A stretch of 37,435 bases of DNA. Origin: Aquificaceae bacterium (lineage in GTDB: Bacteria > Aquificota > Aquificia > Aquificales > Aquificaceae). The DNA lies in contig JALWEG010000031.1 in assembly GCA_027014155.1 (NCBI GenBank), positions 1 to 37,435 of the forward strand. Direction: 5' to 3'. The notes below the pieces were generated by a model that saw only the letters and a program-made list of their open reading frames with translations, searched no databases and was not told where the DNA came from. Below are positions 1-37,435 of this stretch, piece after piece (the first letter of the stretch is position 1; each line of letters begins with the position of its first letter). The position numbers were made by a program, and so were the translations under genes.

Positions 1-181
1 CCCCATGCACAAGGCCGAGCATGACAAGATGAGAGCCGAGTTTAAGAAGGTTCACGAGAACTGGAAATCAAAGAAGAACCCCTTAGAGATTAAGAGGTTC
101 CTTGAGGACAAGCTGGCTCCCTGGCTGAAGCTTCACGTCGCCCAGTGGGATTCCGTCACGGCCATGCACATAGGGGATTAG
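1..181 (+). CDS. Hemerythrin-like protein, C-terminal part (5' end outside window)
   Basis: An open frame enters from the left edge (codons in phase with base 2) and ends at TAG 179-181, giving about 59 residues. Near its start it has an H-x3-H-x3-M pattern (HKAEHDKM) and, after a helix, H-x4-D in the segment WLKLHVAQWD. Spaced this way, these match the last iron-ligand helices of bacteriohemerythrins (H...H...H-x4-D), which hold a di-iron O2-binding site in a four-helix bundle. The family call rests on these spacings only, since the first two ligand helices are off the window. A role in O2 binding, delivery or sensing in a microaerophile would fit. The stop overlaps the stop of the convergent 115-aa gene by two bases. 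Confidence 0.6.
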   Translation, partial: PMHKAEHDKMRAEFKKVHENWKSKKNPLEIKRFLEDKLAPWLKLHVAQWDSVTAMHIGD

Positions 182-525
182 GCGTATCCGAACTCACCGC
201 TGAGGTCTGCGTTTACCCTTATCCATTTTGGGAAAAACCTCTCCGGTTCTTTTAGCGGAAACTCAAACTCCTGAAAGCCAATATCCTTACTGCAAAACTT
301 GGCACCTACGGCTCTGAACTTTACGTAAACTCGAACTCCGTTAACCTCAAAGGGTATTGCATCCTGGGGAGCTTTTTCTGCAATTTCCGCCTTAAAGTAT
401 TTGGCTATCAGGCAACTGAACTTCAAAGTGGTGTGAACTACCAAAAGCTTCCGCTGGGATTTAACTTTTTCCAGGAGCGTACCGTGCACCGTTATCTCAG
501 GTGCTACTACACCACTCGTGCGCAT
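178..525 (-). CDS. Hypothetical protein, 115 aa
   Basis: I do not recognise this protein. I chose the ATG at 525 (protein begins MRTSGVVAPEITVHG) because it lies four bases after the stop of the upstream 35-aa membrane microprotein, implying coupled translation. The ATG 15 codons further upstream would lie inside that microprotein gene. The product is soluble-looking, with no signal peptide or membrane segment. It alternates charged and hydrophobic residues in a beta-rich middle section (NGVRVYVKFRAVGAKF) and has two cysteines without an obvious metal-binding spacing. Codon use looks like that of its neighbours. The stop codon overlaps the end of the convergent hemerythrin-like gene. Confidence 0.6.
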   Translation of the reverse strand: MRTSGVVAPEITVHGTLLEKVKSQRKLLVVHTTLKFSCLIAKYFKAEIAEKAPQDAIPFEVNGVRVYVKFRAVGAKFCSKDIGFQEFEFPLKEPERFFPKWIRVNADLSGEFGYA

Positions 526-529
526 AGCC

Positions 530-637
530 TTAGCCCTTAACGAGATACTTGAAAAATGCCGCAATTCCAAGAATTAGGAACAGGATTACCAAAATCCAGA
601 TGAATCCCATTCCCCATCCGTGCATTCCCCATTCCAT
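530..637 (-). CDS. Small single-pass membrane microprotein, 35 aa
   Basis: A short open frame starts at ATG 637 after a strong Shine-Dalgarno (GGAGGT, about seven bases upstream) and ends at TAA 530-532. The protein begins MEWGMHGWGMGF and continues as one hydrophobic helix (IWILVILFLILGIAAFF) with a short basic end (KYLVKG). The N-terminus is rich in Met, Trp and Gly and has one His, a composition seen in many tiny membrane proteins found near metal or respiratory genes. The function is unknown. The SD, the start four bases from the next gene, and the clean hydrophobic profile argue that it is real despite its size. Confidence 0.65.
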   Translation of the reverse strand: MEWGMHGWGMGFIWILVILFLILGIAAFFKYLVKG

Positions 638-716
638 AGGTATGACCTCCCTTTTATATTGGCTTACTTGTCGGTGGTGGTATGGCAGGCGGTTCGCAAA
701 GTGGTTTGTAAGGTGA

Positions 717-735
717 AGGGGGCTGCAGGCCCCCT
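717..735 (-). terminator. GC-rich hairpin after the Fe-S carrier gene
   Basis: The arms AGGGGGC and GCCCCCT pair perfectly around a five-base loop, 8 bases past the stop of the IscA-type gene. On the minus strand no T-run follows the hairpin, so it is not a textbook Rho-independent terminator. It could slow or stop transcription, or protect the 3' end of the iscA message, before the 35-aa gene is read. Confidence 0.45.
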
Positions 736-742
736 AATTTTA

Positions 743-1096
743 TCAACCACAGCTGAAGGAGCTGCCACAACCGCAGCTACCGGAAGCGTTAGGGTTCCTT
801 ATGGTAAATCCACCACCCATAAAGTCAACCACGAAGTCAAGCTCCGCTCCGTTGACGTAGGGCATGGAGAACTGGTCTATGACCACCTTGACACCGCCGT
901 GTTCAAAGACGCTGTCGCTCTCTTCAACGGTGTCATCAAATCCCATGGCGTATTGGAAACCGGAACATCCTCCGGGAACTACCCTAACTCTGAGGATAGG
1001 GTTCTCTATGTTGTTTTCCTTGGCCACCTTGAGAATCTCCTCGGCAGCCTTATCGGTGATGTTAAACACCATGGCAGTCTGTCCTTGCTCTTGCAT
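743..1096 (-). CDS. A-type iron-sulfur cluster carrier (IscA/ErpA family)
   Basis: The 117-aa product belongs to the HesB/IscA family, which carries and delivers Fe-S clusters to apo-proteins in the cytoplasm. The three conserved cysteines are visible: one in PGGCSGFQY and two in the C-terminal SGSCGCGSSF. An extra cysteine follows in the last residues (FSCG). The frame extends ten codons upstream to an ATG at 1126, but AGGAGGT sits six bases before the ATG at 1096, so that start (MQEQGQTAMVFNITDKAAEE) is preferred. It follows the hydrogenase small-subunit gene on the same strand by 83 bases, so it may help mature that protein or serve general Fe-S supply. Confidence 0.9.
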   Translation of the reverse strand: MQEQGQTAMVFNITDKAAEEILKVAKENNIENPILRVRVVPGGCSGFQYAMGFDDTVEESDSVFEHGGVKVVIDQFSMPYVNGAELDFVVDFMGGGFTIRNPNASGSCGCGSSFSCG

Positions 1097-1159
1097 CTTA
1101 AGACCTCCTAAGTTTAATTCTTTCATTCAATAAGATACACTATTTGCCGGTGAGATTTA

Positions 1160-1171
1160 TGACTTAAGTCA
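1160..1171. promoter_or_regulatory. Perfect 12-bp palindrome upstream of the Fe-S carrier gene
   Basis: TGACTTAAGTCA is a perfect inverted repeat in the 83-base gap between the hydrogenase small-subunit gene and the IscA-type gene. Read on the minus strand with one flanking base it is TTGAC-N4-GTCAT, close to the TTGAC-N4-GTCAA pattern of CRP/FNR-superfamily regulators. It lies about 65 bases before the iscA start. No convincing -35/-10 pair was found beside it, so the operator role is a guess. Confidence 0.35.
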
Positions 1172-1179
1172 AAGGGCGC

Positions 1180-2091
1180 TTACTCCTCAAGCAGGTTTTT
1201 CTTAAGCCGCGAGGGAGTGAAGGTCTTTGCTACGCCCGAAAGCATTATGTATCCCCGCAAGGATACGCCCGGGGGTAGCTGTGCAGGTATCCCCATGTTG
1301 TACTTGGTCTCCCACATGTTCCTCCTGGGAAAGTCAAACTCGGTGCACCCAAAACATGGCTGGCCCGAGCGTGTCTTTGAGCTTACCGAGTTCCAGAGAA
1401 TCTTATTGCAGGAAGCTCTGGTCAAGGGCCCCCTGCACCCGAAATGATAGAAGAGGCAGCCCTCCTTCTTACCCAGCTCCTTGGCCTCCACCTTCCACTC
1501 GTAGTACTGAACCCGTAGGCACCCGTCGTGAACGAAGTAGGCGTAAAGGTGCTTGGGCCTGTTCCATTTGTCTAACTGGGGAATCCTGTTTTCCGCGAGG
1601 GCTATCAGCGTCATGGCTATCCATTCCGGATGCGCGGGACAGCCGGAAATGTTTATAACGGGCAGTCCCTTCCTTGACCTGAAGTCCTCTCCTAAGATAC
1701 CTCCAGGCTCTTTGAATTTAAACTGAAGGCCTGAAACGTCGTCCTTAAGTGCCGGTATGTTCCCGTGAACGGCACAGTTTCCTACCGCCACCACGTAATC
1801 TGCCGCCTGGGCCAGCTCCTTGATAACCTCTTTAAAGCTTCTGCCCTTCAAGCGATACATGTTATCTTCGCCTACGGCACCCTCAATCACCAGTATGTTC
1901 AACCTCTGCTTTGCGCCGAGCACTTCCTCTATAGCCTTGCAGGGTGAGTCCTCTACACAGAAAGAGGGGTGAAATAGGAAGTTCACCCTCCTGAGTAGGG
2001 TATCCAGCAGAGCTTCCGGGGCGCACAGGAGGGATTGCGTGTTCCCGTTGCATGTAAGACCGTGAAGCCAGATGGCTGTGGCCGCCTTCAT
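1180..2091 (-). CDS. NiFe hydrogenase small subunit, cytosolic group-2-like
   Basis: The 303-aa protein is the electron-transfer subunit of a NiFe hydrogenase, holding three Fe-S clusters in a line. Cluster-ligand candidates are C14 (LTCNGNTQS), C106 (GNCAVHG), C151 (SGCPAHPEW), H188/C191 (VHDGCLR), C212/C219/C228, and C246/C249 (PCFGC). There is no Tat signal and no C-terminal membrane anchor, unlike membrane-bound group 1 enzymes. The usual CxGC motif is CNGN here, as in group 2 (HupS/HupU-like) enzymes; loss of that cysteine suggests a 3Fe-4S rather than 4Fe-type proximal cluster. Aquifex has a comparable soluble hydrogenase III. Oddly, no large subunit lies next to it in this window. It starts 14 bases after carB, with no clear Shine-Dalgarno. 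Confidence 0.88.
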   Translation of the reverse strand: MKAATAIWLHGLTCNGNTQSLLCAPEALLDTLLRRVNFLFHPSFCVEDSPCKAIEEVLGAKQRLNILVIEGAVGEDNMYRLKGRSFKEVIKELAQAADYVVAVGNCAVHGNIPALKDDVSGLQFKFKEPGGILGEDFRSRKGLPVINISGCPAHPEWIAMTLIALAENRIPQLDKWNRPKHLYAYFVHDGCLRVQYYEWKVEAKELGKKEGCLFYHFGCRGPLTRASCNKILWNSVSSKTRSGQPCFGCTEFDFPRRNMWETKYNMGIPAQLPPGVSLRGYIMLSGVAKTFTPSRLKKNLLEE

Positions 2092-2105
2092 ACTTAAAAT
2101 AAAAA

Positions 2106-3776
2106 TTAGTCTTGGTCCAGAACTTTACCCCCTTCCAAGGTGTAGAAGGGCACCTCGTAGGTGGAATAGTAATATGGAGTGTAAGCTACAAACTCACCGG
2201 CACAGGTATCCACACCTTTAAAGGTGGGCTTTATGTCGTGTTCTTCTCTGAGCTTCCTTATCTCTTTTTCGGATTTTCCGCTGAGCTTCGCTATCTCCAC
2301 ATCGCTGTAGCCCATCTCTTTAGCCATTCTCAGGGTATCCTCGTTCAGGTTATCGCTCAGCTGACTCTCAAACTCTACAATTTGCTTTATGTTCCAGAGG
2401 AACCACCTGTCTATCGCCGTGTAGGAGTGTATCTCGTCAACTTCCATTCCCCTTCTCATGGCCTCGGCTATGTACCAGAGGCGGTTCTCGTTGGGGAGCC
2501 TCAGGTTCTTGAGTATGTCCTCCAGACTTAAATCCGCAAACCTGGGAAATGCCAAGCCGTACCTGTCAAGCTCAAGGCTTCTGATGGCCTTAAGAAGAGC
2601 CTCCTTGAAAGTCCTGCCTATGGACATCACCTCTCCCACCGACTTCATCATGGTGGTCAAGGTGGGGTCTGTTTCTGAAAACTTGGCGAAGTCAAATCTG
2701 GGAATCTTAACGACCACGTAATCTATTGAGGGTTCAAAGGAAGCGGGCGTGAATCTGGTTATGTCGTTCTTTAGCTCGTCAAGGGTATACCCTACGGCCA
2801 GTTTGGCAGCCACCTTGGCTATAGGAAATCCAGTAGCCTTAGATGCCAAGGCCGAAGACCTTGATACCCTCGGGTTCATCTCTATGACGTAGAAATCTCC
2901 GTTTTCGGGACTCACCGCAAACTGAATGTTGGAGCCGCCCGTGTCCACCCCTATCTCCCTTATGACGGCGATGGAAGCGTCCCTGAGAATCTGATACTCC
3001 TTATCCGTCAAGGTTTGAGCGGGGGCCACCGTGATGGAGTCTCCCGTATGAACTCCCATGGGGTCAAAGTTCTCAATAGAGCACACTATTATGACGTTGT
3101 CCGCCTTGTCCCTTATAACCTCAAACTCAAACTCCTTCCAGCCTATCAGAGATTTGTCCAAGAGAACCTGGTTTACCGGAGAGGTGTCAAGAGCCACCTT
3201 TAGCTTCTCTTTAAACTCCTCTACGTTGTAGGCTATGGAGCCTCCGGTTCCACCCAGGGTGAAGGCGGGCCTGAGTATCGTGGGAAAGCCTATCCTTTCT
3301 ACCGCTTTGAGTCCTTCCTCCACGGAGGAGACTACGTCGCTTTCGGGAACCTTGAGGCCTATGTTCTCCATAGCTTTGCGAAATAGGTCCCTGTCCTCGC
3401 CCTTCTTTATGGCCTCGTAGCTGGCGCCTATTATCTCAACGCCGTGCCTTTCAAGCACCCCCTCCTCGTAAAGCTTTATAGACAGGTTCAGTGCCGTCTG
3501 TCCCCCAAGGGTAGGCAGCAGTGCGTCGGGCTTCTCCCTCTGGATAACCTTCTCAAGTATTTCCGGACTCAAGGGTTCCACATAAGTTCTGTCGGCGATT
3601 TCCGGGTCCGTCATTATGGTGGCCGGATTGGAGTTCACGAGGATAACCTCGTATCCCTCCTGCTTCAATGCCTTACAGGCCTGCGTGCCCGAGTAATCAA
3701 ACTCCGCCGCCTGACCTATAACTATTGGTCCCGAGCCTACTATAAGTATCCTCTTTATGTCCTTCCTCTTGGGCAT
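2106..3776 (-). CDS. carB: Carbamoyl-phosphate synthase large subunit, N-terminal half (split CarB)
   Basis: The 556-aa protein matches the first half of CarB: the carboxyphosphate-forming ATP-grasp synthetase and the following oligomerisation domain. Landmarks are the opening nucleotide-fold segment [29 protein letters not shown], the ATP-grasp core with [18 protein letters not shown], and [20 protein letters not shown]. It stops near the point where full-length CarB (about 1070 aa) would begin its carbamate-phosphorylating half and allosteric domain. Split carB genes are known in Aquifex and some archaea, so this is a natural split and not a truncation; the partner must lie elsewhere. It feeds arginine and pyrimidine synthesis. 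Three bases separate it from secD upstream and 14 from the hydrogenase gene downstream. Confidence 0.93.
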
Positions 3777-3779
3777 AAC

Positions 3780-5276
3780 CTATATCTTAAGCATGCGTCT
3801 CTTAGAAAGCAGGTCAAGAAAGACCTTAGCGTAATAAACGTTGGATATGAAGCTGGCCAAGGTTCCTACGGCGAGCGTGGTGGCAAAGCCCTTCACGGGA
3901 CCGCTACCGAACTGAAAGAGTATCAGGGCAGCAACCAGCAGGGTTACGTGGGTATCCCACACGGCACTCCAGGTCTTTCTGTAGCCCAGCTCTATGGCCT
4001 TCCTCAGAGAGTTGCCCAACCTGAGTTCCTCTTTAACCCTCTCAAATATCAGGACGTTTGAGTCAACAGCTATACCCATGTTCAGGATTATCCCGGCTAT
4101 ACCCGGCAGCGTAAGCGTGGCACCCAGCAGGGCGAGTCCCGCCCACAGGAGCAGTCCGTTCATCAGTATGGATACGGTCGCCGATACGCCGGCAACCTTA
4201 TATCTAACTACGACTATGATTACCAGGAGAATAAAGCCTAAGATACCCGCCTTTATGCCCTGCTCTATAGCGTCCCTTCCCAAAGAGGGACCTATAACCT
4301 TCTCCTGCAGGAACTTGATGCTTACGGGGAGCGAACCCGTTCTCAGTATCAGAGCGAGGTCTCTAACCTCCTCCCTCGTAAATAAGCCCGTTATCTGTCC
4401 CCTGCTGCTTATCCTGCTCCTTATGACCGGAGCCGAGACCACCTTCCTATCTAAGACTATGGCAAGCCTTTTGCCAACGTTCTTCTGTGTAAAGTCTCCG
4501 AACTTACTCGCCGCCTCGCTCTTTAGCTCAAAGGACACGGCCGGCTGGCCGTACTCATCAACGCTCTGATAGGCGGTCTTCAGGTCCGCACCGCTGACAA
4601 CGGGAATCTTATCAAGTAGGAACCACTCTCCCCCTTCCTTGGAAGGCAATATTTCCGTATCCTTGGTTAGCTTCTTTTCAAGCTCTCTCTTATCGGTGGA
4701 GGAGTCTACCACCAATCTAAGCTCAAGGGAGGCGGTACTGCCTATAACCCTCTTGGCCCTTTCTATATCAAGGTATCCCGGCAGCTCCACCAGTATCCTG
4801 CTCCCACCCAGCTTGGTTATCACCGGTTGAGCTACACCCAGCTCATCTATCCTGTTCCTCAAAACCTCAATCGTCTGCTCAAGCAGGTCCCTTCTGAACC
4901 GGTCAATGAACTGTTCGGAAAACCTTACGACCAGTATTCCCTCCTGCACCCTTTCCAGCTCTACCCCCTCAAAGCTTTCTTTTATGAGCTTCTCTATGGC
5001 CTGTAGCTCGTCCTTCTCAAGATACTCTATCTCTATCCTGTTCTCGTACGGGGTGATGTCAAGAATCTTGAAGTTTTTCTCCTTTAGCTTTTTATATATG
5101 TTCCTTTCTAAGCGTTCGTATTCAAGTTTTATGGCATAAGCGAAGTCCGGCTCTATGACCATGGATATGCCGCCCTTTAGGTCCAAGCCTAAGTTTACGG
5201 GACGGTAAAAGACGGCAATCAGAGAGAGTATCAGTAGCAGGATAAATCCCAAAGCGTGATAATTGGCGTTCTTCAT
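3780..5276 (-). CDS. secD: Protein translocase subunit SecD
   Basis: The 498-aa inner-membrane protein works with SecF to help pull proteins through SecYEG using the proton gradient. It opens with one membrane helix and the conserved LGLDLKGGISMVIEPD. A large periplasmic region follows (ELPGYLDIERAKRVIGSTASLELR, with the segment around TGLFTREEVRDLALILRTGSLP), then five C-terminal membrane segments starting at AGILGFILLVIIVVV and the family motif GIAVDSNVLIFERVKEEL. Length is normal for stand-alone SecD, and no secF follows. No Shine-Dalgarno precedes the ATG; a GATAAT box ends 14 bases before it, implying a very short leader. It appears to head the run secD-carB-hydrogenase-iscA. Confidence 0.95.
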   Translation of the reverse strand: MKNANYHALGFILLLILSLIAVFYRPVNLGLDLKGGISMVIEPDFAYAIKLEYERLERNIYKKLKEKNFKILDITPYENRIEIEYLEKDELQAIEKLIKESFEGVELERVQEGILVVRFSEQFIDRFRRDLLEQTIEVLRNRIDELGVAQPVITKLGGSRILVELPGYLDIERAKRVIGSTASLELRLVVDSSTDKRELEKKLTKDTEILPSKEGGEWFLLDKIPVVSGADLKTAYQSVDEYGQPAVSFELKSEAASKFGDFTQKNVGKRLAIVLDRKVVSAPVIRSRISSRGQITGLFTREEVRDLALILRTGSLPVSIKFLQEKVIGPSLGRDAIEQGIKAGILGFILLVIIVVVRYKVAGVSATVSILMNGLLLWAGLALLGATLTLPGIAGIILNMGIAVDSNVLIFERVKEELRLGNSLRKAIELGYRKTWSAVWDTHVTLLVAALILFQFGSGPVKGFATTLAVGTLASFISNVYYAKVFLDLLSKRRMLKI

Positions 5277-5290
5277 TTTTACGCTATTGA

Positions 5291-5319
5291 ATTATCTTAC
5301 ATAACTCACGGATATGCAA
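5291..5319 (-). promoter_or_regulatory. Candidate secD promoter
   Basis: On the minus strand TTGCAT and GATAAT are separated by 17 bases. The -10 matches the sigma-70 consensus at five of six positions and the -35 at only three. The -10 ends 14 bases before the secD ATG, so the leader would be about seven bases, which agrees with the absence of a ribosome-binding site. Confidence 0.35.
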
Positions 5320-5384
5320 GGCTTATCGGCAGGCACTTGATATTCTTTTCGGCCGAGCCTAACTTATTGGTGGAGGGTTTAGCT

Positions 5385-6170
5385 ATGTTTAAGAACATAC
5401 TTGTTCCCTTCAGCGGTTCTGCCCATAGCGTTCACGCCCTCAAGGAGATAAGCAAATTCGCTAAGGAGAATGACTACAGGTTAACTCTCCTTTCGGTAGG
5501 AACCGATAAGGTTAACCCACAAGAGACTAAGAATATAGCTCAGGAGGCCGTAGGGGAAGACTTCCTATTTTACGAGGAAAAATCGGACCCGGTATCAAAG
5601 ATAGTAAGCTTTGCCGAGGGCGGGAACTTTGACCTAATCGTTATGGGCAAAAGGTTGGGTAAAGAGGTCGGCAAGGTCATAAAAAATGTGGTGGTTGACA
5701 GCCCTATAGACGTCTTGGTGATACCTTTAGGAAGCTCCATAGACTTCTCCACCCTGCTGCTGCCCACCGACGGCAAGGAGCACAGCAAGAAAGCCGAGGA
5801 TAAAGCGGTCAGGATAGCTCACAGGTATGGGAGTAGGCTTTATATACTCTACGTTCTGGATTTATCTAAGGGTCTTCTCTCTGAACACGCCATAGAGTAT
5901 CAAACCAACGTCAGAGAGGCTCATCAGGTTATAGACTCCGTGAAGGAAAAGGCACTTGAGCTTGATAGGGATATAAAGGTTGAGGGCATTCTAAAGGAGG
6001 GTAGTCCGCCCGATGTAATACTTGAGGTGGCAAAGGAAAAGGGCACCGGCACTCTGATTCTTGGCTGTAGGGGGGTTAAGGGTTTGGTGAAACTGTTCTC
6101 GGGTAGCGTGTCCGAGAAGGTTATAGAAAAAACAAACATACCTGTCTTGGTGGTAAAGTCTGGTGTATAA
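5385..6170 (+). CDS. Tandem universal stress protein (two UspA domains)
   Basis: The 261-aa protein has two UspA folds in a row. The first starts at FKNILVPFSGSAHSVHAL; the second starts near FSTLLLPTDGKEHSKKAEDK and ends with GCRGVKGLVKLFSGSVSEKV, the G-x2-G-x8-GS nucleotide-binding loop. The equivalent loop in domain 1 (GKRLGKEVGKVIKNVVVDSP) lacks the G-S/T part, so probably only domain 2 binds ATP. The frame is open 43 codons upstream, but the ATG at 5385 is chosen because GGAGG lies eight bases before it and the fold begins at once. The SulP transporter gene follows after 13 bases, so this Usp may tune anion transport. Confidence 0.9.
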   Translation: MFKNILVPFSGSAHSVHALKEISKFAKENDYRLTLLSVGTDKVNPQETKNIAQEAVGEDFLFYEEKSDPVSKIVSFAEGGNFDLIVMGKRLGKEVGKVIKNVVVDSPIDVLVIPLGSSIDFSTLLLPTDGKEHSKKAEDKAVRIAHRYGSRLYILYVLDLSKGLLSEHAIEYQTNVREAHQVIDSVKEKALELDRDIKVEGILKEGSPPDVILEVAKEKGTGTLILGCRGVKGLVKLFSGSVSEKVIEKTNIPVLVVKSGV

Positions 6171-6171
6171 T
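6166..6171 (+). promoter_or_regulatory. Possible -10 box for the SulP gene
   Basis: A perfect TATAAT overlaps the last codons of the universal stress protein gene and ends 12 bases before the SulP start codon. There is no good -35 at 16-18 bases, and the SulP ATG has no Shine-Dalgarno. An internal promoter with a leader of about five bases would explain both, but the evidence is thin. Confidence 0.3.
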
Positions 6172-6183
6172 GAAAAATAAACA

Positions 6184-7989
6184 ATGGACAAAACACCGGA
6201 GATACAGGTAAAGATATCCATACCTATTTACTTTACCTTTCACAGGTGGTTTGAGAACTACTCCAAGGAACACTTCATAAGAGACCTGATAGCCGGTATA
6301 ACCGTAGCCGCCGTTTACGTGCCCCAAGCCATGGCTTACGCCCTGCTGGCAGGTATGCCTCCCATAACGGGTTTGTACACCGCCTTCATAGCCACCATAG
6401 TGGCCGCAGTTTTTGGAAGCTCCAGATTCTTGGGAACCGGGCCCGTGGCTATGACCTGCCTGCTCTCGGCATCGGTTTTATTCAGCCTAAAGCTTGAACC
6501 CCAGACAGACCAGTGGGTCAGCTACATGGCCCTGCTGGCTCTCATGGTGGGGATAATAAGGATTTCTATAAGCATACTCAGGTTAGGGTTCATCGTTGAC
6601 CTCATTTCCAACAGTGTGGTCTTGGGATTCACCAGCGCCGGAGCTATGGTTATAGCTCTTTCCCAGTTTGGACACCTCTTCGGCTATCCCTTGGCAAAGA
6701 CTACTCATATACTTACTGTATTTATAGACCTTATTTCTAAGCTGTCTCAAACCAATCCATATACCTTAGGTATAGGAGTGTTGGCCTACGCTTTGATATG
6801 GGGCTCTTCTAAGATAAGCAGATACATACCCGGCGCGCTGATAGCGGTCGTTGTTACCTCCCTTCTAACCTACAAGTTCGGCCTGCAATCTAAGGGTGTG
6901 GCCATAGTGGGCGAGGTTCCCCAGGGATTGCCGGACCCCACCCTGCCACCCTTGGACTTCAACACTATGGCGAGCATGTGGGGTGGCGCCACGGTCGTGG
7001 CTCTCTTCGGTCTGATAGAGGCGGTGGCCATAGCCAAGACCCTTGCCATAAAGGCGGGAGACAGATGGGACCCCAATCAAGAGCTATTCGGTCAGGGGCT
7101 TGCCAATATAGCGGTCTCCTTCTTCAAGGGCTTCCCTGCAGGAGGCTCATTTTCCCGTTCTTCCCTTAACTACGCTCTCGGAGCCAAAACCCCCATAGCC
7201 AGCGTTATAACCGGCTCTTTGGTAGGGATAACTCTATTTCTCCTCGCTCCCGCGTTCTACTACCTGCCCAAGGCCTCTCTTGCGGCAATAGTTCTGTCCG
7301 CAGTCATCAAGTTAATCAGACCTCAGGATATACTTAGGCTTTACAAAATCAACAAGCTGGACGGTGTGGTGGCGGGACTTACCTTCGCTTCCGTGTTTTT
7401 CATGGACCTGTGGGTTGCCATCACCATAGGAGTTATAGTCTCCTTGGGAGCTTTCGTATATAGGACCATGTACCCGAGGATAGTGGTGCTGACCAGAGAC
7501 CCTCAGACGAGAACCTTTATAAACGCGGAAAAGAGGGAACTGCCCGAATGTCCCCAGATAGTCTTTATAAGGCCAAATATGTCCATATACTTCGGAAACG
7601 CCCAATACGTCTATGACTACATAATAGACAAGGTTGATGAGCACGTCAGGAAGCTAAAGCCCGTCAAGTACGTCCTCATAGACATGGAGGCCGTTAACTA
7701 CATAGACGCTGCCGGAACGGAAACCATAATGAGGTTGGTTAGCGTCCTCAGGGACAGAGGGATAGAGACGGCCTTCGCCAACATAGGTTGCGACGTCTAT
7801 CCCCTGCTGGAGAACGCTGGATTTGACAAGGTAGTTAACGACAATCTGGTATTCAACGCCAAAGGGGAGGCGATAGTGGGTCTGTTTAAGAACTTAGACC
7901 ACGAATACTGCCGCGACATGTGTCCTTATGTAGTCTTTGAGGAGTGCCTGAGCGTTAAAGAGAAGAAGAAGGAAGCCGTAGCCGGCTAA
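6184..7989 (+). CDS. SulP/SLC26-family anion transporter with STAS domain
   Basis: The 601-aa inner-membrane protein has the SulP layout. After a cytoplasmic lead come the signature LIAGITVAAVYVPQAMAYA and LAGMPPITGLY, then about a dozen hydrophobic segments to residue ~425, and a C-terminal STAS domain with VLIDMEAVNYIDAAGTETIM. The family moves sulfate, bicarbonate, chloride or dicarboxylates; the substrate cannot be read from sequence. In this setting sulfate export or uptake linked to sulfur oxidation, or bicarbonate uptake for autotrophy, are both reasonable. The last residues contain a Cys-rich stretch (EYCRDMCPYVVFEEC) and a Lys-rich tail. The gene follows the Usp gene by 13 bases and has no recognisable Shine-Dalgarno. 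Confidence 0.92.
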   Translation: MDKTPEIQVKISIPIYFTFHRWFENYSKEHFIRDLIAGITVAAVYVPQAMAYALLAGMPPITGLYTAFIATIVAAVFGSSRFLGTGPVAMTCLLSASVLFSLKLEPQTDQWVSYMALLALMVGIIRISISILRLGFIVDLISNSVVLGFTSAGAMVIALSQFGHLFGYPLAKTTHILTVFIDLISKLSQTNPYTLGIGVLAYALIWGSSKISRYIPGALIAVVVTSLLTYKFGLQSKGVAIVGEVPQGLPDPTLPPLDFNTMASMWGGATVVALFGLIEAVAIAKTLAIKAGDRWDPNQELFGQGLANIAVSFFKGFPAGGSFSRSSLNYALGAKTPIASVITGSLVGITLFLLAPAFYYLPKASLAAIVLSAVIKLIRPQDILRLYKINKLDGVVAGLTFASVFFMDLWVAITIGVIVSLGAFVYRTMYPRIVVLTRDPQTRTFINAEKRELPECPQIVFIRPNMSIYFGNAQYVYDYIIDKVDEHVRKLKPVKYVLIDMEAVNYIDAAGTETIMRLVSVLRDRGIETAFANIGCDVYPLLENAGFDKVVNDNLVFNAKGEAIVGLFKNLDHEYCRDMCPYVVFEECLSVKEKKKEAVAG

Positions 7990-8016
7990 GGGGAGAGGCA
8001 TAAATTATTAAAGGCC

Positions 8017-8532
8017 ATGGTAAGGGAAATAGTCAGGTATCCCGCCGAAGTTTTGAAGAGGCCCACCCAACGGGTGGACGTTATAGATAAAGAAATCAAG
8101 AAGCTTATAGAGGACATGTTTGATACTATGTACGATGCCGACGGTGTGGGACTTGCGGCAAATCAGGTAGGCGTTCCTCTGAGCATACTGGTGCTGGATA
8201 CATCTCCCAAGGAGGACGCTCCGGACCTGAAGATGGTTCTTATAAATCCGGAGGTGGTAGAAAGCAGGGGTAAGCAGAAGTGTAAGGAGGGTTGCCTCTC
8301 CTTCCCCGGCCTGAGCGTTGAGGTAGAGAGGGCAAAGGAGGTTAAGGTAAAGGCCCTTAACGAACACGGAGAGCCTCTGGAAATCCTCTTAAGCGACTTT
8401 CCCGCCGTCGTCTTCCAGCACGAGTTTGACCACCTTAAGGGCATCACCTTCCTGGACAGACTCAAAGGTTGGCGCCGCCGCCTCGCCTTAGAAAAGTACC
8501 AAAAGCTTCTGAAGGAAGCTCAGAGGGTTTGA
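8017..8532 (+). CDS. def: Peptide deformylase
   Basis: The 171-aa enzyme removes the formyl group from the N-terminal methionine of new proteins. All three family motifs are present: GVGLAANQVG (residues 43-52), EGCLSFPG with metal ligand C93, and QHEFDHLKG with ligands H135 and H139 and catalytic E136. Length is normal, with a basic C-terminal helix (GWRRRLALEKYQKLLKEA). The start ATG follows a purine-rich stretch with only a weak ribosome-binding site (AAAGG two bases away). It lies 27 bases after the SulP gene. Its 3' end faces the accessory island across a 62-base gap in which I see no clear terminator hairpin. Confidence 0.96.
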   Translation: MVREIVRYPAEVLKRPTQRVDVIDKEIKKLIEDMFDTMYDADGVGLAANQVGVPLSILVLDTSPKEDAPDLKMVLINPEVVESRGKQKCKEGCLSFPGLSVEVERAKEVKVKALNEHGEPLEILLSDFPAVVFQHEFDHLKGITFLDRLKGWRRRLALEKYQKLLKEAQRV

Positions 8533-8594
8533 CTTGATCCAAAAGAACTCAGATTACCTATATAGCCTAAAGCTGCCTGTGATTAGATAATTGT

Positions 8595-8993
8595 TTATTC
8601 CTTTTCTCCTTTCTTATCCTTTTCCTTCCCTGATGTAAATTTCCTAATTAAGAATGCGGTGGATAGTCCCGCTATAAAACCTACCACTCCTCCTGCTGCC
8701 ACAAGCCCAAGTATGCTCTTAGGTAAACTTCCCGATAAAGCCGAGACCAACCTCCCGCTCTCAACTTCTTTTAAAATCCCCCGCAGTTCCTCAAGGGTAA
8801 AGTCCCCATCGCTTTCGGCTTCCTCAACCAAAGCACTGAGCTTCTCAAGGGCTTCAAGAGCTTGTCCTCTCGGCTCGCTTTTGTCATTTTCCCACCGGTT
8901 TACGGTGGTAAAGCCTACCCCTAAGAGTTGAGCAAACTCTTGTTGTGTAAGCCCCAGCTTCTTCCTAAGCTCTCTTACTTCCTTGCCTTTCAT
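8595..8993 (-). CDS. XRE-family transcription regulator with C-terminal membrane anchor
   Basis: The 132-aa protein has an N-terminal Cro/C1-type helix-turn-helix (residues 4-55, with LGLTQQEFAQLLGVGFTTVNRWE), a short acidic linker (EEAESDGDFTLEELRGIL), one hydrophobic helix at about residues 93-116 (SILGLVAAGGVVGFIAGLST), and a highly charged tail (KEKDKKGEKE). This is an unusual build: a DNA-binding domain tied to the membrane, able in principle to couple membrane state to transcription. It is the last gene of the minus-strand island, 27 bases after the DUF445 gene. The ATG has no Shine-Dalgarno; a TATACT box ends exactly seven bases before it, so it may be made from a leaderless message as well as from the operon transcript. 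Confidence 0.85.
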   Translation of the reverse strand: MKGKEVRELRKKLGLTQQEFAQLLGVGFTTVNRWENDKSEPRGQALEALEKLSALVEEAESDGDFTLEELRGILKEVESGRLVSALSGSLPKSILGLVAAGGVVGFIAGLSTAFLIRKFTSGKEKDKKGEKE

Positions 8994-9000
8994 ATTTTGA

Positions 9001-9029
9001 AGTATATACCAAATGATTTATTATGCTAT
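9001..9029 (-). promoter_or_regulatory. Candidate leaderless promoter for the XRE gene
   Basis: TATACT (9001-9006 on the minus strand) ends seven bases before the start codon, which places the expected transcription start at the A of ATG. The -35 at 17 bases spacing is poor (ATAGCA, three of six matches). The box partly overlaps the self-complementary GTATATAC, which could be an operator. Confidence 0.35.
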
Positions 9030-9812
9030 GAGCAGTTGAAATACACCCAGTAAAAGCCCTATTCCAAAACCGAGAATTGTTCCGTTGACTCTTATCCACT
9101 GAAGTTCCTCCCACGAGGCTTTCTTGACGGCAGATATAAACTCATCATCGGATACGCTCTCTATCCTGTTCTTTATAAGCTCAAGGAGGTAGGAGTGCTT
9201 TTCCTCTATCAGCTTGGTCAGATACTTTTTGAGCAGGGTATCCACCTTTTCCTTTGTATTCTTATCTTCTCTCAGCTTTTTGAATGCTTCTTCTATCCAG
9301 CCTCCAAGGTTGTTCTCTATGAGCTGAGTTATCGCCTCCTTTATTACCTCTGTCATGGTTTTTAGGAGCGGGTTGAGAGTCATTGAACCTGACATAGAAC
9401 TCAGTAGCGTGTTTCCGTATTCGTCCTTGCGTCTGTTGATTATGTTTAAGATTAGCTCTTTTATCTTCTTTCGGGTTTCCGGGTTGTCTATCTGCTCTAT
9501 CACGAACTCAAAGTTTATCTTTTCTATCTCTTTGGTTATGTATTCTTTATTTAGCAGGAACTCGCCCACGAACTCCGTAGCCTTCCGGGACATCTCTTGT
9601 CTTTTCCTTCTCAAAATGTCCGTGTGTGGTCCCAGTTTGTTGAACAGCCCGTAAACCGCATAGGCGTCTGCGATAGCTCCCACGGCGGAAGCCTCAAAGG
9701 CGGTCTTCAAAATAAAGAGCCACCACAGGTCAGGATACATGTGGCTTAGGTATGCGGTTATGGCAAACACCAGCAGGACGGCAATTAGAAGTAGGTTAAC
9801 TCTCTTTTCCAT
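9021..9812 (-). CDS. DUF445-family membrane protein
   Basis: The 263-aa protein fits DUF445 (YheB/YjiN-like). It begins with a membrane helix (NLLLIAVLLVFAITAYLSHM), then a second hydrophobic stretch with the family pattern AVGAIADAYAVYGLF and ILRRKRQEMSRKATEFVGEFLL. A long helical middle region follows, then a C-terminal SWEELQWIRVNGTILGFGIGLLLG, where the charged pair meets the last membrane helix. Function is not established for the family. AAGGAG lies seven bases before the ATG, inside the 3' end of the upstream dynamin-like gene, and the two frames overlap by 17 bases, so translation is likely coupled. That coupling is good evidence that this protein works with the GTPases. Confidence 0.85.
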   Translation of the reverse strand: MEKRVNLLLIAVLLVFAITAYLSHMYPDLWWLFILKTAFEASAVGAIADAYAVYGLFNKLGPHTDILRRKRQEMSRKATEFVGEFLLNKEYITKEIEKINFEFVIEQIDNPETRKKIKELILNIINRRKDEYGNTLLSSMSGSMTLNPLLKTMTEVIKEAITQLIENNLGGWIEEAFKKLREDKNTKEKVDTLLKKYLTKLIEEKHSYLLELIKNRIESVSDDEFISAVKKASWEELQWIRVNGTILGFGIGLLLGVFQLLIA

Positions 9813-11805
9813 AGTTAAGCTCCTTACTTTTTAAAAAGTTTCTCAACCTCTTGAAGAATTCTTCTTCACGTTCCTTTATGTCGGAAAGCATATCTTCTCC
9901 ATTTTTATATATAGAGATGTTTTCTATACCACAGCCTATAAGTTTGTCCCTTAAGTTTTCTGACGGGCAGACAGCGCAAACATGATCGCCCTCACGAATC
10001 GTTGTTTGTATATAACCAAACTCAACCTTCGGATCTAGAGTTTTCAGAAACTCTTCTGAAATTTCTTGGTGTATAAACATTAATTGGCGGACAATGTCAT
10101 TTAAGCTGAGCGAGACATGTTTTGTGGCTGCACTTTCTTTTTTTATAGCATTCCTTACTTCCCTGAATGACTTATCTATTTCATAAATAGTTTGTTTTAT
10201 CTCACCCCTAAGCTCCTTTTCTATTTGCTTAATTTTCTTTTTTATCTCTTTATTAGCTTTCCTTTTAGCTTCAGCTTTTTTATCTTTTTTCTGCCAAAAC
10301 TTCCAGATCCAGTCAAATATTTTTTTGAATAAAAAAAATACACTCAAGATTATAGCAACAATATTACCAATAGAAGATGCCAAAATAACAGATATTACTT
10401 TTAAAGCTACATCTCCCACTTCCTTTAATATATCCCACATGTGTATTTTTAAGGATTTTACAATCTCGTCAAAGTCCAAAGGCTTATATTTTGAAATATA
10501 CCTACTAAGCCCTTCTATTTTTTCCTTCAGAAGCTCAATTTCCTTCTTAGTCTTTTTTTCAAAATCTTTAAGCTCATTTTTTATGTCGTCTTCTATCTGC
10601 TTTCCTTTTTCAGTTGCTACATTATTAATAGCTTTCTTCCATATATTTTCATCTTGAATATCTTTGTCTATAAGCCCATATACCTTATCTCTCAACTCCT
10701 TTTCCAGTTCGGCTATACGCGTTCTTATAATACTATATATGTTTCTCTTTAAAACTTCCTTCTCTTTTCTGTATTTTTCACTTAATTTTTTAAAAGCTTC
10801 CTCCAACCCTTTTATATAGGAGTCAATATCTTTCTTATTTCGGAGTATATTAGAGACTATTCTTTCTTGTCTATTTAGTATCTTACGTGTGTTAGACCAT
10901 AATAGTTTTAACTTAAATTGTTGTCCGTTCTTTAGTTTGTTTATTTCCTCAATCAAAGAATTTACATTGGATACATCTTCAAGTTTATCCTTTCCTCCAA
11001 AGGATTCTACTGTTCTTTTTGCCCTGTCCCGGGACACAAACACCACCTCTTTAGAAGAAGGACTGAACCCTTTAGCCCTTGCGTAAAAAGCGTATAGTGC
11101 GTGAACTTTTATTATTCCTTTGAATCTATTACCAAATATGTTAGTCAACTTTTCTCTTGATCTCTTTTCAATTATTTGTAAGCCTACAAGTTTCTTATGA
11201 AAATCATCCTTGTTTTTGGCTGATATTCTTATATTAATTACCCCATATATATACGTATGTTCATTTAAAAATGATTTAATCTTTTTTAAAGTCCCTTCTT
11301 CTGGCTCTTTGTTGTTTGAAAATATGTAAAAGACAACATGGGCCTTATTTACTGCCCTTTTTATTGAGTTTTTTACCTCTCTCTCATTTCCCTCTATTCC
11401 GGGCGTATCTATGAGGTTTACATCTTCAGAAAATGGCAATATTTTATAGTTCTTGGTAAAGTCTTTCCTACCATCACCTATACTTCTTCCATCGCCGCCT
11501 ATTAATGCTTCTATCAATGTACTTTTTCCTGCATTGGTTTCTCCGAAAAAAACTATATTCAACTTATCCCAATCAAGATACTTCAAATCTTCTAAACTTC
11601 GGGTGAGCTTATATATACCTTTTTCTATATCATTGATTAGCTTACTATAGTCTTCTTTAATCTTATCCAATTGATTCTCTGCCTCTTTCTTAGTGGTTGA
11701 ATACTCAGGAAGCTTATTGCTATTTTTAAACCTCTTTGTAATATGTATGAACTCTAATGTTTTATCCTCAAGATAATTTTTAAATTGCTTTATTGCCAAA
11801 TTCAT
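9796..11805 (-). CDS. Dynamin-like GTPase with internal membrane segment, 669 aa
   Basis: A GTPase domain starts near residue 80 with P-loop GETNAGKST (88-96) and the Walker B/G3 motif DTPG (133-136). The G4 motif is not a clean NKxD. Long charged coiled-coil helices follow (residues ~310-450), then a hydrophobic hairpin at about 466-492 (VALKVISVILASSIG and NIVAIILSVFFLF). After it comes another helical arm rich in Lys and Glu, and a C-terminal part with a C-x2-C pair (HVCAVCPSENL). This order, GTPase, helical stalk, membrane paddle, returning stalk, is that of bacterial dynamin-like proteins that remodel or fuse membranes. The gene is markedly AT-rich. It overlaps the LeoA-like gene by 26 bases and the DUF445 gene by 17. 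Confidence 0.85.
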   Translation of the reverse strand: MNLAIKQFKNYLEDKTLEFIHITKRFKNSNKLPEYSTTKKEAENQLDKIKEDYSKLINDIEKGIYKLTRSLEDLKYLDWDKLNIVFFGETNAGKSTLIEALIGGDGRSIGDGRKDFTKNYKILPFSEDVNLIDTPGIEGNEREVKNSIKRAVNKAHVVFYIFSNNKEPEEGTLKKIKSFLNEHTYIYGVINIRISAKNKDDFHKKLVGLQIIEKRSREKLTNIFGNRFKGIIKVHALYAFYARAKGFSPSSKEVVFVSRDRAKRTVESFGGKDKLEDVSNVNSLIEEINKLKNGQQFKLKLLWSNTRKILNRQERIVSNILRNKKDIDSYIKGLEEAFKKLSEKYRKEKEVLKRNIYSIIRTRIAELEKELRDKVYGLIDKDIQDENIWKKAINNVATEKGKQIEDDIKNELKDFEKKTKKEIELLKEKIEGLSRYISKYKPLDFDEIVKSLKIHMWDILKEVGDVALKVISVILASSIGNIVAIILSVFFLFKKIFDWIWKFWQKKDKKAEAKRKANKEIKKKIKQIEKELRGEIKQTIYEIDKSFREVRNAIKKESAATKHVSLSLNDIVRQLMFIHQEISEEFLKTLDPKVEFGYIQTTIREGDHVCAVCPSENLRDKLIGCGIENISIYKNGEDMLSDIKEREEEFFKRLRNFLKSKELNYGKES

Positions 11806-13414
11806 CCCACTTACAACCTTCCACTGTAGCCATAGCTTGTTTTATATTTGCTAACAGCGTTTCCCTATCAGCTATGTCCTTTTCTAAGTCACTAACATGC
11901 TTTTCCAGTTCAAGCAAAGGAGGGAAGAAAGCTTCTTTTAATCCTTCTTCCTGAACTTGAGCAGTTAATTCATTAAATAAATTATCTATTGTTTCTATTA
12001 ACTCGCTTTTCTTACGCTTAAATAGAATTTTTCCTACTACATCTATTATATCACTAACAACTTCTGTTACTATAGCTAAAGCTTGAAGTGCTTTTGCGAA
12101 TTTCATTGCCTGCCAAGGTTTAAATTTGATAGGAAGTTTTAGAAAGTTCCTTGTTCTTAATATTCCTTCTCTTAATACTGTTGTGGGCATACTTCTAAGA
12201 GCCTTTCCGGCATATTTCCCAATAACAATTCCGCCTTTTGCCAAGCTTAGGAGCGTTTCGTCCCAAGTGCTATAAAAATCAGAGATTTTTTCCATTACTT
12301 CTATTGCTGCCTTTAGGTATTCGTAAATAGGCTCAAATTCTTCTGTAAAGATCAGTTCTACTTTATGCTTTAAAACATAGCCTTCTCTACCTATATCTTC
12401 TACGACTACCATTTTTAGGCACGTAAGGTCTGTGCATCCATGAATCTCGCCAATCAACTCACTTCTATAGGCTAACAACCTGCTCTTTATACGACCAACA
12501 GCTTTTGAAAGTTCTTTATTTACACTATCTACTTCTTCCTTTAGTTCGTTGTAATTTAGCTTTAGCATTTCTATATCGTCTTGAATTTTATCTAAAACCT
12601 CTTTAAATTCTTTCTTATTCTCAATAGCTATATCCTTTAGAACAGACTTTACCTTTGCCAACATAAGAGCATATTTATTTTCATTAACTATACCTGCTAT
12701 TATGTTTTCAAGTTCCTTGATATTCGACAATTTCTCATATTCCTCTCTGTTGGAAAGCCAGTGATCTATTCCCATGCCGTATGGATCTGCAGATAAACAC
12801 ACTATTTTATAAGAGCTGTCAGAAGTTCCCAGTATATTATTGAGAGTATCTATGACTGTTTTCTTTTTGATTTCACATATAGTTTTAAACTCTTCTTTGT
12901 TCTCAATATCTATACCGGTAGTATCAATCTTATTAATTACAAATATAGTCTGATTTAATTTGTCTAAATCTCTTAATATCCATTTTATAGTTTGGTGCTG
13001 GCTTTGCTTTAATGGATTCACAGCATCTGTAGTGAATATTATTAAGTCTGCTTCAGAGATGTATTTTCTCGTCAATTCATCATGCTCAGTTTTCTCAGAA
13101 AAAAGCCCGGGTGTATCTACTATAAAAAAATCATCATACTCGTAAGTTGCGATTTTGTCTGTTGTAGGCTCGGGGGCTATCTTTATATCTGTCCTGCCGA
13201 GTAATACGGATATCACCGTTGATTTTCCGTCCGAAAAAGCTCCAAAGAGAACAATTTTTAGCTGCTCCTTCTCAATATCAGCTCTCGTCCTATCTATTTT
13301 TTCTTTCGTATCTGTAAGGTCTATATTTAGAAGCTGCTCCAACTGCTCAACCTTACCTTTGCACTCGCTCAATTTGGCTAATATCTTGGCTTTAGTTTCT
13401 TTAAAATCTTTCAT
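11780..13414 (-). CDS. LeoA-like dynamin-family GTPase, 544 aa
   Basis: The N-terminal helix is followed by a GTPase domain with P-loop GAFSDGKST (58-66), a PEPTTDK switch region, DTPG (100-103) and NKID (161-164), so all four guanine-nucleotide motifs are recognisable. Helical stalk segments follow, plus a moderately hydrophobic patch at about 430-455 (KALQALAIVTEVVSDIIDVV) before a final coiled coil. The GAFSDGKST loop and overall shape resemble the LeoA / HP0731 family of dynamin-like GTPases, first noted with enterotoxin secretion in E. coli. GGAGG lies seven bases before the ATG. Codon use is AT-rich compared with flanking genes. The partner GTPase gene overlaps its 3' end, as expected for dynamin pairs that form hetero-oligomers. 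Confidence 0.85.
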   Translation of the reverse strand: MKDFKETKAKILAKLSECKGKVEQLEQLLNIDLTDTKEKIDRTRADIEKEQLKIVLFGAFSDGKSTVISVLLGRTDIKIAPEPTTDKIATYEYDDFFIVDTPGLFSEKTEHDELTRKYISEADLIIFTTDAVNPLKQSQHQTIKWILRDLDKLNQTIFVINKIDTTGIDIENKEEFKTICEIKKKTVIDTLNNILGTSDSSYKIVCLSADPYGMGIDHWLSNREEYEKLSNIKELENIIAGIVNENKYALMLAKVKSVLKDIAIENKKEFKEVLDKIQDDIEMLKLNYNELKEEVDSVNKELSKAVGRIKSRLLAYRSELIGEIHGCTDLTCLKMVVVEDIGREGYVLKHKVELIFTEEFEPIYEYLKAAIEVMEKISDFYSTWDETLLSLAKGGIVIGKYAGKALRSMPTTVLREGILRTRNFLKLPIKFKPWQAMKFAKALQALAIVTEVVSDIIDVVGKILFKRKKSELIETIDNLFNELTAQVQEEGLKEAFFPPLLELEKHVSDLEKDIADRETLLANIKQAMATVEGCKWDEFGNKAI

Positions 13415-13416
13415 AT

Positions 13417-13656
13417 TTATCCTCCATTAATTCTTTTCTTCCCCTTATGCACCTTAACCCCCCACGGAGGTCTAAGCTCAATCTTGCCCCAGAGCTTGGG
13501 ATTTTCCCATGCACTCGTAGGCATCTTGTAGTTACCACCGAGGTCTATGTAGTCCCCATCGTCGGGAACGTCAGTCTTAGTAAAAGATTTGTCTTTCCTC
13601 TTCTTCCAGTAAGCTAAGAAAGCCATCCCCAGAAGAAACTTTACAAAGTTCCCCAT
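13417..13656 (-). CDS. Small membrane-anchored hypothetical protein, 79 aa
   Basis: I do not recognise a family. The first ~17 residues form a short hydrophobic anchor (GNFVKFLLGMAFLAYW) followed by a basic stop-transfer stretch (KKRKDKSF), an acidic loop (DVPDDGDYIDLGG) and a proline/aromatic basic tail (RPPWGVKVHKGKKR). A strong AGGAGG precedes the ATG. Its 3' end carries the Shine-Dalgarno of the LeoA-like gene, and only two bases separate stop and start, so the two are co-translated. It may be a small membrane adaptor for the GTPases. Confidence 0.75.
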   Translation of the reverse strand: MGNFVKFLLGMAFLAYWKKRKDKSFTKTDVPDDGDYIDLGGNYKMPTSAWENPKLWGKIELRPPWGVKVHKGKKRINGG

Positions 13657-13682
13657 AGCTATATTCCCTCCTTTTTGAGAGA

Positions 13683-14144
13683 TTATACACTCCCACTCAG
13701 AATATCATCACCGAAAGCTTCGGTTATAAGAGTCCTTATACTCTCTTCCTCTACATTTTCAGCCTTCCAAAGAGAGTAATCCCTTACGTCCTCGGAAATG
13801 AGTTTCCACACAAAAAGAAGCATCGCAACATCGTCCATCTGCCCGAGAATGGGAATGAAGTCGGGTATCAGGTCTATGGGATTGAGTATGTAAATAAAAA
13901 CAATTGCTATAGCTACCAGCGTCTTTGAAGGCAGCTCCGTATAAACTCCGTTCCAGTAGTCTTTGAGGAGCATTCCCAAGAGCCTTACCTTGGCGAACTC
14001 TCTGCTCAAAATGGAGCTGTCCGCTACCTTCCTGTAAACCTCGTCCGTCTTCTTAACAGCCTTTTCAATATCCTCCTGAGAGGTCTCCTCGCTCAGCTTC
14101 TCAAACTCCTTCTTTATCTTTTCTTCCGGAAAGTTTTCTTTCAT
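13683..14144 (-). CDS. DUF1232 (YkvA-like) membrane protein
   Basis: The 153-aa protein has an N-terminal charged helical half and a C-terminal DUF1232 domain: YWNGVYTELPSKTLVAIAIV, then the hallmark YILNPIDLIPDFIPILGQMD and a second hydrophobic stretch DDVAMLLFVWKLI. The family's role is unknown; members are small membrane proteins often found near stress or envelope genes. It is the first gene of the minus-strand island, with GGAGG about nine bases before the ATG and a near-consensus promoter just upstream. The 79-aa gene follows after 26 bases. Confidence 0.9.
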   Translation of the reverse strand: MKENFPEEKIKKEFEKLSEETSQEDIEKAVKKTDEVYRKVADSSILSREFAKVRLLGMLLKDYWNGVYTELPSKTLVAIAIVFIYILNPIDLIPDFIPILGQMDDVAMLLFVWKLISEDVRDYSLWKAENVEEESIRTLITEAFGDDILSGSV

Positions 14145-14177
14145 ACCTCACACCTCCACAGATAAATATACACCATT

Positions 14178-14206
14178 AATATAGCAAATGCAATATTAGT
14201 TGTCAA
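14178..14206 (-). promoter_or_regulatory. Strong sigma-70-type promoter of the DUF1232/dynamin island
   Basis: On the minus strand a perfect TTGACA (14201-14206) is followed after exactly 17 bases by TATATT (14178-14183), five of six matches to TATAAT. Transcription should start near 14171, giving a leader of about 27 bases that contains the GGAGG of the DUF1232 gene. The -35 is one arm of the shared palindrome at 14201-14215. Confidence 0.7.
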
Positions 14207-14215
14207 GTCTTGACA
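14201..14215. promoter_or_regulatory. 15-bp palindrome holding both divergent -35 boxes (candidate operator)
   Basis: TGTCAAGTCTTGACA is a perfect inverted repeat with a single central base. Each arm contains TTGACA on one strand, so the minus-strand island promoter and the plus-strand promoter of the 239-aa gene share this element back to back. A dimeric repressor such as the XRE protein encoded at the end of the island could shut both promoters from here. Confidence 0.6.
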
Positions 14216-14237
14216 TATATCTTCTGAAGGATATACT
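14210..14237 (+). promoter_or_regulatory. Sigma-70-type promoter of the 239-aa gene
   Basis: TTGACA (14210-14215) and TATACT (14232-14237) are 16 bases apart. The expected start of transcription falls at the ATG at 14245, seven bases past the -10, so the message would be leaderless. Confidence 0.6.
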
Positions 14238-14244
14238 GATAAAC

Positions 14245-14964
14245 ATGGATATAGAGTACGAGGATATCCTCTTCAAATTGCCTTTCTATGCCCCCGACAA
14301 CATCAAGTTTATCCTCGGGGTTGATATTGTTGACAGCGCACCCTCCTCTTGGCTTATGTTGTATCCCTACGGTAAAAGTGTCAGGTTCGTAAGCGAGACC
14401 TGTATAGGAACGATACTCTTCAGGCAAAACTTCCTCAGACTCGTAAACATACCCGAGCTGAAGCCTGCGATAAACATGGCTTACTTCAGAGTCTTCAGGA
14501 GTTTAGGGCTGTCCGAGGAGAAGTTTGAGGCTTGCTACCTGATAAACCTTGACACCCGGGACTGGTTTGTAGCCGAGCGTTCTTTAGGGAGGGTGATAGT
14601 CTATGAGAACTACACCGGTGCTAACGTGAAGGAGTACCTTGACTACATGACATTCCTGAGGATGTGGGGAATTGACAACGAAAAACTTAAGTGGGAATCT
14701 TACGAGGATTCTTTTATGGAATACATGATGGAGAGACAGATTCAAGGGCGCAGGCAGTTGTCGGCTTACAGAGATAACGTACCTTTTGCGGATTACTCCT
14801 ACGAAGCCTACGTTCGGATTCTTTCAGCGGGCAGAGGAGTGTATGACCCCCTTCAAAGGGAAGAGCTTATGAGAGCAAAGGCGGAGGACTTGGAGGTTGA
14901 TTACGAAGAGGTTATGAGTATGTGGAATGTAAGCTGGTACTTAGAGAGGGTGGCTTGTAGGTAG
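14245..14964 (+). CDS. Hypothetical protein, 239 aa, divergent from the dynamin island
   Basis: I do not recognise a family. The frame is open back to a TTG at 14200, but that codon lies in the promoter; the ATG at 14245 (MDIEYEDILFKLPFYAP) is preferred. The protein looks soluble and mixed alpha/beta, with many aromatic residues (YENYTGANVKEYLDYMTF) and a helical acidic C-terminus (REELMRAKAEDLEVDYEEVM). No catalytic motif stands out. Composition is like that of ordinary neighbours and not like the AT-rich GTPase genes. Because it shares a control region with the DUF1232/dynamin operon it may belong to the same system. Confidence 0.7.
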   Translation: MDIEYEDILFKLPFYAPDNIKFILGVDIVDSAPSSWLMLYPYGKSVRFVSETCIGTILFRQNFLRLVNIPELKPAINMAYFRVFRSLGLSEEKFEACYLINLDTRDWFVAERSLGRVIVYENYTGANVKEYLDYMTFLRMWGIDNEKLKWESYEDSFMEYMMERQIQGRRQLSAYRDNVPFADYSYEAYVRILSAGRGVYDPLQREELMRAKAEDLEVDYEEVMSMWNVSWYLERVACR

Positions 14965-15051
14965 GTATCAGAGCCTAACGGATATGCCTGCATTCCCGAG
15001 GGAGGTATCTAAGCTTGCCACAAGTGGCTGAGATAATAATTTCTAAATACC

Positions 15052-16011
15052 ATGAGCAGATACCTCAGCCTAAAGGAATATCTACTAAATAGGTATGGCA
15101 AAAGAGTTCAGAAGATAACCGTTGCCCTGCCCTTTACGTGTCCCAACAGGGACGGGAGCAAGGCGTGGGGTGGGTGCACCTTTTGTGCCGAAGGCTCAAA
15201 GCCCTCCATGCTGAGCGCAGAGGTTCCCCTCAGAGACCAGATAAGAGAGGGTATAGAGAGAGCTAAAAGGAAATACGGAGAAGACATATACTTCTTCGTG
15301 TATTACCAGTCCTACACCAACACCTACGCCGACGTAGAAACCCTCAAGGAGGTTTACGATACCGCCCTTGAGTTTGACGGTGTCGTGGGCATAGACGTAG
15401 GGACGAGGCCCGACTGCGTGCCAGAGGAGGTTTTACATCTCCTCTCGGGATACGCTCAAAGAGGACTGGAGGTATGGCTTGAGCTGGGACTTCAGTCGGC
15501 CAACTTTGAGACCCTAAAGAGGATAAACAGGGCGCACGGGGTATCCGACTTCGTTGATGCCGTTCTAAGAGCCAAGAGCCTTCCTCTCAAGGTGTGCACC
15601 CACATGATAATAGGGCTTCCCGACGAAGGCAGGGAGGACGTCATAGAAACCGCAAAGCTGATTGCCTCTCTGCCGGTGGACGGAGTGAAGATACACCCGC
15701 TTCACATAATAGAGGGAACGCTCATGGCCAACCAATACAGGAGGGGAGAGATAAAGACTCTGTCCATGGAAGAGTACGTGTCCCTATGTGCCGACGTTAT
15801 TGAGATACTACCACCTTCGGTGGTGATTCACAGACTCACGGGGGAGACGGAGGAAGACAGGCTAATAGCTCCCGAATACTGCTCGCCCAAGATGAAAAAT
15901 AAGGTGCTTGAAGCCGTGCGCCGAGAGCTTGAGAGAAGAGACACATACCAAGGCAGTGTAAATCCCTTCAATCACTCGCCCTCTAAGATTTCCCTCTCTA
16001 TATCAAAGTAA
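15052..16011 (+). CDS. Radical SAM protein, YhcC (TIGR01212) family
   Basis: The 319-aa protein carries the 4Fe-4S/SAM-binding cysteines as C30, C42 and C45 (FTCPNRDG and GGCTFCAEG), the wide C-x11-C-x2-C spacing of the YhcC family instead of the usual C-x3-C-x2-C. Further family segments are YYQSYTNTYA, GIDVGTRPDC, ELGLQSANFETLKRINRAH and MIIGLPDEGREDV. The reaction is not established with certainty; a role in modifying RNA or a cofactor is possible. It starts with no clear Shine-Dalgarno, about 90 bases after the 239-aa gene. Its last 40 bases overlap the convergent metallo-beta-lactamase-fold gene. Confidence 0.9.
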   Translation: MSRYLSLKEYLLNRYGKRVQKITVALPFTCPNRDGSKAWGGCTFCAEGSKPSMLSAEVPLRDQIREGIERAKRKYGEDIYFFVYYQSYTNTYADVETLKEVYDTALEFDGVVGIDVGTRPDCVPEEVLHLLSGYAQRGLEVWLELGLQSANFETLKRINRAHGVSDFVDAVLRAKSLPLKVCTHMIIGLPDEGREDVIETAKLIASLPVDGVKIHPLHIIEGTLMANQYRRGEIKTLSMEEYVSLCADVIEILPPSVVIHRLTGETEEDRLIAPEYCSPKMKNKVLEAVRRELERRDTYQGSVNPFNHSPSKISLSISK

Positions 16012-16946
16012 ACGTAGTAGGCGTTCACAGGGTTTACGCTGTGGAAAACGGGTACCTTTGCGTAGGATATATCCACCTTTATAAGCTCCTCGTTTATATG
16101 CTCCCTCACGTAATCAACATCGTACCCCTCTTCCATGAGTCTCCTTACGGTATTTCTTAAGTCCGTTATATACTTCTTGGTCCACCTGACCCTGTCAAGT
16201 ATCCTTTCCTGCGTCAGCATGGGCTTTCCGTGTCCGGGAAGCAGGATTTTAGGTTTAAGCTCAAGTATCTTGTCCAAACATCTTATCCAAGACTTGGAGT
16301 TGCCAGAACCCAGAAAGGGCAGCCTGCCGTCAAACACCAAATCTCCGCCGAAGAGTATTCCCTCCTTAGGCATCCATACCAGCAGGTCTCCCTTTGTATG
16401 CCCCTTGCATATGTGGGAGATTTCAAAGAGAACGCCGCCGAGGTTTATGGTCATACCCTTATCTATTGCTATGTGGGGAGGCTCTAAGTCTGTGCCTTCC
16501 ATGTGCTTGCCCAGAAGCCTCTGTCTTGATTTGAGAAACGCCTCGCTTGAGGGCTGCGATAGATACTCGTAGGCATCTTCGTGGGCTACGGTTATGGCTC
16601 CGGCTTCTTTCAAAGCCTTTATGCCATAAAAGTGGTCTGTGTGGTAATGGGTGATTACGGCCAACTTTATGGGCTTATCGGTGGTTTTCCTTACCGTTTC
16701 CACGAGCTCCTTACCCAACTTGTAGGTGCTGAGAGTATCTATGACCAGAACGCCTTCGGAGGTAATCACGAAGTAGGCGTTTGATATAAAACCTCTGTTC
16801 TCGGGACTAACCTGCTCGTAAACGCCGAATACGCCGTATATGTTATCCCCCAGCTTCTTTAGGGTTTCGCTAACGTGTTTCGGATACTCGGAGGCCCATG
16901 TATAACCTAAAACTAAAAGAACGAGCAGGAATACCTTAAAACTCAC
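15972..16946 (-). CDS. Exported metallo-beta-lactamase-fold hydrolase, SoxH-like
   Basis: The 324-aa protein has a Sec signal peptide (FKVFLLVLLVLGYTWA) and a complete MBL zinc site: HYHTDH (100-105), a later His in ICKGHTKGD, the Asp in LFGGDLVFDG and the His in LLPGHGKP. MBL proteins of this type (SoxH and quinoprotein-relay-type hydrolases) recur at the ends of sox clusters and may act on periplasmic sulfur intermediates, perhaps thiol-bound ones. The substrate is unknown. It overlaps the upstream DUF302 gene by 11 bases, which places it at the end of the sox operon, and its 3' end overlaps the convergent radical SAM gene by 40 bases. Confidence 0.85.
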   Translation of the reverse strand: MSFKVFLLVLLVLGYTWASEYPKHVSETLKKLGDNIYGVFGVYEQVSPENRGFISNAYFVITSEGVLVIDTLSTYKLGKELVETVRKTTDKPIKLAVITHYHTDHFYGIKALKEAGAITVAHEDAYEYLSQPSSEAFLKSRQRLLGKHMEGTDLEPPHIAIDKGMTINLGGVLFEISHICKGHTKGDLLVWMPKEGILFGGDLVFDGRLPFLGSGNSKSWIRCLDKILELKPKILLPGHGKPMLTQERILDRVRWTKKYITDLRNTVRRLMEEGYDVDYVREHINEELIKVDISYAKVPVFHSVNPVNAYYVYFDIEREILEGE

Positions 16947-17379
16947 CCTTGGTTTCCTTTATAGCCGCCTTTATGTCCTCGTCCGCTACCTTGAACACCT
17001 TAACGGCCTTTTCGTCCAGAAACTTCTTGTATATCTTAAGGAGTGTGGGTATGTTTATATAGCCCACGATAACGTTTCCGTCCCTGTCCTCGTAAAGGTA
17101 AATTCTACAGGGAGCTATGGTGCCGAATTCGGGCATGTCCGGGAGAATATCTTGAGCATAGGTAAGGTTGCAGACCAGAAAGACCGAGAATCTGGGAGGT
17201 TCAGTAGATACGTCTATTACATCTAAGACGTTCATGTTCCTGCCGTCAAGGGCGGTTTTAAGCAGGAGCTTTACGTCCTCAAAGTCCATTCCCTCTATCT
17301 TCTCTTCGTACTCAAACTTAAAGTCAACGGCGAAGGTAAGGCTTAAACCCAGCAGTAAAGTTAGCAGAACCTTTCTCAT
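16936..17379 (-). CDS. Exported DUF302 protein
   Basis: The 147-aa protein starts with a signal peptide (RKVLLTLLLGLSLTFA) followed by a DUF302 domain. Two cysteines, C70 in FLVCNLTYAQ and C91 in TIAPCRIYLYED, are separated by exactly 20 residues. The neighbouring membrane-bound DUF302 protein has the same pair at the same spacing. DUF302 proteins are small alpha/beta proteins of unknown biochemistry, often found in sulfur-oxidising or redox clusters. The start overlaps the stop of the upstream DUF302 gene by four bases (ATGA), a coupled arrangement. It probably acts in the periplasm with the Sox proteins. Confidence 0.85.
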   Translation of the reverse strand: MRKVLLTLLLGLSLTFAVDFKFEYEEKIEGMDFEDVKLLLKTALDGRNMNVLDVIDVSTEPPRFSVFLVCNLTYAQDILPDMPEFGTIAPCRIYLYEDRDGNVIVGYINIPTLLKIYKKFLDEKAVKVFKVADEDIKAAIKETKGEF

Positions 17380-17867
17380 TGGGCAACTCCTTCTATCACC
17401 TTCTTAAGCTTGGAGTAGGTGTCCTTGATGAGCTTTACGTCCTCCTCGCTCAGCTTGGACTTATACTGGTGGATAAACAAGGTCTCTTTTAGAGCGGTTA
17501 TGGAAACACCCCCTTCTTTGTTGTCGTAAACCGCAAGGCTACAGGGTATTAGGTTGCTCAGGAAGGGAACCTTTAGAAGGAGTTCCCTCTTTCCCTCCAC
17601 ATCGCAGGCCAAGACCATGCTGTAGTTGGGAAAGTCCTTAACACCCCTCGCCTTTAGAGCTTTAGACAGGGGAAGAACTCTGATAAGCTTTAAGCCACTC
17701 TTGTTTAAGGAGTCAGAAAGCTCCTCTATCACCTTATCAAAGCTCTTGCCCTGAACCGTTTGGGTGTAGAACATGAGCTTAAAGGGGTTGGCGTAGTTCT
17801 TGTATATAAAGAAAACGAGGGCTCCCACTATCAGGAGCCCTCCCAGTATGAAAAGGATACCTCTCAT
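17376..17867 (-). CDS. Membrane-anchored DUF302 protein
   Basis: The 163-aa protein has one N-terminal membrane helix (GILFILGGLLIVGALVFFIY) and a periplasmic DUF302 domain with C88 (MVLACDVEGK) and C109 (LIPCSLAVYD), again 20 residues apart. The frame extends 15 codons upstream, but GGAGG five bases before the ATG at 17867 and the immediate membrane helix fix the start. The ATG is one base from the soxB stop codon. Its fold is shared with the exported DUF302 protein downstream, so the pair probably arose by duplication and may work as a membrane-bound plus soluble couple. Confidence 0.82.
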   Translation of the reverse strand: MRGILFILGGLLIVGALVFFIYKNYANPFKLMFYTQTVQGKSFDKVIEELSDSLNKSGLKLIRVLPLSKALKARGVKDFPNYSMVLACDVEGKRELLLKVPFLSNLIPCSLAVYDNKEGGVSITALKETLFIHQYKSKLSEEDVKLIKDTYSKLKKVIEGVAQ

Positions 17868-17868
17868 A

Positions 17869-19620
17869 TCAACCTCCGTAGCACTGTCCGTAGGCCTTAT
17901 AAGGCGCGTCAAGCACCTTTACGTTAGGCTCGGTTCTAACCTTTATTTTACCCTTCTTCTTTATGTAGTCTATCAGAATGTCGTAAACGGGAACGGGCTT
18001 GTAATCGGGGTGAACCATGTCCGGAGGAGGAGGAGGTCCGCCGTAAACCGCCATCATATACTCCTTATCCTTCTTAAGGGGCTTGCCTCCTATCTTTACG
18101 TCTCTAATCCTATTATACTGGGGTCCGTTCACCTCTATGGAGTATTCTACGTTCCACATCCTTGACATGTCCCCGCCCTGCTGATAGAAGGGGTCGGGGT
18201 TGAACACGTTGTCGGCAACGTCCTCCCAGACGGTAAGGAGCTGTTCTCCCGTTCTCTTCATTACATAAACGAGTGGGTAGGTTATGGCGGTGTAGTCGTA
18301 AACGTGGTCTCTGGTTATCTTCTGTCCCGGTAAAACGGTCGTTCCCCACCTGTATCCGGGAGAGGTGACTATATCAAGTCCTCCGTAGTAATCGCTAATC
18401 GCCTCTCCCACCAGCCAGTCCCACGTGGAGAAGAAGGTATCCCTCTTGTAGAGCATAACTTCGGCTTCACCTATAACCTCGTCAAGCTTGTACTTCTTGG
18501 TTACCTCTTTCTTGTATCTCTCCACGAGTTTCTGAGCCTCTTTGTCGGCAGGTATGAGGTTAGAAGCCACGGGGTAAAGCTTGAACTTGAAGTCCCTTAT
18601 CTTACCCTTCTGCACGTCAAGGTCTAACCTTCCCACAAACTTACCGTGGGAGCCGGCTATGACTATGAGGGTCTTGCCTACCTTTACAGCAGTCGGTGTG
18701 ACGTCGTGTGTGTGTCCGGAGATTATCACGTCTATGCCCTTGACCTTCTCCGCAAGGGCCATATCAAGGGGCAGTCCGTCGTGAGACAGCAGTATCACCG
18801 CGTCAACCTTGTGCTTCTGTCTAAGCTCGTCAACGAACTGCTGCATCTGGTCCTCGCGCACTCCGAAGCTCCAACCCTCAACGAACTGTTTGGGATTGGC
18901 TATGGGTGTGTAAGGGAAGGAGTTTCCTATTATTCCCAGCTTTGCACCGCCCACCTCTCTTATGGAGTAGGGCTTGAATATTAGGTCTCCGAAAAGCTCG
19001 TCCACAACGTTCTGGGTTATGAACTCACACCCGCCCCTCTTGAGGTCTTCAATCCTCTGCATGAATATATCTTTTCCGAAGGTAAAGTCCCAGTGGGCGA
19101 CCATCAGGTCAAAGCCCGTGAGGGTCATCCAGTCAACCACGGACTTGCCGTCGGTGAAGGTTCCTATGGCAGAGGTGACCCACGTATCGCCGCCGTCCAT
19201 TACCAGGACCTTATCCCTTCCCCTCTCGGCTATCACGTTCTTTATTATGGTGGTTATGTGGGCTGCACCGCCCATCTTACCGAACTTGTGTGCCAGCTTG
19301 GGAAAGTCCAAGCAGCTGGTGAAGTAAGCCTCAAGGGTGCCGGGCGCTATCTTGTAATACTTGAGAAACTCTTTGCCCGTTATGTATCCGGGCTTACCCA
19401 TCAACTTCTTGGGCGCCACGAGATTCATAGGCTCGGCGAAGTATAAAGGTTCAAGGTGAGCGTGAAGGTCCGTCGTAAACAGCAGGGTCACGTTCCCTAC
19501 GGGCTTGAACCTCATGATGTCCTCGTAGGACATCTTGGCGAGCGCCTGAACGGGATTGGCCGTTAGAAAGGCACCCGTTACCAGTGCCAGCTCCAAGAAA
19601 TCTCTTCGCGTCATGTGCAT
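17869..19620 (-). CDS. soxB: SoxB, thiosulfohydrolase
   Basis: The 583-aa protein releases sulfate from the SoxY-bound thiosulfonate by hydrolysis, using two manganese ions in the periplasm. A Tat signal (TRRDFLELALVTGAFL) begins at once. Metallophosphoesterase-type motifs follow: FTTDLHAHLEP, VMDGGDTW, MVAHWDFTFGKD (the SoxB variant of the GNHD box), LLSHDGLPLD and ISGHTHDVTP. The 5'-nucleotidase-like C-terminal domain is complete. AGGAGG lies eight bases before the first ATG. A strong hairpin with a T-run separates it from soxX upstream, so soxB probably receives less transcription than soxYZAX. Confidence 0.96.
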   Translation of the reverse strand: MHMTRRDFLELALVTGAFLTANPVQALAKMSYEDIMRFKPVGNVTLLFTTDLHAHLEPLYFAEPMNLVAPKKLMGKPGYITGKEFLKYYKIAPGTLEAYFTSCLDFPKLAHKFGKMGGAAHITTIIKNVIAERGRDKVLVMDGGDTWVTSAIGTFTDGKSVVDWMTLTGFDLMVAHWDFTFGKDIFMQRIEDLKRGGCEFITQNVVDELFGDLIFKPYSIREVGGAKLGIIGNSFPYTPIANPKQFVEGWSFGVREDQMQQFVDELRQKHKVDAVILLSHDGLPLDMALAEKVKGIDVIISGHTHDVTPTAVKVGKTLIVIAGSHGKFVGRLDLDVQKGKIRDFKFKLYPVASNLIPADKEAQKLVERYKKEVTKKYKLDEVIGEAEVMLYKRDTFFSTWDWLVGEAISDYYGGLDIVTSPGYRWGTTVLPGQKITRDHVYDYTAITYPLVYVMKRTGEQLLTVWEDVADNVFNPDPFYQQGGDMSRMWNVEYSIEVNGPQYNRIRDVKIGGKPLKKDKEYMMAVYGGPPPPPDMVHPDYKPVPVYDILIDYIKKKGKIKVRTEPNVKVLDAPYKAYGQCYGG

Positions 19621-19654
19621 CTTAACTACCTCCTGCCCTTTTTAGGGGTATAGA

Positions 19655-19682
19655 CAAAATAAAAGGGGGCTTACAAGCCCCC
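19655..19682 (-). terminator. Rho-independent (partial) terminator between soxX and soxB
   Basis: On the minus strand an 8-bp perfect stem (GGGGGCTT / AAGCCCCC, two-base apical gap that would open to a larger loop) is followed directly by TTTTATTTTGT. It lies 38 bases after the soxX stop and 35 bases before the soxB start. As nothing suggests a new promoter in the 35 bases before soxB, leaky termination that lowers soxB relative to soxYZAX is the likely effect. Confidence 0.8.
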
Positions 19683-19720
19683 TGCACACCCCTTCAAAAA
19701 GGTATTAAAAAGTTGTTAGC

Positions 19721-20296
19721 TTACTTGTTTATGGGAGAGTTGGAGTCGTGGAGAAACGCCGTAACGTGAGCGATCTGTTCCGGCGATAGGATTCCGTGAA
19801 CCCCGAACCTGAACATGGCACTACAGGGCTGTATAGACCACGGGTTGTATATTCTCTGGTAGGTGGTCTTAGGGTCTATACCCCTCTTGCCGTATCCTCT
19901 GAGAGAAGGTCCTATGTTTCCGCAGGCTATTATGCTCGGGTCTCCGCAATGGCAAGCGTAGCAGTTTCCTTTACCCTTTCCACCCTTCTTCGGGTCTCCG
20001 AAGAGCTTCTCTCCCTTCTTCCAGTCGCCCACCACTCCGCCTTTGGGATACTTTATGGTGGCAAGCATATCCTTCTTGAACTGCTCCAAAGGTATTCCTT
20101 CGGGAACCAGCTGCTTTTCGTTGGAACAGGCCTTCTGATATTTGTCTTGCTTGGCCAAGGCGGCTCTGAACTTCTCTTCCTTAGACATCTTCTTAGCAGG
20201 CTTGGCGGCCTTCTGCTCGGCCTTAGAAGCGGGTGCCTGACAGGCCACTATGGCTCCCACTCCGAGAATTAAACTTGCAAAGGCTATCTTCTTCAT
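19721..20296 (-). CDS. soxX: SoxX, c-type cytochrome (probable lipoprotein)
   Basis: The 191-aa protein is the single-heme partner of SoxA in the complex that couples thiosulfate to SoxY. It has one heme c site CYACH (112-116) and a likely axial methionine in SAMFRFG (M161), followed by the typical HGILSPEQIAHVTAFL. The signal sequence ends in GAIVAC, a plausible lipobox with Cys19 as the lipidated residue, followed by an Ala/Lys linker. That would tether SoxX to a membrane, whereas classical SoxX is soluble. It lies 13 bases after soxA and is followed by the operon-internal hairpin. Confidence 0.93.
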   Translation of the reverse strand: MKKIAFASLILGVGAIVACQAPASKAEQKAAKPAKKMSKEEKFRAALAKQDKYQKACSNEKQLVPEGIPLEQFKKDMLATIKYPKGGVVGDWKKGEKLFGDPKKGGKGKGNCYACHCGDPSIIACGNIGPSLRGYGKRGIDPKTTYQRIYNPWSIQPCSAMFRFGVHGILSPEQIAHVTAFLHDSNSPINK

Positions 20297-20309
20297 TACT
20301 ACCCCTCCT

Positions 20310-21125
20310 TTACCTTAGTAGTCCGGGAACCTCTATGGTTGCTCCGTTGGCTGCCTTCTTCATGAACAGCTCAAGGGCCACTATCTCCTTCATGTAGTAA
20401 GGCGGCTTCTTCACCCAATCCTTCTTCTTGTGCCACTTCTTACCCAAATAAAGGAAGTAGCTCTTGTAGCAGCCCCTTATCCTGTCCTCCATAGTCCAGA
20501 GCTTATCCTTTGAGAACCTGTAAGCGGGCCAGTGAGCGTAAAGCTTATCCCTAACCGGAGCACCCAGCTTCTGAAGCCTTATCCTGTAGCCGGCGTATAT
20601 CTCGTGGCATATGGCACAGGACAGGTCTCTTCCTCCGACTCTCTGATACCAGAGCTTCTTACCGAATTCGTACAGCTCCTTCTCCTGAGGGTCATCAAGG
20701 GTTACGTTTATCTTCATACCGTTGCTGAGGGTGGCAACGTATCCCGCAAGGGGAACCCTGTACTTCTTGGTGAACTTCTTCTTGAACTTCTTGTCGTTGG
20801 GAAAGCCCATGTATTTGGTCATACAGGCCTTGATTCTTATGTCTATATCGGCAACCTTGCCTATGTCTTTGTAGTATCTGGGCATCTTAGCGTACGCACC
20901 TACGAGCTTTGCCCCGTCTTGGCCGTGGCAAGAGGCGCAGGTCTTGCCGTTGGGCCCCTTAAGGTTATGGAAGTAATCGTTTCCTTCGTCAACTATAACG
21001 TCGCTGGGAAGTATCCCCATCTCCTTGAGCTGCTTAACTTGGTCAGGAGTGGGAACGTCCGCAGAAAACCCTACAGCGACACCCCCAACCAACGCCAGAC
21101 CTACCAAAAACTTTTTATTCTTCAT
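20310..21125 (-). CDS. soxA: SoxA, diheme c-type cytochrome
   Basis: The 271-aa protein with SoxX catalyses oxidative coupling of thiosulfate to the SoxY cysteine. It has a signal peptide (KKFLVGLALVGGVAVGFSA) and two heme sites, CASCH (63-67) and CAICH (170-174). Two further cysteines, C101 (IKACMTKYMGFP) and C219 (RGCYKS), fall where diheme SoxA proteins place their axial thiolates; the second is the modified active-site cysteine. It is the diheme form. It is strongly basic (many Lys), as expected for binding the acidic SoxYZ. It lies 11 bases after soxZ with a clear ribosome-binding site. Confidence 0.94.
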   Translation of the reverse strand: MKNKKFLVGLALVGGVAVGFSADVPTPDQVKQLKEMGILPSDVIVDEGNDYFHNLKGPNGKTCASCHGQDGAKLVGAYAKMPRYYKDIGKVADIDIRIKACMTKYMGFPNDKKFKKKFTKKYRVPLAGYVATLSNGMKINVTLDDPQEKELYEFGKKLWYQRVGGRDLSCAICHEIYAGYRIRLQKLGAPVRDKLYAHWPAYRFSKDKLWTMEDRIRGCYKSYFLYLGKKWHKKKDWVKKPPYYMKEIVALELFMKKAANGATIEVPGLLR

Positions 21126-21136
21126 CTTTCCCCTCC

Positions 21137-21469
21137 TTAGGCTACGTTGATGTTAACACTCTTCTCCCACTTGCCTCCTTTGTTGTCGGCATATACCACC
21201 TTTAAAGTGCCCGACTGCTCCGCCTTCAACTTTATGGCGAAATAAGGGTTCTTACTTATACCCGGAGATGAGTGTATTTTCGTGACCAGCTGGTCGTTGA
21301 GGTAGAAGTCTATATGGGTTATGTAGTGGGCGGGTATTATCTTACCGGTCTTCTTGTCCTTCCTGAGACCGGTTTCCATGGGGTGGGTTATAACCATCTG
21401 GACCTTGAAAACCTGGCCCTTGGATACCTTCCTGGGAACCCTGACTATAGCTCTTCCTACTGATGCCAT
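21137..21469 (-). CDS. soxZ: SoxZ, sulfur carrier partner of SoxY
   Basis: The 110-aa cytoplasm-made protein lacks its own signal and is presumably exported with SoxY through the Tat pathway. Its immunoglobulin-like fold is recognisable from VQMVITHPMETGLRKDKKTG, PAHYITHIDFYLND and NPYFAIKLKAEQSGTLKVVY. GGGAGG lies eight bases before the ATG. Length is normal for the family. It forms the SoxYZ heterodimer that carries sulfur intermediates between SoxAX and SoxB. Confidence 0.95.
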   Translation of the reverse strand: MASVGRAIVRVPRKVSKGQVFKVQMVITHPMETGLRKDKKTGKIIPAHYITHIDFYLNDQLVTKIHSSPGISKNPYFAIKLKAEQSGTLKVVYADNKGGKWEKSVNINVA

Positions 21470-21511
21470 CTCTTAACCTCCCTAAAAAGTTTTTTTAAAG
21501 GATATTCGGTA

Positions 21512-21964
21512 TTAACCACAACCACCTACGGTGACCTTAACCTCTTTAAAAGCGCTCAAGTAAGAGCCGTCCTTCATCTTGATAACGGCTCTGACGGGAG
21601 AAGTCTTACCCATCTTCACCCTCGTAGCGAAGTAAACCTCTCCGTTGGCGGGAGATATGTCAACCTGTGCTACGTAGGGGTTAGGGTTCTTATCAATGAA
21701 AATGTACAGAGCCTCAACTTGCTGAGCAGGAATCTTTGCACTGACCTCAACGGGCACGTTAGCTCCGGACTCGGCTATGGTGGGAGCCTTGACCTTTATA
21801 AGCTCGGAAGCTTGCAGGTCCTTCTGGGTTATACCCAGCTTCTCTTTTAGGGCGTCGTCCAAGCTCTTTTTGGCAGCGAAGGACTGCCCTACAAATCCCG
21901 GAGCCACCAGTAAGGTTGCAGCCCCGACTCCTGCTACTTTAAACAGGTCTCTCCTTGAGAGCAT
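21512..21964 (-). CDS. soxY: SoxY, sulfur carrier protein
   Basis: The 150-aa protein has a Tat signal (SRRDLFKVAGVGAATLLV) and ends in VKVTVGGCG, the swinging-arm GGCG with the cysteine that holds the substrate. The mature part shows the expected beta-sandwich, including VEALYIFIDKNPNPYVAQVD and GKTSPVRAVIKMKDGSYLSA. Intermediates stay bound to this cysteine while SoxAX and SoxB act. The ATG lies one base after the soxW stop, and a good Shine-Dalgarno sits in the soxW end. Confidence 0.96.
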   Translation of the reverse strand: MLSRRDLFKVAGVGAATLLVAPGFVGQSFAAKKSLDDALKEKLGITQKDLQASELIKVKAPTIAESGANVPVEVSAKIPAQQVEALYIFIDKNPNPYVAQVDISPANGEVYFATRVKMGKTSPVRAVIKMKDGSYLSAFKEVKVTVGGCG

Positions 21965-21965
21965 C

Positions 21966-22382
21966 TCAGCACCTCCTTAGGTTGGATTTTTTACAGATTT
22001 GTTTAAGAATCGCTATAAAATCGTCTGCCTCGCGGCTTCCAAACAGCTCGGATATAACCTTACCCCTCTTGGGGTCGTAAAAGACTATGTAGGGAGTTCC
22101 GAAAACGTTGAATTTCTCCTCCAAACTCTCGGGCATATCGTCCACATCTACGGAAACTACTATGAACTTATCGCTTATATACCTTTCCACGTCCGGGTCA
22201 ACCAGGACGTAGTTCTCCATCTGCCAGCAGTAGGGACAGTGGTCGCTGGAGAAGTATATCATCAAGTTCTTACCTTCACGCTTTGCCACGTCCACGGCCT
22301 TGTCAAAATCCGACAGCCACAGAGCTTGTCCAAAGGCCAAACTCAGGGTTAAGCTCAGAACCGGAATTAACATGCGGCGCAT
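21966..22382 (-). CDS. soxW: Periplasmic thioredoxin-like protein, SoxW-like
   Basis: The 138-aa protein has a short signal peptide and a thioredoxin fold with redox motif CPYC (49-52) in FSSDHCPYCWQME and the cis-proline loop FGTPYIVFYD. It resembles SoxW / thioredoxin_7 proteins that keep the SoxY cysteine reduced. Two more cysteines, C130 and C138, lie in the C-terminal tail and could form a second disulfide. It is the first gene of the sox operon. Two in-frame ATGs are possible (22382 and 22373); neither has a good Shine-Dalgarno, and the first is kept because it gives the longer signal peptide. Confidence 0.85.
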   Translation of the reverse strand: MRRMLIPVLSLTLSLAFGQALWLSDFDKAVDVAKREGKNLMIYFSSDHCPYCWQMENYVLVDPDVERYISDKFIVVSVDVDDMPESLEEKFNVFGTPYIVFYDPKRGKVISELFGSREADDFIAILKQICKKSNLRRC

Positions 22383-22385
22383 GAC

Positions 22386-22414
22386 TTAATAATTTAAAAA
22401 AAAGCTTGTGCCAA
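22386..22414 (-). promoter_or_regulatory. Candidate sox operon promoter
   Basis: On the minus strand TTGGCA (22409-22414, five of six) and TATTAA (22386-22391, four of six) are 17 bases apart, with a T-tract in the spacer. The -10 ends only three bases before the first soxW ATG, so if this is the promoter the real soxW start may be the second ATG at 22373. Confidence 0.4.
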
Positions 22415-22447
22415 GGGTTTGACGACTTCCTTATATGCGAATAAGAC

Positions 22448-22488
22448 ATCTTAATTAGGTAATATTCTTAATTGCTTAATTTCTTAAT
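22448..22488. repeat. Direct 8-bp repeats upstream of the sox promoter
   Basis: Three head-to-tail 8-bp units (TTCTTAAT, TGCTTAAT, TTCTTAAT at 22465-22488) and a fourth (ATCTTAAT at 22448-22455), nine bases away from them, fill the gap between the pilQ stop and the sox promoter. Repeats of this size about 70-110 bases before the expected start look like an activator binding array. Confidence 0.55.
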
Positions 22489-22491
22489 GTC

Positions 22492-24501
22492 TCACTCCCT
22501 TAAGACCATAGGTGTGATAAATATGAGAAGCTCGTTATCCGTGGTCGTTATGTTCTCCTGTCCCAGTATCCATTTAAGCAACGGAACCCTTGTCAGTTTG
22601 GGAACGCCATCGGTGGTTATGTTCTCCTTCTTGTCCAACACTCCCCCTATAACCACGGTATCCCCATGGTTTACAACGACCTTCGTTTTAAGCTCCTTGG
22701 TGTTTATAGCGGGACCAGCGTCGGTAGCGGCTCCGAGTGTATCGTACCTTATGTTTATATTGAGGAGAATCTTGTCGTCCGGAGCCACTATGGGAGTGAC
22801 CGTTAATTGAAGAACCACCCTTTTGAACTGGGTAGTTTGGGTAATCGCTCCACCTACTATCTGGGTGGTAACGTAGGGAATTTCCTGTCCCTGGGATATG
22901 ACAGCCTGATTTCCGGATACGGTAATTACCGTAGGCTTGGCTATATTTTTGGCTTTACCTATCTTCTCGTAGGCTGACAGCTTTAAATTCAGGGAGTTAA
23001 GCGTTCCCTTTTGGAATACCAGAGTCAACACCCCACCATCTTTTCCGACTTTGACTCCCTTCCGCCAATGCTTGGGGAAACCCACCGGCGACAGAAGCAG
23101 GTCCCAGTCCATACCCAGGGTTTCCAGAACCTCTTTTCTCACCTCCAAAATCCTTGATTCTATCTTCACCTGCAGAGGAGAGTCGCTTATGTATTGGGAA
23201 AACCTCTCCTTAATCCTTTCTATAACCTCGGGATAGTCGGTAATCATGACAGCGTTAAAGTCGGAGAGCATCGTGGAAAGCTCCTGCCTGACCTGCGTCT
23301 CGGATTCGTACATGTACGGCCCGGTTGTTCCAGCTCCTGCACCCGCGCGGGGGACGCCTCCCGCTCCGGCCGTTGCTCCCGTACCCTGTCCCCTTGTTCT
23401 GACAACCTGTTGGCTGTAAAAGATAAATCCAGCTTCCGAACGCATGGGTTGTATCATCTTGACAAACTCTTGTGGAGTTATGTACTTGAGGTAAAAGATT
23501 TTCGTAACGGGTTTCCTGTCTGCAGGTCTCTCTTTAAGAAACTTTTCTAAAGCCTTGGCATACTCTAAAATCTTACTTTGTCTATCTCTTATTACTATGG
23601 CGTTAAAGGTCTCGGATTCGGTTATGAAGGCTTCCTCGGATAGGATAGGTTCCAGTATCTTCATAGCCTCTTGAGGCGATACTATCTCCTTTAAGAAAAA
23701 TACCTTTGTGGTATATCTTTCCTTGGCTTTACTTTTAAACCTCTGCTCTATGTACCTCTCTAAGTAAGCTTTCATGGTGGCTATGTCGTCTTTGCTGGCG
23801 TAAACCCGTATAAAGCCGAGATTCTTATCCACATCCACCTCTGCGTTTGGGAATCTCTGCTTGAGAAACGCTATAACTTTTGATACATCTTTATCATCAA
23901 GACCTGCGATGTCCACATCAAAGGAGTCCTGAGCCTTTCCCTGAACGTATCTCTCAAGGGAGTTGTAAAGGTAAGCTATCTTATCTTTGCTGTCGGTAAT
24001 CAGAATTAGGCCTGCCTTTTTGTCTATAACCACCTCGGCGGACGGGCTGACCGCACTCTTGATTAATCCCAGAAACTCGTTAACGTCCCTGTCTTTCATG
24101 TCCGTAATGCCTATTTCCAGCTTGGCGAGGGCGGTTATCTTGTAGGTGTCTTTATCTATCGGAACGGCTATAAGGCCGAACTCCTTCATTATGAGCTTAA
24201 GGGCTTCGTTCACGGGCATGGGTTTGTTTATGACTATGTTTACCTTTTGGTTCATTCTATCCTTGTATGTATACACTCTGGCCGAATATCTTCCGTGAAT
24301 CCAAAAGCCACTGCCTATGTTGGGAGGAGTTTCGTTTATGGCAGGGTCTATTATTATGTTCTTTCCGGTTATCTTAACCAAAGCCTTCAAAACCGTATCA
24401 AGGTTTACATTTTCAAACTTCATCTCTTTTATCAGCACTCCCTCCGTTTGAGCAAGCACCATGATGGGTACGAGTATTAGGGCAAGGAGAAGCCGTCTCA
24501 T
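22492..24501 (-). CDS. pilQ: Type IV pilus secretin PilQ
   Basis: The 669-aa protein forms the outer-membrane ring through which the pilus passes. It has a signal peptide (RRLLLALILVPIMVLA) and an STN/N0-like domain (FENVNLDTVLKALVKITGKNIIID). N-domains repeat the KH-like pattern (KVFFLKEIVSPQEAMKILEP and KIFYLKYITPQEFVKMIQP). The C-terminal secretin barrel contains PLQVKIESRILEVRKEVLE, GQEIPYVTT and HGDTVVIGGVLDKKE. A Gly/Ala/Pro-rich linker (around AGAGGVPRAGAGAGTTGPYM) interrupts the N-domains. The ATG overlaps the stop of the pilP-like gene (ATGA), with GGAGG upstream. It ends the glyQ-glyS-ppsA-pil run. Confidence 0.93.
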   Translation of the reverse strand: MRRLLLALILVPIMVLAQTEGVLIKEMKFENVNLDTVLKALVKITGKNIIIDPAINETPPNIGSGFWIHGRYSARVYTYKDRMNQKVNIVINKPMPVNEALKLIMKEFGLIAVPIDKDTYKITALAKLEIGITDMKDRDVNEFLGLIKSAVSPSAEVVIDKKAGLILITDSKDKIAYLYNSLERYVQGKAQDSFDVDIAGLDDKDVSKVIAFLKQRFPNAEVDVDKNLGFIRVYASKDDIATMKAYLERYIEQRFKSKAKERYTTKVFFLKEIVSPQEAMKILEPILSEEAFITESETFNAIVIRDRQSKILEYAKALEKFLKERPADRKPVTKIFYLKYITPQEFVKMIQPMRSEAGFIFYSQQVVRTRGQGTGATAGAGGVPRAGAGAGTTGPYMYESETQVRQELSTMLSDFNAVMITDYPEVIERIKERFSQYISDSPLQVKIESRILEVRKEVLETLGMDWDLLLSPVGFPKHWRKGVKVGKDGGVLTLVFQKGTLNSLNLKLSAYEKIGKAKNIAKPTVITVSGNQAVISQGQEIPYVTTQIVGGAITQTTQFKRVVLQLTVTPIVAPDDKILLNINIRYDTLGAATDAGPAINTKELKTKVVVNHGDTVVIGGVLDKKENITTDGVPKLTRVPLLKWILGQENITTTDNELLIFITPMVLRE

Positions 24502-24722
24502 TTCTTACCTCCTTGTCTCAGGACCTTAGCCGGGTTCTTCTTTGTCTCAACTATCTTTACCCTTCCATCTTTACCTTCCACCACTATGTATTTTTTTTCC
24601 TCCCCTCCCTTGCTTATAATCACATAGCCCACGGCGTTCTCTATGTTGGTAAAGGGGTCTTTTGCTACGGAGAAGCTACCCATCAAAAGTGCAGCACCTA
24701 CAAACGTCATAAACAGCTTCAT
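24498..24722 (-). CDS. Small exported protein in the PilP position
   Basis: The 74-aa protein has a signal peptide (KLFMTFVGAALLMGSFSVA) and a short beta-rich mature part (NAVGYVIISKGGEEKKYIVV). In pil clusters the gene between pilO and pilQ is pilP, a lipoprotein of about 170-180 aa that links PilNO to the secretin. This product is less than half that size, and the signal peptide contains no lipobox cysteine. It may be a reduced functional analogue of PilP. Overlap with pilQ and close spacing to pilO (10 bases) show it is part of the operon. Confidence 0.75.
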   Translation of the reverse strand: MKLFMTFVGAALLMGSFSVAKDPFTNIENAVGYVIISKGGEEKKYIVVEGKDGRVKIVETKKNPAKVLRQGGKK

Positions 24723-24732
24723 GCCACCCTCC

Positions 24733-25389
24733 TTAATCTCTTGCCTTCGCTACGATATTTATGATAACACTCCCAGAAAGCCTATTCTTATCGGGTATGG
24801 GTTTTAGGTCAACCTTGCTGGGGTAGGAAACTATCCCTCGACCGGAGAGGGACTCAAAAAAGCCTATTATCGCTTCGGAATCTCCCTCTACGTTCAAGCT
24901 TACACCTATAACGTATAGAGGAACTCCCTGCTGCTTTTGACCTTTCTGGTTTTCCAAGACGGCCAAGGTTCCGTTCCTTACAGTGAACAGCTTAAGCTGC
25001 GGAGCCGAGACGCTTAAGCTCAAAACCGATAGTCCTTTGCCTATGGCCAAGTTGCCTAAATCCTTTATTATTACGTTCACGTCATCTTTGGTGGGAACCT
25101 TTCCTACGGCCTTCTCAAATTCTATCCTCTGGACTTTTTCCTCCTCCTTTAGCCTTTTTAATTCCTTACGAAGGCTTTCTAAAAAGGCGGGGTTTATGGT
25201 CTGTTTATACCTGTCTATCTCGGCACGCAGGTTGCTTATGTCCTTTTTGAGGGTTTCTATCCTTTTTTTCTCCTCAACTATAAGGAAGTTGTAAATTCCG
25301 TAGAGTACAACCGCGGAGAATATCACTACCACCAAAGCTCTCTGCCATGTCGGCAACTGTTCCCATTGAGCTCTTAGGTTTTCCAACAT
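24733..25389 (-). CDS. pilO: Type IV pilus assembly protein PilO
   Basis: The 218-aa inner-membrane protein has the PilO plan: short cytoplasmic start (LENLRAQWEQLPTWQR), one membrane helix (ALVVVIFSAVVLYGIYNFLI), a coiled coil (KRIETLKKDISNLRAEIDRY), and a periplasmic ferredoxin-like domain ending in INIVAKARD. With PilN it forms the alignment complex that connects PilM to the secretin. It starts two bases after the pilN stop. Confidence 0.88.
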   Translation of the reverse strand: MLENLRAQWEQLPTWQRALVVVIFSAVVLYGIYNFLIVEEKKRIETLKKDISNLRAEIDRYKQTINPAFLESLRKELKRLKEEEKVQRIEFEKAVGKVPTKDDVNVIIKDLGNLAIGKGLSVLSLSVSAPQLKLFTVRNGTLAVLENQKGQKQQGVPLYVIGVSLNVEGDSEAIIGFFESLSGRGIVSYPSKVDLKPIPDKNRLSGSVIINIVAKARD

Positions 25390-25391
25390 AA

Positions 25392-26039
25392 CTAATTCCC
25401 CAAGCTTTCTGAAGTTATAACCTTGCTGCTCTTTATGTTTGAGACGTAGTACTCTATGCCGTAAGGGTTTAGCTTCCTCTGTATGCTCTGAATTATGGGC
25501 GTGGAGTATTCCTCATCCAGTATGGAAAAGAACTCATCTATCGTATTGATGTCGTAAGCTGAGAAGCTCATGGACATACTTATGCTACCGAAGTCCTGAT
25601 TCTGGGAAAAGGAGTAAAGCCATACCGTAGGTGGCGTTTTTGTATAAACGTACTTGAGCGAAGAGTTAAAGGGCCTGTAATACTTCTTCATAACCAGGAT
25701 TACCTCTTTGCTCCTTACGAGGTAATCTATCCTATCCTTGACGGCTCTTATCTCATTTTCCAGCCTCTTTCTCTCTACAAGGAACCTCTGTGCTTTCGCC
25801 TTCCATCTGTCCCTCTCTTGAACCAGCTGGTTTTTCTGAGATTCCAAATTGCTTGCAGTCTTCCTAAGGGAGAAGAGGTAGCCCAACTCTGCCACAACCA
25901 GGGCTGCGCTCACAGCTAAGAGAACCTTTACGGCACCTTCTTGGATAAGGTTCTCCTTTGAAAGGGAGAACTCCCTAAGGCTCGGTAGCGATATCCCCCT
26001 TCCCTTCTTCTCCTCCTTAAGAAGGTTTATCTTTATCAT
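25392..26039 (-). CDS. pilN: Type IV pilus assembly protein PilN
   Basis: The 215-aa protein begins with the PilN signature INLLKEEKK, which binds PilM in the cytoplasm. A longer than usual cytoplasmic linker follows, then a membrane helix (VKVLLAVSAALVVAELGYLF), a coiled coil (NLESQKNQLVQERDRWKAKA) and a periplasmic domain. The start overlaps the pilM stop by four bases, so the two are translated together. Confidence 0.87.
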   Translation of the reverse strand: MIKINLLKEEKKGRGISLPSLREFSLSKENLIQEGAVKVLLAVSAALVVAELGYLFSLRKTASNLESQKNQLVQERDRWKAKAQRFLVERKRLENEIRAVKDRIDYLVRSKEVILVMKKYYRPFNSSLKYVYTKTPPTVWLYSFSQNQDFGSISMSMSFSAYDINTIDEFFSILDEEYSTPIIQSIQRKLNPYGIEYYVSNIKSSKVITSESLGN

Positions 26040-26935
26040 TCTTCCATACCCCTTATAGATAAAGTATAAGGCACGAAAAAGGAAGAAGGTAGGTCTTCAA
26101 GGTCAAGTAATCCCAATACAGGGAGGTTAGACATTACTTCGTCCAATATGTCCTGATTTTCCAGAACGGCACCGGCCAAATACACGCTGGATATCTCATT
26201 GATAACCAGCATGTTCCTCACTTCTATGACAAACTGGTTCAATATCACCGGGTCGGTTGCGGCAGTCTTAAAGTCAAAGCTTATCTCATTGAAGGATACG
26301 GAAGCTTCGCTGTAGTAAACGAGCATGGTGCTGTGCTTGTCTATATATAAGATGGCAAAGGGTACCGGCATGTCTTTGTAAAGGCCGTAGTTTATTATGG
26401 CTATAAGCTCGTAATCTATAACTCTGGGCTTGAAGCCTGCGGCCTCAAGCATCTCCTTCAATCTGTCCACCGTGCTCTTTCTGGCTATGGTAACGAGCGC
26501 CTGCACGTATTTATCCGAAGAGGGATTTAGATAGTAATCGTAAACGGTCTCCTCCTTTATCTGGCCCGTTTCTGAGTGTATATACCAGTTCAGGGCGTCC
26601 ATCATATCCTTTTTGGGCATGCTTGCAGGATACCTCTGAACCTTCAAAATACCGTCCCTTGCGGTCAAGCAGGATATTACCTCCCTTCCGACTAATCCGT
26701 TCCTCTCCGCCAACTGCTTTAGAATAACCTTCTTCTCGTCGTCCCGTTTGCCGGTCCATTCATACTCTACCGGCTCAAACACCGGCTTTTTGTTGGAGTC
26801 AAGCTCAAGTATTCTTACGAAGTTATCCGTTATATAAACGGAAAGAGAAAGCCCTTTTTTACCTCCCAAGGAAGGTAGCTTAAGCTTATTAAGCTTGGGA
26901 AGGCTGACTTTAATCTGGGGCATAGTTAATTTCAT
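26036..26935 (-). CDS. pilM: Type IV pilus assembly ATPase-fold protein PilM
   Basis: The 299-aa cytoplasmic protein has an actin-like (FtsA-type) fold. After a basic N-terminus, LSVYITDNFVRILELDS gives the first nucleotide-site strand, and VQRYPASMPKKDMMDALNWY the conserved PilM segment. It binds the N-terminus of PilN and links the motor side to the alignment complex. It is somewhat shorter than typical PilM (about 350 aa). Its ATG overlaps the ppsA stop (ATGA), tying pilus assembly genes to a central-carbon enzyme. Confidence 0.85.
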   Translation of the reverse strand: MKLTMPQIKVSLPKLNKLKLPSLGGKKGLSLSVYITDNFVRILELDSNKKPVFEPVEYEWTGKRDDEKKVILKQLAERNGLVGREVISCLTARDGILKVQRYPASMPKKDMMDALNWYIHSETGQIKEETVYDYYLNPSSDKYVQALVTIARKSTVDRLKEMLEAAGFKPRVIDYELIAIINYGLYKDMPVPFAILYIDKHSTMLVYYSEASVSFNEISFDFKTAATDPVILNQFVIEVRNMLVINEISSVYLAGAVLENQDILDEVMSNLPVLGLLDLEDLPSSFFVPYTLSIRGMEE

Positions 26936-29493
26936 GCCTTAGCCTCCAACCTCCTCTCCAGCTGAGCTATATCAAGGGTGGTTTTAAGGACGGCGTCCGG
27001 GTTTAGAGATATGCTGTCTATGCCTTCCTCTACGAGAAACTGGGCGAAATCTGGGAAATCCGAGGGTGCCTGTCCACATATACCCACCTTTCTCCCCCTA
27101 CTTTTTGCTTTCTCTATTAACATTTTAACCAAAGTTTTCACCGCAAGGTTTCTTTCGTCGTACAGGTGGGCCACCAGTTCAGAGTCCCTGTCAAGTCCTA
27201 AGGTTAGCTGTGTAAGGTCGTTGGAGCCTATGGAGAAGCCGTCAAATAGTTCGGCGTAGTGCTCGGCTAAAACCACGTTGCTGGGTATCTCCGCCATGAC
27301 GAACACCTCAAGTCCGTTTTCTCCCCTTTTCAGACCGAATTCTTCCATAACCTTCAGTACCTTCTCGCCCTCGGCCGGGGTTCTGCAGAAGGGAACCATG
27401 ACCCGAACGTTGGTAAGTCCCATCTTGTTCCTGACCCTGAGTATGGCCTGACATTCCATACCGAAGGCTTCCTTGAATATGGGGGAGTAATACCTGGAAG
27501 CGCCCCTCCAACCTATCATGGGATTCTCCTCCTCCGGTTCAAAGAGGGGCCCGCCTATGAGATTGGCGTACTCGTTGGATTTGAAGTCGGAAAACCTGAC
27601 TATTACGGGGTTAGGATAAAATGCCGCACCTATCTTGGCTATACCGTAGGAGAGCTTCTTAATGAAGTAAACCATCTTGTCGTCGTAGCCGAAGGTTAGG
27701 TTCTCTATGTCGTTTATCAGTCTCCTCAGGTTTACCCTCCTCTTTTCCTTTCCCGAGGGCATCTTCTCTTTGAGAACGTCCGGAGCGTGCCTGTATATCA
27801 CTCCGTAAGGAACAAAACCCTTATCGTCAACCAACCCTTGAGCGGACAGGCTCTCGTAGAGAGCCTTTATGTCCTCGTAATGTATGAGGGCAAGGGGGTG
27901 TATCTTTATGTAATTGGCAATTATGAACTCTTCACGGGCGAGTCCTACACCGTCGTTGGGTATGAAAGCGTACTTGAACGCGGACTCGGGATTTCCTATG
28001 TTCATCATTATCTTGGTGTTGGGCCGGGGGACCTCCTCCACGTTTATCTTGTCTATCTGATACTTAAGAGCGCCTTCATAGACGTAGCCCGTCTCTCCCT
28101 CGGAGCAGGATACCGTCACCTCCATGCCGTTCTCTAAGACCTCGGTTGCATTTCCGGCGCCCACCACGGCCGGTATCCCCAACTCCCGTGCCACTATGGC
28201 CGCGTGCGCCGTCCTGCCGCCCCGGTTGGTCACTATGGCAGCCGCCTTCTTCATTATGGGTTCCCAATCGGGGTCCGTGATGTCGGTGACGAGAATCTCC
28301 CCCTTCTGAAACTGCTGGGCATCTTTTAGGTCGTACAGGATTCTCACCCTGCCCGAGGCTATCTTGTCCCCCACCGCTATACCTTTGACTATCCTCTTCT
28401 TAGCTCTCTCCTCCTCGGGTTCAAGGATCTTGTATATGTGTATTATGTTTTCCTCTCTATTGGCGTGCACCGTCTCGGGTCTTGCCTGCACTATGAATAG
28501 CTCGTTCAGAACTCCGTCTTTGGCCCACTCTATATCCATGGGCATCCACTTGCCGTTCTTTTCCGAGTAGTGTTTCTCTATTAGAATCCCCCACTTGGCC
28601 AACTGGAGTATCTCCTCGTCCTCTAAAGCGAAGCTCTTTTGGGATTCTCTGGGAACGTTAACTATCTTCGTCCTCTCCTCTCCCGTCCCGTAAACCATCT
28701 TCCTGTCTTTCCTTCCCAGCTTCTTCTCAATTATCGCCGAGTGTCCGTCCAATAAGGTGGGCTTGAAGACCTTATACTCGTCCGGAGTTACGGCTCCCTG
28801 CACTATCAGCTCCCCGAGTCCGTAGATGGCGTTTATCACCACCACGTCCCTGAAGCCCGACTCAGTATCCAAGGTGAACATTACACCGGAGGCTCCTTGG
28901 TCGGAGCGCACCATCTTTTGAACGCCTACCGCTATGCCCACGTTGAAGTGGTCAAAGTTGTTAACCTCTCTGTAAACTATTGCCCTGTCGGTAAACAGGG
29001 AAGCGAAGCAGTTCTTTATGGCTATCAGGACGTTTTCCGCACCTACGACGTTTAGATAGGTCTCCTGCTGACCTGCGAAGGAGGCATCGGGCAGGTCTTC
29101 CGCGGTAGCGGAGGAGCGAACGGCAACGTCAACGGCATGGGTTTTATACTTCTCCGAGAGCTGATTGTAGAACTCCTTTATCCTGCTCTCAAGCTCCGGA
29201 GGAAACTCCCCGCCCTTTATCATCTCTCTTATTTGATAACCTCGCTTCGCGAGGTCTTGGACGTCGTCCACATCTAAACCTGTAAGCACCTCCCTTATCT
29301 TATCCCGCAGCCCGTTGTAATCTACAAACTCATAGTAGGCGTTGGCTGTAACGACGAAGCCGTAGGGGACCTTTATGCCCAAGGAGCTGAGGTTTCTTAT
29401 CATCTCCCCCAAAGACGCGTTCTTTCCCCCCGCTATGGGAACGTCCTCTATGGTGACCTCGTCAAGCCACAGGGTAAGAGCCTTTTCCTTCAT
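26932..29493 (-). CDS. ppsA: Phosphoenolpyruvate synthase
   Basis: The 853-aa enzyme converts pyruvate and ATP to phosphoenolpyruvate, AMP and phosphate. The N-terminal ATP-binding domain shows AGGKNASLGEM and VDVAVRSSATAEDLPDASFA. The swivelling domain carries the phosphorylated His430 in GGRTAHAAIVAREL. The C-terminal barrel has NDGVGLAREEF, MVPFCRTPAEG, GSNDLTQLTLGLDRD and GICGQAPSD. Length is normal. In an autotroph using the reductive TCA cycle it would start gluconeogenesis from pyruvate. GAGGAGG lies before the ATG inside the glyS 3' end, and one base separates the two genes. Confidence 0.96.
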   Translation of the reverse strand: MKEKALTLWLDEVTIEDVPIAGGKNASLGEMIRNLSSLGIKVPYGFVVTANAYYEFVDYNGLRDKIREVLTGLDVDDVQDLAKRGYQIREMIKGGEFPPELESRIKEFYNQLSEKYKTHAVDVAVRSSATAEDLPDASFAGQQETYLNVVGAENVLIAIKNCFASLFTDRAIVYREVNNFDHFNVGIAVGVQKMVRSDQGASGVMFTLDTESGFRDVVVINAIYGLGELIVQGAVTPDEYKVFKPTLLDGHSAIIEKKLGRKDRKMVYGTGEERTKIVNVPRESQKSFALEDEEILQLAKWGILIEKHYSEKNGKWMPMDIEWAKDGVLNELFIVQARPETVHANREENIIHIYKILEPEEERAKKRIVKGIAVGDKIASGRVRILYDLKDAQQFQKGEILVTDITDPDWEPIMKKAAAIVTNRGGRTAHAAIVARELGIPAVVGAGNATEVLENGMEVTVSCSEGETGYVYEGALKYQIDKINVEEVPRPNTKIMMNIGNPESAFKYAFIPNDGVGLAREEFIIANYIKIHPLALIHYEDIKALYESLSAQGLVDDKGFVPYGVIYRHAPDVLKEKMPSGKEKRRVNLRRLINDIENLTFGYDDKMVYFIKKLSYGIAKIGAAFYPNPVIVRFSDFKSNEYANLIGGPLFEPEEENPMIGWRGASRYYSPIFKEAFGMECQAILRVRNKMGLTNVRVMVPFCRTPAEGEKVLKVMEEFGLKRGENGLEVFVMAEIPSNVVLAEHYAELFDGFSIGSNDLTQLTLGLDRDSELVAHLYDERNLAVKTLVKMLIEKAKSRGRKVGICGQAPSDFPDFAQFLVEEGIDSISLNPDAVLKTTLDIAQLERRLEAKA

Positions 29494-29494
29494 A

Positions 29495-31498
29495 CTAAGC
29501 CTCCTCTATAACCAGTTTGCTAAGCTCTCCAAACCGCCTGTAAAGGTTCCTGAGTCTGTAAAGGAGAGACAGCCTGTTTTCCCTCACCTCCCTATCTTTG
29601 TCCATAATCATCACCTTATCAAAGAGCCTATCAATGGCTTCCCTTAGGGGCAGAAGCTCAAGGGGGTCCTTTATACTCCGACTCTCATACTCTCTGAGGA
29701 GTTTGAAGAGGTTCTTCTCCTCTTCCTCTTTCAGAAGCTCTTCCCTCACCTTATCCCCTCTCCAGCCTTCGGGTAGTATTTTAACAATCCTCCTGTAGGA
29801 TTCCACTATGCTGATAAATTTATCCTCCTTTTTGAGACTGGAAAGGAGTTTAGAGGTCCCTATAACCTTGTAAGGCCTGAAGGGTGTGAAGACCTCCAGC
29901 GCGCTCCTGACGGTGTCGTACCCGTAGTCTGCCAGGTAGCTCTCCAGCCTCGCGGATAGGAAGGCCTCAAGCTCATCTTGGTTCCTGACCTCCCCCATGA
30001 TGGGAAACACTTCCCGCACATCTATGTCCCAACCCCTACCTTCAAGAATTCTGAAAACTCCGAAGGCTGCGCGCCTGAGCCCGTAAGGGTCCGAGCTTCC
30101 CTTGGGAATCTCTCCGGCGTTAAAGAAGGCTACAAGGTCGTAAATCTTATCCGCCAGTGCCAAAAGAGCTCCGGTAAGCGTATTGGGCGCCTCGTCCTCC
30201 TGAGACCTCGGTCTGTACTGCTCTTCTAAGGCCAAGGCCACCTCCTCGTCTTCCCCTTGCTTCAGAGCGTAAACACGCCCCATGTAGCCCTGAAGCTCGT
30301 CCATCTCGTTTACCATCTGGGTAAGGATATCGGCCTTGGACAGCTCTACCGCTCTCAGAACTTTATCCATCACCTCTTTGGAACAGGAAAGCTTACGGCA
30401 CAGAAGCTCGGCGATTTCCTTCATCTTGTAAGTTTTATCAAGCAAGCTACCTATCTTGGGATGAACCAGCACCTCTTTCAGTCGGGGAACGAGCGCATCA
30501 AGGGGGGTTTTCAGGTCTTCCCTGTAGAAGAAGAGGGCATCTTCAAGCCTTGCTCTTATGACCTTCTGATAGCCCTTAACAATCCTGTCGTCCACAGGAC
30601 GGTTATTGCTTATCCCTATAAAATAGTTTGCAAGCTTGTCTTCACGGCTGACGCAGAAAAACCTCTGGTGGTGGGCGCACACGGTAATTATCACCTTGTC
30701 GGGCAGCTCAAGGAACCTCTCCTCAAACTCTCCCATAACTCCGAAGGGGTACTCAACCAGGTTTACCACCTCATCTACCAGACCTTGAGGATACTCCGGC
30801 TTGCCACCCACCTGCGCGGACAGCCTCTCTATCTCTTCTTCAATTATTCTTTGCCTTTCTCTGTAAGAGGGTATTACGTAGTTTTCCTTCAATAAGTTAA
30901 TGTAATCCTTCGCGTCTTTTAGCTCTAACCTTCCTGGCGATAAGAGCCTGTGGCCGTAGGTATATCTGTCGGCAGCCAAATCTCCGAACTTGATGGGGAC
31001 CACTGCGCTTCCGTAAAGTGCCAAGAGCCAGCGCACCGGTCTTGAGAAGGTTAGCCTCTTGGAGGCGGTCCAACGCATTCTCTTGGGTAGGGGAACGGAA
31101 AGGAGAAGCTCCTCAAATTCTCTTTCAAGTTTATCCAGTGCAGTGCCTTCCTTTTTCACTCTTCTGAGCACGACATACTTACCCTTACCCCTTTCTCCAA
31201 CAGAAAGCTCCTCCAAAGTCGCATCGTTTTTGGAAAGAAATCCCAACAGAGCCTTTGTGGGTTTTCCCTCCTCATCGTAGGCCACCTTTAAAGGGGGTCC
31301 CCATATCTCCTCCTGGGATATCAGCTCTCTGTTCTCGTAGTTAGGAGCGTAAAAGGCCAACCTGCGGGGCGTTGCGTAGGTCTCTATGCTTTCGGTTTGG
31401 AGTATTTGGGAGAGCTTCTCCTTCAAGAAAAGGAGGGCGGGATTTACAACGGAAGCGGGGAGTTCCTCAGTTCCTATTTCTATTACGAGGTCTTCCAT
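29495..31498 (-). CDS. glyS: Glycyl-tRNA synthetase beta subunit
   Basis: The 667-aa subunit binds tRNA-Gly in the alpha2-beta2 bacterial-type enzyme. The start MEDLVIEIGTEELPASVV is the family's usual opening, so I use the ATG at 31498 and not the TTG seven codons upstream. Further landmarks are WTASKRLTFSRPVRWLLALY, VITVCAHHQRFFCV and the anticodon-binding C-terminus. It follows glyQ after 37 bases. No clear Shine-Dalgarno is present; a TATAAT with an extended -10 TG lies 20 bases before the ATG. Confidence 0.95.
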   Translation of the reverse strand: MEDLVIEIGTEELPASVVNPALLFLKEKLSQILQTESIETYATPRRLAFYAPNYENRELISQEEIWGPPLKVAYDEEGKPTKALLGFLSKNDATLEELSVGERGKGKYVVLRRVKKEGTALDKLEREFEELLLSVPLPKRMRWTASKRLTFSRPVRWLLALYGSAVVPIKFGDLAADRYTYGHRLLSPGRLELKDAKDYINLLKENYVIPSYRERQRIIEEEIERLSAQVGGKPEYPQGLVDEVVNLVEYPFGVMGEFEERFLELPDKVIITVCAHHQRFFCVSREDKLANYFIGISNNRPVDDRIVKGYQKVIRARLEDALFFYREDLKTPLDALVPRLKEVLVHPKIGSLLDKTYKMKEIAELLCRKLSCSKEVMDKVLRAVELSKADILTQMVNEMDELQGYMGRVYALKQGEDEEVALALEEQYRPRSQEDEAPNTLTGALLALADKIYDLVAFFNAGEIPKGSSDPYGLRRAAFGVFRILEGRGWDIDVREVFPIMGEVRNQDELEAFLSARLESYLADYGYDTVRSALEVFTPFRPYKVIGTSKLLSSLKKEDKFISIVESYRRIVKILPEGWRGDKVREELLKEEEEKNLFKLLREYESRSIKDPLELLPLREAIDRLFDKVMIMDKDREVRENRLSLLYRLRNLYRRFGELSKLVIEEA

Positions 31499-31518
31499 TT
31501 TTTGTGCCGCAAGCAGCA

Positions 31519-31527
31519 ATTATAGCA
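31519..31527 (-). promoter_or_regulatory. Extended -10 element between glyQ and glyS
   Basis: On the minus strand TGCTATAAT is a perfect extended -10 (TGn-TATAAT) in the 37-base glyQ-glyS gap, without a recognisable -35. It could give glyS, ppsA and the pil genes extra transcription from a start about 13 bases before the glyS ATG. Confidence 0.4.
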
Positions 31528-31535
31528 CAAACGCT

Positions 31536-32375
31536 TTAGAGCCTTTCCATGTATGCGAGAGCTATCTGGCGGGCGGTGTTGCTCATTCTCCTTATGTACC
31601 TTGCCCTCTCCTGCACCGATATGGCACCTCTGGCGTCAAGCAGGTTGAAGGTGTGGGAGCACTTCAGCAGGTAGTCGTAAGCGGGCAGGACCAGCTTCTC
31701 CTCCAACAGCCTTTTGCACTCCCTTTCGTAGGTCTCAAAGAGTTCAAAGAGCATGGCGGTGTCCGCCTTCTCAAAGTTATAAACGCTCCATTCGTATTCG
31801 GCCCTTTTGAACACGTCTCCGTAGGTGTAGGTTCCGTTCCAGTCTATATCGTAAACGCTGTCCACCTCTTGAAGATACATGGCGATTCTCTCAAGTCCGT
31901 AGGTTATCTCTACCGCTATCTCATCAAGGTCTATTCCCCCCGCCTGCTGGAAGTAGGTGAACTGGGTTATCTCCATTCCGTCCAGCCATACCTCCCAGCC
32001 GAGTCCCCACGCGCTCAAGGTGGGGGACTCCCAGTCGTCCTCCACGAACCTTATATCGTGTTTAGAAACATCTATCCCCAAGTGTTCAAGGCTTTCCAAG
32101 TAAAGCTCCTGCGGGTTTATCGGTGCCGGTTTGAGTATCACCTGAAACTGGTAGTAGTGTTGGAGTCTGTTGGGATTCTCTCCGTATCTGCCGTCCTGGG
32201 GCCTTCTGGAGGGCTCAACGTAGGCCACGTTCCACACATCCTTACCCAAGACTTTCAAAAAGGTTGCCGGGTTCATAGTCCCGGCACCCACCTCTATATC
32301 GTAAGGTTGCCAGACAAGGCAGCCTTTCTTGGCCCAGAACTCCTGGAGTTTTAGGATTATGTCCTGAAACAGCAT
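31536..32375 (-). CDS. glyQ: Glycyl-tRNA synthetase alpha subunit
   Basis: The 279-aa catalytic subunit activates glycine. It opens with the family's [20 protein letters not shown] and continues [37 protein letters not shown] and [10 protein letters not shown]. The frame extends over 100 codons upstream, but that part runs across the divergent promoter and is not family-like; the ATG at 32375 gives the normal length and start. There is no Shine-Dalgarno. A perfect TATAAT ends exactly seven bases before this ATG, so the message is probably leaderless. It heads the run glyQ-glyS-ppsA-pilMNO-pilQ. Confidence 0.96.
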
Positions 32376-32382
32376 AAACATC

Positions 32383-32388
32383 ATTATA
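32383..32388 (-). promoter_or_regulatory. -10 box of a leaderless glyQ promoter
   Basis: A perfect TATAAT on the minus strand ends seven bases before the glyQ ATG. No good -35 stands at 16-18 bases (CCTTTG at 17). Transcription would begin at the ATG itself. It is divergent from the carboxylase promoter, whose -35 begins 25 bases away. Confidence 0.5.
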
Positions 32389-32412
32389 AGGCCAGAGCTT
32401 AGAGCCAAAGGC

Positions 32413-32441
32413 TTGAAAAAGGCTACAAGCTGTACGATAAT
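32413..32441 (+). promoter_or_regulatory. Promoter of the carboxylase-hisG pair
   Basis: TTGAAA (32413-32418, five of six) and GATAAT (32436-32441, five of six) are 17 bases apart. The expected start near 32448 gives a leader of about 25 bases that includes GAGGAG, eight bases before the ATG at 32473. Confidence 0.6.
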
Positions 32442-32472
32442 TAGCAGAAGCCAATTGCGAGGAGTGAAAGCT

Positions 32473-34347
32473 ATGACAAAGGAGAAGATACACATAACCG
32501 ACATATCCCTCAGGGACGGAATCCAAAGCCTGCTGGCTACGAGGGTGAGAACTGAAGACATGCTCCCCGCCATAGAGATTTTAGATAGGTGTGGATTCTG
32601 GTCTCTGGAGGTTTGGGGAGGTGCCACCTTTGATGTCTGTTTGAGGTTCCTGAAAGAAGACCCATGGGAAAGGCTCAGGAAGTTCAAGGAGGCCGCACCG
32701 AGGACAAAGCTGGAGATGCTCCTCAGGGGACAGAACGTTGTGGGCTACAGACACTATCCGGACGACGTGGTGGAAGCCTTCGTCAAAAAGGCCTACGACA
32801 ACGGCATAGAGGTCTTCAGAATCTTTGACGCTCTCAACGATACCAGAAACATGCGCAAGTCCATAGAGGTTGCCAAGAAGGTGGGAGGGATAGTCAAAGG
32901 GGTCCTGTCCTACACCATAAGTCCGGTTCACACGGTTGAGTATTACGTAAAGGTGGCAAGAGAGCTGGTTGATATGGGCATAGACATAATTTCCATAAAA
33001 GACCAGGCCGGGCTCCTATCTCCTAAGGTATCTTACGACCTGGTCTCCGCATTGAAGTCCGAGTTTCCTCAGCACCCCGTTCACCTTCATACACAGACCA
33101 CCGCAGACCTTGCGGAGATGGCCCAGCTAAAAGGTATAGAGGCCGGAGCCACCATAATAGATACCGCCTGCTACTCGCTTTCAGAGCAGACCTCCCACCC
33201 TCCGGGTGAGACGATGATATACGTCCTGAGGGAGTTCGGATACGAGGTTGATGTGGACTCCAACCTTTACAAGAAGGCGGGAGACCTGCTCAAGGAGGTT
33301 AGAGCCAAGTATAAGAAGTTTGACGTTCTACCTCCGTATCCGGACGTGGAGGTGCTGATACATCAAATACCCGGCGGTATGATAAGCAACTTCATCAGCC
33401 AGCTCAGGGAGCAAAACCTGGAAGATAAACTGGAAGACGTGATGAAAGAGGTCATACAGGTCAGGGAGGATTTGGGTTATCCACCGCTTGTGACTCCCAC
33501 CAGTCAGATAGTCGGTACTCAGGCGTTTCTGAACGTCCTTCATGGGGAGAGGTACAAGGTGGTGACCAAGGAGACTAAGGACTACGTCAAGGGACTTTAC
33601 GGAAAACCCCCCGCCCCCGTGAAGGAGGAGATTCTTAAGAAGATTCTGGGTGATGAGAAACCCATATACGATACAAGGCCCGCAGACCTGCTTGAGCCGG
33701 AGTTAGAGAAGATAAAGGAAGAGGCTTACGAGGCGGGTGCCAGGAGCGAGGAAGACGTCATCTCCTACGTTCTCTTCCCCATGGTTGCAAAGGAGTTCTT
33801 TGAGAGAAGGGAGAAGGTAGAAAAGGGAGAGGAGCCGCCCATACCTATAGAGGAGATGGAAGAGTCTCCCTGCGACGATAAAAAGGCTCCCGTTGAGTTC
33901 AACATAACCGTTCACGGAGAGCAGTATCACGTCCAGATAGCCGGTAAAGGTGAGGAATCTCCCGAAGGGAGAACCTTCTTCATAAGGCTTGACGACCAGC
34001 TGGCGGAGGTGGTTCTTCAGCCCATAAGGGAGGTTGAGGTAGGTGGCGTATCCTACGAGGTACCCGAAGGCTCGCCCGTATCGCCCAAGAGACCTAAGCC
34101 CAGAGACATAGGGGATATAACCTCTCCCGTATCCGGTAAGGTAGTGAACATAAAAGTGAGCAGGGGTCAGGAGGTCAAAGAGGGCGATGTGATACTGGTT
34201 ATAGAGGCTATGAAGATGGAGAACGAGATACACAGTCCCGTTGACGGCGTGGTTGAGGAGATTTTCGTAAAGGTGGGTGAGCTGGTGAATCCCGACGAGG
34301 TGATAATGAGAATCCGTCCCAAACGGCGTGGAAAAAGGGGTAAATGA
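32473..34347 (+). CDS. Biotin-dependent 2-oxoacid carboxylase, carboxyltransferase/biotin subunit (PycB, OadA or CfiA type)
   Basis: The 624-aa protein has an N-terminal carboxyltransferase TIM barrel ([60 protein letters not shown]) with metal ligands in PVHLHTQ, and a C-terminal biotinyl domain with EAMKMENE (biotinylated Lys581). A separate biotin carboxylase subunit is required and is not here. Two motifs differ from common PycB/OadA: RDGIQS in place of RDAHQS, and [11 protein letters not shown] in place of H-x-TTGMAEM. Hydrogenobacter has two such enzymes, for pyruvate and for 2-oxoglutarate (CfiA); these changes may signal the latter. The ATG at 32473 is set by GAGGAG upstream. The stop overlaps hisG by four bases. 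Confidence 0.88.
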
Positions 34348-34955
34348 GGATAGCCCTTCCCAAAGGACGCCTTTTCAAGGAAAGCGTTGAACTCTTTCTA
34401 AAGAGGGGAATTCTTGAAGAACCCATAGAAGAGGGTAGGAAGTTAGTTATAAAGGTTGGAGAGCTTGAGGTTATGCTCGTCAAGCCCTTTGACGTGCCCG
34501 TCTATGTAGAGAACGGAGCTGCGGACCTGGGTGTGTGCGGGTACGATGTCCTCCTTGAGAGGCCCTCGGAGGTGTATAGACACGTGGATTTGGGCATAGG
34601 CGAGTGTAGGGTGTGCGTTGCCGGAAAGCCCGAAGGCAGGCTGATATACGAAGAGTCCCCCTGCCTGAGGGTGGCCACCAAGTATAGGTTCATAACCGAT
34701 TCCTTCTTCAAAGCTAAGGGTAAGAGGGTCAGGATACTCCACCTGAACGGCTCCGTGGAGCTGGCACCCCTGATAGGGCTATCCGACCTGATAGTGGACT
34801 TAGTTCAAACCGGGAGAACCTTGAAAGAGAACGGCCTCGTGGTCATAGAGGAGATTACCCGCTCAAGCGCATGGCTCATATCCAACAAGGCCAGCTTCAG
34901 GAGCAAAAGAGCCGAAATTCTCCCATTTATAGACAAACTTGTGAAAGCACTTTGA
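34344..34955 (+). CDS. hisG: ATP phosphoribosyltransferase, short form
   Basis: The 203-aa enzyme catalyses the first step of histidine synthesis, joining ATP and PRPP. It starts [18 protein letters not shown] and carries the PRPP-binding segment GSVELAPLIGLSDLIVDLVQTGRTLKENG in shortened view (SDLIVDLVQTGRTLKENG). It lacks the regulatory C-terminal domain of long HisG, so it needs HisZ, which is not in the window. The ATG overlaps the carboxylase stop (ATGA). Its stop codon directly abuts the stop of the convergent porin gene with no base between. Confidence 0.96.
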   Translation: MRIALPKGRLFKESVELFLKRGILEEPIEEGRKLVIKVGELEVMLVKPFDVPVYVENGAADLGVCGYDVLLERPSEVYRHVDLGIGECRVCVAGKPEGRLIYEESPCLRVATKYRFITDSFFKAKGKRVRILHLNGSVELAPLIGLSDLIVDLVQTGRTLKENGLVVIEEITRSSAWLISNKASFRSKRAEILPFIDKLVKAL

Positions 34956-36065
34956 TTACCAGTTGAACCATAGCTCCACTACAAAGTCCGTATAATCTTT
35001 AGCCGATTTTCTATTTACTTGATCCACACTGAAGGCAATTCTATTTCCCGTACCCTTTACATAAAGGTTTACTGCAACTCCTATGGTGGTCGTATCTTCA
35101 TTTTTTGAACTCTTATCATCAGCCTTTGACCACTTGAAGGCTACGGCGGGTTTCCCAAAACCAGAAAATACCTTTTTGTTGTAAAGAACCTGCCCTTGGA
35201 ACAGATATCCTCTCACATCCTTTCCGTCGGCTCCTCCTAAATTCTTGTGATTGACAAACCCTGCTTGCAAGTTAGGCGTTAGGTTGCCGAGTTTTTTCTC
35301 CCACATAATGTCAAATCCGTAAGAGTTTACTGTAACTCCCTTTATCTTCTGGGTAATGTAAGCCGCACCGAAGGTCAAAACATCAAATTTGCCTAAATAG
35401 GTTTCCTTAAGTACATACTTTCTTTCAGGTTTATATCCCAAGAAAGTGGGGGTAAACTGTAGGCGGATAGCGTAAGCGGGGTTTACATCTTCACCCGAAC
35501 TTTTGTCGGTCATATCGTATATTCCGGTGTAGTATTTAAGCAAGCCACCTAAGGTATTTCCCCAAACTGTTACTCCCGTGGAGTACGCACTACTCCTTTT
35601 GAGCCTATCTTTCTTGTATATAGGATTTGTAAAGGCCTTCACTTTGTGCCCATAATTGACCCCCGTAGGGGTTAAGAAAGACCAGCCGGACCTTAGACCC
35701 GAGTTTCTCTGGAAGGGAACCTTATGAGCACCTGCCTGAACTTTAAAACTCTTTGCGAAGTCAAAGAGTATATACATATCAAGTATATTAAAACGCTCCT
35801 CATCTTTGGGGTTAAAATCACCTTGCCATACAAATTTCATATATTTATTGAGTTCACCTTTACCCATTATTCTTCCGTGGAGAACGGTAAAATCAAAGTC
35901 CGATTTATCGGTGTCGCTTCTCTTTCCGAAGTAGCCTCCCCTGAGCTTTCCTTTGAACTTAATGTCAATAGCAGCTTTCTCACTTACCTGAATCTTCACC
36001 GCGTTAGAAACACCTCCGCTCACCAAGGTTAAAAGGCTGACCCCTAAGATAAACTTTCTGCACAT
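34956..36065 (-). CDS. Outer-membrane porin (phosphate-selective porin O/P-like)
   Basis: The 369-aa protein has a signal peptide (CRKFILGVSLLTLVSGGVSNA) and a series of alternating amphipathic strands ending in an aromatic C-terminus (VELWFNW), as in 16-stranded porins. Segments such as KFVWQGDFNPKDEERFNILDMYILFDF and VQAGAHKVPFQRNSG (read in parts) match the OprO/P-type layout. Substrate is unknown; the exported rhodanese just upstream suggests a small sulfur or other oxyanion. The ATG at 36065 is chosen over a GTG three codons earlier because GGGAGG lies eight bases before it. The gene starts five bases after the rhodanese stop. Confidence 0.82.
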   Translation of the reverse strand: MCRKFILGVSLLTLVSGGVSNAVKIQVSEKAAIDIKFKGKLRGGYFGKRSDTDKSDFDFTVLHGRIMGKGELNKYMKFVWQGDFNPKDEERFNILDMYILFDFAKSFKVQAGAHKVPFQRNSGLRSGWSFLTPTGVNYGHKVKAFTNPIYKKDRLKRSSAYSTGVTVWGNTLGGLLKYYTGIYDMTDKSSGEDVNPAYAIRLQFTPTFLGYKPERKYVLKETYLGKFDVLTFGAAYITQKIKGVTVNSYGFDIMWEKKLGNLTPNLQAGFVNHKNLGGADGKDVRGYLFQGQVLYNKKVFSGFGKPAVAFKWSKADDKSSKNEDTTTIGVAVNLYVKGTGNRIAFSVDQVNRKSAKDYTDFVVELWFNW

Positions 36066-36070
36066 ATCTA

Positions 36071-37006
36071 TCACCTCCCATTAAGGTTTTCAAAACCGTT
36101 GAGTATTGGTATCTCTTTAATGCGGGAAGCTTCAAGCATTCCCCCTTCGTAAACCCATGCAACTTTTTTCTTTAAAATCGCTCTCAAAACAAACCAAACA
36201 CCGCTGGATACGTGTCCAGAACCGCAGTAAGTTAAAATGGGTCTGTCCAAATCTATACCTCTTTCTTCAAAGAGAGCTTCAATTTCTTCCTTGCCGAGCA
36301 ATGTGTAGTACGCACCTTCTTGCCACACCAATTCTCCGGCATCTAACCACTTTGCTCCTTTTATATGTCCGTCTCTGGGCATTCTTGGGTCATCGAACTC
36401 TCCGGTAAACCTGTTTTCAGGCCTCGCATCCACGAGTTGTATCTCTTTTGGATGCTTTACCGCATAAAGGACACTATCCGTGGATGCGAGTGTGAAGGGA
36501 GGGTTATAGGAAATCTTAAAGCTACTGGCGGGCAGCTTGTTTTCACCTTTTTCAATAGGTTTTTCTTCGTCTATCCATTTAGCTATCCCCCCGTCCAACA
36601 GATAAACTTCTCTAACCCCTGCCCATACTAACTGGAGTATTACTCTCGTTGCATCTGTCCAGTCCCTTAAACTTGAACCACTTCCATAGACTACGATAGG
36701 AACATCGCGTCTTAGTCCAAGTTCTGAGAGAATCGTTTCAAGCTCATCGTTGGGCAAGATTACAGCTGGAACGCCGTTCACTTTATGTGTGAGCTTGAGA
36801 TAATCAATATTTATAGCCGTTGGTATATGTTCCTCTTTATATCCCTCGTGCCGTGCATCTACAATTATTACCTTCTTTTTCTTCTTAATAAAAGTCAGCA
36901 GCTTGTCAGTTGATATGAGGCCCAGCTTGTAATCCTTAGGTATGCTTGGAAAATCTGTAGAGAAAGCAAAAACTGTCCATGCGAGCAAAGCTATAACCCT
37001 AATCAT
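36071..37006 (-). CDS. Exported tandem-rhodanese thiosulfate sulfurtransferase
   Basis: The 311-aa protein has a signal peptide (IRVIALLAWTVFAFS) and two rhodanese domains. Domain 2 has the active-site loop YCGSGHVSSG with catalytic Cys261; domain 1 has YGSGSSLRD at the same place and no cysteine, so it is inactive, as is normal in tandem rhodaneses. The enzyme would move a sulfane sulfur from thiosulfate or a similar donor in the periplasm. There is no Shine-Dalgarno; a TATTAT box ends nine bases before the ATG. It forms an operon with the porin and is divergent from a LysR regulator. Confidence 0.9.
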   Translation of the reverse strand: MIRVIALLAWTVFAFSTDFPSIPKDYKLGLISTDKLLTFIKKKKKVIIVDARHEGYKEEHIPTAINIDYLKLTHKVNGVPAVILPNDELETILSELGLRRDVPIVVYGSGSSLRDWTDATRVILQLVWAGVREVYLLDGGIAKWIDEEKPIEKGENKLPASSFKISYNPPFTLASTDSVLYAVKHPKEIQLVDARPENRFTGEFDDPRMPRDGHIKGAKWLDAGELVWQEGAYYTLLGKEEIEALFEERGIDLDRPILTYCGSGHVSSGVWFVLRAILKKKVAWVYEGGMLEASRIKEIPILNGFENLNGR

Positions 37007-37015
37007 AGGTTTTGA

Positions 37016-37044
37016 ATAATAGTTGACGCATTTTGATTTGTGAA
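37016..37044 (-). promoter_or_regulatory. Promoter of the rhodanese-porin operon
   Basis: On the minus strand TTCACA (37039-37044, five of six) and TATTAT (37016-37021, five of six) are 17 bases apart. The -10 ends nine bases before the rhodanese ATG, giving almost no leader. It overlaps the spacer of the divergent LysR promoter. Confidence 0.6.
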
Positions 37045-37051
37045 ATACATT
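37023..37051 (+). promoter_or_regulatory. Promoter of the LysR-family gene
   Basis: TTGACG (37023-37028, five of six) and TACATT (37046-37051, four of six) are 17 bases apart. The promoter interlocks with the rhodanese promoter on the other strand. LysR proteins typically bind such divergent regions and control both sides. Confidence 0.55.
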
Positions 37052-37079
37052 TTCTTTCTGGTTGTCATAGACGGAAGCT

Positions 37080-37435
37080 ATGGATATAGATATCCAAAAG
37101 CTTAAATACTTTGTGGCTGTTTATGAGGAAAGGAACATCACAAAAGCAGCAGAGAGATGTTATATATCTCAGCCTGCTCTTTCGGCGATAATTCAACGCT
37201 TGGAAAATACACTTGGAGTAACTCTTTTTACAAGAAATAAGAAAGGAGTTATCCCGACAGAAAATGCACACAGATTCTATAAACACGCAAAGGACCTAAT
37301 AGAGAACTACAATAAAACGTTCTCTTATTTAAAATCAGAAGCCTTAAAGAGAACAATATCTATAGGCATAATACCTACAATAAAGGCCGACATAATCTAT
37401 AATATCGTCAATAATCTACGCATAAAAAAAGAAAA
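37080..37435 (+). CDS. LysR-family transcription regulator, N-terminal part (runs off window)
   Basis: The open frame starts at ATG 37080 (MDIDIQKLKYFVAVYEE) and continues to the window edge, 118 codons. Residues 4-63 form the LysR winged helix-turn-helix, with NITKAAERCYISQPALSAII as the helix-turn-helix and RLENTLGVTLFTRNKKGVIPT as the rest. The effector-binding domain begins at ISIGIIPTIKADI. Being divergent from the rhodanese-porin operon, with interlocked promoters, it probably regulates that operon in response to a sulfur compound. Only a weak ribosome-binding site (GGAAG) is present. Confidence 0.9.
   Translation, partial: MDIDIQKLKYFVAVYEERNITKAAERCYISQPALSAIIQRLENTLGVTLFTRNKKGVIPTENAHRFYKHAKDLIENYNKTFSYLKSEALKRTISIGIIPTIKADIIYNIVNNLRIKKE

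Follow-up and report, generated by a model that had tools for sequence, protein, structure and literature searches.

Abutting back-to-back sigma-70 promoters predicted between a putative dynamin-type defence operon and a putatively leaderless gene in an Aquificaceae bacterium

Focusing on the short intergenic region between two divergently oriented gene units in the 37,435-nucleotide stretch of Aquificaceae DNA analysed here (hereafter, the window), the question arises of whether a perfect palindrome at positions 14201–14215, TGTCAAGTCTTGACA, is an operator at which a regulator acts, or whether it is formed by two promoters that are placed back to back and compete for RNA polymerase. The 15 bp palindrome, which has no strand of its own, contains an unpaired central T flanked by 7 bp arms, carries TTGACA on each strand and is made up of two facing −35 hexamers and one G/C pair. 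The −35 box of the leftward promoter (TTGACA, 14201–14206, minus strand) is followed after a spacer of 17 bp by the −10 box TATATT (14178–14183, minus strand), which is of the extended type with TGC preceding TATATT. The −35 box of the rightward promoter (TTGACA, 14210–14215, plus strand) is followed after a spacer of 16 bp by the −10 box TATACT (14232–14237, plus strand). The palindrome with TTGACA on both strands, its coordinates and the spacings of 17 (TATATT) and 16 (TATACT) bases had been given in the first-pass annotation and proved to be exact to the base. Only 3 bases lie between the two −35 hexamers, whose centres are separated by 9 bp, short of a full helical turn. A distance of 48 bp (14183 to 14232) separates the −10 boxes, and one of around 73 bp the predicted transcription starts. 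On opposite strands, pointing outwards and with adjoining upstream elements, the two predicted promoters form a back-to-back divergent sigma-70 pair. The gene starts on both sides fit this arrangement, with the leftward ATG located 33 nt past its −10 box and the rightward ATG located 7 nt past its own; the sequence itself establishes both predicted promoters, the spacing within each and the gene starts that they face.

The pair is unlikely to be a product of chance. In the 37 kb window, matches of 11 of the 12 consensus positions of a sigma-70 promoter were found at these two promoters only, and in simulated 100 bp regions of the same composition matches of at least 11/12 on both strands appeared in one of 20,000. 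Genome-wide counts were obtained by pattern searches. Strings of the form TTGACA-N16–18-TATANT occur nine times in the bacterium's own 1.86 Mb genome, compared with three times in the control read backwards, and two of the nine are the present promoter pair. Across 16 genomes of the family the same strings number 243, compared with 36 in the controls, and consensus sigma-70 promoters are therefore in use in the clade. The back-to-back promoters with abutting −35 boxes that had been proposed from the first reading, as well as the polymerase competition that was drawn from these abutting predicted promoters, are thus backed by sequence and statistics as predictions.

The leftward unit lies on the minus strand and begins with a gene for a DUF1232 membrane protein of 153 amino acids (13683–14144), in which a Shine–Dalgarno sequence, GGAGGTG, precedes the ATG at 14144. 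It continues with a 79-residue protein for which a family search returned no family (13417–13656), a LeoA-type dynamin-like GTPase (11780–13414; PADLOC LeoA at 1.4e-99, and NF041922 above its cut-off), a LeoBC-type dynamin-like GTPase (9796–11805; PADLOC LeoBC at 8e-96) and a DUF445 membrane protein (9021–9812), and ends with an XRE-type helix–turn–helix (HTH) protein, whose C-terminal segment is hydrophobic (8595–8993). The two GTPase genes are adjacent, as is characteristic of a LeoA/LeoBC pair, and the operon is putatively a dynamin-based phage-defence operon. The GC contents of leoA (34%) and leoBC (32%), compared with 47% in the window, suggest that these genes were acquired. The ATG of the XRE gene is preceded, at a distance of exactly 7 nt, by a −10-like TATACT (8994–9021) without a −35 box; the gene shares this leaderless-type geometry with the first rightward gene described below and may have a transcription start of its own.

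Homologues of leoA in two other genomes, G028 and G026, are 46–48% identical to that of the window and lie behind unrelated upstream DNA; sites upstream of them were considered as counterparts of the present promoters and were rejected, with matches of just 9–10 of 12. In G028 (L017, 8950–16272) two DUF1232 genes flank the leoA/leoBC pair, and the neighbouring genes, read from sequence alone, look Cas6-like, CARF-like and CRISPR-associated, as in a defence island. DUF1232 proteins may be recurrent partners of Leo dynamins. In G026 (L065, 7583–9550) the leoBC homologue beside leoA is split into three open frames, either because this copy is decaying or through an error in sequencing.

On the rightward side, the first gene encodes a lineage-specific protein of 239 amino acids (14245–14964, plus strand), for which family searches returned no family or solved relative and gave weak matches to PHROG 5802 (0.0013) and PADLOC PDC-M45C (0.004). 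This gene is predicted to be leaderless because its ATG lies 7 nt past the end of TATACT; the first T of this box is 13 bp before the ATG and there is no leader-borne Shine–Dalgarno sequence, the GAAGGA of the region being upstream of the rightward −10 box and hence outside the predicted transcript. In two Aquificae genomes leaderless genes have been predicted at 20–32%, with TANNNT some 12 bp upstream of the start codon (PMC3160421). In the other genomes searched the 239-residue gene is absent, save for a remnant of its 60 C-terminal residues in G001, a genome of the same genus, where 11 of the 16 differing codons are synonymous. This remnant (L005, 4231–4397, and L006, 1–60) stands at a different location and comprises the last 60 codons behind an unrelated 58-residue open reading frame, and the two pieces are probably one locus because their contig ends overlap.

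The second rightward gene encodes the radical SAM tRNA-modification protein MnmL/YtqA (15052–16011, plus strand; TIGR01212 at 3.8e-130). In the genomes G006 and G014 mnmL follows pdf, its usual neighbour, at a distance of around 23 bp, and in the window a unit of around 6.5 kb (8533–15051) lies between pdf and mnmL/ytqA; since the two genes adjoin in G006 and G014, this unit is most simply read as a putative insertion. In G001 mnmL instead follows selB, as read from its open reading frame, and tRNA-Sec, so the gene order is fluid. An inserted defence island may thus rewire the operon that it has split by means of its own outward promoter.

Taken together, we consider it likely that the region contains two near-consensus sigma-70 promoters that are arranged back to back, abut one another and exclude each other, and that work as an either/or switch without a regulator. 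Given the size of the footprint of the RNA polymerase holoenzyme, with the −35 centres less than one helical turn apart and the predicted starts separated by around 73 bp, the two footprints are expected to overlap, and on these geometric grounds only one RNA polymerase probably binds at a time. One bound holoenzyme would bar the opposite promoter, and the site would act as an intrinsic switch for which a regulator is dispensable. Leftward transcription would start near 14171, with a leader of around 27 nt carrying the Shine–Dalgarno sequence, and the transcript would run from the DUF1232 gene through the 79-residue gene, LeoA and LeoBC to DUF445, possibly including XRE. Rightward transcription would start at the ATG of the 239-residue gene or within 1–2 bases of it, without a leader, and may run on into mnmL/ytqA, because no plus-strand terminator was predicted between 14964 and 15052. 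Among the relatives searched no orthologous intergenic region was found, and conservation is therefore no guide to this promoter pair. It is conceivable, if doubtful, that the switch couples the dynamin-type defence operon antagonistically to the leaderless lineage-specific gene and to the tRNA-modification gene behind it; if so, a shift in the activity of one promoter would automatically move the other in the opposite direction.

The alternative that survives best, itself unlikely, is that a factor binds elsewhere in the intergenic region, represses the dynamin operon only and thereby frees polymerase for the rightward promoter. Its best candidate site is a 22 bp near-palindrome without strand, TAATATAGCA-AA-TGCAATATTA (14177–14198), in which nine of the ten pairs match and which spans the leftward −10 box and spacer, a typical position for a repressor. 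A repeat of this quality was present in 136 of 5000 simulated regions; however, the symmetry is AT-rich and weak as evidence, with 12 repeats this good in the window, and the near-palindrome is unique in the genome and has no relative against which conservation could be checked. It is a better operator candidate than TGTCAAGTCTTGACA, if still a weak one.

That a single promoter is active, with the other TTGACA a chance by-product, appears quite improbable. A consensus match is no proof of activity, and in the 10 kb scanned matches of at least 9/12 numbered 12 compared with 15 expected, as would suit this explanation; against it, matches of 11/12 are rare and both promoters face start codons at suitable distances.

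As regards the palindrome itself, the consensus −35 boxes of two divergent promoters are by definition each other's reverse complement and so form an inverted repeat. Of the 14 paired letters of TGTCAAGTCTTGACA, 12 are explained by the −35 boxes, and the symmetry beyond the two hexamers is a single G/C pair, with a probability of around 0.27. Perfect 7+1+7 palindromes number three in the window compared with 2.3 expected. The palindrome is thus for the most part a by-product of the two facing TTGACA boxes and, since only one symmetric pair is added to a repeat that such boxes form by definition, it provides no independent evidence. Facing TTGACA boxes 0–9 bp apart showed no general excess, with 31 compared with 18 in controls in the bacterium's own family and seven compared with 23 in controls in the order's other two families, and nearly all such pairs in relatives are without good −10 boxes on both sides. 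The idea put forward in the first-pass annotation, that one dimer bound to the palindrome blocks both genes, is possible but unsupported: its symmetry follows automatically from the facing −35 boxes and nothing links the XRE protein to it. Hence, even though a dimeric HTH protein could plausibly occupy a symmetric site of 15 bp and the same gene cluster ends with an XRE gene, the reading of TGTCAAGTCTTGACA as an operator at which a dimeric regulator, for example the XRE protein of the island, shuts both promoters together is the least likely of all, given the lone extra symmetric pair, the single occurrence of the 15-mer in its own genome, its recurrence only once among 40 relatives (in G005, in an unrelated context and with a −10 box on one side only), the lack of any 8-mer common to the intergenic region and the DNA upstream of the XRE gene (a weak test, as the XRE protein may bind elsewhere), and an XRE protein that has a hydrophobic stretch at its C terminus and for which no full-length relative was found. 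The features by which a dimeric operator is recognized, namely extra symmetry and copies of the site at further targets or in the regulator's own promoter, were thus not found for TGTCAAGTCTTGACA, and a genome-wide regulon of this site is excluded by the lack of a second copy of the 15-mer in the genome.

The proposed arrangement of two mutually exclusive promoters is neat but ordinary, a further example of a type described long ago; what the predictions describe is a real, well-formed abutting divergent pair, and the biological surprise is limited because the layout has long been known. Back-to-back and overlapping divergent promoters were reportedly treated by Beck and Warren in 1988 (cited in PMC4469952). 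The present Leo genes resemble the LeoABC system of enterotoxigenic Escherichia coli (ETEC; PMC4159319) and the LeoA/LeoBC system of PADLOC in having LeoA and LeoBC genes side by side, both of which match their profiles strongly; here, however, they are embedded with genes for DUF1232, the 79-residue protein, DUF445 and XRE in an operon with a putative role in defence. The repressor of mycobacteriophage BPs was considered as a parallel and rejected, its operator lying between the −10 and −35 boxes of one promoter and not at shared −35 boxes.

The bidirectional promoters of Warman et al. (PMC12825309, PMC10268837) resemble what is predicted here in that the symmetry of promoter elements leads to divergent transcription and polymerase competition. 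However, promoters of that type share a −10 element and have starts 7–25 bp apart, most often 18 bp (PMC12825309, PMC10268837), whereas the present pair has facing −35 boxes with −10 boxes 48 bp apart and predicted starts around 73 bp apart, and does not belong to this type.

Back-to-back or overlapping divergent promoters such as E. coli fepA/fes and Pc/Pr of pLS20 (PMC4207663) resemble what is predicted for the present pair in that the polymerase footprints overlap and one polymerase can exclude the other. In pLS20 the likely −35 box of each promoter falls on the likely −10 box of its partner (PMC4207663), whereas here the −35 boxes abut; the strengths of Pc and Pr are several-hundred-fold apart and a known regulator acts on them (PMC4207663), whereas here both promoters are near-consensus. 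For the pLS20 pair one polymerase has itself been proposed as the switch (PMC4207663), and in bidirectional promoters of E. coli competition shows when one side is strong (PMC12825309). Because the predicted footprints overlap, and in view of these E. coli and pLS20 precedents (PMC12825309, PMC4207663), mutual exclusion would be expected here without a regulator. If active, the pair would be a compact natural setting in which to study how polymerases compete where −35 boxes abut: rules published so far cover shared −10 boxes and weak promoters, whereas here both sides look strong and no regulator would be needed.
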